57,793 nt of DNA from an uncultured Lamprocystis sp. (GTDB lineage Bacteria; Pseudomonadota; Gammaproteobacteria; Chromatiales; Chromatiaceae), in NCBI RefSeq assembly GCF_903933125.1, contig NZ_CAIZIZ010000193.1, positions 1 to 57,793 on the forward strand. Direction: 5' to 3'. Positions 1-57,793 of this stretch are shown piece after piece (positions within the stretch are counted from its first letter, which is position 1; each line of letters starts with the position of its first letter). The translations under genes and the position numbers were made by a program. The notes under the pieces are model-generated. The model was not told the origin of the DNA and did not search any database. It saw only the letters and a program-made list of their open reading frames with translations.

Positions 1-1
1 A

Positions 2-124
2 TCCCAACTCTTCGACGGTTGCCCCAAGGCGCCTCACCGCCCCATCGCGACCGCCATGGGCCGACTGCAACAGGCGTTCACGGACCTCTTCGATCAGGCC
101 AAACTCGCGCCGCTCCAAATTTGA
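2..124 (+). CDS. C-terminal fragment of an unidentified protein, cut by the window edge
   Basis: An open frame runs from the window edge to a TGA at 122-124 and encodes about 40 residues ending in KLAPLQI. Third codon positions are strongly G/C, like the real genes in the window, which favours coding on this strand. The end looks like an amphipathic helix (GRLQQAFTDLFDQAK). The family cannot be recognised from this piece. The opposite strand is also open here and reads a helix-like segment (LIEEVRERLLQ), but it has no ATG or GTG start in this piece and poorer codon bias. Which strand codes is therefore not certain. Confidence 0.42.
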   Translation, partial: SQLFDGCPKAPHRPIATAMGRLQQAFTDLFDQAKLAPLQI

Positions 125-148
125 CGCATGCGCGCAGAAAATTGTTCG

Positions 149-286
149 TCAAGGAACCCTAGACAGGCTCTTAACCGACTGGGTGACGGTCAGCGGGGTT
201 GGGGAGATCTCGCTGACGGCCGCGGCGGTCGCCAGGCCGGCGGCGACGAGCAGGCCGATGAGGGAGCTGAGTAATGGGTGCTTCAT
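149..286 (-). CDS. Small putative exported peptide, 45 aa
   Basis: An ATG at 286 is preceded by a good ribosome-binding site (GCGAGGA, about 6 nt upstream). The peptide begins MKHPLLSSLIGLLVAAGLA, a short basic N-region followed by a hydrophobic core and small residues ending in ATAAA. This is a plausible signal peptide or single membrane anchor. Only about 20 polar residues follow before the TGA at 149. No family is recognised. It could be a real microprotein or the surviving 5' end of a decayed secreted protein gene. The left-edge gene lies on the opposite strand and converges on it. Confidence 0.4.
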   Translation of the reverse strand: MKHPLLSSLIGLLVAAGLATAAAVSEISPTPLTVTQSVKSLSRVP

Positions 287-998
287 GTCTGGTCCTCGCT
301 GGAAGAACGTTCCTGACTCCACTGCAATGCCTGTACGTCAAACCCGCCAGCTGGCGGCAATTCCAAATTTTGGCGACATCGCGCGACACTGGGTGCCAAG
401 ACGTCGCTGTTCTGCGCTGGAACGTTGCAGCAACCCGCGGGTCGGCCCCGCCGCACCCGGCCCGCGACGCGTCGGCGCCCGCGACATGCCCCAGACCAAG
501 ACCAGATCGAGACACCAAGCCTTCATGGAATCCTCCGCAAGAAACAACGGCACAGGCCCGCCGCGACGATCGGTCTTTGGGCTATGCTTATGGGTGACAG
601 CGGAGGCGCCCGCCCAGCGGGTCGTGCGCAAGCTTGCCGCTGACAAACTGCGATCTGGCACCCCGTGGAAGAAACGCAACTCTCATGCCGGCAACGCTGG
701 TGTCTCGGGGCCGCTTTGTGCTTCGACGGACCGTTAAACCTGCACTCTTGGTCGCGCGCTTCGGCCAAGCCGCCAGTGTGCGCCCAAGAGGCTGTCCGCT
801 GCGGACGAGAGCCGTGTCGCGTTCTCCCCGGGTGTCTCCTGCTAGACTTCTGGGTGTTGGCGCCGCTTGCCGGTCGGGGGGATTGGGCGCGGTGCGGCGA
901 TCTGGTCCTGGCCGCGAGTGGGGGGAGTTCGCAGGATGGCGATTGAACCGGCCGTGTTTGAGTTAACGGAGCGGGCGTCGGTGCATAGGATTGGAAAA
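287..998. other. 712-bp non-coding stretch upstream of the pilin cluster
   Basis: No reading frame here has convincing codon use, a ribosome-binding site or recognisable protein features. Bases 352-387 (around CAATTCCAAATTTTGGCG) resemble the outer end of repeat family C seen complete at 38693-38854 and 56588-56746, so part of the gap is repeat debris. The promoter of the downstream pilin operon should lie here, but I could not place convincing sigma70 or sigma54 boxes. Confidence 0.5.
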
Positions 999-1538
999 AT
1001 GAACATGCGAAGGGCCTCGGGTTTTACCCTGGTCGAGATAATGGTCGTCCTGACCATCGCCGTCATCCTGCTGGCGGTGGCCGTACCGAGCTTCCAGAGC
1101 CTTGTCCGCAATGGTCGTCGGGCCGCGCTCACCAACGAGTTCGTCCTGGCCCTGACCTTTGCCAAGAGTGAGGCCGTGAAGCGGGGTGTCCCGGTCACCG
1201 TCTGCAGCCGGGCGACCAATACCACCTGTACCACCGGTGACGGCGCCACGTGGGACAACGGCTGGCTGATCTTTGTCGATAACGATCACGACGGCATCGT
1301 GGACGACGCCGATACGCCTCCGGACTTGGTATTGCGGGCCTTCCCCGCCCTGCCCGACGGGAGTACCTTGCGGGGCGGAGCGAGAAAGCGGGTGACTTTT
1401 CACGGCACCGGCTTCAGTAAGGGCTTCACCGATACCTTTCGCCTCTGCGATCCCCGCGGTACGACTGAGGGCAAAGCTATCGTCCTTTCGAATCAGGGGC
1501 GCGTGAGAACTACCTCCGGGACCACTTTATGTCCATGA
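999..1538 (+). CDS. fimT: GspH/FimT-family minor pseudopilin
   Basis: This is a minor type IV pilin that would be processed by prepilin peptidase PilD and help prime pilus assembly in the inner membrane. The ATG at 999 follows an AGGA about 8 nt upstream and gives a short leader MNMRRASG, then FTLVEIMVVLTIAVILLAV. The Gly-1/Phe+1 cleavage site, Glu+5 and the hydrophobic N-helix are the class signature. The 179-residue protein has the GspH-like region with paired cysteines (VCSRATNTTC) and a C-terminal Cys. It heads the pilin operon and overlaps pilV by 10 nt. GspH of a type II secretion system is the alternative, but the pilVWXY1E neighbours argue for the pilus. Confidence 0.85.
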   Translation: MNMRRASGFTLVEIMVVLTIAVILLAVAVPSFQSLVRNGRRAALTNEFVLALTFAKSEAVKRGVPVTVCSRATNTTCTTGDGATWDNGWLIFVDNDHDGIVDDADTPPDLVLRAFPALPDGSTLRGGARKRVTFHGTGFSKGFTDTFRLCDPRGTTEGKAIVLSNQGRVRTTSGTTLCP

Positions 1539-2074
1539 TCGTATGCGACCGGTCGGATCGTCCCGCACCGGGTGGCGGACTCGGGCTGCGGCAGGCGAGC
1601 GAGCGCGGCTTCAACCTGATTGAAGTGCTGGTCGCCATCGTCGTGCTCGCCATTGGCCTGTTGGGGCTGGCGGGGTTGCAGGCACGCAGCCTGCAAAGCG
1701 GCCACGGCAGCTTCTACCGGACCGTCGCCTCGCAACAGGCCTATGACATCGCCGACCGGATCGCGGCCAATCTGGCCGGGGTCGCTGGGGGCCATTATGA
1801 CAATCTGACGGCGACCATCCCCACCGATCCCAACTGCATGACCGCTGGCTGCACGGCGGCCACCATGGCGTTGACCGATCAATATCAATGGCTGCGGGCC
1901 AACGCTGTCGTGCTGCCGGGAGGTTCCGGCACGGTCCGATGCGTCATCGGCCCCACCGCCGCCTGCGTGACCTACACGGCCGGCTCCAATCGCATCTTCG
2001 AAGTCACCGTCTTCTGGACTGAACGCTTCTGGACTAAACCAACCCAACACTTCGTCACTCGATTTGCACCATGA
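1529..2074 (+). CDS. pilV: Type IV pilus minor pilin PilV
   Basis: A minor pilin of the PilV family, 181 aa, which acts with FimT, PilW, PilX and PilE as a priming complex for pilus extension. After a 26-residue leader the sequence reads GFNLIEVLVAIVVLAIGLL, the prepilin cleavage motif with Glu+5. The following segment GLQARSLQS and the later paired cysteines (NCMTAGC) are typical of PilV. The start overlaps fimT, and the stop overlaps the pilW start as ATGA, so translation is probably coupled. The long leader could mean the true start is a little downstream, but no better start codon is visible. Confidence 0.88.
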   Translation: MSMIVCDRSDRPAPGGGLGLRQASERGFNLIEVLVAIVVLAIGLLGLAGLQARSLQSGHGSFYRTVASQQAYDIADRIAANLAGVAGGHYDNLTATIPTDPNCMTAGCTAATMALTDQYQWLRANAVVLPGGSGTVRCVIGPTAACVTYTAGSNRIFEVTVFWTERFWTKPTQHFVTRFAP

Positions 2075-2883
2075 ATGCCCTCTGTCCACCCCTGACCGCC
2101 CCTGTCCGGCACGCCCGGTTTCAGATGTGTCCTCAGCGCGGTCTGACGCTGGTCGAGATCATGATCGCGCTCGGTCTCGGCCTGTTGCTGATCTCCGCGG
2201 TCGGTGCGGTCTATCTCGGCAGCAACCAGACCTACCGCGCGGCGCAAGACGGCGCGCGCATTCAGGAGGCCGGCCGCTACGCTCTGGACGTGATCGGTCG
2301 CAGCCTGCGTCAGGCCGGCTATGCCTTCGTGACGTCCAACCAATCCGCCGCGATGCCGACATTCGCTGGGATACCGCTTACCGGCACCGATGGTTCTGAC
2401 GGCGCCCCAGATGTCGTCACCACGCAACGCGACATGACGTCCGGCGATCAGTCCTGTGTCGATTCCAGTGGCTCTGGATTCATTCAAGAGAGTTTCAATC
2501 TTGATACGACCAATTTTGAACTGCAGTGCGACGGAACGATCGCCGCCGCTCCCGCCGCGCCAGGGGGCGGGCAGCCACTGCTGGAAGGCGTGGAGGATTT
2601 GCAGTTCCTCTACGGCATCGATACGAATACCGACCAGTCCGCCGACCGCTATGTCGCAGCGCCAGGCAACTGGAACCAAGTCGTCAGCGCGCGCGTTTGC
2701 GTACTGGTCCGCTCAGAAGACCAAGGCAGCGCGCCGTCCCACCAGACCTATTACAATTGCGCCGGGGCCTTGGGCACTGCCGCCACCGATGCTGAGCGCT
2801 TTTCGACGGCGACGGACACGCGTCTGCGGCGTGCCTTTGTGGCCACCTTTACCCTGCGTAACCGCATCACGGTTATCCCCTGA
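2071..2883 (+). CDS. pilW: Type IV pilus minor pilin PilW
   Basis: A 270-residue PilW-family minor pilin. The prepilin motif appears after about 30 residues as RGLTLVEIMIALGLGLLL. It is followed by YLGSNQTYRAAQ and a GRYALDVIGRSLRQAGY block, which is characteristic of PilW. The larger beta-rich C-terminal domain contains several Cys. The start codon overlaps the pilV stop, and the next gene begins 5 nt after its own stop. PilW is needed for surface display of PilY1 in the related Pseudomonas system, which fits pilY1 lying downstream. Confidence 0.88.
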   Translation: MNALCPPLTAPVRHARFQMCPQRGLTLVEIMIALGLGLLLISAVGAVYLGSNQTYRAAQDGARIQEAGRYALDVIGRSLRQAGYAFVTSNQSAAMPTFAGIPLTGTDGSDGAPDVVTTQRDMTSGDQSCVDSSGSGFIQESFNLDTTNFELQCDGTIAAAPAAPGGGQPLLEGVEDLQFLYGIDTNTDQSADRYVAAPGNWNQVVSARVCVLVRSEDQGSAPSHQTYYNCAGALGTAATDAERFSTATDTRLRRAFVATFTLRNRITVIP

Positions 2884-2888
2884 TCGCC

Positions 2889-3455
2889 ATGTCAAAATGC
2901 AGCCCCTCACCAGTCTCCCCTGGCGCGCGCCAGCGCGGCATGGCCCTGATTACCACCTTGATCTTGCTGGTCATGTTGACGATCATCGCCGTGACCGCCG
3001 CGCGCATGGCATCTTTCGAAGAGCGGATGGCCGGCAACATGCGCGACCGGGATGTCGCCCTGCGCGCGGCGGAAATGGGTTTGCGCGATGCGGAGCGGGA
3101 CATCATGAATGCGGGGCCCCCATCTTCTGCCCGCCACATTTCCGGTTGCACCGGATTCACGGCCGATTGTGGGGCTAGCACCATCACATTGAACGACGAC
3201 GGACTCTGCTACGGCGGCTTCGGCGGCTATGCCACCCCCATCTGGCAGACGGCTGGCATCTTGACCGCAGCGCCAAGCGCTCCTTATGGCGCGTTCACGG
3301 GTGCGGCGGCGATCGCCGGGGTGCCGGCACCGCGCTACCTGATCGAATGTATGCCAAAATCGGATGGTTACTATTATCGCATTACAGTGCTCGCGCAGGG
3401 CGCCAAACCCGGTACCGCCCTGATGTTAGAGGAAATGTTCACGCCCGGTGAGTAG
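2889..3455 (+). CDS. pilX: Type IV pilus minor pilin PilX
   Basis: A 188-residue PilX-family minor pilin. The N-terminus has a polar leader, then RGMALITTLILLVMLTIIAV, followed by ERMAGNMRDRDVALRAAEMGLRDAE, the conserved PilX helix (given here only as the start and end of that block). Met at +1 after Gly instead of Phe is normal in this family. It would be processed by PilD and interacts with PilY1. It sits 5 nt after pilW. A 190-bp GC-rich gap separates it from pilY1, longer than the other junctions in this operon. Confidence 0.86.
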   Translation: MSKCSPSPVSPGARQRGMALITTLILLVMLTIIAVTAARMASFEERMAGNMRDRDVALRAAEMGLRDAERDIMNAGPPSSARHISGCTGFTADCGASTITLNDDGLCYGGFGGYATPIWQTAGILTAAPSAPYGAFTGAAAIAGVPAPRYLIECMPKSDGYYYRITVLAQGAKPGTALMLEEMFTPGE

Positions 3456-3558
3456 CCGCGTGGCGCAATGCATGCCGCAGTCGCGGCGTGCCGCCCGCGC
3501 GGGGCCGGTGCGTGGATTCAGCGCGGGGTCGTCCGGCAGCGCAGGGCAGCGCGCCGAG

Positions 3559-3583
3559 CCGGGCCGGGCCGGGCCGGGCCGGC
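3559..3583. repeat. (GGGCC)n microsatellite between pilX and pilY1
   Basis: Four to five tandem GGGCC units lie in the 190-bp pilX-pilY1 spacer. The same frame stays open from inside pilX into pilY1, which creates a spurious upstream extension. The real pilY1 start is at 3646. The pentameric unit would shift any reading frame if its copy number changed, but it lies outside the inferred coding sequences. Confidence 0.6.
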
Positions 3584-3645
3584 GAAGGGTTGGCGTGGAT
3601 CGCCAAGCGTCGATAACTGCTCTGTCGAATACAGAAGGGGCAACC

Positions 3646-6600
3646 ATGAACGTCAAACGCATCCTGCTGGTCTTGCTGTTGGGGCCCTGGTCGATCCCGA
3701 CCTTCGCGGACCTGGCCCTGTCGCAAACTCCGTTGTTCATCTCATCCGTAGACCCGCGCATTCTGCTCCTGATCTCGCGCGATCATCAGCTCTCGATCAA
3801 GGCTTTTACGGACTACACCGACCTCACGGGTGATGCGGTGGTGGACAGCACTTACAACGACCGGGTTGCCTACGACGGCTATTTTGATTTCGGCCGATGC
3901 TATAGCTATGTGAACAATCGGTTCGAGCCGGCTGGCGCTGTCACCACGGGCACGCACCAATGCGATGGCAGCACCTGGAGCGGCAATTTTCTTAATTGGT
4001 CCAGCATGACACGCATGGACCTGCTGCGGAAGAATCTTTATGGCGGTTTTCGCTCGACCGATACGGTGGGCATCGGTTACGAGACGGTGCTGGAGCGCCA
4101 TTTTCTGCCCATGGATGTGCATGCCTTCGTCAAGGTGTATGCCCCGCCCAGCACCGCGACCGCCACGCTGCCGTCCATCCAGTCGCTCACCGGTCGGAGC
4201 GGGCAGACCGCCATCTCCTTGTGCAACGTGACCGACACCACGAGCACTACCCTGACCGGCCAGATGGCCTTTCCCCTGCCGAGTCCGCTGATCAAGGTGG
4301 CGTCAGGCGCTTGGCCGCAATGGGATGCATCGGAGGTGAACGAGTGCGCGGTGAACACCGGCTCCAGCACACAACCCACCGCGCTATTGGACACCTATAA
4401 TGCTCGGGTCCAGGTCTGCGTTGCCGGTAAGTTGGAACGCAACTGCAAGCCTTATACCCACCCGACCACGGCGATACAGACGCTCAAGCCCACCGGGTTG
4501 CTGCAGAAATACGGGGATGTGGATGCCGACCGGCGCTCTCTTTTTGGCCTCATGACCGGCAGTTACGCGGCCAACAAATCTGGCGGAGTGTTACGCAAGA
4601 ATGTGCTGCATATCACCAACAACGCTAATACCAACGTCGCCACCAACGGTGTCTGCGGCAACAACAATACGAACGACGAAGTCGATGTCTGTACCGGCCG
4701 GTTCATCAACCAAGCCGCCACGGATGCAGGGATCATCAATACATTGAATCGGCTGCACATCGCGGGATTTCAGTACAGCGGTTCCGGCACTAACAACAAG
4801 CACAAGTATAGTTGCGACAGCCCAGGGCTCTTGAGTTTTACCAATGGTCAGTGCGTAGACTGGGGAAACCCCTTGGGCGAAATGTATCTCGAGGCCCTGC
4901 GCTACTTTGCCAACGCTGGCGCTACGTCAGCCTTCGATGCTTGGGCCACGTCGCCCAATACCGACGCCACCATCCTAAACTCGCTACCCAAAGTGACCTG
5001 GTCCGATCCGCTGCCCGAGACGGAGTGGTGCGGTCTGTCCAGCATCGTCGTGCTGTCCACGGGGCTCAATTCATTCGATACCGACCAGCTCGCCAGCTTC
5101 ACACCCAGCGGTGGGACGGCGATTGACGCGGCGGCCCTCACCGTGACCGTGGGCGATGCCAGCCATGAGAACGTCAATGGCGGCAGCTATATGATTGGCA
5201 ACCTGATCGGTGGATCTGGTACCGATATAAATCACCAGTGTACCGCCAAGACGGTCAGCGACCTGGCCCATGCGCAGGGCATCTGTCCGGAGGTCCCGAG
5301 CCTCGAAGGGGGCTATGCCATCGCCGGTCTGGCCTACGCACCCAAGACGATCGATCTGCGTCCTGGTTATGCTACGCAGCGCGCCGCCCGCTGGGGCGGT
5401 GCCACGCCGATCAATGCAGACTGGGCGCTGCGCCAGCCGTTCAACACCTATGCGCTGCAACTGGCGGAGACGCTGCCGAGTTTCAGTCCGACCGTCGGCA
5501 CTCGCCGGGTGACCCTGCTGCCGGCCTGCCAAGCGAACAGCACCGCGAGCCCCGGCGTCTGGACGGCCAGCGCGACCGGCTGGCGCAACTGTTCGATGAC
5601 CAACCTGGTCGTCGATATCAACGTGGCGCTACCTGACGACGTGGGCACCGACACCTCAGCAAAGACGAAGACCTGCAGCGGCAATGGCACCAGCGCTCAA
5701 TGCTATACGATTTCTTGGGAAGACTCCACTTGGGGCAACGACTACGATATGGACGGCATCCAGCGACTCGGCTACTGTGTCGGGACGGCTTGCAGCACCT
5801 TCAAGATGCTGTGTCCGATCCATCTCGCGGATAACGTCACGAACGAGGCGTACGCCACGATAGGTCCCTGGACCACCGTTGCAGCGAATGAGATCATGAT
5901 TGCAACCTGCGCGACCCAGGCGCAAGCGGGCCATGCACTCACCTTCGGCTATACAGTCTCGGGGAGCACCAACGACGGCCCCTTTTATCCGATTCTGAGA
6001 CCGGGCAATGCGAACTTCAACGTCGGGTCTGTATTACCAGTCAACGTGACGAACCCGGTCTATACCATATTCACCCAGGGGATCTCCGTCGCGGGGCTCC
6101 TGAAGAATCCACTCTGGTACGCTTCCAAATACGGCGGATTCACCGAGTCCACGCCGGCCGCCGGCACCCCGGCACCCAATGTGACATCGGAATGGGATGC
6201 GGACGCCAATGGCACCCCTGACAACTATTACGAAATACGTGACCCGGCGCAGCTTGCTGCGGCGCTGTCGAACATCTTCGATGCGGCATCCCAACCAGAC
6301 GCCTCGGCGGCCTCGGTCGCGACGAACTCGTCGGACCTGCAGATCGAGAGCCGGGTCTTTCAGGCGAAGTTTTCCAGCGCGGACTGGAGCGGCCAACTGT
6401 TGTCTTACCGGATCATCACTGGGGGGGTCCTGGCGACGCTTCCTGAATGGGATGCGGCCGTCAAGATCAACACCCAGGATCCGACCACCGGTCGAACGAT
6501 CATCACCCGGGGCACGGCGGACGGCATCCCCTTCGTTTATTCAAGCCTGACGGCCGCCCAGCAGGTGTTACTCGACCAGGATGCGGCGGCGGTGACGGAC

Positions 6601-8445
6601 CAGTGCGGCGCAGATCGGGTGGACTTCGTGCGCGGCAGCGCCGCGCGGGAAGGCGCCAACGGGACCTTTACCAACGGATCCTGCACCACGAGCAGGTTTC
6701 GCCAGCGCACCGCCACTCAAGCGGGATCACGGGTCCATTTCCGATTGGGCGACATCGTCGACTCCAATCCGTGGTACGTGGGTGCACCGCGCGCGGGATT
6801 CTCAGACGTTGACTATCCCGGCTACAACGCATTTCGCATGGCCAAGCTCGACCGCAAACCGGTGGTCTATGTGGGGGCCAATGACGGCATGCTGCACGGG
6901 TTCGATGCCTCGTTAACCTTCGATGCAGCGCATCCGGAAGGCGTGCCTACGGCAGCCGCCGGTACGGAGGTGTTGGCCTATGTCCCCACCGCGGTCGTTG
7001 GCAACCTCACCAAACTCACCGCGCAGAACTATAACAAGAACCACCGGTACTTTGTCGATGGTTCGCCGATGGTGGCGGATGCCTATTTCCGCGTTGCGGC
7101 CGACACCGTCGACTGGCGCACCGTATTGATCGGGGCCTTGGGGGGCGGGGGTAAGGGCTACTATGCACTGGATGTCTCAAATCCTGCCACCTTCAGCGAA
7201 GCGCACGCGGCGGACCTGCTGTTGTGGGAATTCGATGAAACGGACATGGGCAACGTCTTTAACTTGCCGCCGGTCAGTGCGCTCACCAAACAGGCGAAGC
7301 AGATTGTGCGTGTCTGTACGGCTGGCGCGTCCGGTGCCGCGGCCTGTACGGACAGCAAGTGGGCGGTCATTCTAGGCAATGGCTATAACAGCCTGGCGGG
7401 CAAGGCCGTACTCTATGTCCTGTTCATTGAAGCTGGTATCGACGGGGTCTGGACTTCCGGTGACTTCGTCAAGCTGGTCGCGGATGCTCCCGTCTCCCCG
7501 GCGACCACCGCCGACAATGGCCTCTCCACGCCAGTCCCCTTCGACAGCAACGGCGACGGTTATGCCGACATCGTCTATGCGGGGGATCTGAAGGGCAACC
7601 TCTGGAAGTTTCTGATCGGGCGCAATGCGAGCGATGCAACGGTGACCGGCGTCCCCGCGACCTGGAAGGTCGCATTCTCCGGCGCCCCGTTGTTTGCGGC
7701 CAAGGATAGCGAGGCGACTCCCGTGGCCCAGCCCATCGTCGGGCCGCCGGAAGTGACCCTGCATCCCAACGGCGGACAGATGGTCCTGTTCGGTACCGGT
7801 AAGTATCTCGAATCGGGCGAGAACACCGCCACCATTGGAGTACAGACTCTGTATGGGATCTGGGACAAGCACGATGGGACGACGACCGTGGGGTTGCGTG
7901 CGTCCGATCTGCTCCGACAAACGGTCACCGAGGTGGCGACATTGGCGGGAGGGAAGTACCGTATCCTCAGCCAACACCCGGTCAACTGGCGCGTCTCCGC
8001 CGGCGCCGCGGCGAACTGTACGACCCCGTGCGCGCCGACGCATCTGGGCTGGTACCTGGATCTGCCGACGAGCAAAGAGCGCAGCACCGGTATCCCGAAG
8101 GTGGTGCGGAAAATGGCCTTCTTCAATACCTTCATCCCTTCAGCCGAGCCCTGCAATGTGGGTGGGACAGGTTGGCTGATGGCCTTGGATTGGCGGACCG
8201 GTGGCTTGATCAACTTCCGGGTATTCGACACGGATGCGAGCGGCGCGATCGGCATCGGCGACATGCTGGTCGGGGGATATAAGGTTGGCGCGGCCCTCGG
8301 GGGCACCACCCTGATCACCGGCACGACCTCAACCTCGGTCGGGGTGGGCGTGTCATCCCTGACCAGCGGCCGGTTGGTGTCGACGCTGATCAACTTCGGT
8401 GAAGTGGTCACCGGCCGCTCCAATTGGCGCGAGATCGTTCAATAG
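3646..8445 (+). CDS. pilY1: Type IV pilus tip adhesin/assembly factor PilY1
   Basis: A 1599-residue PilY1 homologue, a pilus-tip adhesin and modulator of pilus retraction. The ATG at 3646 follows a purine-rich AGAAGGGG and gives a clear signal peptide (MNVKRILLVLLLGPWS, cleavage near TFA-DL). The N-terminal two-thirds are variable and cysteine-containing. The C-terminal third is the PilC/PilY beta-propeller with VVYVGANDGMLHGF. A calcium-binding loop DSNGDGYADIVYAGD starts at residue 1300; in Pseudomonas the equivalent loop controls pilus extension and retraction. The length is larger than the roughly 1160 residues of P. aeruginosa PilY1, as is common in Chromatiaceae-type proteins. An upstream in-frame extension to 3448 is rejected because the signal peptide begins at 3646. 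Confidence 0.9.
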   Translation: MNVKRILLVLLLGPWSIPTFADLALSQTPLFISSVDPRILLLISRDHQLSIKAFTDYTDLTGDAVVDSTYNDRVAYDGYFDFGRCYSYVNNRFEPAGAVTTGTHQCDGSTWSGNFLNWSSMTRMDLLRKNLYGGFRSTDTVGIGYETVLERHFLPMDVHAFVKVYAPPSTATATLPSIQSLTGRSGQTAISLCNVTDTTSTTLTGQMAFPLPSPLIKVASGAWPQWDASEVNECAVNTGSSTQPTALLDTYNARVQVCVAGKLERNCKPYTHPTTAIQTLKPTGLLQKYGDVDADRRSLFGLMTGSYAANKSGGVLRKNVLHITNNANTNVATNGVCGNNNTNDEVDVCTGRFINQAATDAGIINTLNRLHIAGFQYSGSGTNNKHKYSCDSPGLLSFTNGQCVDWGNPLGEMYLEALRYFANAGATSAFDAWATSPNTDATILNSLPKVTWSDPLPETEWCGLSSIVVLSTGLNSFDTDQLASFTPSGGTAIDAAALTVTVGDASHENVNGGSYMIGNLIGGSGTDINHQCTAKTVSDLAHAQGICPEVPSLEGGYAIAGLAYAPKTIDLRPGYATQRAARWGGATPINADWALRQPFNTYALQLAETLPSFSPTVGTRRVTLLPACQANSTASPGVWTASATGWRNCSMTNLVVDINVALPDDVGTDTSAKTKTCSGNGTSAQCYTISWEDSTWGNDYDMDGIQRLGYCVGTACSTFKMLCPIHLADNVTNEAYATIGPWTTVAANEIMIATCATQAQAGHALTFGYTVSGSTNDGPFYPILRPGNANFNVGSVLPVNVTNPVYTIFTQGISVAGLLKNPLWYASKYGGFTESTPAAGTPAPNVTSEWDADANGTPDNYYEIRDPAQLAAALSNIFDAASQPDASAASVATNSSDLQIESRVFQAKFSSADWSGQLLSYRIITGGVLATLPEWDAAVKINTQDPTTGRTIITRGTADGIPFVYSSLTAAQQVLLDQDAAAVTDQCGADRVDFVRGSAAREGANGTFTNGSCTTSRFRQRTATQAGSRVHFRLGDIVDSNPWYVGAPRAGFSDVDYPGYNAFRMAKLDRKPVVYVGANDGMLHGFDASLTFDAAHPEGVPTAAAGTEVLAYVPTAVVGNLTKLTAQNYNKNHRYFVDGSPMVADAYFRVAADTVDWRTVLIGALGGGGKGYYALDVSNPATFSEAHAADLLLWEFDETDMGNVFNLPPVSALTKQAKQIVRVCTAGASGAAACTDSKWAVILGNGYNSLAGKAVLYVLFIEAGIDGVWTSGDFVKLVADAPVSPATTADNGLSTPVPFDSNGDGYADIVYAGDLKGNLWKFLIGRNASDATVTGVPATWKVAFSGAPLFAAKDSEATPVAQPIVGPPEVTLHPNGGQMVLFGTGKYLESGENTATIGVQTLYGIWDKHDGTTTVGLRASDLLRQTVTEVATLAGGKYRILSQHPVNWRVSAGAAANCTTPCAPTHLGWYLDLPTSKERSTGIPKVVRKMAFFNTFIPSAEPCNVGGTGWLMALDWRTGGLINFRVFDTDASGAIGIGDMLVGGYKVGAALGGTTLITGTTSTSVGVGVSSLTSGRLVSTLINFGEVVTGRSNWREIVQ

Positions 8446-8462
8446 GCAGGATCGAGGTCACG

Positions 8463-8981
8463 ATGATGACGCAGCGTAGCAGGTACGGGAGGCCGGGATC
8501 ACGTCCAACGGGGCGCGCGGGATTCACGCTTATCGAGTTGATGGTCACGGTCGCCATCGTCGCCATCCTGGCGGCAGTGGCCATTCCGTCCTATGTCGAG
8601 CAAGTCCGGCGCGGCAACCGCGCCGAGGCCAAGGGGGCGCTGATGGAGGACGCGCAATTCCTGGAGCGGAACTACACGGTGAACAATTGCTATCACCGTA
8701 CGGACGCCCGTTTTTGCACGACGACCGCGGCCGACGTGACCTTGGCCCGCGCGCAATCGCCGGCAACGGGCACGGCGAAATACACCCTCAGCGCCGCGTA
8801 TTCGACACCCTGCACCTTGGTGGGGCAGTGCTTCACCTTATCGGCGGCACCTACCGGGTCCATGACCGGGGATCCCTGTGGTACCTTGACGCTGAATCAA
8901 ACCGGTGTGCAGGGAGCCGGGGATTACGACAAAGATGGGGACACGGACGCGGATGACGTGGCGGCCTGCTGGCAACGATGA
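8463..8981 (+). CDS. pilE: Type IV pilin PilE-like minor pilin
   Basis: A 172-residue pilin. Tandem ATG codons at 8463 and 8466 follow a GAGG ribosome-binding site, and either may be used. After a 19-residue leader comes GFTLIELMVTVAIVAILAAV, the prepilin signature, then IPSYVEQVRRGNRAEAKGAL, typical of PilE encoded beside pilY1. The C-terminal DYDKDGDTDADD is acidic and resembles a calcium-binding loop. Cysteine pairs flank the C-terminal region. It is the last gene of the operon, 17 nt after pilY1. It is more likely a minor pilin than the main fibre subunit, given its position. Confidence 0.87.
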   Translation: MMTQRSRYGRPGSRPTGRAGFTLIELMVTVAIVAILAAVAIPSYVEQVRRGNRAEAKGALMEDAQFLERNYTVNNCYHRTDARFCTTTAADVTLARAQSPATGTAKYTLSAAYSTPCTLVGQCFTLSAAPTGSMTGDPCGTLTLNQTGVQGAGDYDKDGDTDADDVAACWQR

Positions 8982-9440
8982 TCCCGTCCTTGCGGCAGGG
9001 TTCGCAGCGGTGTTGATCCCAACGTGCCAGCGCCGGACGTTGCACGAGCCGCCTCGGCGTGACGTGGGGGAGGTGTTGCGGAGCGTCGCGGCCGAGCATT
9101 TCGCCGCCTCGATCGCCGTCGCCCGCCTGGTCGTGGTGGTCCTGGCGGGCGGGATCTGGGGACTGCTCCAGGCCCTGCGCGAGGGGCCAAACCGGGCAGC
9201 ACCCAGTCCCGCGCGTGCTGGGCGCTGACGGCACTGGCCGGCGGCATTGAACTGTCCATCCTGCGCGGGGGCGTATTCCATCCCCATTACCTGATCCAAC
9301 TCGCCCCGATTCTTGCGATCTTCGCCGCGCCGCTATGCTATCGCGCGCGGCGCGGGCGGGTTCTGCACGGCGCCTTGGCGATCGCGGTGGCACGTCTGGT
9401 TCAGGTCGCGTCGTTCTCGGGGTCGTCGCCTGGCGTTGCC
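8982..9440 (+). pseudogene. Decayed C-terminal remnant of a membrane glycosyltransferase (GT39/ArnT-like)
   Basis: Two frames carry membrane-protein-like sequence in register. The first frame reads FAASIAVARLVVVVLAGGIWG and LREGPNRA and stops near 9228. From about 9217 another frame reads ALTALAGGIELSILRGG then FHPHYLIQLAPILAIFAAPL. The FPHYLIQLAP type of segment is typical of the last transmembrane part of PMT/ArnT-like glycosyltransferases. A frameshift near 9215, the absence of any N-terminal domain, and the run into the antisense Cof gene all point to a dead fragment. The family assignment rests on short motifs only. Confidence 0.45.
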
Positions 9441-9446
9441 GGATAT

Positions 9447-10244
9447 TCAGCCGGCCAGGAACAGCCGTTCCAGATGGTGCGCGACGGATTCGTCCGTGTT
9501 GTTGCCGATGACTTGCAACCCCGGCAGCGCCTGCTTGAGGCGCGGATCCGCGTTCTCCATGACGATCCCGGTGCCGACCTGGGTGAGCATTTCCAGGTCG
9601 TTCATCCCATCACCGAAGGCGAGAATCTGCGCCAGGCCGATCCCCAGTCGTTGCGCGACCCCGGCGAGCGCGGCGCCCTTGGAAACGCCAAGGGCCATGA
9701 TCTCGAGTGTCACGGGGAGCGAAAAGGTGGTGGTGACGCGATCGCCGAAGCGGTCCAGGACCGACTGCTCGATCTCCAGCAGGCGCTCATGATCGCCGAA
9801 GAAAAACACCTTCAGCACATTGGTGCCGTCGATGGTCGCCAGATCGACGATGCGATAGCTGAACCCGGAGTCCTGATGGTAGCTCAACAGATAGGGCTCC
9901 GGGCGGGCGACCAGCCAGTCAGTCGTGCGATAGATGTTGGTGTGGACATCGGCCCAGGCGGGGTTGGTGATGAGTGCCCGCGCGCATGCCGGGTCCAGTG
10001 ACCAGCAATCGACCAGACGCGACTCGCGGTCATGCACCGCGGCACCGTTGGATGAGATCAGACAGCCGTGACCACCGAGCTGGTTCGCGTAGGTCCGGAT
10101 GTCCTGAAAGTGGCGGCCCGAGGCCAGCATCAGATCGACATCGCGTTCGCGCAGCCGGGCGAGGACCGACAGGGTGTAGTCGCCGAGCCGATGCTCCGGA
10201 TTGAGCAGGGTCCCGTCGAGGTCACAGACCACGAGTTTGTACAT
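9447..10244 (-). CDS. Cof-type HAD-superfamily hydrolase (sugar-phosphate phosphatase)
   Basis: A 265-residue Cof/YbiV-like HAD phosphatase. Motif I is at the N-terminus (VVCDLDGTLL, Asp nucleophile and acid/base). Motif II is LMLASGR, motif III has the Lys in NVLKVFFFG or VSKGAAL, and motif IV is FGDGMNDLEML. The large cap between motifs II and III marks subtype C2. Such enzymes hydrolyse sugar phosphates and similar metabolites. It is the last gene of the zwf2-pgi-glgX-gnd-zwf1 operon, 60 nt after zwf1, which suggests housekeeping of hexose or pentose phosphates. The exact substrate cannot be read from sequence. Confidence 0.85.
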   Translation of the reverse strand: MYKLVVCDLDGTLLNPEHRLGDYTLSVLARLRERDVDLMLASGRHFQDIRTYANQLGGHGCLISSNGAAVHDRESRLVDCWSLDPACARALITNPAWADVHTNIYRTTDWLVARPEPYLLSYHQDSGFSYRIVDLATIDGTNVLKVFFFGDHERLLEIEQSVLDRFGDRVTTTFSLPVTLEIMALGVSKGAALAGVAQRLGIGLAQILAFGDGMNDLEMLTQVGTGIVMENADPRLKQALPGLQVIGNNTDESVAHHLERLFLAG

Positions 10245-10304
10245 GAGTGTGTTCCGGTAGGCCGTTCAGCGCCATCGCAATCAGGAGCAAACAGGTTCTT
10301 GAAG

Positions 10305-11858
10305 TCATTGTCCGCAGCGTGTTGGACTCGGAGTGGCGATCGGCCGCCAGCGGCGCCCGTCGTGGCGCAGCAAGTCCTCGGCGGCCTCCGGTCCCCAAGT
10401 GCCGGCGGCATAGTTGGGGAAGTTGCGGGCCGGCAGGGCCTGCCAGACATCCATCACCGACTCCACGATCTCCCAGCCCTTCTCGACCGTATCGGCGTGC
10501 TTGAATAGCGTGGCGTCCCCATGCATGCAGTCGTAGATCAGCGTCTCGTAGCCGGTGGCGGGCGCGTTGCCGAAATAGTCCGCGTAACAAAAATCCATGT
10601 TGACGGTGCCGATGCGCATGGTCGGCCCCGGAACCTTGGCGCTGAACCCCAATTGGATGCCCTCGTCGGGCTGGATGCGCAGCACCATCATATCCGGATT
10701 CATGTCTTCCAGGTCCATGCCCTTGAACATGGTGGTCGGCGCCTTTTTGAACTGGATGGCGACCTCGGTATATTGGGCGGGCAGGCGCTTGCCGGTGCGC
10801 AGATAAAAAGGGACGCCGGCCCAACGCCAGTTGTCCATGGTGAGTTTCAGCGCGGCGAAGGTCTCAGTGCGGGAGTTCGGATTGACTCCGGGTGAATTGC
10901 GATAAGCCTGGACCTGCTCCCCATTCGGCATCCTGCCTTCGCCATACTGGCCGCGCACCGCATGGGTTAGCACCTGTTCCGGGGTCAGCGGCTCGATGGC
11001 GTCCAGCACCTTGTTGATTTCGTCGCGCACCGCGCAGGAGTCGAATGAATTGGGTGGTTCCATCGCCAGGAAACCCAAGAGTACCAGCAGGTGGTTGGGG
11101 ATCATGTCGCGCAGGGCGCCGGCTTCCTCGTAATAGGCCCCGCGGTGTTCGACGCCGACCGATTCGGCCACTGTGATCTGTACATGGTCGATGTGCTGGC
11201 GGTTCCACAGCGGCTCGATGAAGCCGTTGGAGAACCGGAAGACCATGATGTTCTGGACCGTCTCTTTGCCCAGATAGTGGTCGATGCGGTAGATCTGCTC
11301 CTCGTCCATGGTCTCATGGAGCATCCCGTTAAGTTCTTTGGCCGACTCCAGGTCGTGGCCGAAAGGTTTTTCGATGATCACCCGGCGCCAGTCGTCCGGG
11401 GTTTCAGCGGTGAGTCCGACCTCACCCAGCAGACGGGTGATGCCGCCGAACAGGCTGGGCGGAACGGCGAGATAGAACAGATAGTTGCCCTCGGTGCCGC
11501 GTTCGGCGTCGAGGCGCGTGAGATGCTCGCACAAGGCCATGTGACTCTCGACATCGGTGAAATCGGCCTTCATGTAGTGCAGTTGGCCGCACAGCCGATC
11601 CCAGGTCTGCGCGTCCCAGGCGCTCCCGACATGTTGGCGCACCTCCGCGGCCAGCAGGTCACGGTAAGCGCCGTCATCCAGCTCCAGCCGGTCGAGCCCG
11701 AGGACCGCGAAGGTGTCCGGCAGCAGTCCGCCGTGGCACAGGTGGAACAGTGCCGGGATCAGCTTGCGCTTGGTTAGATCCCCGCCGGCGCCGAAGATGA
11801 TCATGACGCAGGGCGGAGCCGGCGCGGCTGTCTCGGAACTCATGTGCTGGTGTGACAC
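10305..11858 (-). CDS. zwf: Glucose-6-phosphate 1-dehydrogenase (copy 1)
   Basis: This enzyme oxidises glucose-6-phosphate to 6-phosphogluconolactone with reduction of NAD(P)+, the first step of the oxidative pentose phosphate pathway. The coenzyme motif IFGAGGDLTKRKL is canonical, and the substrate/catalytic motif [13 protein letters not shown] is intact. The C-terminal domain contains [11 protein letters not shown] chose the GTG at 11858 because AGGAG lies 6-7 nt upstream; an ATG at 11843 is the alternative. The protein is 517 residues. It starts 30 nt after gnd, so the two oxidative-branch enzymes are adjacent. A second, divergent zwf copy sits at 16994-18475. Confidence 0.93.
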   Translation of the reverse strand: MSHQHMSSETAAPAPPCVMIIFGAGGDLTKRKLIPALFHLCHGGLLPDTFAVLGLDRLELDDGAYRDLLAAEVRQHVGSAWDAQTWDRLCGQLHYMKADFTDVESHMALCEHLTRLDAERGTEGNYLFYLAVPPSLFGGITRLLGEVGLTAETPDDWRRVIIEKPFGHDLESAKELNGMLHETMDEEQIYRIDHYLGKETVQNIMVFRFSNGFIEPLWNRQHIDHVQITVAESVGVEHRGAYYEEAGALRDMIPNHLLVLLGFLAMEPPNSFDSCAVRDEINKVLDAIEPLTPEQVLTHAVRGQYGEGRMPNGEQVQAYRNSPGVNPNSRTETFAALKLTMDNWRWAGVPFYLRTGKRLPAQYTEVAIQFKKAPTTMFKGMDLEDMNPDMMVLRIQPDEGIQLGFSAKVPGPTMRIGTVNMDFCYADYFGNAPATGYETLIYDCMHGDATLFKHADTVEKGWEIVESVMDVWQALPARNFPNYAAGTWGPEAAEDLLRHDGRRWRPIATPSPTRCGQ

Positions 11859-11888
11859 GGGGCTCTCCTGAGGTCGGCTAAGCAAAAA

Positions 11889-12908
11889 TTATATGGCCTT
11901 GGGTTGTTCGTGGTGCCCGCCGAACTGGTAGCGCATGGCCGAGAGCAACTGATTGGCGAAGTCGGCCTCGCCGCGGGAGTTGAAACGTTCATAGAGCGCG
12001 GTCGTCAGGAGCGGTGCCGGGGTTCCGGTTTCGATGGCGGCGAGCGCGGTCCAGCGTCCCTCGCCGGAGTCGGAGACGCGTCCGCTGAACTGCTTGAGGT
12101 CCGGATCGGCCAGCAGGGCGTTGGCGCTCAGATCCAGCAGCCAGGAGGCGACGACACTGCCGCGCCGCCACACCTCGGCAACCGCGCCCAGGTCGATTGC
12201 GTACTGATAGTGCTCCGGGTTGCTCAAAGGGGCGGTCTCGGCATCGGCCGGCCGGTCGGCGCGCCCGACGCCCGCGTGTTTGAGCAGGTTGAAGCCCTCC
12301 GCATAGGCCGCCATCAGGGCATACTCGATGCCGTTGTGAACCATCTTCACGAAGTGACCAGCGCCGTTCGGGCCGCAGTGCAGGTACCCCTGTTCGGCCC
12401 GGTTCGGCGGGCCGTCGCGCCCGGTCGTGCGCTCAATGGTGCCAAGCCCGGGGGCGAGGGCGGCGAAGATGGGGTCCAGGCGCTCCACCGCCTCGGGGTC
12501 GCCGCCGATCATCAGACAGTAACCGCGCTCCAGGCCCCAGACGCCGCCGCTGGTGCCGCAGTCGACGAAGTGAATGCCCAGGGGCCGCAGCCGGTCGGCA
12601 TGAGCCAGATCGTCGCGATAATTGGAGTTTCCGCCGTCGATCAGGGTGTCGCCCGCGCTCAGATGGGGCACCAGGTCGTCGATGACATGATCGACCACCG
12701 CGGCCGGGACCATGATCCAGGCATTACGCGGCTGGGTGAGTCGGGCACAGAAATCGGCTAGGTCGGCGGCGGCGACCGCCCCCTCCGCGACCAGCGCGGC
12801 CGCCGCCGCCGCATCCCGATCGTAGACCACACACTGATGCCCGGCGCGCAGCAGACGCAGGACCATATTGGCGCCCATCCGGCCGAGACCGATCATTCCG
12901 AGTTGCAT
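11889..12908 (-). CDS. gnd: 6-phosphogluconate dehydrogenase, decarboxylating (short GndA-type)
   Basis: This enzyme converts 6-phosphogluconate to ribulose-5-phosphate and CO2 with NAD(P)H formation. The N-terminus has the Rossmann motif GLGRMGANM. The catalytic region holds DGGNSNYRDD, CGTSGGVWGLERG and GHFVKMVHNGIEY, with the catalytic Lys in that last motif. At 339 residues it belongs to the short YqeC/GndA class rather than the roughly 470-residue E. coli enzyme. It lies between glgX and zwf1 in the same operon, 30 nt before zwf1. No gene for a lactonase (pgl) is visible in the operon. Confidence 0.92.
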   Translation of the reverse strand: MQLGMIGLGRMGANMVLRLLRAGHQCVVYDRDAAAAAALVAEGAVAAADLADFCARLTQPRNAWIMVPAAVVDHVIDDLVPHLSAGDTLIDGGNSNYRDDLAHADRLRPLGIHFVDCGTSGGVWGLERGYCLMIGGDPEAVERLDPIFAALAPGLGTIERTTGRDGPPNRAEQGYLHCGPNGAGHFVKMVHNGIEYALMAAYAEGFNLLKHAGVGRADRPADAETAPLSNPEHYQYAIDLGAVAEVWRRGSVVASWLLDLSANALLADPDLKQFSGRVSDSGEGRWTALAAIETGTPAPLLTTALYERFNSRGEADFANQLLSAMRYQFGGHHEQPKAI

Positions 12909-12965
12909 GGCGTGATTCCTCTGGTTGTGGTACCGGTGCGGGTTGCTCTTGAAGGCGCATAGCGC

Positions 12966-13078
12966 CGTTGTCGTAATCGAGGTTTTTTTCTCGTTCCCAC
13001 GCTCCAGCGTGGGAATGCCGTCCGGCCGCTCCAGCGGCCGGTGGCGCCACGCGAGGGCTTCCGCGTCGCGAGACTTGC
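12966..13078. repeat. Repeat family D, copy 1, with adjacent TTGTCG motif
   Basis: The gnd-glgX spacer holds GTTGTCGTAATCGAGG, as also seen near 28361 and 42554. From 12990 there are two consecutive hairpins, TCCCACGCTCCAGCGTGGGA and GGCCGCTCCAGCGGCC, then GGCGCCAC and a GCTTCCGCGTCGCG tail. The same order of hairpins occurs at 21697-21804 between panC and panB. The far end abuts and overlaps the glgX stop codon. Confidence 0.8.
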
Positions 13079-15202
13079 TCAGCCCGTAGGTTGGGGTGAG
13101 GAACGAACCCCAACCTCCCGGCTACCCTGCGCTTCGAGCACCACCAGGCTGCGCGGCCCCACCCGGATGCAGCCGCTGACGAGCGATGCCGGGTAATCCG
13201 GCGGAAAAACTCCCGGCTCCGTGGTGGTGTCGACCGCCAGGAGCCAACGCCGGCCCGGCAGCACCGGCACCGCGAACGCCTGCATCTCCTCCCCCATGTT
13301 GAACATCGCGTGCAGCGGCGGTTCCTCCTCCGTGGTCCCCGCCAGGGTGAAGGCCAGGGTGCGGGCCTCCGGATCATCCCAGTCGGGGGCGTCGAGGCTG
13401 ACCCCATGCCAGGCGATGTCCGGCAGGGTCCGGCCGGATTCGATCTGGCCGGTGAGGAAGCGGTCGCGGGTCAGGCTCGGGTGGCGGCGGCGCAGACAGA
13501 TCATGCCGCGGACGAAGTTCAGCATGGGCTGGTTCGCCTGCACCTGGTCCCAGGCAAACCAGGACAAGGCGTTGTTCTGGCAGTAGGTGTTGTTGTTACC
13601 GCGCTGGGTGTGCAGGACTTCGTCGCCCGCCAACAGCATCGGCACACCCTGGCTCAGCATCAGGATGGCGATGAAGTTGCGGGCCTGGCGGCGGCGCAGC
13701 GCGACAATATCGGGGTCGTCGCTCGGCCCTTCGACGCCGCAGTTCCAACTGATGTTGTGATCGCTGCCGTCGCGGTTCTGTTCCCCATTGGATTCGTTGT
13801 GTTTGCGGTCATAGCTCACCAGATCCCAGAGGCTGAAGCCGTCATGGCAGGTGATGAAGTTCACCGAGTTGATGGGCAGGCGCCCGCGCGCTTCATACAG
13901 GTCGCTCGAACCGGCCAGGCGGGTGGCCACCTCGGAGATCAGGCCAGGGTCGCCGCGCACGAACGCGCGCATCAGGTCCCGATAGCGTCCGTTCCATTCG
14001 GCCCAGCGGAAGCCCGGGAAGTCACCCACCTGATAGAGCCCGGCCGCGTCCCAGGCCTCGGCGATGATGTGGGCGCGGTGCAGGTAGGGTGACAACTCGG
14101 TTTGCCATAGCAAGGGGGCGTGGTATTGGGGATTGCCGTCCTCGCCGCGGGCCAGCGCGCTGGCCAGGTCGAAGCGGAAGCCGTCCACGTGCATCTGTTG
14201 TACCCAGTACAGCAGCGAGTCCACCAGGAAGCGGGTGACGATCGGGTGGTTACAGTTGACGGTGTTCCCGCAGCCGGTATAGTCCCGATACAGTCGCCGG
14301 TCGTCGAAGTCCAGGTGATAGAAGACCTCGTTGCCCAGGCCCTTGAGGTTGATGGTCGGCCCGTCCACGCCGCCCTCGGCGGTGTGGTTGAAGACGACAT
14401 CCAGCAAGACGCCGATCCCGGCCCGGTGCAGGGCTTTGACCAGATCGCGGAACTCATCACGGGCGCGCGCCTGTTCCACCGCGAAGTGGGGGTGGGGAGC
14501 GAAGAAGCTGTGAGTGCTGTAACCCCAGTAGTTCGTCAGCCCGCGCCCGGCGGTATCGGGCGGGACGTCCTGGGGGTCGAACGCCATGATCGGCAGCAGT
14601 TCCACATGGGTGATGCCGAGTTGCAGGAGATAGGGGATCTTCTCGATGAGCGCCCGGTAGGTGCCCGGGTGGGTCGTACCGGATGCCGGGTGGCGCGTGA
14701 AACCGGCCAGATGCATCTCGTAGATGACCGCGCGGTTCATCGGGACGTGGATGGGCGCATCGCCCTCCCAGTCATAGTCGTCACGCACCACCATGGCGCG
14801 CATGGCGCTGTCCAGATTGTCGCCGCGAACTCGGGCGCGCTTGCGGTCCCAGAGGCGATCGCTCACGGTGGTCGCCCAGGGGTCCAGGAGCGCCTTGCCG
14901 GGGTCGAACCGACAGCCGCTTTCGCGGGTGTCGCAGGGTCCCGCGGCGCGCCAGTTATAGCAGGTGCCGTCGGGGAGTCCCAGAACCAGCACATGCCAGA
15001 AATAGAAGGTTCGGTTGACCCTGGGGTCGAGTGAGATGATCTGGAAGGGCGCGGCGGCCTCGACGTGATCGAACAGCAGGAGATCCAGCCGGTCGGCCAG
15101 CCGGCTGAAGACGCAAAAGTTCACCCCCGCCGCCGTCACGGTGGCACCGCCCTGCTCCCAGTGGCCGGGAGCGATCTGATAGTGGGACTGGTTCATCCGC
15201 AT
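13079..15202 (-). CDS. glgX: Glycogen debranching enzyme GlgX (isoamylase family, GH13)
   Basis: This enzyme hydrolyses alpha-1,6 branches of glycogen limit dextrins. It has an N-terminal CBM48-like beta domain and a GH13 (beta/alpha)8 barrel. The four conserved regions are visible: DVVFNHTAEG; GFRFDLAS with nucleophile Asp345; AEAW with acid/base Glu382; and TCHDGF with Asp454. The length of 707 residues matches GlgX. I start at the ATG at 15202, just past the pgi stop; an ATG at 15196 is equally possible, and both have weak ribosome-binding sites. Downstream of pgi in the operon, its products would feed glucose-phosphate metabolism. TreX-like isoamylase is the close alternative name. Confidence 0.92.
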   Translation of the reverse strand: MRMNQSHYQIAPGHWEQGGATVTAAGVNFCVFSRLADRLDLLLFDHVEAAAPFQIISLDPRVNRTFYFWHVLVLGLPDGTCYNWRAAGPCDTRESGCRFDPGKALLDPWATTVSDRLWDRKRARVRGDNLDSAMRAMVVRDDYDWEGDAPIHVPMNRAVIYEMHLAGFTRHPASGTTHPGTYRALIEKIPYLLQLGITHVELLPIMAFDPQDVPPDTAGRGLTNYWGYSTHSFFAPHPHFAVEQARARDEFRDLVKALHRAGIGVLLDVVFNHTAEGGVDGPTINLKGLGNEVFYHLDFDDRRLYRDYTGCGNTVNCNHPIVTRFLVDSLLYWVQQMHVDGFRFDLASALARGEDGNPQYHAPLLWQTELSPYLHRAHIIAEAWDAAGLYQVGDFPGFRWAEWNGRYRDLMRAFVRGDPGLISEVATRLAGSSDLYEARGRLPINSVNFITCHDGFSLWDLVSYDRKHNESNGEQNRDGSDHNISWNCGVEGPSDDPDIVALRRRQARNFIAILMLSQGVPMLLAGDEVLHTQRGNNNTYCQNNALSWFAWDQVQANQPMLNFVRGMICLRRRHPSLTRDRFLTGQIESGRTLPDIAWHGVSLDAPDWDDPEARTLAFTLAGTTEEEPPLHAMFNMGEEMQAFAVPVLPGRRWLLAVDTTTEPGVFPPDYPASLVSGCIRVGPRSLVVLEAQGSREVGVRSSPQPTG

Positions 15203-15212
15203 CCCCGCCCGA

Positions 15213-16859
15213 CTAAGCGCGCGCCCCGCGCATGAAGTGTTCGAGCAGCGCCCTGGTGGAGGCGTCATGGTCCGCGGAGACCTGGCCCTCCTGCAGTTCC
15301 TTCAGGATAACCCCGGCGAGCTGTTTACCGAGTTCCACCCCCCACTGATCGAATGAGTTGAGGCCCCAGAGAATGCCCTGGGTGAAGATGCGGTGTTCAT
15401 AGAGTGCGATCAGGGCGCCCAGCGTGTGGGGGGTGAGGCGCTCCATGAGGATGCTGTTGGTCGGCCGGTTGCCGGGGAAGGTGCGGTGACTGGCCAGGAA
15501 TTGCGCGCGCTCTTCGGGCATCCCGGCCGCCCGCAGTTCGGCCAGGGCTTCCTCGAAGGTGCGCCCGCGCATCAGCGCCTCGGTTTGGGCGAAATAGTTC
15601 GCCATGAACTTGGCGTGATGGTCGCCCAGCGGGTTGTGGCTGTGGACGGCGCCGATGAAGTCCGCCGGGATCATCTGGGTGCCCTGGTGGATGAGCTGGT
15701 AGAAGGCGTGCTGGCCGTCGGTGCCGGGCTCGCCCCAGACCACGGGTCCGGTGCTGTAGTCCACGGCGACCCCGTCACGGGTGACCCGCTTGCCGTTGCT
15801 CTCCATATCGCCCTGTTGCAGATAGGCGGGCAGGAAGCGCAGATACTGATCATAGGGCAGCACGGCGTGCGTGCGGGCGCCGGCGAAGTTGGCATACCAG
15901 ACGCCGATCAGACCCAGGATGGCGGGGATGTTTTCGCTGAGGTCCGCATCCCGGAAGTGCTCATCCATCGCATGGGCGCCCTCCAGCAGTTCCACGAAGC
16001 GGTCGAAGCCGACGGCCAGGGCGATCGGCAGGCCGATGGCGGACCACAGTGAGTAGCGTCCGCCCACCCAGTCCCAGAAGCCGAACATGTTGGCGGTGTC
16101 GATACCGAATTCCGCGACCTTGTCGCCATTGGTCGACACGGCCACGAAGTGACGGGCCACCGCCGCCGGGTCTTGCAGCGCCGCCAGGGTCCAGTCCCGC
16201 GCGCTGTTGGCGTTGGTCATGGTCTCCTGGGTGGTGAAGGTCTTGGAGGCCACCACGAAGAGGGTGGTGGCGGGGTCCAGATGGCGGACGGTCTCGGCGA
16301 GGTGGGTGCCGTCGACGTTGGACACGAAATGGACGCGCAACGTGTCGCTGAGATAAGGACCCAGCGCGGCGCAGACCATTTTCGGTCCGAGGTTGGATCC
16401 GCCAATGCCGATGTTGACCACGTCGGTGATGGCGCGGCCCGTGAAACCCTTCCAGTCGCCGGAGCGGACCTGCGTGACGAATACGGCCATGCGCTCCAGC
16501 ACCGCGTTGATCTGCGGCATCACGTCGGCGCCATCGACATAGATCGGCCGGTTCGACCGGTTGCGCAGGGCCACGTGGAGCACGGCCCGTTGCTCGGTGT
16601 TGTTGATCTGGTCGCCCGCGAACATGCGTCGGATCCAGCCCTGCAGATCCACTGCCGCCGCCAGGTCGAACAGGAGCTTGAGCGTCTGGGGCTCGATCAG
16701 GTTCTTGGAGAAGTCGACCCGCAGTCCGGCGGCGGACAGGGTCATGGCCGCGGCGCGCTTGGGGTCGGCCGCGAACAGGTCGCGCATCCGCGTGTCTTTC
16801 ATCTGCTGCCAGTGCCGTTCCAGGGCCTGCCATTGGGGGGTCTGAGTGACGAGCGACAT
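15213..16859 (-). CDS. pgi: Glucose-6-phosphate isomerase
   Basis: Interconverts glucose-6-phosphate and fructose-6-phosphate in the cytoplasm. It is 548 residues, the same size class as E. coli Pgi. The family motifs are present: [37 protein letters not shown] and [15 protein letters not shown]. The ATG at 16859 has a strong AAAGGAGA site about 6 nt upstream, which excludes longer in-frame starts toward 17117. It sits between zwf2 (133 nt upstream) and glgX (10 nt downstream). Confidence 0.95.
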
Positions 16860-16993
16860 GGGCTTCTCCTTTGGTTGGTAACTCTTATCGGTGGTAGCGC
16901 TATTCTGGTTCGGTCGATGTTGTCCGAGCCCCGTGCGGAGCGCGCCAAGCCTAGCACGACCGGTGGTTCCAGGCTGACCGCAATTGGGCTGCT

Positions 16994-18475
16994 TCAGTCC
17001 GCCGCGTCGAGCCCGTTGCGCCAGTCCTGGTCCTCCCGATCGAACAGCCGGTTGGCCTCCGCCGGTCCCCAGGACCCGGCAGCGTAGGTGTGGATATAGT
17101 CCCGCTCGGTGGCCCATAACTGCAACACCGGATCCACCACCTGCCAGGCCCAGTTGACCTCGTCGGCACGCAGGAAGTGGGTATGGTCCCCGGCGATCAC
17201 GTCCAGGATCAAGGCCTCGTAGGCCTCGTTGTGCTCCGGGGACAGTGTGCAGGAGGAGGCGTCCAGGCGTTCGGTACGGGTGCGCATCTCAAGCCCCGGC
17301 TGCTTGACCTGGAGTTCCAGACGCATGCACTCGTGGGGCTGCAGGTTGAGCAGGATCCAGTTCGGCTTGAGTCGCGTGATGGGCGTCGGTTGGAACAACT
17401 GCTGCGGCGGGTGCTTGAAGCGGATGGCGATCATGGAGTTGGTTCCGGTCAGCCGCTTGCCGGTGCGCAGATAGAAGGGGACGTTGCGCCAGCGCCAGTT
17501 GTCGATATAGAGCTTGAGTGCCGCGTAGGTCTCGGTCGTGCTGTTCGCGGCAACCCCCGGTTCTTCCAGGTACCCCGGCACCTTGCCCTGGGAATCCCGT
17601 CCCGGCGCGTACTGGGCGCGTAACGCCTGGGCGTGGACCGCCGACCGCGGGATCGGCCGGATCGAGCGCAGGACCTTCACCTTCTCATCGCGCAGCGCCT
17701 CGGCGTCCAGGCTGGGCGGCGGCTCCATGGCGACCAGGGTGAGCAACTGCAGCAGGTGGCTTTGAATCATGTCGCGCAGCGCCCCAATGCCGTCATAAAA
17801 ACCGGCCCGCTCGCCAATGCCCTGGGACTCGGCGTGGGAGATTTGCACATGATCGATATAGTTGCGGTTCCACAGGGGTTCGAGCATGAGGTTGGCGAAG
17901 CGGAACACCAGGATGTTTTGCACTGTGCTCTTGCCGAGATAATGATCGATCCGGTAGACCTGGTCTTCGGCGAAGCAGCGGCGCAGGTGCTGGTCCAAGA
18001 TGCGGGCACTTTCCAGATCGAAGCCGAAGGGTTTTTCCACGACCAGGCGGGACCAGCCCTGGTCCTGCGCGTGCAGCCCCAGAACCGTCAGTTGCTCCGC
18101 CACGATGGCGTAGTGGTGCGGGGCGATGGCCAGATAAAATACCCGGTTGTTCGGTAACTGGTCTTCGTCGTGCAAGCGCCGGGCGAGTTCGGCATAGCCC
18201 GCGGCGGTCTCCAGGTTGCCCTCGGCGAAATGCAGGCGGGCCAGCAGCGGCTCCAGCACCGCCGCTTGCGGGCCGCCCTTGATCCGCGCGGCCAGGATGC
18301 CCTGGACCACGTCGCGCCACTGCGCATCCGACCAGGGCCGACGACCGCAGCCGAGGATGCGGGTCTGCGGATGCAGGTGCCCCGCCGCCTCCAGGTAATA
18401 GAGTGCCGGCAGGAGCTTGAGACCCGCCAGGTTGCCGGTGGCCCCGAAGATGACAATCGTGCATGAATCCAACAT
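16994..18475 (-). CDS. zwf: Glucose-6-phosphate dehydrogenase paralogue (copy 2)
   Basis: A 493-residue second G6PD in the same operon. It has the substrate motif [14 protein letters not shown] and the C-terminal FYLRTGKRL, so it is probably catalytic. The nucleotide-binding motif differs from copy 1: it reads [13 protein letters not shown], with Asn replacing the usual Asp and without the Arg-Lys pair that contacts NADP phosphate in many G6PDs. This may mean altered coenzyme preference or regulation. It is the first gene of the operon, facing glgA across a 127-nt divergent spacer. Overall similarity to copy 1 is moderate, so it is an old paralogue rather than a recent duplicate. Confidence 0.9.
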
Positions 18476-18529
18476 GGAAGCCCCTTTCGACGAAGGAAAA
18501 ATGTGCTAACGTGGCCGTCGTCAAAAAAC

Positions 18530-18546
18530 TGCCACAACTGGTGGCA
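18530..18546. promoter_or_regulatory. 17-bp perfect inverted repeat between zwf2 and glgA (operator candidate)
   Basis: TGCCAC-AACTG-GTGGCA has two perfect 6-bp arms around a 5-bp centre, in the 127-bp spacer shared by the divergent zwf2 operon and glgA. On the minus strand TTTTTTGACG, a possible -35 element, lies just downstream of it. Its position between divergent carbon-storage genes suggests a common regulator site, but the protein that binds it is unknown. Confidence 0.4.
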
Positions 18547-18602
18547 ACCCCAATCCACCCCCAAGGACGCCCGCGGCGTCCTGCCAGATGCAGGGACCCG
18601 TT

Positions 18603-20138
18603 ATGGACCAATCACCTGATCGGCACCCCAGCCTGGCCGGCCTGCGGGTCCTGGTGGCCAGCAGCGAGGCGCACCCCCTGATCAAGACCGGCGGCCTGGC
18701 GGATGTGGCCGGCAGCCTGCCCATCGCCCTGTGCGACCTCGGCCACGACGCCCGGTTGATTATGCCTGGCTATCCGCGCGCTGCACGACAGTTGCGTGCG
18801 TCCACCGCACTGTGTGAGGTCGCTATCGCGGGTGCCAAGGGCGCGGTGCGCATCATCGAGGGTCGTCTCCCGGACCATGAGGTGCCGGTCTATCTGGTGG
18901 ATGCGCCCGAGTATTTTTGTCGTGAGGGCAATCCTTATACCGACCTGTCCGGGCGCGACTGGGGCGATAACGCGGAGCGCTTCTTGTTGTTCAGCCGGGT
19001 CGTGGCGCAGCTGGCCGCGGGACTGCCCGCGCTCGGCTGGCGGCCCGATGTGCTGCATGCCAACGACTGGCAGACCGCGCTGGCTCCGGCGCTGTTGCAT
19101 GGCGTTCCGGAGCGCCCGGCAACCGTCTTTACGATTCACAATCTGGCGTATCAGGGGCTCTTCGACCGCGCAACCTTCGACCGCATCGGTCTGCCCCTGG
19201 CCCTGTGGAGTGTGGCCGGGCTCGAGTTTCATCAGCGGATGTCGTTCATCAAGGGCGGGATCGTCTTCGCGGACCGGGTCAACACCGTCAGCCCGACCTA
19301 TGCGGAGGAGGTGCGCACGGTGCGCGGCGGCTGCGGGTTGGAAGGGCTGCTGCGCCAGATCGGGTCACGCTTTTCCGGCATCCTGAACGGGATCGACTAT
19401 CGGGACTGGAATCCCGCCACCGATCCGCTGATCCTCCAGAACTATGAGGCGTCGACCTTCAATCTGAAGGCGGAGAACAAGCTGGACCTGCAGCGCGAGT
19501 TCGGGCTGACCCGCAACGAAGGCGCCTTCCTGATGGGCTATGTCGGTCGTCTGGTGGAACAGAAAGGGCTGGACCTGATTCTCGGCGTCCTGCCGGGGCT
19601 GCTGCAGGATCCGGATGTGCAGTTCGTGGTCCAGGCCTCCGGCGAGCGGCCGCTCGAAGAGGCGCTCCAGGCCCTGGCGACCGAGCGTCCGCGTCAAGTC
19701 GGGGTCTCGTTCGGTTACGACGAGAATCGTGCGCACCGCATCGAGGCCGGCTGTGACGCCTTTTTGATGCCGTCGCGGTTCGAGCCCTGCGGGCTCAATC
19801 AGCTCTACAGCTTGCGCTATGGTACGCCGCCGATCGTCCATCGCACCGGCGGTCTGGCGGATACGGTGGTCCATGCCGGCGCCGAGACGCTGGCGGCCGG
19901 GGCCGCGACCGGTTTCCTGTTCGAGGAGCCGAGCGTGGCCGCACTCGGGAAGGCGCTCGGGCAGGCGTTGGCGCTGTACCGCGGCAATCCGGACGGCTGG
20001 CGCGCCCTGGCGATCACCGGGATGGCGCGGGATTTCAGTTGGGAGGCTAGCGCGCGCTCCTACGTCCGACTCTATGAGGAGGCCATCGCCGATCGGCGCA
20101 TTGCCACGGCTGGTGTGAACGAGGCTTCGCCGGCCTGA
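18603..20138 (+). CDS. glgA: Glycogen synthase (ADP-glucose type)
   Basis: Transfers glucose from ADP-glucose to the non-reducing end of glycogen. It is a GT5-family enzyme of 511 residues. The N-terminal substrate motif KTGGLADVAGSLP is intact. The N-terminal Rossmann domain contains HANDWQTAL, and the C-terminal domain carries MPSRFEPCGLNQLYSLRYG, including the catalytic Glu region. The ATG at 18603 follows AGGGA by 6 nt, so I prefer it to the ATG at 18588. It is transcribed away from zwf2-pgi-glgX, so storage synthesis and breakdown genes share one intergenic region. glgB and glgC are not in the window. Confidence 0.95.
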   Translation: MDQSPDRHPSLAGLRVLVASSEAHPLIKTGGLADVAGSLPIALCDLGHDARLIMPGYPRAARQLRASTALCEVAIAGAKGAVRIIEGRLPDHEVPVYLVDAPEYFCREGNPYTDLSGRDWGDNAERFLLFSRVVAQLAAGLPALGWRPDVLHANDWQTALAPALLHGVPERPATVFTIHNLAYQGLFDRATFDRIGLPLALWSVAGLEFHQRMSFIKGGIVFADRVNTVSPTYAEEVRTVRGGCGLEGLLRQIGSRFSGILNGIDYRDWNPATDPLILQNYEASTFNLKAENKLDLQREFGLTRNEGAFLMGYVGRLVEQKGLDLILGVLPGLLQDPDVQFVVQASGERPLEEALQALATERPRQVGVSFGYDENRAHRIEAGCDAFLMPSRFEPCGLNQLYSLRYGTPPIVHRTGGLADTVVHAGAETLAAGAATGFLFEEPSVAALGKALGQALALYRGNPDGWRALAITGMARDFSWEASARSYVRLYEEAIADRRIATAGVNEASPA

Positions 20139-20170
20139 TATCCGGGCGCGGTTGACATTAGGCTCTTCGG

Positions 20171-20229
20171 GTGCGTAGTCAGGCCATCCTGGCCTGACAC
20201 CGTCAGGGCTGGAAGCCCTGACTACGCAC
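20171..20229. repeat. Repeat family A, copy 1 (59-bp double-hairpin palindrome)
   Basis: The element has terminal arms GTGCGTAGTCAGG and CCTGACTACGCAC. Between them are two internal hairpins, CAGGCCATCCTGGCCTG and CAGGGCTGGAAGCCCTG, so the whole can fold as a cruciform. Copies occur at 42634-42692 and, inverted, at 54906-54964, with a half copy at 28482-28512. This copy lies between the convergent glgA and panD ends and could act as a transcript end. The flank GGCCGGGATTACGA is shared with copy 3. Confidence 0.88.
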
Positions 20230-20284
20230 GCCGCTGGCCGGGATTACGACCAAGGCCCACCCGATCGCCCAGTCGATCGCTCGC

Positions 20285-20665
20285 TCAGGCAGCCTGCGCG
20301 GGGATCGATTCGCCGGTGCGGGTCACCCGATTGGTCTCATTGAGGTAGACCAGGGCGGGTTTGAAGAGTCGTGCCTCTTGCTCGCTCATCCCGGCGTAGG
20401 CGCAGATGATCACCCGATCGCCGGGGGCCGCCTTATGCGCGGCCGCCCCGTTGACCGAGATCACCCGTGAGCCGGCCGCGGCGCGGATCGCGTAGGTGGT
20501 AAATCGCTCACCATTGGTAACGTTATAGATTTGGATCTGCTCATACTCCCGGATGCCGGCGAGCCGCAGCAGTTCCTCGTCGATCGCGCAGGAGCCCTCG
20601 TAGTCCACTTCGGCGTGGGTCACGCAGGCCCGGTGCAGCTTGCATTTCAGCAAGGTCAGTTGCAT
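20285..20665 (-). CDS. panD: Aspartate 1-decarboxylase
   Basis: Makes beta-alanine from aspartate for pantothenate synthesis. The proenzyme self-cleaves between Gly24 and Ser25, in the visible motif YEGSCAID, to form the pyruvoyl cofactor. With the start at 20665, Ser is residue 25 as in E. coli PanD; an ATG two codons upstream (20671) lies only 3 nt from the GGAGG and is less likely. The catalytic region also includes [13 protein letters not shown] and NGAAAHKA. It is 126 residues. It is separated from panC by 154 nt, so it may have its own promoter. Confidence 0.93.
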
Positions 20666-20819
20666 GTGCATTGTCCTCCGCTTGGCCGCTTGGGCCGGGG
20701 GGTGGTTAGGGCCTGAAATCCCGTAAAAAAACCCGATTTATTTCAGATAAGTGACGATTCTAGCGCAGAGTTTGCTGCGCCGCACCATCGTTTATGTAGT
20801 CAATTCAGCCGAGTTGTCA

Positions 20820-21671
20820 TCAGCTCGGCCGAATCAGGCGCAGGTTATCGATCAGCCGCGCCCGCCCCAGATAGGCGGCTGCCAGGATCACCAGATCCCG
20901 ATCCGCCGCGGTCGGCTGCCCCAGATCCTCGGCCCGTCGCACACTGACATAGTCAGGCCGCAGCCCCGCGTCCGCAATAGTCGTGATCGTCTGGGCCTCC
21001 GCCTCGGGCGGTGCTGTACCGGCGCGAAGTCTCTGGGCAGCGTCGGTCAGTGCCCGGTAGATCACCGGCGCGCGCGCGCGCTCGGCGGCGGTAAGATACC
21101 CGTTACGCGAGCTCATCGCCAAGCCGTCCGTTTCCCGTACCGTGGGTACGGTGATGATGGTCACCGGCAGCGCCAGGTCCGCAACCATCCGGCGGATGAC
21201 GAGGCATTGTTGGAAATCCTTCTCTCCGAACAACGCCAGGTCCGGTTGGACCATGTTCAGGAGTTTGCAGACAACGGTTGCCACGCCGATGAAATGGCCC
21301 GGCCGACTGGCCCCGCACAGCAGATCACTGACTCCCGGCACTTCGACCCGGGTGTGCGTCTTCTGTCCGTGTGGGTAGACGGTGTCGACGTCTGGGGTGA
21401 ACAACAGGTCACAGCCGGCGTCGGTCAGCAGCTCCGCGTCGCGTTGCGGGGTCCGCGGGTAGGCCGCCAGATCCTCGGTGGGGCTGAATTGCAGCGGGTT
21501 GACGAAGATGCTCGCCACCACCCGCGGCGCCTGTTTGCGCGCCTCGCGGACCAGCGTGATATGGCCCTCGTGGAGGTTGCCCATGGTCGGCACGAAGGCG
21601 ATCCGTTCGCCCGCGGCCCGCCAGGCGCGGCACTGGCCGCGCAGATCATTCAGTTGTTCAACGATGTGCAT
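20820..21671 (-). CDS. panC: Pantothenate synthetase (pantoate-beta-alanine ligase)
   Basis: ATP-dependent condensation of pantoate with beta-alanine. It is 283 residues. The nucleotidyltransferase signatures are VPTMGNLHEGHITLV (HxGH-type), FVNPLQF, GEKDFQQ and the KMSKS-like MSSRNGYL. It follows panB across a 160-nt spacer filled by repeat family D copy 2, and precedes panD. The panB, panC and panD products together complete pantothenate synthesis apart from ketopantoate reductase (panE), which is not present here. Confidence 0.95.
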   Translation of the reverse strand: MHIVEQLNDLRGQCRAWRAAGERIAFVPTMGNLHEGHITLVREARKQAPRVVASIFVNPLQFSPTEDLAAYPRTPQRDAELLTDAGCDLLFTPDVDTVYPHGQKTHTRVEVPGVSDLLCGASRPGHFIGVATVVCKLLNMVQPDLALFGEKDFQQCLVIRRMVADLALPVTIITVPTVRETDGLAMSSRNGYLTAAERARAPVIYRALTDAAQRLRAGTAPPEAEAQTITTIADAGLRPDYVSVRRAEDLGQPTAADRDLVILAAAYLGRARLIDNLRLIRPS

Positions 21672-21696
21672 GGGGGGGCCTCGGATTCCTCAGGTT

Positions 21697-21804
21697 CTCG
21701 TTCCCACGCTCCAGCGTGGGAATGCCGTCCGGCCGCTCCAGCGGCCAGTGGCGCCACTTGACGGCTTCCGCGTCGCGACTTGCTCCCACGCTGGAGCGTG
21801 GGAG
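21697..21804. repeat. Repeat family D, copy 2
   Basis: Same order of elements as at 12990: hairpin TCCCACGCTCCAGCGTGGGA, hairpin GGCCGCTCCAGCGGCC, GGCGCCAC and the GCTTCCGCGTCGCG tail. It then continues into TGCTCCCACGCTGGAGCGTG. That last segment is the inverse of the first hairpin, so the full element is bounded by inverted repeats. It fills the panB-panC spacer and may form structured RNA within the pan transcript. Confidence 0.82.
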
Positions 21805-21831
21805 CCAGATCGCAACGATAGTATTTGTTGT

Positions 21832-22632
21832 TTAGTAGGGCGTCTCTTCAGTGCCAGGGAAACTGCCGGCCCGGACGGCCGCCACATAGGCCGCGAGCGC
21901 CTCCGACACCGCACCCCGACCCTTCAAAAAGTCCCGGCTGAACCGCGGCGACCGGGGACTCAGGCCCAGCATGTCGTGGAGAACCAGCACCTGGCCGTCG
22001 CAACCGGCCCCGGCGCCGATGCCGATGACCGGGATGGTCAGCGAGCGGGTGATGGCCTCGGCCAGGGCGGCCGGTACGCATTCCAGCACCAGCAGACTGG
22101 CGCCGGCCTCCTGGAGTGCCAGGGCATCCTGGCGGATGGTCTGCGCCGAGTCCGGGTCGCGCCCCTGAAAACGGTACCCGCCGATGCGGTTGACTGATTG
22201 GGGCAGCAGCCCGAGGTGGGCGCACACCGGCACCCCCTGTTCGGTCAGGCGCCGCACCGCTTCGACCATGTTGGCGCCGCCCTCCAGTTTGACGACCTGT
22301 GCGCCGCCTTCCTGCATCAGGCGGCCGGCATTGATCAGTGCCAGCTCCGGGGTGGCACAGGCAAGAAAAGGCAGATCGGCGATCAGCAAGGCATGGCTGC
22401 GACCGCGCGCCACGCACGCGGTGTGGTAGGCCATCTGATCGACCGTGACCGGGACCGTGGTCGAGTGTCCCTGCAAGACCATCCCGAGTGAGTCACCGAC
22501 CAACAGGACGTCCAGGCCGGCGGCATCGAGCAGCCGGGCAAAACTCGCGTCATAGCAGGTCAAACAGGTGATGCGCTCGCCGCGGGTCTTCATAGCGGCG
22601 AGCGTCGCGACTGAGATCGGCGCGGCGGGCAT
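21832..22632 (-). CDS. panB: 3-methyl-2-oxobutanoate hydroxymethyltransferase
   Basis: Adds a hydroxymethyl group from methylene-tetrahydrofolate to ketoisovalerate, giving ketopantoate. It is 266 residues. The motifs are CYDASFARLLDAAG, LLVGDSLGMVLQG, VKLEGG, HLGLLPQS and PVIGIGAGAGCDGQVLV, the last two close to the family signatures. It is first of the panB-panC-panD series and lies 304 nt downstream of folK. That gap is filled by repeat family E, so panB may be transcribed separately. Confidence 0.95.
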   Translation of the reverse strand: MPAAPISVATLAAMKTRGERITCLTCYDASFARLLDAAGLDVLLVGDSLGMVLQGHSTTVPVTVDQMAYHTACVARGRSHALLIADLPFLACATPELALINAGRLMQEGGAQVVKLEGGANMVEAVRRLTEQGVPVCAHLGLLPQSVNRIGGYRFQGRDPDSAQTIRQDALALQEAGASLLVLECVPAALAEAITRSLTIPVIGIGAGAGCDGQVLVLHDMLGLSPRSPRFSRDFLKGRGAVSEALAAYVAAVRAGSFPGTEETPY

Positions 22633-22809
22633 GGGGGGGCTCCGGGTTGAGTTGCGGGGTGTCCGCGGCGGGTGCGCAGGCGCCCGGTTGGGTGCCTGTG
22701 TCCTAGACAGTCACAAGGATAATGCGCGCGGCCTGGGCGCGCTAGTTGGTTTCGGCGATTGACAGGAATGAACATCCCGACCGCGCAGGCCGGCAAGATC
22801 CGGAGTGGC

Positions 22810-22923
22810 TGTCGGGGCGACTTCAGTCGCCTCTAAATATCGGTCGATCCTTTCTCTGACGTGCGACGGTAGGGGCGAATATCGGGGCGACTGAAGTCGC
22901 CCCTACATCGCGGTCGATCCTTT
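22810..22923. repeat. Repeat family E: two tandem copies of a palindromic unit
   Basis: The unit is GGGGCGACTTCAGTCGCC(T/C)CTA, followed by AT...CGGTCGATCCTTT. It occurs at 22811-22852 and again at 22882-22923. The second copy is flanked by GTAGGGGCGA and so forms a longer palindrome (GGGGCGACTGAAGTCGCCCC). It lies in the folK-panB spacer of 304 bp. I see no gene in that spacer. Confidence 0.75.
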
Positions 22924-22936
22924 TCCGCAAACCGCC

Positions 22937-23470
22937 TTACGGCGGTCCGGCCTGATCCGGGATCAGTTGAACATCTTGCAGGCCATCGAGGGCGGCCACC
23001 AGGTCCACCAGCAGCCCCTGACCGGGGATCAGGAGCCGGGACGGCGCGATCTCAGCGAGCGGCACCAGGACGAAAGCGCGGTGTGCGATCTCGGGATGCG
23101 GCAGGACCAGATCGGGCGTATGCAGCGTGAGTTCACCGAAGACCAGGAGGTCCAGGTCGAGACTGCGCGGTCCCCAGCGGACGCCGTCGCGCACCCGACC
23201 ATGGGCGTGCTCGATTGCTTGCAGGGCCGCGAGCAGTGCCGGCGGGGTCAGCGTGGTCGCGATCGAAGCCGCCGCGTTGACGAATGGGGGCTGTGCCACC
23301 GGGCCGACCGGCGCGGTGGCATAGAGCGAGGAGCGAAAACACAGGGTGCAGCCGGGCATCAGGGCGAGTTCGTCCAGGGCGCGCAACACCTGTGCATGCG
23401 GGTCCGCCAGATTACTGCCCAGTCCGATATAGGCCATGACCGGCGGATGGCGCTGCGCCCGTACCATCAT
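22937..23470 (-). CDS. folK: 2-amino-4-hydroxy-6-hydroxymethyldihydropteridine diphosphokinase
   Basis: Transfers pyrophosphate from ATP to hydroxymethyl-dihydropterin in folate synthesis. The motifs are AYIGLGSNLADP, SSLYATAPVG, PFVNAAA, the pterin-binding RWGPRSLDLDLLVFG and PHPEIAHRAFVL. It is 177 residues when started at 23470, where the start overlaps the pcnB stop. An internal ATG at 23437 would give a more typical N-terminus but has no ribosome-binding site. The pcnB-folK-pan order is classic for gammaproteobacteria. Confidence 0.93.
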   Translation of the reverse strand: MMVRAQRHPPVMAYIGLGSNLADPHAQVLRALDELALMPGCTLCFRSSLYATAPVGPVAQPPFVNAAASIATTLTPPALLAALQAIEHAHGRVRDGVRWGPRSLDLDLLVFGELTLHTPDLVLPHPEIAHRAFVLVPLAEIAPSRLLIPGQGLLVDLVAALDGLQDVQLIPDQAGPP

Positions 23471-24798
23471 TACCCAGCGACCGGGCTGGCCGCCGCGGGC
23501 TTACGCCGCCGCGGGCGTTTGCGTTTGACGCCGCCCTCGCTCATAGTCGAGCGATCCGTCGGGTCGGCCTCCTGATAGCGCGTCCACCAGTCGGCAAGTT
23601 CCGCATCGGCCTCTCCGGCCTGTGCCCGCAGCACCAGAAAGTCATAGGCGGCGCGGAAGCGGGGATGCCCGATCAGGCGTGACGGCCGCTTGCCGTCGCG
23701 CTGCAGCAGGCGCGGCTGGAGGGACCAGATCTCGCGCATCGGCAGCGAGTAACGTTTCGGAATGGACACCAGGGGCTGCTGGCGGGCGCAGACCTCGTCG
23801 GCCGCTTGCAGCATCGCGTCGGCGTCCACCATGCCCTTGGCCAGGAGTTGTTCGTACCGTTGCCGTACCGGCTCCCACAGCAAGACCGCGTAAAGGAAGA
23901 AAGGCGCGACGGGTTTGCCTTGCTGGATCCGCTCGTCCGTCGTGCGCAGGCCGCGGCTGACGAAGGTGATGGGGAAGGCGTGGTCCTCTTGGGCCAAGCA
24001 GGTCTCGGTGGCCGGGAACAGATACCCGAAGAGCCCGTAGTGACGCAGTTTCTCGAAGGTTTCGAGCCCGTAGCCGGCGTGGAACAGCTTGATCAACTCG
24101 TCGAACAGGCGGGCCGCGGCGATGTCGCCGAGCAGGTGCCCGAGTTCGAACAGGGGGCGCTCGCTGTCCGGTTCCACCGCGAACCCGAGTTTGCAGGCGA
24201 AGCGCACCGCGCGCAGCATCCGCACCGGGTCCTCGCGATAGCGGCGGGTGGGGTCGCCGATCAGGCGCAAATGCCCGTTGCGCAGATCGTTGAGGCCCCC
24301 GGTGTAGTCGATCAATGAGAAGTCATTGATGTTGTAGTACAGCGCGTTGATCGTGAAGTCCCGCCGCAGGGCGTCCTCCTCGATGGACCCATACACGTTG
24401 TCCCGCAGGATCATGCCATTCTCGACATGGCGCTCCGCGTCGACATCGTCCGCCCCGCCGGCGCGGAAGGTGGCGACTTCGATGATCTCGCGGCCGAAGT
24501 GCACATGGGCGAGACGGAACCGGCGGCCGATCAGACGGCAGTTGCGAAAGACCTGGCGAACCTGTTCAGGGGTGGCATCGGTGGCCACATCGAAGTCTTT
24601 GGGCTCATGGCCCAACAGCAGGTCGCGCACGCCGCCGCCCACCAGATGGGCAGCGAAGCCCTCCTGCTTCAATTTGTAGAGCACCTTCAGGGCCTGCTCG
24701 CTGATATTGGCGCGTGAGATGTTGTGCTCGGGGCGCGGCACGATCAGCGGACCCGCCACGGTGGCGGTGCGTGGTGCCTCGGGGTCGTATTCCTGCAT
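23470..24798 (-). CDS. pcnB: Poly(A) polymerase I
   Basis: Adds poly(A) tails to RNA 3' ends and promotes decay. It is a 442-residue class II nucleotidyltransferase related to tRNA CCA-adding enzyme. The N-terminal catalytic domain shows LVGGGVRDLLLG, KDFDVATDA (catalytic Asp pair) and EEDALRRDFTINALYYN. The following RYREDPVRMLRAVRFACKLG block is shared with CCA enzymes. A basic tail (KRKRPRRRK) marks PcnB rather than Cca. The start is taken as the ATG at 24798; a GTG one codon upstream is possible. It is divergent from the tRNA-Glu gene and overlaps folK by one base. Confidence 0.93.
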   Translation of the reverse strand: MQEYDPEAPRTATVAGPLIVPRPEHNISRANISEQALKVLYKLKQEGFAAHLVGGGVRDLLLGHEPKDFDVATDATPEQVRQVFRNCRLIGRRFRLAHVHFGREIIEVATFRAGGADDVDAERHVENGMILRDNVYGSIEEDALRRDFTINALYYNINDFSLIDYTGGLNDLRNGHLRLIGDPTRRYREDPVRMLRAVRFACKLGFAVEPDSERPLFELGHLLGDIAAARLFDELIKLFHAGYGLETFEKLRHYGLFGYLFPATETCLAQEDHAFPITFVSRGLRTTDERIQQGKPVAPFFLYAVLLWEPVRQRYEQLLAKGMVDADAMLQAADEVCARQQPLVSIPKRYSLPMREIWSLQPRLLQRDGKRPSRLIGHPRFRAAYDFLVLRAQAGEADAELADWWTRYQEADPTDRSTMSEGGVKRKRPRRRKPAAASPVAG

Positions 24799-24868
24799 CA
24801 CGTGATCGGAGAGTCCTTCAGGTCGGGAGTGGGGTTCGAGAGTCGCCTGACATCAATGTAACCGCCGC

Positions 24869-24896
24869 TTGTTGTGTGGCGGGATCTCCGTATAAT
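24869..24896 (+). promoter_or_regulatory. sigma70 promoter of tRNA-Glu
   Basis: A perfect -10 box TATAAT (24891-24896) lies 16 nt downstream of a -35-like TTGTTG (24869-24874). The tRNA begins 23 nt after the -10 box. The discriminator ACGCCC is GC-rich, as is usual for stringently controlled stable RNA promoters. Confidence 0.72.
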
Positions 24897-24919
24897 ACGC
24901 CCTTCTTCGCATCCGTACC

Positions 24920-24995
24920 GCTCCCTTCGTCTAGTGGCCTAGGACACCGGCCTCTCACGTCGGTAACAGGGGTTCGAAACCCCTAGGGAGCGCCA
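24920..24995 (+). tRNA. tRNA-Glu(CTC)
   Basis: A 76-nt cloverleaf. The acceptor stem is GCTCCCT with AGGGAGC, the discriminator is G and the CCA end is encoded. The D-arm region reads TCGTCTAGTGGCCTAGGACA. The anticodon stem is CCGGC/GTCGG with one G-U pair, and its loop CTCTCAC gives anticodon CTC at 24954-24956. The T-arm is GGGG-TTCGAAA-CCCC. This reads Glu codon GAG. The sequence closely follows the usual bacterial tRNA-Glu apart from the anticodon's first base. Confidence 0.95.
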
Positions 24996-25038
24996 ATTAG
25001 ATTAGGTGGTTAGCTCGGATCCGTCCGACTGTCGCCTT

Positions 25039-25087
25039 AACCGTCCGAAGCTTTTCCGAATATTTGGTCTAGCTCGGGCGGTTTTTT
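25039..25087 (+). terminator. Rho-independent terminator downstream of tRNA-Glu
   Basis: Arms AACCGTCCGAAGC (25039-25051) and GCTCGGGCGGTT (25072-25083) pair almost fully across a 20-nt loop. They are followed by a run of T residues to 25087. It ends the tRNA transcript just before the next gene at 25113. Confidence 0.65.
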
Positions 25088-25112
25088 ATGCCCACTCGGT
25101 TGGGAGGGTGAG

Positions 25113-25487
25113 ATGGCGAGAAAGGCGATCGTACGAGTGTCGGACTGGGCGCGAACCAAGGCCGAGCTGTCGGACCTGGCGCGCCGGGCCGAGGAGGGAC
25201 AGGTGTTGCCAGAGGCCGATTATCAACTGGGGTTTGCTAGCGCGGCGCACCTCTTCGATGCGTTGCCCCCCGCGCGGCTAGCGCTCTTGGACGCGCTGAA
25301 AGGGTTCGGCGCGGTGTCGGTCGAGGCCCTAGCCAAGCATTTGGGGCGGGCTCACGGGCTGGTCCAGTTGGATCTGGCTGCGTTGCAGGAACTGGCGCTG
25401 GTGGAGCAGGATGCGGCGGGCCTAGTTTTCGTGCCCTGGGAAGAGATTCAAATCCAGGTGACCCTGGCCGGGGCCAAGGCGGCTTAG
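25113..25487 (+). CDS. HTH regulator resembling antitoxins of the HVO_A0114/MarR-like type
   Basis: 124 residues. The N-terminal half holds a segment VRVSDWARTKAELSDLARRA. The C-terminal half is a probable winged helix-turn-helix (LLDALKGFGAVSVEALAKHL, then HGLVQLDLAALQELALVEQD) ending in beta strands (PWEEIQIQVTL). Similar small proteins usually follow a toxin gene (DUF6516 type) and act as antitoxin and autorepressor. No toxin-like frame is present upstream, where the tRNA and terminator lie. The gene is therefore an orphan antitoxin or a stand-alone regulator. The ATG at 25113 follows GGGAGG by about 6 nt, a good ribosome-binding site. Confidence 0.7.
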   Translation: MARKAIVRVSDWARTKAELSDLARRAEEGQVLPEADYQLGFASAAHLFDALPPARLALLDALKGFGAVSVEALAKHLGRAHGLVQLDLAALQELALVEQDAAGLVFVPWEEIQIQVTLAGAKAA

Positions 25488-25550
25488 GCGATTTCTGTCC
25501 TCGCCCAGTCGGTGGGACGTGCCGACCCGGTATTCGCTGCGGAGAGGGCG

Positions 25551-26270
25551 ATGATCGAAAGTTTGCGGAACACTCCCTTGCTGTCCGAACTCAGCGACAC
25601 CCAGTTGCAGCGGGTCGCCGCTCGTGGGGTCCGCCATTGTCTGGACGAGGGACAGTGGCTGTTCCGTCAGGGCGATCCGGCGCGTTGTTTCTATCTGGTG
25701 GAGTCGGGTCAAATCCGGCTCTTTCGACTCGCGCCGGACGGGGCCGAAAAGGTCATCGAGATCGTCTCGCCGGGCCAGACTTTCGCCGAGGCGCTGATGT
25801 TCCTCAAGGCTCCGCGCTACCCGGTGTGCGCCGCGACGCTGGCGCCCACCGTCCTGCTCGCGATTGATGCCCAGGACTTCGCCGCCATGCTGCGTGAGTC
25901 GATGGACACCTGCTTCGTCATCATGGGGGCGCTGAGCCGGCGCCTGCGGGGGCTGATCGGGGAAATCGATAACCTCACGCTGCACACCGCCAAGAGCCGG
26001 GTCGCCCGCTATCTGCTTGCCCACTGTCCGGAAGACCGGCGCGCCTTCGCCCTGGACGTGCGCAAGGGGGTGTTGGCCTCGCGGCTGTCAGTGAAACCCG
26101 AGACCTTTTCGCGGGTCATCAAGCAACTGACCGATGACGGCATCATCACGATCCACGGCGCTCACATCACCATTCTGGAGCGGATCGCCCTGGGCGAACT
26201 GGCGGAACTGACGGCGACCAGCGAGTTGGGCAGCGTGCCGGGTGAGATTGCCACTGGCGCGATGCCCTAG
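25551..26270 (+). CDS. Crp/Fnr-family transcriptional regulator (DNR-like)
   Basis: 239 residues. An N-terminal cyclic-nucleotide-binding-like beta roll (CLDEGQWLFRQGDPA, FYLVESGQIRLFRLAPDGAEK) is followed by a long dimerisation helix. A C-terminal winged HTH contains LASRLSVKPETFSRVIKQL. No N-terminal Cys cluster is present, so it is not an oxygen-sensing FNR. The pattern resembles DNR/NNR-type regulators that sense NO through haem, but the ligand cannot be assigned. The ATG at 25551 follows GGAGAGG. Its TAG stop overlaps the start of a family C repeat, which leads directly into the next gene. Confidence 0.87.
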   Translation: MIESLRNTPLLSELSDTQLQRVAARGVRHCLDEGQWLFRQGDPARCFYLVESGQIRLFRLAPDGAEKVIEIVSPGQTFAEALMFLKAPRYPVCAATLAPTVLLAIDAQDFAAMLRESMDTCFVIMGALSRRLRGLIGEIDNLTLHTAKSRVARYLLAHCPEDRRAFALDVRKGVLASRLSVKPETFSRVIKQLTDDGIITIHGAHITILERIALGELAELTATSELGSVPGEIATGAMP

Positions 26271-26295
26271 TGGATGCGCTGCGCTTATCCACCAT
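26270..26295. repeat. Repeat family C, minimal copy between two genes
   Basis: GTGGATGCGCTGCGCTTATCCACCAT matches the palindromic core of the longer copies at 38693-38854 and 56588-56746. It begins at the last base of the Crp/Fnr stop codon and ends within the start codon of the ATP-grasp gene, so it forms the entire spacer. Confidence 0.78.
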
Positions 26296-27613
26296 GAGCC
26301 GGGCGCCGCGCGTCGGGCTCTTGTTCGACTTCGATTTCGATGCGGTGGCCCATGCGCGGCTCGCCGGCGCGCCGTTCCGGTTCGATCGGGCCGGGTTCGA
26401 CCTGTTCTCTTTTCCGAGCAACCTGGGCCTGATCGGCTTCGATCTCGAACGCTTCGTCCAGGGCCTCGCACGGCGGGCGCGCCGCCGCGGCTGGGCGGGA
26501 GTGGTGTCGCACCAGGACCAGTACGGTGCCCTGGCGGCGGCCCTGGTCGCGGAGGCCGCGGGATTGCCGGGGACCTCTCCGGAGTCGATCATCGCCTGTC
26601 AGCATAAGCTCCACGCGCGCCGGGTGCTGGAACGGGTCTGTCCGCAGGCCAATCTGCCCTTCGCCGGACTGGACTGCGACTACGGTCAGCCGATTCCGCA
26701 AGGGCTGCGCTATCCGTGTTTCGCCAAACCGGTCAAGGCTGCCTTTTCGGTGCTGGCGCGCCGCGTGGACAGCCGCGCCGAGTTACAGGCGCACACCCGT
26801 TTCGGTCGCCGCGAGCAATGGCTCATCCGCCGTCTGGTCGAGCCATTCGACCGCATCGTCCGGCGGCGTTTGCCCGAGGCCGGCAGCGCTCACCGCCTGT
26901 TGCTGGAAGAACCCCGGAGGCTTGCGCAGTACAACCTCGACGGTTTCGTGCACGAGGGCCGCATGCAGGTGCTCGGCGTGGTGGATGCGATCCTGTATCC
27001 CGGCACCCAGGCGTTCCAGCGTTGGGAACTGCCGAGCCGGTTGCCGCCGCCGGTCATCGCGCGGGCGGCGGATATCGCACGCCGGTTCCTCAATGCGGTG
27101 GACTTCCGCCGCGGTCTGTTCAACATGGAATTCTTCTACGATGCCGCCGCGGACCGGGTGACGGTGATCGAGTTCAACCCGCGTCTGGCCTCCCAGTTCG
27201 GCGATTTGTACCGGCGCGTCCTGGGCCTGGACCCCCATGCCATGGCCCTGGCGCTTGCCATCGGCGCGGACCCCCGATGCTTGCCGCGGACCGAGCCGAC
27301 CGCGGCCGTTGCCGCGAGCCTGGTGTGGCGGGCCTTCCATGCGCACGAGGTGCCGCCCATGCCGAGTCGCGCCCGGCGGGCGGATCTGGCGCTGGCCTTG
27401 CCGGACGCGCTGCTGTTCACCCAGCCGAAAACCCGGTCGGCCATCGCACGGGATCTCAAATGGCTCGACAGTTACCGCTACGGTCTCCTTCACCTGGGCG
27501 CCCGGGATGCCGACGACCTGCGGCAGCAGTGCGAACAGGCCGCGGCGCTGCTCGGTTGGCCCAATGCACCCTATGCGCGGGGGCCTGGGTCACCGCTGAA
27601 CGCCGACGGCTGA
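26294..27613 (+). CDS. ATP-grasp domain protein of unknown substrate
   Basis: 439 residues. The N-terminal third is a preATP-grasp-like fold (RVGLLFDFDFDAVAHARL). The centre has HKLHARRVLERVC, where ATP-grasp enzymes of the carboxylate-amine ligase type carry a conserved Lys. RYPCFAKPVKAAFS follows, where the Lys residues would bind ATP. Metal and ATP ligands lie in GLFNMEFFYD and VTVIEFNPRLASQFGDLY. This indicates ligation of a carboxylate to an amine or thiol. The start at 26294 is supplied by the repeat, and an upstream GTG at 26270 would only translate the repeat. The gene is probably cotranscribed with the Crp/Fnr regulator. The product cannot be named. Confidence 0.72.
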   Translation: MSRAPRVGLLFDFDFDAVAHARLAGAPFRFDRAGFDLFSFPSNLGLIGFDLERFVQGLARRARRRGWAGVVSHQDQYGALAAALVAEAAGLPGTSPESIIACQHKLHARRVLERVCPQANLPFAGLDCDYGQPIPQGLRYPCFAKPVKAAFSVLARRVDSRAELQAHTRFGRREQWLIRRLVEPFDRIVRRRLPEAGSAHRLLLEEPRRLAQYNLDGFVHEGRMQVLGVVDAILYPGTQAFQRWELPSRLPPPVIARAADIARRFLNAVDFRRGLFNMEFFYDAAADRVTVIEFNPRLASQFGDLYRRVLGLDPHAMALALAIGADPRCLPRTEPTAAVAASLVWRAFHAHEVPPMPSRARRADLALALPDALLFTQPKTRSAIARDLKWLDSYRYGLLHLGARDADDLRQQCEQAAALLGWPNAPYARGPGSPLNADG

Positions 27614-27666
27614 CCGCCCCGATCGGCCCCAATCGTCGGTTAAGAGTCGCCGTTGCTTCAAACGCC

Positions 27667-28335
27667 TCACAGGAGCCCGTGCTCGCGTGCCCGCGACACC
27701 GCCTGCGTTTGGGAATGGACATTGAGTTTGCGATAGAGGTTGCGAATATAGGACTGGACGGTTGACAGCGCCACGCCCATCGTGGCGGCCGCCTGAGCAT
27801 AGGACTTGCCGCGCGCGAGGTGCTCCAGCAGTTCGGTTTCCTTGCTCGTCAGCCGGGGCAGATCGGCGGCGCCGGCCGCCGGCCCTTGTCCGGCGAGTTT
27901 GAATAGATAACGTGCCAGTTTCGGGCTGATCGGATAGTTTCCCGCCATGATCTGCTCAATGGCGCGCGTCATCGAAATACTCGAATCGCCCTTCAGGATA
28001 TAGCCGAGCGCCCCGGCGCGAATGGCGTTGAGCACCCGCGTTTCAGCGGAGACGACTGAAATGACCATGATCGGCACGGTGGGAAAGCGAAGATGCACGG
28101 CGCGGATGACATCAATCCCGTCGAGGTCCGGCAAACCCAGATCGACCAGGGCCAGGTCAAGGCGCGCGTCGGGGGCGTTGCAGCAGGCCAGGGCCGCGGT
28201 TCCGGTTCGGCAGCCATGCACCAGCCACGGGATCCCCAATTGGTCTACCGCTTCGCCGATGGCGCGTTGGAAGTAGGGATCATCCTCGACGACCAATACC
28301 TGTCGCACCGTGGGAATGGGGGTCGTTGAAGACAT
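27667..28335 (-). CDS. Response regulator, NarL/LuxR family
   Basis: 222 residues. The receiver domain has the acidic pair in VVEDDPYF, phospho-acceptor Asp65 in ALVDLGLPDLDG and the conserved Lys115 in YILKGD. The C-terminal LuxR-type HTH reads LTSKETELLEHLARGKSYAQ and VALSTVQSYIRNLYRKLNVH. I start at the ATG at 28335. A longer in-frame reading would translate the TTGTCG repeat at 28361-28389 as an Asp-Asn-Asp run and is rejected. The cognate kinase is probably the gene at 28908-30149, same strand, 572 nt upstream. The pair may control the glucan locus beside it. Confidence 0.88.
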   Translation of the reverse strand: MSSTTPIPTVRQVLVVEDDPYFQRAIGEAVDQLGIPWLVHGCRTGTAALACCNAPDARLDLALVDLGLPDLDGIDVIRAVHLRFPTVPIMVISVVSAETRVLNAIRAGALGYILKGDSSISMTRAIEQIMAGNYPISPKLARYLFKLAGQGPAAGAADLPRLTSKETELLEHLARGKSYAQAAATMGVALSTVQSYIRNLYRKLNVHSQTQAVSRAREHGLL

Positions 28336-28360
28336 GTTTGCTTGGCGGATACCTTTACAA

Positions 28361-28389
28361 TCGTTGTCGTTGTCGTTGTCGTAATCGAG
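28361..28389. repeat. (TTGTCG)n microsatellite
   Basis: Three to four TTGTCG units followed by TAATCGAG. Shorter versions ending in the same GTCGTAATCG occur at 12966 and 42554. It lies just upstream of the response regulator start and extends the open frame there with a false Asp/Asn-rich stretch. Confidence 0.7.
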
Positions 28390-28481
28390 TTCAGTCGATG
28401 ATCCGCGCGAGGATGCGTTGGTCCCGTGCGTGGCGATCAAAGCTTCTCAAGCGCTTGACGGTGTTATGCGCCCAAGCGAAG

Positions 28482-28512
28482 GTGTCAGGCCAGGATGGCC
28501 TGACTACGCACC
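28482..28512. repeat. Repeat family A, half copy
   Basis: GGTGTCAGGCCAGGATGGCCTGACTACGCAC corresponds to one hairpin plus one terminal arm of the 59-bp element. Only that half is present. The flank CCGGCGAGCCCAAGTGGCCGGAATCTTGATC equals the flank of copy 3 (near 42606-42633, inverted); it is split here for description. This suggests the larger mobile unit includes more than the 59-bp core. Confidence 0.7.
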
Positions 28513-28585
28513 CGGCGAGCCCAAGTGGCCGGAATCTTGATCGAGGCCTCCGTGATTCGCCGCCGGGCCTGGCATGGCCTGCGTT

Positions 28586-28625
28586 ACCCATAAATATGGG
28601 GTGCCGTCACCCATGGATATGGGGT
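28586..28625. promoter_or_regulatory. Two tandem 17-bp palindromes upstream of the response regulator (operator candidate)
   Basis: ACCCATAAATATGGGGT (28586-28602) and ACCCATGGATATGGGGT (28609-28625) are near-perfect dyads with centres 23 bp apart, about 250 bp upstream of the response regulator start. The AT-rich centres stand out from the GC-rich surroundings. They could be binding sites for a dimeric regulator; the regulator is not known. Confidence 0.4.
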
Positions 28626-28750
28626 TTACGCGGAGCGAGCGCCACATCAAAATCAACCACCAATTCTGAGCACTTGAGGATCGGTGCGCCTCACCCAGAC
28701 CACCCGGGATTGTCGGATGGACCCACAACAATTCAAGGTATATCACTTGG

Positions 28751-28845
28751 GAGCAGGGACGTTCGGGACGAGGAGCCTGGAGACAGGGACGCTCGGGACA
28801 GGAATGTTCGGGACAGGGAGATCGGGTACAGGACGGTTCGACGCG
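28751..28845. repeat. Degenerate tandem repeat in the kinase-regulator spacer
   Basis: Variants of GGGACGTTCGGGACAGGA recur five to six times with small changes. Both strands are open here and give low-complexity Gly-Thr-Phe or Cys-Pro-Glu-Arg reading, which I take to be an effect of the repeat rather than a gene. With the other repeats it accounts for most of the 572-bp gap at 28336-28907. Confidence 0.5.
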
Positions 28846-28907
28846 CAAAATCGCCATCACGGCGGTCTTGCGCAGTCCCCTCGTCCGCCTGGTCCGCACC
28901 CCTGCAA

Positions 28908-30149
28908 TCATGTCCGGTTTGGCGCTGGGCTCAGCGGCAGGGTCAGGGACACGCTGGTTCCTGGTTCCAGCGGGGTGAAGTCGAGCCGGCCGCCAATGTC
29001 GCGCGCCCGTCGCTGCATGTTCGCCAGACCACGACCCATCTTGGGGACGGCGGGCAGCCCGATGCCATCATCGCGCACGGCGATCCGCAACGCGCTATCC
29101 CGATGATACCAGGCGGCGATCCGGATCTGGTGCGCCTGAGAATGCTTGACCGCGTTGTTCAGGCCTTCCTGCAGAATCCGCAGTAAATTCAGAACTGTCC
29201 GCTGCTCTAACGGCGGGCAGGCCGACAGCTCGATCTCCCAGTCGACCTGCATCCCGAGGCCGGACAAGCGCCTCTCACAGCGATAGCGATAATCGGCGAT
29301 GGCGTCATTCAGGCTGAGGTCCTCGTGACCCAGCGTTTCGATGACCAGATGGAGGTCATCGAGACACTCATGCAGTAACCCGCCCATCTCGGCGCTGGTG
29401 AGCATGTTGTACTCATTGCGCAGGCAAGCACTGGCCAGTTGAGAGGCAAAGCCGTCATGCAGGTCCTGCAGCAGTTGCTCGCGCTCCTGCATCCGCGAAC
29501 GTTCCGCCAGGCGCTGGCGCTGCACTGCTTCCGCCTGCTTGCGCTCGCTGATATCGCGGGTGATGCCAAGGATTTCCAAAAACGTGCTGTCGGCACTGAT
29601 CGGCAGGCAGGCAATGACATCAGTCCAGACGGTGGAGCCGTCTTTGCACTTATGCTCAAGCTCCAGCCGCATGGTTCCCGTTGGCAACCCGGCCTGTAAC
29701 TCGCCCAGAAAGCGACTGAACTGCGCCTGCACCAGGGCCAGCGAAACGGGCGTGAAAATGTCTTCAAACGTTTGCTGCATGACCTCCTCCGGTGTGAAGC
29801 CGCGTAATTGTTTCACCGAGGGGCTGACAAAGGTGAATTTGCCTTCCAGATTCATCGTCCAGATGACATCGATGGCCGTCTGCGCCAATAACCGGTAACG
29901 CTCCTCGCTGATGCGCAAGCGCGCTTCCATCTGTTTGCGTTCGGTGCTATCGACCAGGTGCGCCCGCAACTCCCGCAGTTGCTCATTCTGGATCTCCAAC
30001 TCGCGCTGGCGGATTTGCAGTTCGCGGACCCGGCGTTCGAGGTCGCCGACCGACTGCGCGGCGGCGCTGTCCGGCGGCTGCCGATGCAGGCGTTGTTCCG
30101 CCTGGCGGCGCAATTCAGCGGCCTCAATTCCGGTTGGATCAGGGGTCAT
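28908..30149 (-). CDS. Cytoplasmic PAS-domain sensor histidine kinase (NarX/NreB class)
   Basis: 413 residues without transmembrane segments. An N-terminal coiled coil (about 30-80) leads to a PAS domain (about 80-205), with DISERK marking the PAC end. The HisKA_3 dimerisation motif QDLHDGFASQL carries the phospho-acceptor His231. The HATPase part has EGLNNAVKHS, RDDGIGL and GRGLANMQRRA. This class pairs with NarL-type regulators such as the one at 27667-28335. Its start overlaps the 3' end of the glucan synthase gene by 11 nt, which implies cotranscription. The signal sensed by the PAS domain is unknown. Confidence 0.88.
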   Translation of the reverse strand: MTPDPTGIEAAELRRQAEQRLHRQPPDSAAAQSVGDLERRVRELQIRQRELEIQNEQLRELRAHLVDSTERKQMEARLRISEERYRLLAQTAIDVIWTMNLEGKFTFVSPSVKQLRGFTPEEVMQQTFEDIFTPVSLALVQAQFSRFLGELQAGLPTGTMRLELEHKCKDGSTVWTDVIACLPISADSTFLEILGITRDISERKQAEAVQRQRLAERSRMQEREQLLQDLHDGFASQLASACLRNEYNMLTSAEMGGLLHECLDDLHLVIETLGHEDLSLNDAIADYRYRCERRLSGLGMQVDWEIELSACPPLEQRTVLNLLRILQEGLNNAVKHSQAHQIRIAAWYHRDSALRIAVRDDGIGLPAVPKMGRGLANMQRRARDIGGRLDFTPLEPGTSVSLTLPLSPAPNRT

Positions 30150-32964
30150 CGGTTCTTGCTCGCTCGATCAATAAAGTTAGGCGCTGACCGTGCCGATAAC
30201 CCCGTTGCGCCTGCGACAACAGGGCGCACCCGAGCGCCGCCGCATAGGGCAGCGCCTGCATGACCAGCACGATCATCCACATCGCCGACGCGAGATCCCC
30301 CGGCTCCCGGTGCAGCGCCAGGGCCGCGATGCAGACCAGGAGCCCGAGTAGCAGCGCGGCCTCCTCGCGAACGCCGGCGAGCGGGCTGTCAGCCTGAACT
30401 GAAGTCCTGGCCGAAGCCGGAGCCGGCAGCGCTCCTTTACGGGTCACCGTAAACACGGCGCGCCGCCCGCTCAGGCCCGCGATCACACCCCGCGCGATGC
30501 TGTGCGAGAGCCCCATCCCGGCCAGGGCGGCGCCCGCGATGTCGCCCGGCGGGCAGGGCACCCGCCGCCAATACAGCAGCGGTCCCAGCACCAGCCGCGC
30601 CAGGAAGAACACCGTCAGCGGGACGATGAAGAGCGCGAAGGGCACCCCGAACCACCGCGGTGCGGCCAGCAGGCCGAGCGTCCAGAGGATGGCGGCGAGG
30701 CTGAACACCAGGTGCAGGGCATCGCCCAGCCAGGGCAGCCAGCCGGCCAGGAAGTGATAGCGTTGCCCCAGACGCAGCGCCGATGGCCCGAGCAGCGCCC
30801 GCCCGTGCCGCCGCAGAATCTGCATGGCGCCCTGCGCCCAGCGCCGCCGCTGGCGCCGGTAGGCGGCGAAGTCGGTCGGTACCAGACCGGTGCCGAGCAC
30901 CTGATCCACATACACCGCCCGCAGTCCGCGCTGCAGCAGGCGCAGCCCCAGTTCAGTGTCCTCACAGACACAGTCCGGCGCCCAGCCGCCGACCTGCCGC
31001 AGCGCCGCCGCCCGGATCAGCGTCATGGTGCCGTGCTGCACGATCGCGTCCCGCTCATGGCGATGGTGCATGCCGATGCGGAAAAATCCGTCGTACTCCC
31101 AGTTCATCATGCGTCCGAGCCGTCGCTCGCCCCAGTCCCGATGCGCCTGGGGCGCCTGGATGATACCGACGTCCGCATCCGCGAAATAGCCGGCCAGGGC
31201 GCGCAGCCAATCGGATTGAACCAGATAGTCCGCGTCCACCACCGCCACCCAGGCCGCCGCCGGATCCGTCTGTTCCAGGGCGAAATTCAGTGCGCCCGCC
31301 TTATAGCCGGGCCAGTCGGGCAGATGGAAGAAGCGCAGGCGCGGTGCTCGGCGACACGCGGCCGCGGCGGCCCGCATCCGCGCCGCCACATGGGCCTGCA
31401 CCGGGTGCCACAGGTTCGGATCGCGCGTGTTGTTGTCGACCACCAGCACTTCGTACGCCGGCCAGTCGAGCGCGAGCAGGCTGTCGATGGCGGCGATCAC
31501 CATGTCCGGCGGCTCGTTGCTGCACGCCAGATGGATGCTGACCAGGGTCGGCGCCGCAGCGGGGGCCGCCGGTTTGACGGGGGCCTGATGCCGCAGGCTG
31601 CCGGCCCAGAACAGCTCGGCGAATTCGAATGCCTGGGCCAGCAGAATGGCGGCCATCACCGTCAGTGCCAGCCCCAACAGGACCCACACCGCGGTGTCCG
31701 GCGGCGCCAGGTAATGCACCAGCGGCAGGGTCGCGAGCAGCACCCCGAAAGCGGCCACCGCCTGGGCGCTGAGTGCGAAGGCCAGGCGCCCGGCCAGCCG
31801 CATGTGCGCAAAGGCCAGCAGAAACGGCAATATCGCGGCCAGTCCGAGCAAGGAGGAAAGCAACGCCTTGTCCGGCCAGTAGGGGTCCGCGTCGATTGGC
31901 CCGGTGAATGCGAACTTGGGTCGGCGGGCGGCGTCCAGCAGGCCCCAGTAGGCGCCCACGCTGCCCTCGGTGGCGCGCTTCCAGGGCTGATCGATGGCCT
32001 CCATCAGGTAGTAGTCGAGATTCCGCGTCGCGGCCAGCGCCAGGAAACCGCGCACGAAGGCCGCCTGGGCGTCGGGGGCGGCACGTGCCAGCTTGACCGC
32101 CGGGCCGCCGCTGGGCCAGCCGATCTCGCCGATGACGATCGGCTGATCCGGAAAGCGGGCGCGGATCGCGTCATAGCGGCGCAGCGCTTCGTCCAATGCC
32201 GCTGCCATCGGCACCCCCTCCCAGTACGGCAGCAGATGGACAGTGATAAAGTCCACATGGTCGGCCAGCGCGGGTTCACTCAGCCAGATGTGCCAGGGTT
32301 CGGCGGTCGAGACCGGTACCGGCAGGGCGGCGCGCAGCCGGTCCAGGTGGGCATACAACGCGGTCAGGCTCAGCCGGTGGTGGACCTGAGTCTCGTTGCC
32401 AGCGATGACGCGCTCCACGCCGGCGTGTTGGCGTACGGCGTCGAGCGCCGCCGCGATCTCCCGTTCATTGTTGTCCAAACGCTCATCGAGCCAGACGCCG
32501 AGCGACAACCGCAGGCCGAATTGCTGCGCCAGCGACGGCAGCGTTGGAAACTCGAGAGCGCTGTAGGTGCGCAGTCGCCCCGTCAGGCCCGCGAGCAGGC
32601 GCAGGTCGGCTGCCAATTCAGTCTCGGTGGGAAAGCGCGGGGTCAGCGGGCTATCCCAGCGCTGGAAGGCGTTGTAAGCCAACCCGTGGACGCGGGCCGG
32701 CGCCTCGGGGGCCGCGTGCGGCGGGTTGAAGGCGCGCCAGGCCGCGACATTGAGCAAGAGGACGAGCGCCGCGATGAGGCCGGCGCCGCCCCACCGGGCG
32801 GCGGTGTCCCAGCGGCGCGCGCGGTGCCGCGGTGGGCCGCCCCGGTCGCTCACTACGCCGGCATCGGCCCCCGGTTGTGTGCGGGGCTCAGGATCCGGGG
32901 TCGGCCTGATCCGGGCAACCAGGCATTCGGCGGTGCCGGTGCGCACGGTGGTTCCGGACTCCAT
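30139..32964 (-). CDS. GH17-GT2 fusion: membrane beta-glucan synthase/transglycosylase, NdvB-like
   Basis: 941 residues. After a basic N-terminal tail and one membrane segment (near 60-78) comes a GH17 domain (about 90-350). It has the acid/base Glu191 in GNETQ and the nucleophile Glu280 in GEIGWPS. Several membrane helices follow, then a cytoplasmic GT2 domain (about 470-700) with VVDADY, CEDTELGLRLL and RRQRRRWAQGAMQ, the D, ED and QxxRW signature of processive synthases. More membrane helices complete the C-terminus. The same architecture occurs in P. aeruginosa NdvB, which makes cyclic beta-1,3-glucans. I prefer the ATG at 32964. The gene is cotranscribed with the sensor kinase. Confidence 0.85.
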   Translation of the reverse strand: MESGTTVRTGTAECLVARIRPTPDPEPRTQPGADAGVVSDRGGPPRHRARRWDTAARWGGAGLIAALVLLLNVAAWRAFNPPHAAPEAPARVHGLAYNAFQRWDSPLTPRFPTETELAADLRLLAGLTGRLRTYSALEFPTLPSLAQQFGLRLSLGVWLDERLDNNEREIAAALDAVRQHAGVERVIAGNETQVHHRLSLTALYAHLDRLRAALPVPVSTAEPWHIWLSEPALADHVDFITVHLLPYWEGVPMAAALDEALRRYDAIRARFPDQPIVIGEIGWPSGGPAVKLARAAPDAQAAFVRGFLALAATRNLDYYLMEAIDQPWKRATEGSVGAYWGLLDAARRPKFAFTGPIDADPYWPDKALLSSLLGLAAILPFLLAFAHMRLAGRLAFALSAQAVAAFGVLLATLPLVHYLAPPDTAVWVLLGLALTVMAAILLAQAFEFAELFWAGSLRHQAPVKPAAPAAAPTLVSIHLACSNEPPDMVIAAIDSLLALDWPAYEVLVVDNNTRDPNLWHPVQAHVAARMRAAAAACRRAPRLRFFHLPDWPGYKAGALNFALEQTDPAAAWVAVVDADYLVQSDWLRALAGYFADADVGIIQAPQAHRDWGERRLGRMMNWEYDGFFRIGMHHRHERDAIVQHGTMTLIRAAALRQVGGWAPDCVCEDTELGLRLLQRGLRAVYVDQVLGTGLVPTDFAAYRRQRRRWAQGAMQILRRHGRALLGPSALRLGQRYHFLAGWLPWLGDALHLVFSLAAILWTLGLLAAPRWFGVPFALFIVPLTVFFLARLVLGPLLYWRRVPCPPGDIAGAALAGMGLSHSIARGVIAGLSGRRAVFTVTRKGALPAPASARTSVQADSPLAGVREEAALLLGLLVCIAALALHREPGDLASAMWMIVLVMQALPYAAALGCALLSQAQRGYRHGQRLTLLIERARTDDP

Positions 32965-32996
32965 GTTCAATGTCGCACCCGCGAGGCCACCTGCCG

Positions 32997-34685
32997 ATGC
33001 CCGTCACTGAAGTCACTGAGTCGCCCCCATCGCCGCCGCCACCCAGCGGCCGCCCGGCGCGCCGGTTCGGCGTCCTGCTGCTGCTGACCGCGGCCCTGGC
33101 CGGCCTGCTGGTTTGGACGCTTGAGCGCGGCCGACCCGTGCCGCTGCCGGATGCGGGCGCCGCGCGACTGCCCTGTGTGTCCTACGCACCGTTCCGCCGG
33201 CCGGGGCAGGCGCCTTTCGATCCGCTGCTGCTGGTTCCGCCGGAGCAGATCGCCGCCGATCTGCGCCTGCTCGCCACCCTGACCCGCTGTGTGCGCACCT
33301 ACGGGCTGGATCACGGGCTGGACGCCGTCCCCGCAATCGCCCGCGGGCTCGGTCTGCATGTCGTCCTGGGTGTTTGGGTCGACCGCGACCCGGCGGCGAA
33401 CACGGCCCGGCTCGACCGTGCTCTGGAACTGGTTCGCACCCATGCCGACGTGGTGGATCTGCTGGTGGTCGGCAACGAGGTGCTGTTGCGCCGGGAACTG
33501 GCGCCGGACGCGTTGGCGGCCTTGCTCGCCCGCGCCAAACGGGAGTCCGCCGTGCCCGTGGCCTATGCCGATGTGTGGGAGTTCTGGCTGCGCCATGGCC
33601 AGGTGCTGCGCGGCGAGGTGGATGTGGTCGCGGCGCACATCCTGCCCTATTGGGAAGACCGGCCGGTGGCCGTGGCGGACGCCGTCGACCATGTGGCGGC
33701 AATCGCCGCCGCACTGGGTGCCGTCTTCGACCCGCTGCCGGTCTTCATCGCCGAGACCGGCTGGCCGGCGGCGGGCCGTCAACGCGGACCCGCGGTACCG
33801 GGTCGCCTGGAGCAGGCGCGCTTCGTGCGCGAATTGCTGGCGCGTCAGGCCACCGACCCCTTGTCCTTCAACCTGATCGAGGGCTTCGACCAGCCCTGGA
33901 AGCGCGCCTTGGAAGGCGCCATGGGCGGCGCCTGGGGTCTGTTCGATGCCCAGGGGCAGGCGCGGGTGACATTGAGCGGCCCGCTGGTTCCCGATCCGCA
34001 CGGCTGGCGATTGGTTGTGGCCGCCGCACTCGGCGGGCTGGCCGGGCTTCTCTGGGCCGTCCGGCGGGGCCGAAGTCAGGGCCGGATCGCGGCAGCGGAT
34101 CGGCGCTGGCAGGCGCTGATCTTGGTGTTGGGTGGAGCCGGCAGCGCCGCGCTGCTGCCTTTGCAGTGGGACGCCCTGGTGCTGTGGAGCCGCGGTCCGC
34201 TGGAGTGGGGGCTCGGTGCGCTGACCGCGCTGTTGGCGCTGCTCTGCGCGCTGGCGGCGGCTGGCCGACTGGCCGACTGGCCGAGTCGCAGCGGGCGCCC
34301 CGGCCTGGTTGATGCGGCCAGGCTTGGATTCCTGTTCGTGACGGCGATGGCGGCCCTGGGCCTGGTCTTCGATCCGCGTTATCGGCCGCTCGCCTGGCCG
34401 ACTCCGGCGGCGCCGGCCCTGCTGTTGTCGGCGTTGGCGCTGTTGGGCGATCGCTGTGCCGCCGGTGCCCGGGAGGAGCGCTTGCTGGCGGCGGTCTGTG
34501 CCGGTTGCGCACCCTTGATCGCGGTCCAGGAGGGTCCGGCCAACACCCAGGCCATGGTCTATGTCCTGTTGTTGCTGGCCCTGGCGGTGCCGATCCTGTT
34601 GCCTCATCGTGGGGCCCCGGTTGCCGGTCGCACCAGGGCCAGTCCGGCGAGCAGCACCGCGGGCGCCGCAGCCGAGGTTGAATAA
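32997..34685 (+). CDS. Membrane protein with GH17 domain (beta-1,3-glucan hydrolase/transferase-like)
   Basis: 562 residues. A Pro-rich N-tail and a membrane anchor (about 24-42) are followed by a GH17 domain with Glu161 in VVGNEVLL and Glu253 in IAETGWP, so both catalytic acids are present. The C-terminal 220 residues form about six to eight hydrophobic helices. It resembles the GH17 half of the adjacent synthase without the GT2 domain, suggesting a partner or remodelling enzyme acting on periplasmic glucan. The ATG at 32997 with GAGG upstream is chosen over 32970. It is divergent from the synthase with only 32 nt between starts. Confidence 0.78.
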   Translation: MPVTEVTESPPSPPPPSGRPARRFGVLLLLTAALAGLLVWTLERGRPVPLPDAGAARLPCVSYAPFRRPGQAPFDPLLLVPPEQIAADLRLLATLTRCVRTYGLDHGLDAVPAIARGLGLHVVLGVWVDRDPAANTARLDRALELVRTHADVVDLLVVGNEVLLRRELAPDALAALLARAKRESAVPVAYADVWEFWLRHGQVLRGEVDVVAAHILPYWEDRPVAVADAVDHVAAIAAALGAVFDPLPVFIAETGWPAAGRQRGPAVPGRLEQARFVRELLARQATDPLSFNLIEGFDQPWKRALEGAMGGAWGLFDAQGQARVTLSGPLVPDPHGWRLVVAAALGGLAGLLWAVRRGRSQGRIAAADRRWQALILVLGGAGSAALLPLQWDALVLWSRGPLEWGLGALTALLALLCALAAAGRLADWPSRSGRPGLVDAARLGFLFVTAMAALGLVFDPRYRPLAWPTPAAPALLLSALALLGDRCAAGAREERLLAAVCAGCAPLIAVQEGPANTQAMVYVLLLLALAVPILLPHRGAPVAGRTRASPASSTAGAAAEVE

Positions 34686-34888
34686 AGCATCAGCCCCGCG
34701 CCGCCCGCCGCCAGCGCCGCCAACGCCGCGGCCCGCCACCGGGTCAGGAGCGCGATCAGGCCGCAGGCCAGCGCGAATAAACCCAGGCGCTGGGCGGCGA
34801 AGGCCTGAATCGTCAGGCTCCGCAGGATGCAGGCCGGACCCTGCCAGGGTGCGGCGTCACAGGCGGCGGTGAGATCCGCCGGTTCCAC
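34604..34888 (-). CDS. Small hydrophobic membrane protein, start uncertain
   Basis: At least 94 residues (from a GTG at 34888) with two or three hydrophobic segments, for example GLFALACGLIALL and AALAALAAGGAGLMLY. The same frame stays open upstream to about 34980 and encodes another good membrane segment (LLPLGILSAALLLAGLA). The true start is therefore probably further upstream, perhaps at a non-ATG codon overlapping the sulfatase stop. The 3' end overlaps the convergent GH17 gene by 82 nt. It follows the LtaS-like gene on the same strand. No family is recognised. Confidence 0.5.
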   Translation of the reverse strand: MEPADLTAACDAAPWQGPACILRSLTIQAFAAQRLGLFALACGLIALLTRWRAAALAALAAGGAGLMLYSTSAAAPAVLLAGLALVRPATGAPR

Positions 34889-34974
34889 CAGCCGGTAGCG
34901 GGCGAGGCCCGCCAGCAGCAGCGCCGCCGACAGGATCCCCAGCGGCAGCAGCGCGGCCGATCGCCGCCGCCCGC

Positions 34975-36678
34975 TCAGGGCGAAACTCCCGGGTTCGCCA
35001 GGGCGGCGGTCCGCGGCCCGGCCGGATGTCCGGCCCGCGCCAGCGCCGTCAGCAGCATCGCGGTCAGATCGTGCAGCCCACCCAGCGGCGCCCGCGGCGG
35101 CTCCAGTCCGGGGTGGAAGCCCAGCGCGGTGAAGCGCGCCAGCAGTTCAGGGTCGCGGGCAATGATGTGAACCGGTACATCCCAGGAGGCGCCTTCGCCG
35201 CTGACGTTGGCGGTCGGTTGATGGTCGCCCACCAGCACGAACAGCGTCTCGCGCGGCTCGGGTTCGCGCAGGAAGCCGCCGAGCCAGCGGTAGCTGTATT
35301 CGACCATCCGCAGATAGTCGGGGAGCATATGCAGCCAGTTGGGCTGCTCCGCCAGGGTGCGCTCGACCTCGGCCGGGTCGAAGGGCCGGTCGGTCAGCAC
35401 CCGCTGCCAGTCCGGCTGGTACGGCGGCACCTGACTGAACGGCAGGTGGCAGGTGATGGTGGGGAAGAACAGAAAGCGCGGCGGCACACCGGGGCCGCGG
35501 GGGTGCAGTTGCTCGAAGCGGGCCAGGCTGAACTGGTCCGGGATGTTCCAATACCCCAGCGGTGGGCCGCGATAGTCCAGACTGCGTCCCTCCAGGAACA
35601 CATCGAACCCGTAGAAGGCCCGCTCGGGCCAGTCCCAGGACAGCGCCGGGTAGAGTCCGACCGTCTGATAGCCCTGGCCGCGAAAGAGTGTCATCAGGGT
35701 TGGCCGGTCCGTGGTCAGCAGCAAATCGTGGCGGTTCGGGTCGGACAGGTCCAGTCCCGAGAGCAATGACAGGTGTGCCAGATCGGACCCGCCGCCGATG
35801 GTGGGCGAGCCGAGGAAAGCCGATACCACCTGCCGCCCGCCGCCGGCGATGGCGTCCGCCAGTTGCGCGCGCGCCGTCGCCAGGCGCGCGGCGGCTTGCG
35901 GGTTGTCGTAGGCGACAGCGCCATAGGATTCGAGCAGGATCAGATACAGATCGCGTCCGCCCAGGGCGCCGAGCGACTGGCCCGGCGGGGCCGCGAGCGC
36001 CTCATCCAGCGCGGCGGAGGGCGGCAGCGCCTGCGCCAGCCGTTCGGGCGAAACGGCCGTGGCCAGCAACCGGGCCTGCCGCCAGTAGGTCGGAATCACC
36101 GGTTTGGAGACCACCGGCCAGGTGGCCCGCCCACCGGCCAGATTGGCGGTCGCGAGCACCACCGCTGCGGCGCTGAGCGCCCACACCCAGGGTGTGCGCA
36201 GCGCATAGGGCACGGCCTCGCGGGCCGCCACCGCGATGGCCAGCCGCAGCAGCCGGTACAGGCCCCAGAACAACAGCAGCACCACCGCGACCAGGCCGGC
36301 GCTCCGCCACCAGGCCAGGTCCTGGGCCGACACCCACAGGAAGCGTGGGATCTGGGCGCCGTCCCAATACAGATTGATCGCGCGGCCGAACAGGCTGGGC
36401 ACCGTGACATCGGCATAGCGGCCGATCACCAGCAGCAAGTACACCAGGGTAAAGGCCGCCAGTGCGCCGCGGGACAGGGTACCGCGCAGACCCACCACGG
36501 TCAGGAGCCCCAACCACAGCCAGACGAACTCCGGTGCCAGCCGGTGGTCGGGCAGGACGCCCGGCGTCGGCCACCACTCCTTGAAGCTCAACATGCCGTT
36601 CAGGACCAGCAGCGCCAAGACCGCCGCCGCGATGCGGCGGTAGGGACGGGCGGAGACGGACAGGGTGTGGGTGGTCAT
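34975..36678 (-). CDS. LtaS/OpgB-like phosphoglycerol transferase (sulfatase superfamily)
   Basis: 567 residues. About five N-terminal membrane helices (up to about 195) are followed by a periplasmic alkaline-phosphatase-superfamily domain. The nucleophile is probably Thr293 in GSPTIGGGSDL, preceded by the metal site LILLESYGAV, with a second metal site in VLVGDHQPTAN. LtaS and OpgB enzymes move phosphoglycerol from phosphatidylglycerol to a polymer. Next to a glucan synthase this suggests decoration of periplasmic glucan with phosphoglycerol. Its start overlaps the methyltransferase stop (ATGA). Confidence 0.78.
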   Translation of the reverse strand: MTTHTLSVSARPYRRIAAAVLALLVLNGMLSFKEWWPTPGVLPDHRLAPEFVWLWLGLLTVVGLRGTLSRGALAAFTLVYLLLVIGRYADVTVPSLFGRAINLYWDGAQIPRFLWVSAQDLAWWRSAGLVAVVLLLFWGLYRLLRLAIAVAAREAVPYALRTPWVWALSAAAVVLATANLAGGRATWPVVSKPVIPTYWRQARLLATAVSPERLAQALPPSAALDEALAAPPGQSLGALGGRDLYLILLESYGAVAYDNPQAAARLATARAQLADAIAGGGRQVVSAFLGSPTIGGGSDLAHLSLLSGLDLSDPNRHDLLLTTDRPTLMTLFRGQGYQTVGLYPALSWDWPERAFYGFDVFLEGRSLDYRGPPLGYWNIPDQFSLARFEQLHPRGPGVPPRFLFFPTITCHLPFSQVPPYQPDWQRVLTDRPFDPAEVERTLAEQPNWLHMLPDYLRMVEYSYRWLGGFLREPEPRETLFVLVGDHQPTANVSGEGASWDVPVHIIARDPELLARFTALGFHPGLEPPRAPLGGLHDLTAMLLTALARAGHPAGPRTAALANPGVSP

Positions 36679-37400
36679 CCTGCGCTCAGTGCCGGTTGGT
36701 CGGGTCCACCGCCGCCGGGACGGAGTCGGCTGCCCTGGTCCGTGGTTGCCGCCGCCACCCGGCCTTGGGCGATGTAGCCCATGCCATACTGGGTCGGGGT
36801 CAGCCGCCAGTCGGTCAGCCGCGGGGCGATGCGATCCCAGGGCGTCCGCAACTCACCGGGAGCGCCGTTATAACCGTGGTTCTTGAAATAAACCCAGAGG
36901 TTCAGCGGCGCCAGCCAGCGGGGGAAGAACTTGATGCCCGCGATGGCCACCGCCGCCCCCGGCCGCGCGCCGGCCAGGAGGCGTTCGAGGGCGGACGCTG
37001 AGCGCAGAATGTCGTGGGTGTAATGAAACAACAGGGCATCGACCGGCGTGGGCAGCGCCAGGCCCTGGGCGGGCGTCTCGAACAGCGTGATATTGGTCCA
37101 GCCGGCCGCCGCGACCCGCGCGCGGGCCTGGCTGAGCATGTCGGGGCTCTGGTCGAAACCGTAGACCCAGCCGGAATCACCCACCCGCTGGCGCAACAGG
37201 GGCAGGCTCAAACCGGTGCCGCAGCCCACATCGAGCACCCGTTGTCCGGGTTGCAGCTGCAGCGCGGCGATGGTGCGCTCGCGGATCGGCCAGGTCGGGC
37301 CGCAGGTGGCGTCGTACCCGGCGGCGCGCTTGCGGTACTTCGCCACGGACAGCGAGCGCACCTGGGCGTCGGGCAAAGGCTCTGGTTCATCGATTTTCAT
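36675..37400 (-). CDS. Class I SAM-dependent methyltransferase
   Basis: 241 residues. SAM-binding motif I is VLDVGCGTGLSLPLL, then VYGFDQSPDML (motif II region) and DALLFHYTHDILRS. The start at 37400 (MKIDEPEPL) is preferred; an upstream in-frame extension to 37436 has no ribosome-binding site. It overlaps the LtaS-like gene by 4 nt and so belongs to that transcript. The substrate is unknown; a lipid or glucan modification would fit the context, but this is inference. Confidence 0.8.
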   Translation of the reverse strand: MKIDEPEPLPDAQVRSLSVAKYRKRAAGYDATCGPTWPIRERTIAALQLQPGQRVLDVGCGTGLSLPLLRQRVGDSGWVYGFDQSPDMLSQARARVAAAGWTNITLFETPAQGLALPTPVDALLFHYTHDILRSASALERLLAGARPGAAVAIAGIKFFPRWLAPLNLWVYFKNHGYNGAPGELRTPWDRIAPRLTDWRLTPTQYGMGYIAQGRVAAATTDQGSRLRPGGGGPDQPALSAG

Positions 37401-37493
37401 GGCTCGGAGAGTGACGGCGGATGCGCCCCGGCACAAGCGGCGCGCGACCGCCGCGACCGGTGGGGATATGACGGAGCCCGTCGCAGCAAGCCG

Positions 37494-38648
37494 CTAGGGC
37501 CACAGACGCCATCCCAGGATGATTCCCAGGATGATCACGAGCGCCAGCGCTCCGGCCAGCGCACCCAGGATCAGGTTGAAGCGCCGCGTGGCAGCGGCGA
37601 TGCCCCGTTGGATACGTTCGTCCATGATCCGCTCCGACTTCAGTTCGCCGGCGGCGATCCGCTGATTGATGAGCTGACTCCACTCGGTCCGGAATTCGGC
37701 TTGCAGGCGGTCACGAAACACCTGGTTCATCTCCAGAAGACGCTTCTCACGCTGGATAAGGGTCTCCAGAATCGCGGCGTTTTGCGCGTCGTGTTCCTCT
37801 CGATAGTGCACCAGCCGCGGGCAGTCGGTGAGACTGCAGGGCGCGCTGTCGCTTCCCGACTCGGTTGCCGCGCACGGGTCGGGCGGCGGCGGGGCGACCG
37901 CAGGCTGCGGCGGATGCCCGAGATCACCCGCGCGAACCGTGGCGACCCGTGATGGCTCGATCGGCGCCACATCCCCGACCGGGGGGGGCGGCAAGGGTTG
38001 GACCGGCACCGTCAGTATCCGGTCCGCGGCCGGTCGCTCGTCGCGTTGCGGGAAGGCATCGGGCGAATCCGCATCGGGCGAATCCGCATCCACCGAGTCC
38101 ACATCGATCGCATCCACATCGGCCAAATCCTCGACCGCATCGGTAGTCTCCTCCAGGCCAAGCAGCCGCCGGTTCCCAGGGATCGACAACCAGGCCCCCA
38201 TGTCCATGGATTGCACCTCATAACCCTGGTCTATTTTGTTCGCCGCCCATCCCGGCGAGCGGACACTCAAGTCATCGATCTGATTGACCTGCGCGACCTG
38301 TTGGACCAGTGGAACGACGCGCCGCTGCAACTCTTCGTGAGGGATCACCTGCGTGGCGCCGAACGACTTGACGCGTTTGGCGTGCCGCTGCCCGGCGGTG
38401 TCGGTGATCACATAGATCGGCAGGGTCGGCAGGCGTTGACGCAGGATGACCAGGGCGTCGATCGTCTCATCGACCGCGGGGGCCAGGCCCAGCACGATCG
38501 CTTGCAGGTCGTCACCGCTCTGCAGGATCGCCGCCGCGTCATCACAGATCTGGATGCTCGCCCCCGCGGAACTGAACATGCCGCACACGAGTTGTCGCGC
38601 GACGCGATCCTTGATGCTGACGGCGATACGGACTGGTTTCTTACTCAT
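37494..38648 (-). CDS. Tail-anchored protein with a degenerate receiver-like domain
   Basis: 384 residues. Residues about 5-120 have the secondary-structure rhythm of a response-regulator receiver (IRIAVSIKDRVARQL-type start, LPIYVITDTAG, FGATQVIPHEEL). The phospho-Asp position is Gly54 (VLGLAPAVDE), the N-terminal acidic pair is lacking and the conserved Lys is absent, so it should not be phosphorylated. An acidic repeat (VDSVDADSPDADSPDAF) and a Pro-rich linker follow. Then come a coiled coil (about 290-345) and one C-terminal membrane helix (LALVIILGIILGW) with a 3-residue tail. The ATG at 38648 is used; the frame upstream is repeat C. Not a recognised family. Confidence 0.68.
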   Translation of the reverse strand: MSKKPVRIAVSIKDRVARQLVCGMFSSAGASIQICDDAAAILQSGDDLQAIVLGLAPAVDETIDALVILRQRLPTLPIYVITDTAGQRHAKRVKSFGATQVIPHEELQRRVVPLVQQVAQVNQIDDLSVRSPGWAANKIDQGYEVQSMDMGAWLSIPGNRRLLGLEETTDAVEDLADVDAIDVDSVDADSPDADSPDAFPQRDERPAADRILTVPVQPLPPPPVGDVAPIEPSRVATVRAGDLGHPPQPAVAPPPPDPCAATESGSDSAPCSLTDCPRLVHYREEHDAQNAAILETLIQREKRLLEMNQVFRDRLQAEFRTEWSQLINQRIAAGELKSERIMDERIQRGIAAATRRFNLILGALAGALALVIILGIILGWRLWP

Positions 38649-39186
38649 GACGCTCCCGATGAATAGCCCCGGACCGCAAGGCCCGCGATGCCCGGCAGTT
38701 CCAAATTTTAGGGCATCGCGCGCCCCCCGGGTGGATGCGGCGCGCACGACCGACGCGCGGGTCCCCGAGCACCGTGCGGCGCGCCTTATCCACCCTACAA
38801 CAGTGTCGGTTTTGTAGGGTGGATAAGCGCAGCGCATCCACCATCAGCCCTGGTATCGATCAGATTCCGCGCTGATTCTGACATGGATTCCGCGCGGCTG
38901 GCTCGGGTATTCCAGCAGTTTATACGCAATCAGCGTGTTATAGCCGTCGGACGTGATAACCCGCCCCTACGTCAAGGCCCTGTCTGGATCTCAGGTGCGC
39001 GGGCGCTACCGTGACAGTCCCACCGAGACCTGGTCCTCGTGGGAGCGGCCTCCGGCCGCGATGCGGTGCCGGGGTGGGGGACCATGGTCGAGATCTCGCG
39101 CGATCCCATCGCGGCCGGAGGCCGCTCCCACGGGAGACGTATCCTGACCGCCGTGACCGCGCCGAGCCTTGATCTCAATCAACGCG
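38649..39186. repeat. 538-bp intergenic repeat cluster: family C (38693-38854) and family B (39039-39131)
   Basis: Family C here runs from CAGTTCCAAATTTTAGGGCA through GTGGATGCGGCGCGC and GGCGCGCCTTATCCACCCTA to GGATAAGCGCAGCGCATCCA. The same order is found inverted at 56588-56746. Family B copy 1 has perfect 25-bp arms, GTGGGAGCGGCCTCCGGCCG plus CGATG and its complement ending GGCCGCTCCCAC. I see no gene in this gap. The senB stop lies just beyond, so the repeats may form the transcript end. Confidence 0.8.
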
Positions 39187-40134
39187 TCACAGTTCGCCCA
39201 GCAATGCCGCCCAGGCGGACGTTTCGCCCTCCAGGGTAAAGAGGTGCCGCCGTCCTGCGCAAGCGGACACCAGGCTTTGGTAAAACGCGGGATCGGTCTC
39301 CGCCCGCAGCAGCAGGTCGCGCAAGCCTGGCGTGTCTTCGACCGGGTAGTAGCCGGGGTAGTCACAACCCAGCAGGCCGATGGAGCCGCTGATCCGCGAG
39401 GCGATGACCGGCAGACCAGCCACCAGGGCCTCGGAGATGACGTTGGCCCCGCCTTCCATCCGCGACGGCAGCACCAGTAGATGGGCGCGTGTATAGGCCT
39501 GCCGTACCCGGTGGTGAGGAACCTCGCCGTACCAGCGGTAGCGGGGGTTGGCGGCCATTTCCCGGGTCGCCGCCAGCGCCCAGTCCGGGCTGTGCGCGGC
39601 CCCGTAGTGATCGACCCGCAGCCGGCTCGCGGGCGGCAGCTCGCGCATGGCCAAAGCCGGACGCAGGGGATCTTTCTCCTCGCGCAGGTGCCCGGCGACG
39701 CAGACCAGGAAATGCCGCCTCGAGGGGCGCCGGGGACCCGTGGGTCGGGCCGATTGGTGAATGATCCGGATTTTCGACCGGTGTTCCGGCGGCACCCGGT
39801 CGCCGATCAGGTCGTGCAGGCCCACCAGGCGGTGGGCGAGTGCGATGGAGCGCAGCGTGGGCTCCGGGTGGCTGTCGATGAAGCGGTAGGCGTCGGTGCC
39901 GGTCAGTGCGACCACTAGCGGGCGGTCCGGATAGTCCGCGGCGAACCGGGCGATGGCGTCCGCACTACGCCAGGCGTGCAGTGCAACCATCAGGTCGGCG
40001 GATTCGCCCCCATAGTCGACAGAGACCTGGACCTGATGCCCCAGGGCGCGCAGGATCGCGGCCCAACGGGTGGCCGTCGCCCGGTTTCCGGACCGGGAGC
40101 GCGGTGGAGCCGGGGTGATCAAGCGGATGTGCAT
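39187..40134 (-). CDS. senB: Selenosugar synthase SenB (glycosyltransferase, TIGR04348 family)
   Basis: 315 residues of GT4-like fold. The opening MHIRLITPAPPRSRSGNRAT, then LMVALHAWRS and PLVVALTGTDAY are the pattern I know from the TIGR04348 family. That family was shown in 2022 to be SenB, which joins selenophosphate and UDP-sugar to form a selenosugar. The C-terminal donor site reads LLVLPSRMEGGANVISEAL. The ATG at 40134 is chosen; the longer in-frame region would translate the senA promoter and start repeats. It is divergent from senA with 105 nt between starts. The assignment is by recalled family pattern, with strong support from the neighbours. Confidence 0.83.
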   Translation of the reverse strand: MHIRLITPAPPRSRSGNRATATRWAAILRALGHQVQVSVDYGGESADLMVALHAWRSADAIARFAADYPDRPLVVALTGTDAYRFIDSHPEPTLRSIALAHRLVGLHDLIGDRVPPEHRSKIRIIHQSARPTGPRRPSRRHFLVCVAGHLREEKDPLRPALAMRELPPASRLRVDHYGAAHSPDWALAATREMAANPRYRWYGEVPHHRVRQAYTRAHLLVLPSRMEGGANVISEALVAGLPVIASRISGSIGLLGCDYPGYYPVEDTPGLRDLLLRAETDPAFYQSLVSACAGRRHLFTLEGETSAWAALLGEL

Positions 40135-40239
40135 GGAGTATTCTTCACGGCCTGTGAGCGGCCGAGCCTGTGACCGATGGCGTTGCGTCGGGGGCTGTCG
40201 AAGACCCCTATGTGACGCTGCACCGCGCATTTGAAAGCC

Positions 40240-41550
40240 ATGACCACCATGACCACCATGACCAGCATGACGACCCTGAGTGCCCAAATCCAAGACGCCC
40301 GCGCCCGCACCTTGGCCCTGATCGCGGGTCTGGATGAGGTCCAGCTCATGGGGCCGCGGCTGCCCATCGTCAATCCGCTGCGTTGGGAGATCGGCCACGC
40401 GGCCTATTTTTACGAATTATGGGTCCTGCGCCACCACGGCGGCGAGGCGCCGGTCCGGCCGGACGTGGACCAGCTCTACGACTCCATGACCATTGCCCAC
40501 GACACCCGCTGGGACCTGCCCCTGCCGTCGCTGGCGGACACCCTGGCCTATATGCGCAGGGTGCAGGAGCGGGTGTGCGCGCGGCTCGCCGATGGCACGG
40601 ATGACCCGCGGCGGGACTATCTCGCGCAATACGCTCTCTATCACGAGGACATGCATACCGAGGCCTTCACCTATACCCGCCAGACCCTGGGTTATCCGGC
40701 GCCCGCCATCGGGACCGCGGTGCCTGGGGTCGCACCAGCCGACCGGCCGTCGGGCGATGCGGCGATTCCGGGCGGCACGTTCCTGCTGGGTGCCGCGCCC
40801 GCGGACGGCTTCTGTTTCGATAACGAACAATGGGCGCATCCGGTCGAGGTGAGTCCCTTCCGGATCGCCCGTACCGCGGTCAGCAACACCGAGTATGCCG
40901 CCTTTGTGGACGACGGCGGATACCGGCGGCCCGCGTTATGGGACCCGGAGGGCTGGCAGTGGCGGACCGCCGCCGCCCTGGATCAGCCGGTCTATTGGCG
41001 CCGGGCGGGGAGTGGCTGGGAGCAGCGGCGCTTCGCTCAGTGGGAGGCGCTGCCCTCGTTTGCCGCGGTCATTCATGTGAGCTGGTACGAGGCCCGCGCC
41101 TACTGCCGCTGGGCGGGGCGCCGTCTGCCCACTGAACTGGAATGGGAAGTAGCCGCGGCCGGTGCGCCGGCGCAGGGCGGTCGGGGCCTGGCCAGGTCCA
41201 AACGCCGCTACCCCTGGGGCGATGCCGCTCCCGATCCGACCCGCGCCAATCTCGACGGCGCGGCCTTGGGCACAGGTGACGTGGCGGCCCTGCCGGCCGG
41301 CGACAGCGCCTTCGGTTGCCGCCAACTGATCGGCAACTGCTGGGAGTGGACCGACACCCTGTTCGGCCCCTATCCCGGCTTCCGTCCGGATATGTATCAG
41401 GACTACTCACAGCCGCTGTTCGGCAACACGCGGATCCTGCGCGGCGGCGGGTGGGCAACCCGCGGCCGTCTCATCCGCAACACCTGGCGCAATTACTACG
41501 GCCCCGAGCGCAACGATGTCTTCGCGGGCTTCCGGACCTGCGCCCCATGA
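40240..41550 (+). CDS. senA: Selenoneine synthase SenA (EgtB-like)
   Basis: 436 residues. A DinB-like N-terminal domain carries the iron-binding triad His53 (WEIGHAAYF) and His135/His139 (YHEDMH). The C-terminal FGE-sulfatase-like domain starts at GGTFLLGAAP and ends RILRGGGWATR...DVFAGFRTC. SenA joins the selenosugar to hercynine by oxidative C-Se bond formation, while EgtB does the sulfur version. The divergent senB and nearby selD favour SenA. Four in-frame ATG codons spaced 9 nt apart (40240, 40249, 40258, 40267) make the start uncertain. The stop overlaps egtD as ATGA. Confidence 0.85.
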   Translation: MTTMTTMTSMTTLSAQIQDARARTLALIAGLDEVQLMGPRLPIVNPLRWEIGHAAYFYELWVLRHHGGEAPVRPDVDQLYDSMTIAHDTRWDLPLPSLADTLAYMRRVQERVCARLADGTDDPRRDYLAQYALYHEDMHTEAFTYTRQTLGYPAPAIGTAVPGVAPADRPSGDAAIPGGTFLLGAAPADGFCFDNEQWAHPVEVSPFRIARTAVSNTEYAAFVDDGGYRRPALWDPEGWQWRTAAALDQPVYWRRAGSGWEQRRFAQWEALPSFAAVIHVSWYEARAYCRWAGRRLPTELEWEVAAAGAPAQGGRGLARSKRRYPWGDAAPDPTRANLDGAALGTGDVAALPAGDSAFGCRQLIGNCWEWTDTLFGPYPGFRPDMYQDYSQPLFGNTRILRGGGWATRGRLIRNTWRNYYGPERNDVFAGFRTCAP

Positions 41551-42539
41551 GCCTGCAATCAAACGGCAGCCGACCCGCGCTGCAACTGACTGACCTGCAC
41601 CCGACCCCGGCCGATCTGGCGGCCGAGGTTCTGGCTGGTCTCCAGCGCCGGCCCCGCGCGATTCCGCCCAAGTTCTTCTACGACGCTCGCGGATCCCAGC
41701 TCTTCGACGCCATCACCCGGACGCCGGAGTATTACCCGACCCGCACCGAGATCGCCATCCTCCAGACCCGGGCCGCCGAGATCGCCGCCTGCGTGGGTGC
41801 CGGCAGCGTGCTGGTGGAGCCGGGCAGCGGCAGTTGCATGAAAGTCCGGTTGCTGCTGGAGGGGCTGAAACCCTGCGCCTATGTGCCCATGGACATTTCC
41901 CGCGATCACTTGCGGGTGGCCGCGGAGCAGGTCGCGGCCGAGTTTCCCTGGCTGGAAGTCCATGCCGCCTGCACCGATTTCACCCGCCGGATGGAAGTGC
42001 CCGACAGCGCGCCCGAGGGGCCGCGGGTGGCCTTCTTTCCCGGCTCCAGCATCGGCAACTTCGACCCGGACGGGGCGGTCGACTTCCTGGCGGTGGTGGC
42101 TGCCCTGGTCGGCCCCGGCGGCTTCCTGCTGATCGGGGTCGATCTCAAGAAGGATCCGGCGGTGCTGAACGCGGCCTATGACGACGCCGCCGGGGTCACC
42201 GCCGCCTTCAACCTGAACCTGCTGGCGCGCATCAATGCGGAGCTTGGAGCGGACTTCGACCTAGGTGCCTGGCGCCATCGCGCCTTTTACAATGCCCAGT
42301 TGGGTCGGATCGAGATGCATCTGCTGAGCACCGCCGATCAGCGGGTCCACTGCGGCGGTATCTGCTTCGATTTCGCGATGGGGGAAACCATCCACACCGA
42401 GAATTCCTACAAATATTCCATCGCCGAGTTCCAGTCCATTGCCTCGTGTTCGGGCTTCACCCCCGAGGCGGCGTGGACCGACACAGGCAACCTGTTCAGC
42501 GTCCATCTATTGCGGGTTCCCGATGCGTCCGCGGACTGA
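41547..42539 (+). CDS. egtD: L-histidine N-alpha-methyltransferase EgtD
   Basis: 330 residues. Trimethylates histidine with SAM to hercynine, the precursor of ergothioneine and selenoneine. The motifs are PKFFYDARGSQLFDAIT, the SAM loop LVEPGSGSCMKVRLLLEGL, FFPGSSIGNFDPD and MGETIHTENSYKYS, all characteristic of the DUF2260/EgtD family. It is translationally coupled to senA by a 4-nt overlap. No egtA, egtC or egtE accompanies it, so hercynine is expected to go to SenA, although EgtB-type use cannot be excluded. Confidence 0.93.
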   Translation: MSLQSNGSRPALQLTDLHPTPADLAAEVLAGLQRRPRAIPPKFFYDARGSQLFDAITRTPEYYPTRTEIAILQTRAAEIAACVGAGSVLVEPGSGSCMKVRLLLEGLKPCAYVPMDISRDHLRVAAEQVAAEFPWLEVHAACTDFTRRMEVPDSAPEGPRVAFFPGSSIGNFDPDGAVDFLAVVAALVGPGGFLLIGVDLKKDPAVLNAAYDDAAGVTAAFNLNLLARINAELGADFDLGAWRHRAFYNAQLGRIEMHLLSTADQRVHCGGICFDFAMGETIHTENSYKYSIAEFQSIASCSGFTPEAAWTDTGNLFSVHLLRVPDASAD

Positions 42540-43105
42540 TCAAGCGTCGGAAATGTTGTCGTTGTCGTAATCGGAGAAGCGATCGATTCGCGACATGGCC
42601 TTGATCAAGATTCCGGCCACTTGGGCTCGCCGGGTGCGTAGTCAGGCCATCCTGGCCTGACACCGTCAGGGCTGGAAGCCCTGACTACGCACGCCACTGG
42701 CCGGGATTACGATCAAGGACGTTCCGGCGGCGCACTGGAGGTCGAGGCTTTACGGACCAGGGCCGCGCGAACGCGATTTCGACGGGCTAACGGTTATGGA
42801 GGGCGCATCGGCCACCCCGGACGATGAATGGCCCCCGTGGGAGCGGCGTCCCGCCGCGATGCGGTGCCGCGGTGATCTCGAACGCTGCGGGGACACGCCC
42901 GACCCCATCGCGGCGGGACGCCGCTCCCACAGGGTCGCTGCGCGACTTTCACGGTTAAGCCTCGACCTCCGGTTTTTTGCGGCCGGAACGATGATCAAGA
43001 CCAACCGCGACACCAACGGCGTTCCCTGAGAACGGAGCGGTTCCTGAGGCGGGGTGCGGCGGTTTTTTCTTATCACGATTCATTCAGTCCTGACAGCCGG
43101 TTCCT
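42540..43105. repeat. 566-bp repeat-filled gap: TTGTCG motif, family A copy 3, family B copy 2
   Basis: GTTGTCGTTGTCGTAATCGG lies at about 42555. The 59-bp double hairpin A3 is at 42634-42692 and differs from copy 1 by no base that I can see. Family B copy 2 occupies 42737-42984. It has outer arms GGAGGTCGAGGCTT and AAGCCTCGACCTCC and perfect inner 25-bp arms GTGGGAGCGGCGTCCCGCCG plus CGATG at 42837-42930. No gene is visible. selD may need its own promoter, which I could not place. Confidence 0.82.
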
Positions 43106-45373
43106 ATGCAGTCATCCACTACGCCCGTCATCAAGGATCTGGTACTCGTCGGGGGCGGTCATGCCCATGTGGCCGTGCTGCGCCGTTTCGGCATGAAGCC
43201 GGTGCCGGGGCTGCGTCTCACCCTGATCACCCGTGATGTGCATACCCCCTACTCAGGCATGTTGCCCGGCTACCTGGCCGGTCATTACGACTACGATGCC
43301 TGCCATATCGATCTGGGGCCGCTGGCCCGGTTCGCCGGGGCGCGCCTCTATCATGCCGAAGTCGAGGGCCTGGATGCAGCGAACCGAAGACTCGAGGTCG
43401 CGGGCCGCCCGCCGGTGACCTTCGATCTGCTGTCTATCAACATCGGTTCCCGACCGCGGACCCTGGATGTGCCGGGGGCCGCGGAATTCGCCATCCCGGT
43501 CAAGCCCATCGACGCCTTTCTGGTGCGCTGGGAGGCGCTGATCGCGCGCGTGCTGACCAGTCGCGGCCCCTTTCGCATCGGGGTCGTCGGGGGCGGGGCC
43601 GGCGGAGTGGAAGTGGTGCTCGCCACCCGGCACCGTCTGCGCCAATGTCTGCGCGAGCGCGGGGATGATCCGGCCCGCCTGAGCTTCAGCCTGCTCACCG
43701 CCGGGCCGGTCATCCTGCCGACGCACAACCCCGGCGTGCAGGCCCGCTTTCAGCGTGTGCTCACGGCGCGGGGCATCGCCGTGCTCACCGGGCATCGGGT
43801 GCGGGAGGTGACCGCGACGGCGCTGCTGGCGGAGGGTCAGGCGGCTGTTGCGGTCGACGCGACCCTGTGGGTCACCAGCGCGGCGGCGCCGGCCTGGCCC
43901 GGCGCGGCGGGGCTCGCGGTGACGGATGAGGGCTTCATCCGGGTCGACACGCACCTGCAATCGGTCTCCCACCCCGGTGTCTTCGCCGCCGGGGATGTGG
44001 CCGCGTTGTCCGACCCGCGGCCCAAGTCCGGCGTCTTCGCGGTGCACCAGGGGCCGGTGCTCGCGGAGAATCTGCGGCGCGCCGCGACCGGCCGGCGTCT
44101 GGTCGGCTACCGGCCGCAACGGCGCTTCCTGGGCCTCATCAGCACCGGCGACCGCTATGCGGTGGCCTCGCGCGGCGGCTGGTCGCTGGAGGGAGCCTGG
44201 CTGTGGCGGGCCAAGGACTGGATCGACCGCCGCTTCATGGCGCGCTTCAATGACCTGCCGCGGATGCCGGCGGACCAGACCGCCCCGGCGCTGGCCGCCG
44301 GGCTCGCCGACCAGGCGGCCATCCGCGAGCTGTCCACACTCGCCATGCGCTGCGGCGGCTGTGGCGCCAAGGTCGGCAGCAGCGTGCTGACCAGGGTGAT
44401 GCAGCGGCTGACGGCCGGGACCCGTGCCGATGTGCTGGTGGGTCTGGACGCGCCGGACGACGCGGCGGTGCTGCTGGTGCCGCCCGGCAAGCTGCTGGTG
44501 CAGAGCGTGGACTATTTTCGCGCCTTTCTGGATGACGCCTATCTCTTCGGGCAGATCGCCGCCAATCACGCCCTGGGCGATCTGTTCGCCATGGGCGCCG
44601 AGCCCCAGTCGGTGCTCGCCATTGCCACCGTTCCCTATGGCCTGGAGCGGGTGGTGGAAGAGACCCTGCACGACCTCATGCGCGGCGCCCTGGCCAGTGT
44701 CGGTCCGACCGGCGCCGTGCTGGCCGGCGGGCACTCCAGCGAGGGCGCCGAACTGGCCTTCGGACTCACGGTCAACGGTCTGGTCGATCCCGACACCATC
44801 TGGCGCAAGGGCGGTCTCCAACCCGGCGACTGTCTGATTCTCACCAAACCGCTCGGCACCGGCACCCTGTTCGCTGCGGACATGCGTCGGCAGGCCAAGG
44901 GACGCTGGATCGACGCCGCGCTCGCGTCCATGATCCTCTCCAGCCAAGCCGCCGCGGCCTGCCTGGGGCGCCACGGCGTCACCGCCTGTACCGACGTAAC
45001 CGGCTTTGGGCTCCTGGGCCATCTGGTGGAGATGACCCGCGCCTCCGGCGTGGATGCCGTGCTGGACCTCGCGGCCATCCCCCTGCTGGACGGCGCCGCC
45101 CAGACCGTCGCCGCCGGCATCCTCTCGTCACTCCAGCCCCAGAACCTGCGGCTGCGCCGCGCCGTGCGGGATCTGGAGCAAACCGCCCGGCATCCACTGT
45201 TCCCGCTGCTGTTCGACCCCCAGACCGCCGGCGGACTCCTGGCCGGAGTCCCGGCGCACCAGGCCACCGCCTGCGTCGCCGAACTGCACGCCCGCGGCTA
45301 TCCGGCCGCCCGGATCATCGGGCGCATCGAAGCTGCCGGCGCGGCCGAGGAGCCCATCACTGTCAATCACTGA
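43106..45373 (+). CDS. selD: NDH-2-like flavoprotein fused to selenophosphate synthetase (SelD)
   Basis: 755 residues. Residues 1 to about 390 are a pyridine-nucleotide oxidoreductase: LVGGGHAHVAVLRRFG for FAD, VVGGGAGGVEV for NAD(P)H and VFAAGDVAAL near the flavin. From about 405 there is a complete SelD with catalytic Cys419 and Lys422 in CGGCGAKVG, then GLDAPDDAAVL, NHALGDLFAMGAEPQSVLA and DVTGFGLLGHL. SelD makes selenophosphate from selenide and ATP. The catalytic residue is Cys (TGT), not selenocysteine. Behind senA and egtD it would supply SenB, playing the role of SenC. The flavoprotein half may generate or handle selenide or persulfide; this is inference. Confidence 0.92.
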   Translation: MQSSTTPVIKDLVLVGGGHAHVAVLRRFGMKPVPGLRLTLITRDVHTPYSGMLPGYLAGHYDYDACHIDLGPLARFAGARLYHAEVEGLDAANRRLEVAGRPPVTFDLLSINIGSRPRTLDVPGAAEFAIPVKPIDAFLVRWEALIARVLTSRGPFRIGVVGGGAGGVEVVLATRHRLRQCLRERGDDPARLSFSLLTAGPVILPTHNPGVQARFQRVLTARGIAVLTGHRVREVTATALLAEGQAAVAVDATLWVTSAAAPAWPGAAGLAVTDEGFIRVDTHLQSVSHPGVFAAGDVAALSDPRPKSGVFAVHQGPVLAENLRRAATGRRLVGYRPQRRFLGLISTGDRYAVASRGGWSLEGAWLWRAKDWIDRRFMARFNDLPRMPADQTAPALAAGLADQAAIRELSTLAMRCGGCGAKVGSSVLTRVMQRLTAGTRADVLVGLDAPDDAAVLLVPPGKLLVQSVDYFRAFLDDAYLFGQIAANHALGDLFAMGAEPQSVLAIATVPYGLERVVEETLHDLMRGALASVGPTGAVLAGGHSSEGAELAFGLTVNGLVDPDTIWRKGGLQPGDCLILTKPLGTGTLFAADMRRQAKGRWIDAALASMILSSQAAAACLGRHGVTACTDVTGFGLLGHLVEMTRASGVDAVLDLAAIPLLDGAAQTVAAGILSSLQPQNLRLRRAVRDLEQTARHPLFPLLFDPQTAGGLLAGVPAHQATACVAELHARGYPAARIIGRIEAAGAAEEPITVNH

Positions 45374-45407
45374 ACCAGGGCACCGATCCAACCGAACTCG
45401 CAACGCC

Positions 45408-45428
45408 ATTCCGGCGTCTTCCCGGAAT
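45408..45428. terminator. Hairpin between convergent selD and bioD
   Basis: ATTCCGG-CGTCTTC-CCGGAAT, 7-bp perfect arms with a 7-nt loop, in the 80-bp spacer between convergent stops. There is no clear T-run on either side, so it is a weak or bidirectional terminator at best. Confidence 0.35.
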
Positions 45429-45453
45429 AACGGGGGGTGCTTTTCCAGCCATT

Positions 45454-46146
45454 TCAGGTGAAACGGGTGACGAGTTCCAGCCATTCGGGATGAAGGAGTC
45501 CGGCCAGTGCGTCCGGCACGGGCGCCTCCCGCCAGGGGATGACGCCGAGGCAGGGGGCGTCGAGCCGTGCGGCGAGTGTCGCCAGGTTTTCGGCGCCGGC
45601 TTGCAGTTCGGGGTCGATGCGGTTGCCGACCCAGCCGGCCAATGGGCTGCCTTTGGCGCGGATGCTCTCGGCGGTAAGCAGGGCGTGGTTGAGGCAGCCG
45701 AGTTTGAGTCCGACGACCAGGATGACCGGCAGCGCCAGGGCCTTGGGGAGGTCACTGACCGAGAGTGTGGGGCTCAGGGGGACGCGCCAGCCGCCGACGC
45801 CCTCGACGATGACCAGGTCACACGCGGCGCTCAGGGCACGGTAGGCGTCGGCGATGGTGTCGAGCCTGATCTCGACTCCGGCCCGGCGCGCGGCGATGTG
45901 GGGGGCGATGGGGGGGATGAAGGCGTAGGGGTTGATCAGGTCATAGGGTGCGGCAATGCTGCCTTGCGTCTGGAGGCGCAGGGCGTCGGCATTGCGTGGT
46001 CCCTGGGGGCTCGGGTCACAGCCGGAGGCGACGGGTTTCATGCCGAGCACCCGCACACCGCGTGCCTGCCGGGCGGCCATGAGGGCCAGGCTGATCTCGG
46101 TCTTGCCGCAGTGGGTGTCGGTGCCGGTGACGAAGACGCCGCGCAT
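45454..46146 (-). CDS. bioD: Dethiobiotin synthetase
   Basis: ATP-dependent carboxylation and ring closure of diaminopelargonic acid to dethiobiotin. It is 230 residues. The P-loop is GTDTHCGKTEIS at the N-terminus. The motifs GMKPVASGC and VEGVGGWRVPL are typical, with the Lys of KPVAS contacting substrate. The start at 46146 overlaps the bioC stop by one base. It is the last gene of the biotin operon and converges on selD. Confidence 0.93.
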   Translation of the reverse strand: MRGVFVTGTDTHCGKTEISLALMAARQARGVRVLGMKPVASGCDPSPQGPRNADALRLQTQGSIAAPYDLINPYAFIPPIAPHIAARRAGVEIRLDTIADAYRALSAACDLVIVEGVGGWRVPLSPTLSVSDLPKALALPVILVVGLKLGCLNHALLTAESIRAKGSPLAGWVGNRIDPELQAGAENLATLAARLDAPCLGVIPWREAPVPDALAGLLHPEWLELVTRFT

Positions 46147-47030
46147 CAGGCGCCCTGCCGGCTGCCAACCCGGCCGCCAACCCGACCAATGGCGCTGACG
46201 GGGACGGCAATGCCCCCGGCCATGGGTTTCTGCTGGGGTGCCCAGGCGTGTCCGTAGACGACTTCGTAGCTGGCGGGCAGCCGGCCCTCGCGGCGGCGGT
46301 GTTCGTAGGCGGATTCGAGTGCCGCCAGACGGCGGGGGCCGGTCAGCCCGCGGGGGCGTTCGGCGGTGGCGTTGTGGGCGCCGATGCCTTTCAGGTCTCG
46401 CATCAGATCGCGTAGCCGGGTGTAGGTGACCGTCAGCCGCTCGGTGTCCATCACCGGGTCGGCGAAGCGCGCCCGCACCAGCGCATCGCCCACATCGTGC
46501 ATGTCCGCGAAGGGGCTGACGTGCGAATAGCCGTCGACGCTGGACCAGTCGGCGCGCAATTCCTTGAGCGTATCCGGACCGAAGGTGGTGAACATCAGCA
46601 GGCCGCCGGGCGCCAGCACGCGCAGGCACTCGGTGAAGGCGGCGTCGAGGTCGTTGCACCATTGGAAGGTGGTGTTGGACACAATCAGATCGAAGGCCCC
46701 GTCGGCGAGCGGCAGGCGTTCGGCGTCGCCGCACACACACAGCGGGCGGCGCAGCCAACTGCCGCGGCGGCGGGCATGCAGCAGCATGGGTTGTGCGAAG
46801 TCGAGCGCGATCAGCCGTGCCCGGCGGTAGCGGCGGCGCAGCGCGTCGAGCGCGTAGCCGGTGCCGGCGCCCAGATCCAGCACCCGCCGGGGCTCCAGGC
46901 GCACATAGTCGAGCCGTTCCAGGAGGCGGTCGGCGATCTCCCGTTGCAGCACGGCCGCGGCGTCATAGCCGGGTGCGGCGCGCTCGAATGCGCGGCGGGC
47001 GCGATGTTTGTCGATGGGTGGCGGGGTCAT
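46146..47030 (-). CDS. bioC: Malonyl-ACP O-methyltransferase BioC
   Basis: Methylates the free carboxyl of malonyl-ACP to disguise it for fatty-acid synthesis of pimelate. It is 294 residues. The motifs are RRAFERAAPGYDAAAVLQRE, typical of BioC starts, VLDLGAGTGYALDAL (SAM motif I), FDLIVSNTTFQWC and LMFTTFGPDTLKELR. It lies between bioH (34 nt upstream) and bioD. The C-terminal tail is longer and Gly/Arg-rich compared with E. coli BioC. Confidence 0.93.
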   Translation of the reverse strand: MTPPPIDKHRARRAFERAAPGYDAAAVLQREIADRLLERLDYVRLEPRRVLDLGAGTGYALDALRRRYRRARLIALDFAQPMLLHARRRGSWLRRPLCVCGDAERLPLADGAFDLIVSNTTFQWCNDLDAAFTECLRVLAPGGLLMFTTFGPDTLKELRADWSSVDGYSHVSPFADMHDVGDALVRARFADPVMDTERLTVTYTRLRDLMRDLKGIGAHNATAERPRGLTGPRRLAALESAYEHRRREGRLPASYEVVYGHAWAPQQKPMAGGIAVPVSAIGRVGGRVGSRQGA

Positions 47031-47064
47031 GATGGATTTGTTTCACTCACGAGTGAACGGTTCC

Positions 47065-47877
47065 TCAGACGTCGAGTCCGGCCAGGAATGACTCGATGGC
47101 GTCCGCGGTTTCGCGCGGATGGGAGAGGAAAGGGGCATGGGCCGCGCCCTGGATGACCTGGGTCCGCGCCTTGTCGTTCAGCAATTCCACCCGCGCGGCG
47201 ACGCCCGACGGGACCAGGGTGTCGCGGTCACCGAAGATCCACAGGGACGGACAGCGCAGGTCCGGCAGGGGGCCGCGCAGGTCTTCGTCGCGCAGCAGGT
47301 CGAGTCCGAGCGCCAGGGCGTCCGGGTGGGGCGCCGGGCGCCGGGTCAGTTCATGGCGCAGGGTGCGCAGCACCTCGCGCGCATGGTCGCTCCCGCGGAC
47401 CTGGGTGACCAGGAAGCGGCTCAGGGTTCCGGCGGGGTCCGCGAGCAGGCCGTCATGGAACTGGGCGAGGGTGGACTCGGGCATGGCCGGGGTCCAGTCC
47501 GCGGCGCGGATGAAGCGTGGGGAGGTGGTCATGAGGATGAGCGCGCGCACCCGTTTGGGTGCCCGCAAGGCGGCGGCCAGGGCCACCAGGCCCCCAAGTG
47601 ACCAGCCGAGCCAGACGGCCCGCGGCGGCGCGGCGGCCAGGCAGGCGTCGGCCCAGCGCCACAGGCATCCGTAGCCCGCCGCCCAGGCGGGCTCAAAGGG
47701 GCTTTCGCCGTGGCCGGGGAGCTCGATGCGGTGCTGCACCCGATGGGCGGTGAGGCCCGCGGGCAAGGCGTCCCAAACCGCGGCGTTCATGCCCCAGCCG
47801 TGGAGCAGGACCAGTTCGTTGTCCGCGCTGTTGTCCGGGGTATCGAGGGCGCCGATGACGTCGGCCAAGGTGTTCAT
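47065..47877 (-). CDS. bioH: Pimeloyl-ACP methyl ester carboxylesterase BioH
   Basis: Removes the methyl group from pimeloyl-ACP methyl ester and so ends the BioC cycle. It is a 270-residue alpha/beta hydrolase. The oxyanion segment is [13 protein letters not shown], the nucleophile elbow GWSLGG, the acid [10 protein letters not shown] and the catalytic His in [11 protein letters not shown]. Its start overlaps the bioF stop by 4 nt. The bioH gene inside the operon, rather than unlinked as in E. coli, makes the pimelate module self-contained. Confidence 0.92.
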
Positions 47878-49118
47878 GCGGACTCCGCGGGGTCGTTCGA
47901 TGGGCGTCGCGTGGCGTTCATAGGCGGCTCGTTCTTATGCTCGGTGGTGGCTGAATCCAGACCGGGCAACACGGCCAGTGCCGTGAGCAGCCGGTCCAGG
48001 TCCGCATCGGTATGGGCGGCACTGAGGGTGACGCGCAGCCGCGCCGTGCCTTCGGGGACCGTGGGCGGGCGGATCGCGGTCACCAGGATGCCGGCCGTTT
48101 CCAGGGCCCGACTCCAGTGCAGGGCGCGGGCGCTGCTGCCGGCCAGGATCGGCTGGATCGGCGTCGCCGAGTCCGCCAGCGGCAGGCCGAGTTGGACCGC
48201 GCCCTGCCGGAAGCGCGCGATCAGCGTGCGCAGCCGTTCACGCCGCCAGTCGTCCCGGCGCGCCAGGGCCAGGCTGACCAGGGTCGCCTCGGCCAGGGCC
48301 GGCGGGGTGGCGGTGGTGTAGATATAGGGGCGGGCACGCTGAATCAGGGTTTCGATCAGGTCGTGCGACCCGGCGACAAAGGCCCCGAAGGTGCCCAGGG
48401 CCTTGCCCAGGGTGCCCATCAGGATCGGCACCTGCCCGGCGCCGAGCCCGCAATGGTCCAGGCTGCCTCGTCCCTCGCGGCCCAGCACACCAAGCCCGTG
48501 GGCGTCGTCGACCAGGAGCCAGGCGCCGGTCCGTGCGGCGATGGCGGCCAGATCGGGCAGGGGCGCCAGGTCGCCGTCCATGCTGAAGACCCCGTCGGTG
48601 GCGATCAGCCGCATCCGCGCGGTCTGCGCGAGCCGCGTGAGTGCCGCGGCATCGGCGTGGGGGTAACGGCGCAGGGTGGCGCGGGCGAGCAGGGCGCCGT
48701 CGAGCAGTGAGGCGTGGTTGCGGCGGTCTTCGAAGACCGTGTCGCCGCGTCCGGCCAGTGCGCTGATGACCCCCAGATTGGCCATATAGCCGGTGGAGAA
48801 CAGCAGCGCGCGCGGATACCCGGTGAATTCGGCCAGGGCCTCTTCCAGGGCCTGGTGCGCGGCGCTATGGCCGTTCACCAGATGGGCGGCGCCGCTGCCG
48901 ACGCCCCAGCGCGCCGCGCCCCGCTGCAGGGCGGCGATGACCTCCGGGTGATTGGCCAGGCCCAGGTAGTCGTTGCTGCAGAAGGCGAGCATGGGCCGGC
49001 CGTCGGTGCTCCCCTGGGGTTGCTGGGGGCCGCCCTGGATGCGCCGCTGCCGATAGAGCCCGGCCGTACGCCGGTGTTCGAGGTCGGCCCTGAGGTCCAA
49101 TGAATCTAAATCAGGCAA
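47874..49118 (-). CDS. bioF: 8-amino-7-oxononanoate synthase BioF
   Basis: PLP enzyme condensing pimeloyl-ACP with alanine. It is 414 residues. The motifs are [42 protein letters not shown] and the PLP-lysine site [11 protein letters not shown]. No ATG or GTG start is available; a TTG at 49118 gives [14 protein letters not shown], and a TTG 18 nt later is the alternative. A C-terminal extension ([16 protein letters not shown]) is longer than usual and overlaps bioH. It lies 33 nt after bioB. Confidence 0.92.
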
Positions 49119-49151
49119 TTGTTGACACCAAGGCGGTGGGACCTCACTTGG

Positions 49152-50177
49152 TCAGGCCGACGCGTGGCCGTGTGGCCGATGACAGCCGCCCGGCTCCTGG
49201 CGTTCCGGTTCCAAGGCTTCGAAGCGCAGGCCCAGGCGCTCGAAGAGCGCGTGATCGCGGTCGGACGCCGCGTTTGGCGTGGTGAGCAGGCGCTCGCCGT
49301 AGAAGACCGAGTTGGCGCCGGCGAAATAGCACAGGGCCTGGAGTTCATCGCTCATGGTCGAGCGTCCGGCGGATAGCCGCACATAGGAACCCGGCATCAG
49401 ACACCGGGCGGCGGCCACGGTGCGGACGAACTCCAGCGGGTCCAGCGGGGCCGTGCCGAAGAGCGGGGTGCCCTCGACCTGAACCAGCAGATTGATCGGG
49501 ACGGACTCGGGGTGCGCCGGCAGGTTGGCGAGTTGGCGCAGCAGTGACGCGCGGTCGCGCCGCGATTCGCCCATCCCGAGGATGCCGCCGCTGCAGGTCT
49601 TCAGGCCCGCGGCGCGCACGTGCTCCAGGGTTTCCAGCCGGTCCTGGTAGGTGCGGGTGCTGATGACCTGACCATAGAACTCGGGGGAGGTGTCCAGATT
49701 GTGGTTGTAGTAATCCAGTCCCGCCGCTTTGAGCCGCAGGGCTTGACCGGCGGTCAGCATGCCGAGGGTGACGCAGGTCTCCAGACCCAGGTCATGGACG
49801 GCGGCCACCATGGCGGCCACCTGGTCCAGGTGTCGGTCGCTCGGGTTGCGCCAGGCCGCGCCCATGCAGAAGCGGGTGGCGCCCTGGGTTTTGGCGTCCC
49901 GAGCCGCGGTCAGCACCGCGTCCAATGGCAGCAGGGGTTCGCGCGGCAGGCCGGTTTCATGGTGCGCGCTCTGGGAGCAGTAACCGCAATCCTCGGGACA
50001 GGCGCCGGTCTTGATGCTCAGGAGGGTGCTGACCTGGACCTGGTTGGGCGCGAAACAGGCGCGATGGACGTGTTGCGCCTGGAGCAGCAGGTCGTTGAAG
50101 GGGAGGTCGAGCAGCGCCTGGACTTCGTCGAGGGTCCAGTCATGACGGAGTTGGGGATGGTCATCGCGAGCGGGCAT
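49152..50177 (-). CDS. bioB: Biotin synthase BioB
   Basis: Radical SAM enzyme that inserts sulfur into dethiobiotin. It is 341 residues. The [4Fe-4S] cysteines are Cys60, Cys64 and Cys67 in [13 protein letters not shown]. The other conserved blocks are [23 protein letters not shown] and [18 protein letters not shown], including the Arg that coordinates the second cluster. I take the ATG at 50177; the long in-frame upstream extension to 50528 covers the promoter. It is the first gene of the operon, behind a sigma70 promoter at 50303-50330. Confidence 0.94.
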
Positions 50178-50302
50178 CTGAATATGGGTCTCTGGTTGGC
50201 CGGGTGTCAGGGCCGGGGTCGGCGCGGGGTTCGCGGTCGTGACGGTTGCCGAAGGCCCGAGACACCGCCGACGCGCGGGCAGGCGCAGGGCGAAAGCCGG
50301 GG

Positions 50303-50330
50303 ATCCTAGCTGACCGGGGGTCGTTGTCAA
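50303..50330 (-). promoter_or_regulatory. sigma70 promoter of the biotin operon
   Basis: On the minus strand, a perfect -35 TTGACA (50325-50330) is followed after 16 nt by -10 TAGGAT (50303-50308). Transcription would start near 50296, about 120 nt before the bioB ATG. The -35 overlaps the left half of a BirA-type operator. Confidence 0.65.
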
Positions 50331-50356
50331 CCTGCGCGGGAGTTTTTGGTTGACGG
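50324..50356. promoter_or_regulatory. BirA-type biotin operator candidate
   Basis: TTGTCAACC (50324-50332), 15 nt, then GGTTGACGG (50348-50356). The half-sites are inverted with 7 of 9 positions complementary. They follow the known BirA operator layout (TTGTAAACC - about 15 nt - GGTTTACAA). It covers the -35 box of the bio promoter, the expected position for biotin-dependent repression. Layout is known from the family; that BirA binds here is inferred. Confidence 0.6.
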
Positions 50357-50541
50357 TGTGGTCGCCGCCGGTCCTGGGGGTACGATCAGCAGCGATAGGG
50401 TTTGCCGGGGCCGGGCCTTTCGGTAGGATGGGCAGAGCGGGAGCGATGCCCATCCTACGCGGGTCTGCGACCACATTATTTTTGACCGCATCCGTCGTCG
50501 GGCTGCTCATCTCAAGCTGGGTCGTCAATCATAGGCACACC

Positions 50542-51000
50542 ATGGAATTCATCATCGACAAAGACGCGGGGCTGATCCCTCATGTGCTCGGGCAGATACT
50601 GGATACCTGTGTCAATGGCATCACGCTGTCCGACCCGAACCAACCCGACAATCCGCTGGTCTATGCCAACGCCGCCTTCGAGCTGATCACCGGCTATGAT
50701 CGCGCGGAGATGCTGGGGCGCAACTGCCGCTTTCTCCAGGGCGACGATCGGAGTCAGCCGCAGGTGCGGCGGATCAGTGAGGCCATTCGCGAGCGCAAGC
50801 GGGTGACCGTCACCCTGCGCAACTACCGCAAGGATGGCACCATGTTTTATAACCGCTTCACCCTGCGGCCGCTGTTCGACAAAGCGGGCCGCCTGATCTA
50901 TTTCCTGGGCATCCAATACGACGTCTCGGAGTCGGTCCGCGCGCGCGATGAACTTGATCGGCTCAATGCCATGCTGGAGCGGCTGGGTGAGGTCTCTTGA
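50542..51000 (+). CDS. Short LOV-domain blue-light photoreceptor
   Basis: 152 residues: a single LOV/PAS core with short N- and C-terminal helices and no effector domain. The flavin-binding signature is GRNCRFLQGDDR, with the photoactive Cys62, followed by IRERKRVTVTLRNYRKDGTMFYN and IQYDVSE (quoted in parts). FMN-cysteinyl adduct formation under blue light is expected. The layout matches the short LOV proteins of Pseudomonas putida (PpSB1/2-LOV). The ATG at 50542 is preceded by an AGG; upstream in-frame sequence is the bio promoter region. It is divergent from bioB; the output partner is unknown. Confidence 0.85.
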   Translation: MEFIIDKDAGLIPHVLGQILDTCVNGITLSDPNQPDNPLVYANAAFELITGYDRAEMLGRNCRFLQGDDRSQPQVRRISEAIRERKRVTVTLRNYRKDGTMFYNRFTLRPLFDKAGRLIYFLGIQYDVSESVRARDELDRLNAMLERLGEVS

Positions 51001-51024
51001 GGGGGCTTCATCATCTCCTCAACC

Positions 51025-51289
51025 GGAGGCCGAGGCTTTACCGGACCAAGCCGCGTGGAAGCGATGACGGCCGGCTAACGGCCATGGAAGGAGCATCAAG
51101 CCACCCCGGAAGAGGAAAGTCCCCCGTGGGAGCGGCGTCCCGCCGCGATGCGGTGCCACGGTGACCGCGAACGCTGCGATGACGCGCCCGGCCCCATCGC
51201 GGCCGGAGGCCGCTCCCACGGGGTCGCTGCGCGACGTTCACGGTAGAGCATCGGCCTCCGGCCTTCTGCGGCCGGAACGGCGATCATGG
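51025..51289. repeat. Repeat family B, copy 3, with outer and inner inverted arms
   Basis: Outer arms GGAGGCCGAGGCTTTACC (from 51025) and GGTAGAGCATCGGCCTCC (to 51260) pair with few mismatches, followed by TTCTGCGGCCGGAACGGCGA. Inner arms are at 51126-51219. The left inner arm reads GCGGCGTCCCGCCGC, like copy 2. The right reads GCGGCCGGAGGCCGC, like copy 1, so this copy is a hybrid. It fills the gap between the LOV gene and the DUF29 gene. Confidence 0.82.
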
Positions 51290-51295
51290 TTTACT

Positions 51296-51736
51296 TCAAA
51301 CGGCGCTCGGCAGCCAGTCCTGCGCGAGAATATCCGCAAGAGCCCAGGGACACTCGTCAGGGAATCCACCCATTCCGGTCTCATTGATAGCAAGCGTGAC
51401 GGCATCCGCCCAGATCGCTCCTTGCCATTCCGGATCGGCGAGTCTGGATTTCAGGCTGGGGACTTGTTTGAGATGGAAGGCGAGCGCCCGGCGCTGCTCC
51501 TTGATGGTGCGCTTCCAACTGGCGCTTTGGCGTTCCGGTTGATATTGCCATTTGAGCAGGTGAGCGATCAACACGGCCATGCGGCTGGCGAGTTCCCGTT
51601 GTTCGCTCTTGCCCACGTCTTCGATTTCCTCGGCAATATGTTCGAGGTCGAGCTGATCGAACTGTCCGGCACGGATCAGCCGCGCCTGCTCGCTCGACCA
51701 GGCAACGACGTCTGTTTCGTAGCTCGTGGCAGTCAT
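51296..51736 (-). CDS. DUF29-family protein
   Basis: 146 residues with the DUF29 pattern: YETDVVAWSSEQARLIRAG, LDLEHIAEEIEDVGKSEQRE, LLKWQYQPE and SWKRTIKEQR. This family is common in cyanobacteria and Chromatiaceae, often in several copies per genome, and has no known function. The ATG at 51736 starts the conserved part; the frame further upstream is repeat B and is not counted. The ribosome-binding site is weak. The gene is surrounded by B repeats on both sides. Confidence 0.8.
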   Translation of the reverse strand: MTATSYETDVVAWSSEQARLIRAGQFDQLDLEHIAEEIEDVGKSEQRELASRMAVLIAHLLKWQYQPERQSASWKRTIKEQRRALAFHLKQVPSLKSRLADPEWQGAIWADAVTLAINETGMGGFPDECPWALADILAQDWLPSAV

Positions 51737-51747
51737 AGTTGTTACCC

Positions 51748-51796
51748 GATGGTCGAGATCCCGCGCGACCCCATCGCGGCCGGAGGCCGCTCCCAC
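51748..51796. repeat. Repeat family B, partial copy 4
   Basis: GATGGTCGAGATCCCGCGCG followed by the right arm CATCGCGGCCGGAGGCCGCTCCCAC (51772-51796, quoted in full once as a 25-base arm made of CATCGCGGCC and GGAGGCCGCTCCCAC). The left arm is missing. The segment matches the right half of copy 1 at 39085-39131. Confidence 0.7.
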
Positions 51797-51836
51797 GGGG
51801 TCGCCGTGGGGCGTTCACGGTCGCATGCTGAGCATA

Positions 51837-52184
51837 TCATGCTGGTCGCGAATTGCTCTTTTCAGGTTGTATCAGTCCGACGGCCACCCGCATGGTGCTG
51901 CGCGTCGGCGGCATGGGTGGTACGCGCAATGCCCGTACGGATTGTTTTAAAACGCCGAGGGCAGAACCGAGAAATAAGCTGGCGATGAGAACGCCGACGA
52001 GGATGTCAGGCCAGCGGGAGAGCAGCAGGACGCCGGCCACGGCCGCCGCCAGGACCGCGACATTGGCAATCAGATCGTTGCGCGAGCACAGCCAGGTTGA
52101 ACTCATGTTGAGGTTGTCCGCGCGATGGCGGTAGAGCAGCCTTTGTTTTCGCAGCAGTTGGCCACTTTGGTGTTGCTCCCGATG
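51837..52184 (-). pseudogene. Cation diffusion facilitator (CDF) transporter with large internal deletion
   Basis: The C-terminal part reads LLYRHRADNLNMSSTWLCSR then NDLIANVAVLAAAVAG and RWPDILVGVLIASLFLGSAL. This is the final membrane pair of heavy-metal CDF transporters that begin with a Cys-rich N-terminus. Just upstream, another frame reads KVANCCENKGC, the expected N-terminus. The two are joined at about 52136-52140 out of frame, and roughly 130 residues that lie between them in family members are absent. A deletion therefore removed the core including the metal-binding membrane helices. It cannot encode a working transporter. Confidence 0.62.
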
Positions 52185-52217
52185 GATCGTTCGGCCTTCG
52201 GTCGTCGCGGCCTTTGG

Positions 52218-52640
52218 TCAGTCGGCCGCGCTCTTGCTCCCCTTGCCGGTGGGGCCTTTGTCGCGGCCGAGCGTGCGAATCAAGGTCATGCTAGCATTGA
52301 AAAAATCATCATTCGGATGCGCCTTGCAGTGGGTGCGGATGCGCCCCAGGGCGGCCTCCAGTTCGGCCCCGCGCAGCACGTCGGAGGCGGTCGCCAGGTT
52401 GATTCCGGTGACGAATCCGGCCAGCCATTCCCGATAGCGCAGGGCGTCCTCGCTGCCGAGCGCCGCCGGCGTGTCAACGCCTGGTGCCGCCGCCAGGAAG
52501 TCGCCGCACGATTTGACCCCATAGCCCCATAAGGTCGGGGCCGGCGCCGCGTGCGCGGGCCGGCCGACCCAGGGCGTGGCGATGATGGTGGCGAGCAGGG
52601 CGGCGACGGCGGGTCTGCTAACCCTGGTGATTCTGGTCAT
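52218..52640 (-). CDS. Small exported protein of unknown function
   Basis: 140 residues. The ATG at 52640 follows AAGGA by 8 nt. A signal peptide is clear (VAALLATIIATPWVGRPAHA with cleavage after AHA). The mature part has two Cys, in VKSCGDFL and RTHCKAHP, likely to form a disulfide. Conserved-looking features are YREWLAGFVTGINLA and DDFFNASMTLI. It resembles periplasmic proteins of the HdeA/Rap1a-like type found in proteobacteria, but I cannot assign a family firmly. It is divergent from the GT4 gene. Confidence 0.75.
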   Translation of the reverse strand: MTRITRVSRPAVAALLATIIATPWVGRPAHAAPAPTLWGYGVKSCGDFLAAAPGVDTPAALGSEDALRYREWLAGFVTGINLATASDVLRGAELEAALGRIRTHCKAHPNDDFFNASMTLIRTLGRDKGPTGKGSKSAAD

Positions 52641-52721
52641 GTCATGATTCCTTAACAAGGCGGGCGGCTGTGAGCCGTACCATTTCAAGATTTGCCGATG
52701 ACCAGGAGCACTCAAGCTTCC

Positions 52722-53903
52722 ATGCGCGTACTCATGATCTCCGATGTCTACTTTCCGCGGGTCAATGGGGTCTCGACCTCGATCCAGACCTTCGCCCGCG
52801 CGTTCGTGGGCAAGGGCCATCAGGTGACCTTGATCGCCCCGGACTACGGCCAGCAGGCGCCCGAGCCCTTCGAGGTCATCCGCATTCCCTCCCGGTATCT
52901 GCCGCTGGACCCGGAAGATCGCGTGTTGCGTGTGCGTGCGCTGCGGCGGGAGGGCGAGGGCCTGGCGCGTCGGGGTTTCGATCTGGTGCACATTCATACC
53001 CCGTTCATCGCTCACTACAGCGGGGTCGCATTGGCGCGCCGACTCGGTGTCCCGACGGTGGAAAGTTACCATACCTTCTTCGAGCAGTACCTGGACAAGT
53101 ATGTCCCGCTGATCCCGTCGGCCTGGTTGCGGCTGGCCGCCCGGTATTTCTCCGCCGCCCAGTGCAACGACGTCGATGCCCTGGCGGTGCCCTCGCACGC
53201 CATGCTCGCGGTCCTCAAGCGCTATGGCGTCAAGACCCCGGCCGCCGTGATCCCGACGGGGATCGAACTCGATCAGTTCAGCCGCGGCGATGGGGCCGCC
53301 TTTCGCGCGCGCCAGGGGATCGCGCCGGGCCGTCCGGTGATGGTGCATGTGGGGCGCCTCGCGTATGAGAAGAATATCGACTTTCTGTTGCGGGTGCTGG
53401 TCGAGGTGAAGCGACAGATCCCGGACGTGCTGCTGGTGATCGCCGGCGAGGGTCCCGCGCGGCGCTCCCTGGAGCGCCAGGCGCGCGCACTGGGGCTGGC
53501 CGACCACACCTGTTTCGTCGGCTATCTGAATCGCGATGGGGCACTGGAGGACTGTTACCGCGCCGGTGACGTCTTCGTGTTCGCCTCCAACACCGAGACC
53601 CAGGGCTTGGTGCTGCTGGAGGCGCTGGCCCTGGGTGTGCCGGTGGTGTCCACCGCGGTCATGGGCACCGCGGAGGTGCTGGAGGAGGGCCGCGGCTGTC
53701 TGATCGCCCGCGAGGACGAGCGGGAGTTCGCCGACAAGGTGGTGCGGGTGCTCGTCGACCCGGACTTGCGGGATGCGTTGAGGCGGGAGGCGAGCCGCTA
53801 TGCCAAGGCCTGGTCCGCGCCGGTGATGGCGGACCGGATGTTGGCGTTCTACGGGGAGATCATCGGTCGGGGTCAGGGGGCGGACATCCTTCGTCACGAT
53901 TGA
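52722..53903 (+). CDS. GT4-family glycosyltransferase
   Basis: 393 residues from the ATG at 52722, which lies 13 nt after AGGAG; an ATG at 52698 is possible. The N-terminal domain starts MRVLMISDVYFPRVNGVSTS and holds DLVHIHTPFIAHY. The C-terminal GT-B donor domain has VGRLAYEKNIDFLL, the phosphate-binding GEGPARRSLE and the EX7E motif in ASNTETQGLVLLEALALG. Similar proteins glucosylate diacylglycerol or act in polysaccharide synthesis. No pathway neighbours are present, so the acceptor is unknown. The TGA stop overlaps a short repeat-like sequence (TGAACCTAAATCCGGTAATT). Confidence 0.85.
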   Translation: MRVLMISDVYFPRVNGVSTSIQTFARAFVGKGHQVTLIAPDYGQQAPEPFEVIRIPSRYLPLDPEDRVLRVRALRREGEGLARRGFDLVHIHTPFIAHYSGVALARRLGVPTVESYHTFFEQYLDKYVPLIPSAWLRLAARYFSAAQCNDVDALAVPSHAMLAVLKRYGVKTPAAVIPTGIELDQFSRGDGAAFRARQGIAPGRPVMVHVGRLAYEKNIDFLLRVLVEVKRQIPDVLLVIAGEGPARRSLERQARALGLADHTCFVGYLNRDGALEDCYRAGDVFVFASNTETQGLVLLEALALGVPVVSTAVMGTAEVLEEGRGCLIAREDEREFADKVVRVLVDPDLRDALRREASRYAKAWSAPVMADRMLAFYGEIIGRGQGADILRHD

Positions 53904-54121
53904 ACCTAAATCCGGTAATTGCTTGTCCGACCCGTTTGCATCCGGGGTATTCGGGGCATACATTAATCGTTCAAGCGTGGTTCGTGCGCTCCCACGGCGG
54001 GATCAGCCGAGCCTGTCCTGCCCGGCCAGCCAGCCGACGCGCAGCGCCCAGGGGTGCCGCGGGAGCGGTCACCGTGCCTCACTGACCGAGTTGTTAGGCG
54101 ATTGCCTTTTTCCCAAAATCC

Positions 54122-54913
54122 GTGTCGATCGTCGAACATGTCGATTTGTCCGCTCACCCGGGCCGCGTTTTCGTGGTCGGCGATCTGCACGGCATGGTGC
54201 ATGCGCTGGAGCGGCTGCTGGACAGCGCCGGGTTCGACCCGCAACAGGATCTGGTCTGGTCATTGGGCGATCTGATCGATCGTGGTCCGTTTTCATCGCA
54301 GTGTCTGGATCTCCTGCAGCAGCCCTGGTTTCGCGCCATCCGCGGGAACCATGAGCAACTGATGCTCGACGCCATCGTTGACGATGAGACCTGGCTGCAA
54401 TGGATCGTCAACGGCGGCGATTGGGCACTGGATTACCCCTGGAATGATCCCGCGGTGCGCGGTCGGGTCGAGGCCTTGCCCTGGGCGGCGGACCTGGTGA
54501 CGGGGGTGGGGCGGATCGGTTTGATCCATGCGGACGTGGATCGGATGAGTGACTGGCCGCAACTCCTGGAGGCGCTGGAGCAGGGGCGCGGTGTGGTCCG
54601 CCAGACCGCGCTCTGGTCGCGCGGCAGCGCCAACCAGGCATGGCGCGGTCTGCCCGGCAGGCAGATTGCCGGGGTCGAGTTGGTGCTGGTCGGTCACACC
54701 ATCATGGATCATGCCTTCCAATGGGGCAATATGTGGTTCCTGGACTCGGGTGCTGTGATCAGCGATGACCCCAGCGCGGCGCTCTCCATGCTGGAGATCC
54801 ACCCTGCCGTCAAGCTGTGGTCCGTGCCCACGACCCAGGATCCGGCCGCCGCGTACTGGTGGTCCCAGCAACTCGATCGGCTCGCCGCCGTGATGGCGCG
54901 GCGGTGTGCGTAG
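54122..54913 (+). CDS. Calcineurin-like Ser/Thr protein phosphatase (PrpA/PrpB-like)
   Basis: 263 residues. The metal-binding motifs are in order: VVGDLHGMVHAL, SLGDLIDRGP, RGNHEQLML, LIHADVD and LVGHTIMDHAF. These place it with bacterial PPP-family phosphatases and diadenosine tetraphosphatase relatives. The start is a GTG at 54122; no in-frame ATG is better placed. The last codons and the TAG stop (54911-54913) lie inside repeat A copy 4, so the repeat has set the C-terminus. The physiological target is unknown. Confidence 0.84.
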   Translation: MSIVEHVDLSAHPGRVFVVGDLHGMVHALERLLDSAGFDPQQDLVWSLGDLIDRGPFSSQCLDLLQQPWFRAIRGNHEQLMLDAIVDDETWLQWIVNGGDWALDYPWNDPAVRGRVEALPWAADLVTGVGRIGLIHADVDRMSDWPQLLEALEQGRGVVRQTALWSRGSANQAWRGLPGRQIAGVELVLVGHTIMDHAFQWGNMWFLDSGAVISDDPSAALSMLEIHPAVKLWSVPTTQDPAAAYWWSQQLDRLAAVMARRCA

Positions 54914-54964
54914 TCAGGGCTTCCAGCCCTGATGGTGTCAGGCCAGGATGGCCTGACTACGCAC
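54906..54964. repeat. Repeat family A, copy 4 (inverted)
   Basis: The 59-bp double hairpin in reverse orientation relative to copies 1 and 3. It differs from copy 1 by one base in the central linker. Its first eight bases (GTGCGTAG) provide the stop codon of the phosphatase gene. Confidence 0.88.
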
Positions 54965-55009
54965 CCGGCGCGAGGCCCGCGGTCGGGATGCTAACTCCTG
55001 GGAATCGCT

Positions 55010-55774
55010 TTAGGCTCCCGCCGCCGCCCGCGCCTTGAGCGCCTGTGACTGCTCCGGACCCAGATAGGCGTCGATCAGCGCCCGCCCCAGGTAGATCAAC
55101 GGCGTGAGTGCGATGGCAACCACGAACTTATAGACATAGTTGACCGTCCCCACCGCCAGGAACAGCTCCGTGGACCACTGCTGCGGGCCGAGCACGAAGG
55201 CGATATAGAGCACCACAAAGCTGTCCACCAGTTGGGAAATCAGGGTCGATCCGGTCGCCCTGGCCCACACCATCCGGTCCCCGGTGACCCGCCGCACCCG
55301 GTGGAAGACGGACACGTCGATGATCTGGCCGATCAGAAACGCGGTGACCGACCCCACGATGATCCATTGTCCCTGGCCGAAGATCACGGCAAAGGCCGCC
55401 TGCATATCCGGTACGCCCTGATCGGCCTGGATGCCGACCCACCAACTCGCGGGTGTCAGGCCGATCGCCAGATAGGCGAAGAGAAAGGCATAGATGATCA
55501 ACCCGACCACGAGATACGACAGCAAGCGCACCCCGCGCTTGCCGAAATACTCGTTGATGATGTCGGTCATCATGAAGACCACCGGCCACAACAGCACGCC
55601 GGCGGTGAAGTTGAGTGACCCGGATTGGCCGAACAGGTTCCAGTCGAAGGGGGCGAGCCCCAGGGTTTCTTCCAGCGCGAAGATCTTAACGCCGATGAAC
55701 TCGGCGATGATGGCGTTGGCGATGAAAAAACCCGCCAGCAAGAGGAACAGGATGGTGGGGCGATCGAACTTCAT
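55010..55774 (-). CDS. yhhQ: Queuosine precursor transporter (YhhQ/VUT family)
   Basis: 254 residues with six or so membrane helices. The conserved blocks are NAIIAEFIGVKIF, VVFMMTDIINEYFGKRGVRLL and ATGSTLISQLVDSFVVLYIAF, typical of COG1738. E. coli YhhQ imports preQ0/preQ1 for queuosine synthesis. The protein is slightly longer than YhhQ (221 aa) because of an extended loop between the first two helices. It is followed by repeat A and preceded by a 145-nt spacer after dcd. Confidence 0.88.
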   Translation of the reverse strand: MKFDRPTILFLLLAGFFIANAIIAEFIGVKIFALEETLGLAPFDWNLFGQSGSLNFTAGVLLWPVVFMMTDIINEYFGKRGVRLLSYLVVGLIIYAFLFAYLAIGLTPASWWVGIQADQGVPDMQAAFAVIFGQGQWIIVGSVTAFLIGQIIDVSVFHRVRRVTGDRMVWARATGSTLISQLVDSFVVLYIAFVLGPQQWSTELFLAVGTVNYVYKFVVAIALTPLIYLGRALIDAYLGPEQSQALKARAAAGA

Positions 55775-55919
55775 GGGGTTGGCTTCCGTGGCTTGAACGA
55801 TTGCCTCAGTAACGAGTCAGAAATCAGTGAAACAACGATAGCGAGAGACGCCGAAGGCGTTTCCTCATGGACTTGTTTCGCTTGTTAATGAACGGTTCCT
55901 TAGCCAGCCGCCGGCCGCG

Positions 55920-56486
55920 TCACGACTTGGGCAGGGTCACCCCACGTTGTCCCTGATATTTGCCGCAGCGGTCCTTGTACGAGGTCTCACAGATTTCGTC
56001 GGCTCCGAAAAACAGGATCTGGGCCACCCCTTCGTTGGCGTAAATCTTGGCGGGCAGGGTGGTGGTATTGGAAAACTCCAGGGTCACATGACCCTCCCAT
56101 TCCGGTTCCAGCGGGGTCACGTTCACGATGATACCGCACCGGGCATAGGTGGATTTCCCGAGACAAATCACCAATACATCCCGTGGTATCCGGAAATACT
56201 CCACCGTGCGGGCCAGCGCGAACGAGTTCGGCGGGATGATGCAGACATCGGACTTCAGATCCACAAAGCTGTTGGAGTCGAAGTTCTTGGGGTCGACGAT
56301 AGCGGAGTTGATGTTCGTGAAGATCTTGAATTCGTTGGCGCAGCGGATGTCGTAGCCGTAACTCGAGGTGCCGTAGGAGATCACCCGTCCGGCCTCACCC
56401 TCGCGCACCTGTCCGGATTCAAAGGGCTCGATCATGCCGTTTTCGGCGGCCATACGGCGGATCCAACGGTCGGACTTGATGGTCAT
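55920..56486 (-). CDS. dcd: dCTP deaminase
   Basis: Deaminates dCTP to dUTP for thymidylate synthesis. It is 188 residues, the usual size of the monofunctional enzyme. The motifs are [51 protein letters not shown] and [18 protein letters not shown], including the catalytic Glu in the last. The start is the ATG at 56486. The 311-nt gap upstream is largely repeat family C. Confidence 0.95.
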
Positions 56487-56797
56487 CGCATGCGCGGGTC
56501 TTGGTTGCTGTTGTCACCCGACAGGTTACACCGGGCGGGGGCGTCAGGGCAAAATTCCGCCGTCGGCAGCGTGCCGACGGCGAGGTCGATGGTGGATGCG
56601 CTGCGCTTATCCACCCTACGAATCCAGCTCCGTCGTAGGGTGGATAAGGCGCGCCGCTCGGCGTCAGGGATTTGTTACAGCGGTCGGGCGTGCCGCATCC
56701 ACCAGGGGTCGCGCGATGCCGCCCAAATTTGGAACTGCTGTCCGCCACGCAATCTGGCAGCGGTCCGATTCGCGGTCGCGCGGTGATCCTTAAGCGA
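56487..56797. repeat. 311-bp gap with repeat family C copy 2 (56588-56746)
   Basis: From GATGGTGGATGCGCTGCGCT through TTATCCACCCTACG, GTAGGGTGGATAAGGCGCGC and GCCGCATCCACCAGGGGTCG to CCAAATTTGGAACTGCTGTC. This is the inverted counterpart of 38693-38854 with about 60-80 percent similarity by eye. The middle part differs most. The remainder of the gap holds no gene. Confidence 0.8.
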
Positions 56798-57649
56798 TTA
56801 CCGGACCTGATGGAAATCGCCCATAGCGAAGAGCGCGGCGGGATCGGTTACCCGCGTTGCCGCGCGCAGCCAGCGCTTGAGCTGATCGTGGTCGCGGCAG
56901 GCGTGGATCCGTGCCGCGAGGTCCGGTGCCACCGTCAGGCCGCGCTCCGCGAGCAGTGTCAGGATCGCATCGGCGATGCCCTCGCCGCGCCCTTCCTCCC
57001 GCCCTTCCTCTCGTCCTTCCTCTCGTCCTTCCTCCCGTCCTTCCTCCCGTCCTTCCTCCCGTACCGCGTCCAGATCCGCATAGCCGGCCCGCTGCAACAG
57101 GTTGCGCAGCGCCGCTCGATCGGCCGCCGCGCGCTCAAACAACGCCTCCACCGGGATCGGGTTACGCAGCACGCCGGGGGCGGTGAGCGACTCGCCGATC
57201 GTCGCGACCCGCATCGGTTCGCCGGAACGATAGACCTCCACCCGGCGCGGCCCCAGCAGCCGCACGACCCAAATATAGCGGCTCCCGCCCCCCAGCAGTT
57301 CGGCAATCTTGGTCTGAAGGTCGGATTCATCTTGCCCGACCCCAGCGTACTCGACCGCCAGGAGCGGCACACCTGGGATCCACCCGCGACCGTCGGGCGG
57401 GGCCGCGACGGCGACATCGGGTGCCCGCAGGGTTCCCGGTTCGGGCGCGAACCCGGCGTCAACCCCGGCCCATTCGACGTCGGGGTCGCTCGCGATCACC
57501 GCGGCGCCGGTCAGGCTGCGGCCCGCGTGCTCAGGCCCCGCCGGAGCGCAATAAATCGGGTGTCCGCTGGACAGTTCGTAGCGGTCCCCGTCCTTCAACT
57601 GATTGGCCTGGAAAGGCCCCGGTGCGGATCGAACTGCTGATTCACCCAT
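56798..57649 (-). CDS. Uma2-family (DUF820) putative endonuclease with Arg-Glu-Glu-Gly repeat
   Basis: 283 residues. The N-terminal two-thirds are a Uma2-type restriction-endonuclease-like fold. LRAPDVAVAAPPDGRGWIPG and PLLAVEYAGVGQDESDLQTK carry the expected Asp and Glu-x-Lys type residues. GGGSRYIWVVRLLGPRRVEVY follows (quoted one piece at a time). The C-terminal part contains six REEG units (DNA 56991-57062) predicted to form a charged helix, then a helical tail. The ATG at 57649 follows GAGG by 8 nt. Such proteins are numerous in cyanobacteria and Chromatiaceae, and their role is unknown. Confidence 0.78.
   Translation of the reverse strand: MGESAVRSAPGPFQANQLKDGDRYELSSGHPIYCAPAGPEHAGRSLTGAAVIASDPDVEWAGVDAGFAPEPGTLRAPDVAVAAPPDGRGWIPGVPLLAVEYAGVGQDESDLQTKIAELLGGGSRYIWVVRLLGPRRVEVYRSGEPMRVATIGESLTAPGVLRNPIPVEALFERAAADRAALRNLLQRAGYADLDAVREEGREEGREEGREEGREEGREEGRGEGIADAILTLLAERGLTVAPDLAARIHACRDHDQLKRWLRAATRVTDPAALFAMGDFHQVR
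56991..57062. repeat. 12-bp tandem repeat, six units, inside the Uma2-family gene
   Basis: Units CCTTCCTCCCGT, with variants CCTTCCTCTCGT and CCTTCCTCCCGC, repeat without interruption. The unit length is a multiple of three, so copy-number change would lengthen or shorten the charged helix without a frameshift. Confidence 0.9.
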
Positions 57650-57793
57650 GGGATCATCCTCGTACAGCGATTGGCAGGATCGGCCGGCACGCCCCACGCG
57701 CGACGCGGATCGGCGCCCGCGGCCTTGATCATTCATCCGGCCAGACCCAAGCCGGCCCGCGTCGCGGCCGTGGGCCGCTCCTACCGTAGGAGC
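57650..57793. other. Right-edge intergenic sequence
   Basis: No gene is visible upstream of the Uma2-family start. The last 30 bases (CGCGGCCGTGGGCCGCTCCT then ACCGTAGGAGC) resemble the right arm of repeat family B and probably begin another repeat copy that is cut by the window edge. Confidence 0.4.

What the first reader, a model, noticed from the sequence alone, without database searches (positions are those of the whole stretch)
39187..45373. Complete-looking selenoneine biosynthesis locus (senB, senA, egtD, selD fusion)
SenB-type selenosugar synthase, EgtB-like SenA, EgtD and a SelD occur together. SenA-SenB-SelD(SenC) is the known recipe for selenoneine. egtD in the same transcript adds the hercynine supply that many sen clusters leave unlinked. 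If this is a phototrophic sulfur bacterium, a dedicated selenium antioxidant pathway there would be worth describing. The layout is divergent (senB on one strand, senA-egtD on the other), with a repeat-rich gap before selD.
Basis: partly seen in the sequence, partly recalled or inferred. Interest (0 to 1): 0.85.

Follow-up and report, generated by a model that had tools for sequence, protein, structure and literature searches.

The report
Self-contained selenoneine gene cluster, fused SelD
A relative of purple sulfur bacteria carries, side by side, the genes needed to make the selenium antioxidant selenoneine, including one that makes the building block hercynine and an unusual two-part enzyme that should activate the selenium; the pathway is known, but this all-in-one version gives the two-part enzyme a likely job.

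Summary
The window encodes SenB (411 bits, cut-off 300), a SenA-type enzyme (518, cut-off 420; EgtB model 346, under its 360), EgtD (406, cut-off 290.9) and an NDH-like oxidoreductase fused to SelD. Grouping with EgtB is rejected (AU p 0.0037). The SenA model also accepts OvsA, the ovoselenol enzyme (435), so it cannot settle the product. Selenoneine is favoured because egtD overlaps senA, is the only egtD found in the genome, and the three residues that let engineered OvsA bind hercynine read Y/N/Y here against wild-type M/Q/A. The 566-base gap before selD consists of dispersed repeats that contiguous relatives lack, so the fusion belongs to the locus. The genome also has a standalone SelD, SelA and tRNA-Sec, but no SelU; the fused SelD looks like the pathway's own SenC. 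In this family 14 of 16 SenA genomes have the fusion's N-terminal domain (13 seen joined to SelD, one cut by a contig end); only this one has SelA. Published work tied the fusion to selenocysteine or selenouridine. Phototrophy is unproven: no reaction-centre gene found.

The parts
39187..40134 (-). senB, selenosugar synthase (Se-glycosyltransferase), 315 aa
   Evidence: TIGR04348 411.5 bits, cut-off 300; only place over the cut-off in the genome; best solved relatives are SenB entries 8jjn/8jjq/8fbx; N17, T20, K154, E227 at the positions of VpSenB N20, T23, K158, E231 (residues named in PMC10891094)
40135..40239 (.). divergent intergenic stretch between the senB and senA start codons, presumed control region
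   Evidence: coordinates; no promoter was tested
40240..41550 (+). senA-type nonheme-iron C-Se bond-forming enzyme, 436 aa (start may be as late as 40267)
   Evidence: NF041186 518.3 bits, cut-off 420; EgtB TIGR03440 346.3 below 360; HxxRW (H87, R90, W91), M138, Y389, N418, Y419; model pLDDT 90.4
41547..42539 (+). egtD, histidine N-alpha trimethyltransferase (hercynine supply), 330 aa
   Evidence: TIGR03438 406.3 bits, cut-off 290.9; only egtD match in the genome at E <= 0.001
42540..43105 (.). gap of two dispersed, palindromic repeat elements (42597-42721; about 42729-43005), inserted between egtD and selD
   Evidence: 94 matches in own genome, own place and both strands counted, 40 of 674 candidates scored; fold z -8.4 and -8.3; in L013, L014, L015 the ends of the egtD and fusion matches are 14, 0 (overlapping) and 76 bases apart
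43106..44260 (+). N-terminal NDH-2-like FAD/NAD domain of the fusion (residues 1-385)
   Evidence: TIGR03169 488.8 bits, cut-off 310; best folds for this half are YjlD and type II NADH dehydrogenases; no invariant or nearly invariant cysteine
44342..45373 (+). C-terminal selenophosphate synthetase domain (residues 413-755), the presumed SenC
   Evidence: TIGR00476 294.7 bits, cut-off 125; CGGCGAK with C416, C419, K422; best folds SelD 2yye, 3u0o

Best explanation
It is a self-contained selenoneine biosynthesis locus. EgtD trimethylates histidine to hercynine. The fusion protein makes selenophosphate: its SelD domain phosphorylates selenide, and its FAD/NADH domain probably provides the reducing power that turns a more oxidised selenium form into selenide or keeps the CxxC of the SelD domain reduced. 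SenB moves the selenium from selenophosphate onto a UDP-sugar to give a selenosugar. SenA couples the selenosugar to hercynine with iron and oxygen, giving selenoneine after loss of the sugar. Shown here: gene content, order, family membership, specificity residues, genome-wide copy numbers. Inferred from characterised relatives: each reaction. Speculative: the role of the FAD/NADH domain.
For: Curated models for all four genes are passed. SenB residues named in PMC10891094 are kept, except EGGANV for EGGAHV. Of the protein rows of 300 aa or more, 46 (45 loci plus the window; not thinned for near-copies) carry HxxRW, and all 46 of these carry M in HxxMH, as in SenA and OvsA; the 20 EgtB-type rows (19 loci plus MthEgtB) all have Q at that place and none has HxxRW. 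EgtB grouping rejected, AU p 0.0037. A PDB title says that OvsA M401Y/Q430N/A431F binds hercynine and has selenoneine-making activity; the window has Y389, N418, Y419 there. egtD overlaps senA, and it is the only egtD match in the genome. In the SenA-model listing, which stops near 192 bits, G000 shows nothing but SenA, whereas the class of matches beside egtD in relatives scores about 315-354. senB, senA, egtD and the fusion are contiguous in L013 (=L105), L014 (=L101; egtD there in two overlapping pieces) and L015, and the end of senA, egtD and the fusion are contiguous in G034, whose SenA is the nearest (L125). The genome's other SelD (429 bits) is standalone, SelA and a tRNA-Sec lie together elsewhere, and no SelU was found.
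Against: OvsA also passes the SenA model (435 over 420, tested with the engineered 8ux5 sequence), and the window protein scores higher against OvsA (331 bits) than against Variovorax SenA (237 bits). The branching order among Variovorax SenA, OvsA and the window's clade is unresolved (AU p 0.35 and 0.51). 5 of the 16 SenA genomes in the family show no egtD (G042, G093, G097, G189, G192; 90, 83, 79, 95 and 98% complete), so related enzymes may use another or an imported substrate. The third specificity residue is Tyr, not the Phe of Variovorax SenA and of the engineered OvsA. The fused SelD may also feed other users. Nothing about expression or product is known.
Confidence: 0.84

Rival explanations
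1. An ovoselenol-like (OvsA-type) pathway: the EgtB-like enzyme uses histidine, and a methyltransferase later methylates the ring; egtD is there for another purpose.
For: OvsA is the best solved relative by score and by fold; the SenA model accepts OvsA; tree order unresolved; 5 of 16 SenA genomes in the family lack a detected egtD. A small SAM methyltransferase (36675-37436) lies about 1.75 kb beyond senB, and its homologue directly follows the fusion in G034.
Against: The three specificity places read Y/N/Y, not the wild-type OvsA M/Q/A; egtD overlaps senA. Homologues of the small methyltransferase were found in only 2 of the fetched loci (L103, L125; many loci are short), and no OvoA C-terminal model is among the 25 of 35 families shown for it.
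Confidence: 0.07
2. An ergothioneine EgtB in a chance neighbourhood.
For: Same fold; MthEgtB is 41% identical over 410 columns; TIGR03440 score 346 is near its 360 cut-off.
Against: Motifs, tree and AU test; senB beside senA in 44 of 49 loci.
Confidence: 0.02
3. The sen genes make selenoneine, but the fused SelD mainly serves another selenium user and is only a neighbour.
For: Of the 25 family genomes with TIGR03169 over cut-off, 9 have SelU but neither SenA over cut-off nor a whole senB in the 3.7-15 kb fetched around the fusion; on a Rhodobacter plasmid the fusion follows mnmH/selU directly.
Against: No SelU was found in this genome and it has another SelD; the fusion is next to sen genes in relatives of several genera.
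Confidence: 0.07

Closest known systems
sen cluster of Variovorax paradoxus DSM 30034 (senA, senB, senC)
   Same: SenA, SenB and a selenophosphate synthetase; same chemistry expected (PMC9814287, whole text; PMC10891094, passages)
   Different: there the cluster encodes three proteins, its SelD named SenC; here egtD is built in and SelD is fused to an NDH-like domain; SenA is 42% identical over 338 columns. The original paper (Nature 2022) was not held.
OvsA of Halomonas utahensis (ovoselenol)
   Same: HxxRW and HxxMH motifs, fold; selenosugar chemistry is recalled
   Different: wild type has M/Q/A at the three specificity places; the window has Y/N/Y. The paper (Nat Chem 2024) was not held.
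Methylorubrum populi BJ001 plasmid pMPOP01 senA-senB (NC_010727.1)
   Same: divergent senA/senB pair, SenB 55% identical
   Different: no egtD and no selD among the annotated genes of the 11.5 kb stretch shown
NDH-SelD fusions (COG1252-SelD; PMC2432076, PMC2398784, PMC4561486; passages read)
   Same: same domain order and the CxxC in the SelD domain (CGGC here)
   Different: PMC2432076 ties the fusion to the known uses (selenocysteine, selenouridine) and PMC4561486 to genomes with selenoproteins; PMC2398784 leaves the function open beyond selenophosphate synthesis. The passages do not mention sen genes.

Membership tests
SenB (TIGR04348) | score over the curated equivalog cut-off | tested here: met
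   411.5 over 300; next best model 96 bits
SenB (TIGR04348) | K158, N20, T23, E231 and EGGAHV of VpSenB | tested here: met
   K154, N17, T20, E227 present; the motif reads EGGANV, one change
SenB (TIGR04348) | makes selenosugar from selenophosphate and UDP-sugar | not testable with these tools
   needs an assay
SenA (NF041186) | score over cut-off and over EgtB | tested here: met
   518 over 420; EgtB 346 below 360. Not specific: OvsA scores 435
SenA (NF041186) | groups with characterised SenA and not with EgtB | tested here: met
   Se-type branch of 44 rows, support 100/99; EgtB grouping p 0.0037
SenA (NF041186) | groups with SenA and not with OvsA | tested here: inconclusive
   AU p 0.35 and 0.51
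SenA (NF041186) | hercynine-type specificity residues (OvsA M401Y/Q430N/A431F) | tested here: met
   Y389, N418, Y419; Tyr in place of Phe at the third (variant named)
SenA (NF041186) | uses hercynine | not testable with these tools
   needs an assay
EgtB (ergothioneine sulfoxide synthase) | RxxR and HxxQH active-site pattern, TIGR03440 cut-off | tested here: not met
   HDTR and HEDMH; 346.3 below 360
OvsA | histidine-type residues M/Q/A | tested here: not met
   Y/N/Y
EgtD (TIGR03438) | score over cut-off | tested here: met
   406.3 over 290.9
SelD / SenC | score over cut-off; catalytic Cys and Lys | tested here: met
   294.7 over 125; C419 and K422 in CGGCGAK. The roles of Cys17 and Lys20 of E. 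coli SelD are recalled.
NDH-SelD fusion (TIGR03169 plus SelD) | N-terminal FAD domain over cut-off; CxxC in the SelD domain | tested here: met
   488.8 over 310; TIGR04369 fusion_not_SelD 466 below 700; CGGC 416-419
Sulfide:quinone oxidoreductase | conserved redox cysteines | tested here: not met
   no invariant or nearly invariant Cys in residues 1-385 of 16 aligned fusions; the SQR cysteines themselves are recalled

The most novel reading that the evidence does not exclude
A large share of the NDH-SelD fusions, reported in 2008 as about 40% of cysteine-type SelDs in ocean samples (PMC2398784) and elsewhere tied to selenocysteine or selenouridine, are really the selenophosphate source of selenoneine operons (later kept for selenouridine where sen genes decayed). 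Marine and sulfur-cycling bacteria would then be an overlooked, genetically marked source of selenoneine, with the NDH-like half acting as a built-in selenium reductase.
Probability: 0.25. Interest if true: 0.72.

Novelty: new variant of a known kind. Interest (0 to 1): 0.46.

Why it matters
It would give a selenoneine producer whose pathway genes all sit together, a ready unit for expression. It gives the NDH-SelD fusion a likely job: this genome has a standalone SelD besides SelA and tRNA-Sec, and a fused SelD beside senB/senA. It also offers a residue test for telling selenoneine from ovoselenol clusters, which the curated SenA model lumps together.

Tried and rejected
Rejected: EgtB identity (motifs, tree, AU test). 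Rejected: SQR-type chemistry for the N-terminal domain (no conserved Cys). Rejected: the gap as an RNA of a known family (no Rfam match at gathering scores in 36000-46500); it is dispersed repeats. Not settled: SenA against OvsA by tree. Not settled: whether the organism is phototrophic. Literature searches in whose listings I saw no paper on an egtD-linked or fused-SelD sen locus: 5 papers; 2; 20 of 37 listed; 3; 0; 20 of 21 listed; 20 of 312 listed; 1; one search listed ovarian cell-line papers. The two key papers (Nature 2022; Nat Chem 2024) are not held, so a prior description there cannot be excluded. The fusion model has mean pLDDT 79.6, pTM 0.50 and residues 350-423 below pLDDT 50, so domain arrangement was not interpreted.
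Full report
WHAT IS THERE. Four genes lie at the stated place. senB is at 39187-40134 on the minus strand; senA (40240-41550), egtD (41547-42539) and a fused oxidoreductase-selD (43106-45373) are on the plus strand. senA and egtD share four bases. All pass their curated NCBIfam cut-offs by 98 bits or more: SenB 411.5 over 300, SenA 518.3 over 420, EgtD 406.3 over 290.9, TIGR03169 488.8 over 310, SelD 294.7 over 125. The EgtB model gives the SenA-type protein 346.3, under its 360. SenB keeps the residues that PMC10891094 (passages read) names for catalysis and sugar choice: N17, T20, K154, E227, with EGGANV in place of EGGAHV.

SENA OR SOMETHING ELSE. The fold model is good (pLDDT 90.4); its best PDB matches are OvsA, then MthEgtB, then Variovorax SenA. 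I asked three questions. First, is it EgtB? No. Of the protein rows of 300 aa or more, 46 (45 loci and the window) carry H-x-x-R-W, and all 46 carry M in HxxMH, as do SenA and OvsA; the 20 EgtB-type rows (19 loci and MthEgtB) all carry Q there and none has HxxRW. These rows were not thinned for near-copies. In the tree 55 of 68 rows were used (13 near-copies, short or broken rows were left out); the 44 Se-type rows form a branch with support 100/99, and a tree that puts the window's clade beside MthEgtB is rejected, p 0.0037. Second, is it OvsA? The SenA model cannot say, because OvsA (the engineered 8ux5 sequence) scores 435 on it. The tree cannot say either (p 0.35 and 0.51). By score the window is nearer OvsA (331 bits) than Variovorax SenA (237). 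But a PDB title states that OvsA M401Y/Q430N/A431F is a hercynine-binding variant with selenoneine-biosynthetic activity. The window reads Y389, N418, Y419; wild-type OvsA reads M, Q, A. Among the 46 rows the triple is YNY in 22, YNF in 15, YTY in 6, FNY in 1, XNF in 1, and falls outside the truncated protein in 1; none reads M/Q/A. Third, is hercynine at hand? egtD overlaps senA and is the only egtD match in this genome. In the SenA-model listing, which stops near 192 bits, G000 shows nothing besides SenA, while the class of matches that lies beside egtD in relatives scores about 315-354. So hercynine made here has one evident taker; takers of other families (for instance EanB-like rhodaneses) were not searched.

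THE GAP AND THE FUSION. The 566 bases before selD gave 94 matches in this genome, its own place and both strands counted, with 40 of 674 candidates scored; they fall in two palindromic families. The relatives with all four genes in a row have no such insert: the ends of the egtD and fusion matches are 14 bases apart in L013, overlap in L014 and are 76 apart in L015; in L125, from the genome with the nearest SenA (G034, 75% identical), the two open frames are 30 bases apart. The fusion therefore belonged to the row of genes before repeats entered. In a census of 49 loci (duplicates of the same genome and loci with EgtB-type or more distant matches left out; four fragments too short for motif typing kept, of which L046 might be EgtB; flanks unequal and often cut by contig ends) senB is present in 44, egtD in 14 (in L031, L032 and L034 some 3 kb away), the NDH-like domain in 27 (28 with L075, whose piece fell under my threshold), and a SelD without it in 4 (L027, L036, L037, L040). 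Some relatives' loci look broken or misassembled: egtD in two pieces in L014, senB in two pieces in L097, a stop in senA of L075.

GENOME-WIDE SELENIUM USE. In 210 genomes of the family SenA is over cut-off in 16, in only 1 of 8 of the window's genus; EgtD in 107; TIGR03169 in 25; SelA in 16; SelU in 41. Of the 16 SenA genomes, 14 have TIGR03169 over cut-off, 10 have SelU, 1 (the window's) has SelA, and 11 have at least a piece of egtD; G042, G093, G097, G189 and G192 have none. Of the 25 genomes with TIGR03169 over cut-off, 24 were seen to run on into SelD and one (G198) is cut by a contig end. Of these 25, 14 have SenA over cut-off, G047 has a senA end at a contig edge, G048 has senB beside the fusion but no senA match in the 12 kb fetched, and the other 9 have SelU; one of those (G191) keeps a 39-residue senB remnant next to the fusion. 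So each of the 25 goes with sen genes or SelU. These genomes are related and the counts are not independent. In a tree of 36 fusions the SelU-only ones fall in several places among the sen-linked ones (4 changes), so the fusion has no separate sen-only lineage. The window's genome has a standalone SelD on contig 357 (429 bits), SelA on contig 466 with a tRNA-Sec 3 kb away, and no SelU match. The simplest reading is two SelDs with two duties.

HOW THE FUSION MAY WORK. The SelD half has CGGCGAK; the CxxC fits the report that all NDH-SelD fusions found carry it (PMC2398784, passages). The other half resembles YjlD and type II NADH dehydrogenases, and among 16 aligned fusions no cysteine in it is conserved, which speaks against SQR-like chemistry. 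PMC2432076 (passages) proposed that it reduces a selenium compound for SelD. PMC4561486 (passages) found selenoproteins and other Sec genes in all the genomes with extended SelDs that it examined. That is not the rule here: 24 of the 25 genomes lack SelA over cut-off.

WHO IT IS. Equal contig lengths suggest that G064 and G067 are the Chromatiales MAG Adamantis Mar_7 and Gammaproteobacteria bacterium Milos-ODIII6, so the family probably lies in or near Chromatiales. Reaction-centre genes (PF00124) occur in 7 of 8 genomes of the genus but not in the window's own assembly. It may be a non-phototroph or an assembly gap.

NOVELTY. The parts are known, and public annotation already names such genes (for example on Methylorubrum plasmid pMPOP01). 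What I did not find described is the all-in-one arrangement with egtD and the fused SelD, and the tie of that fusion to selenoneine. The two founding papers are not held, so this is a cautious 'new variant'.

Noticed in passing
36675-37436 (-) and 34975-36678 (-); L125 5090-5713 and 1980-3695; L103 1810-2448 and 2684-4267: A small SAM methyltransferase and a sulfatase-family protein lie near the sen locus here and in two other genera; in G034 (L125) the methyltransferase frame overlaps the end of the fused selD. It could modify the product.
   Followed up: partly
L123 3492-6897 (G048): senB and the fused selD are adjacent with no senA match in the 12 kb fetched; the genome has an EgtB-class match beside an egtD elsewhere. 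Either a decayed locus or a selenosugar made without SenA.
   Followed up: partly
L134 3158-3274 (G191): A 39-residue remnant of senB (59% identical) beside an intact fused selD in a genome with SelU: a likely relic of a lost sen locus.
   Followed up: no
L095, L100, L101, L103-L105: Six SenA-type enzymes have Thr in place of Asn at the second specificity position (YTY), in genomes both with and without a detected egtD.
   Followed up: no
window genome G000: No PF00124 reaction-centre match, although the 7 other genomes of the genus have two each; possible loss of phototrophy or an assembly gap.
   Followed up: partly
42597-42721, 42833-42934, 39036-39142: Strong palindromes (fold z -8.4, -8.3, -6.8); the first two belong to the dispersed repeats, one of which also lies at 51022-51286. 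The third, downstream of senB, looks alike but was not searched.
   Followed up: partly
40240-40275: Four near-perfect 9-base repeats (ATGACCACC and variants) give four possible start codons of senA.
   Followed up: no
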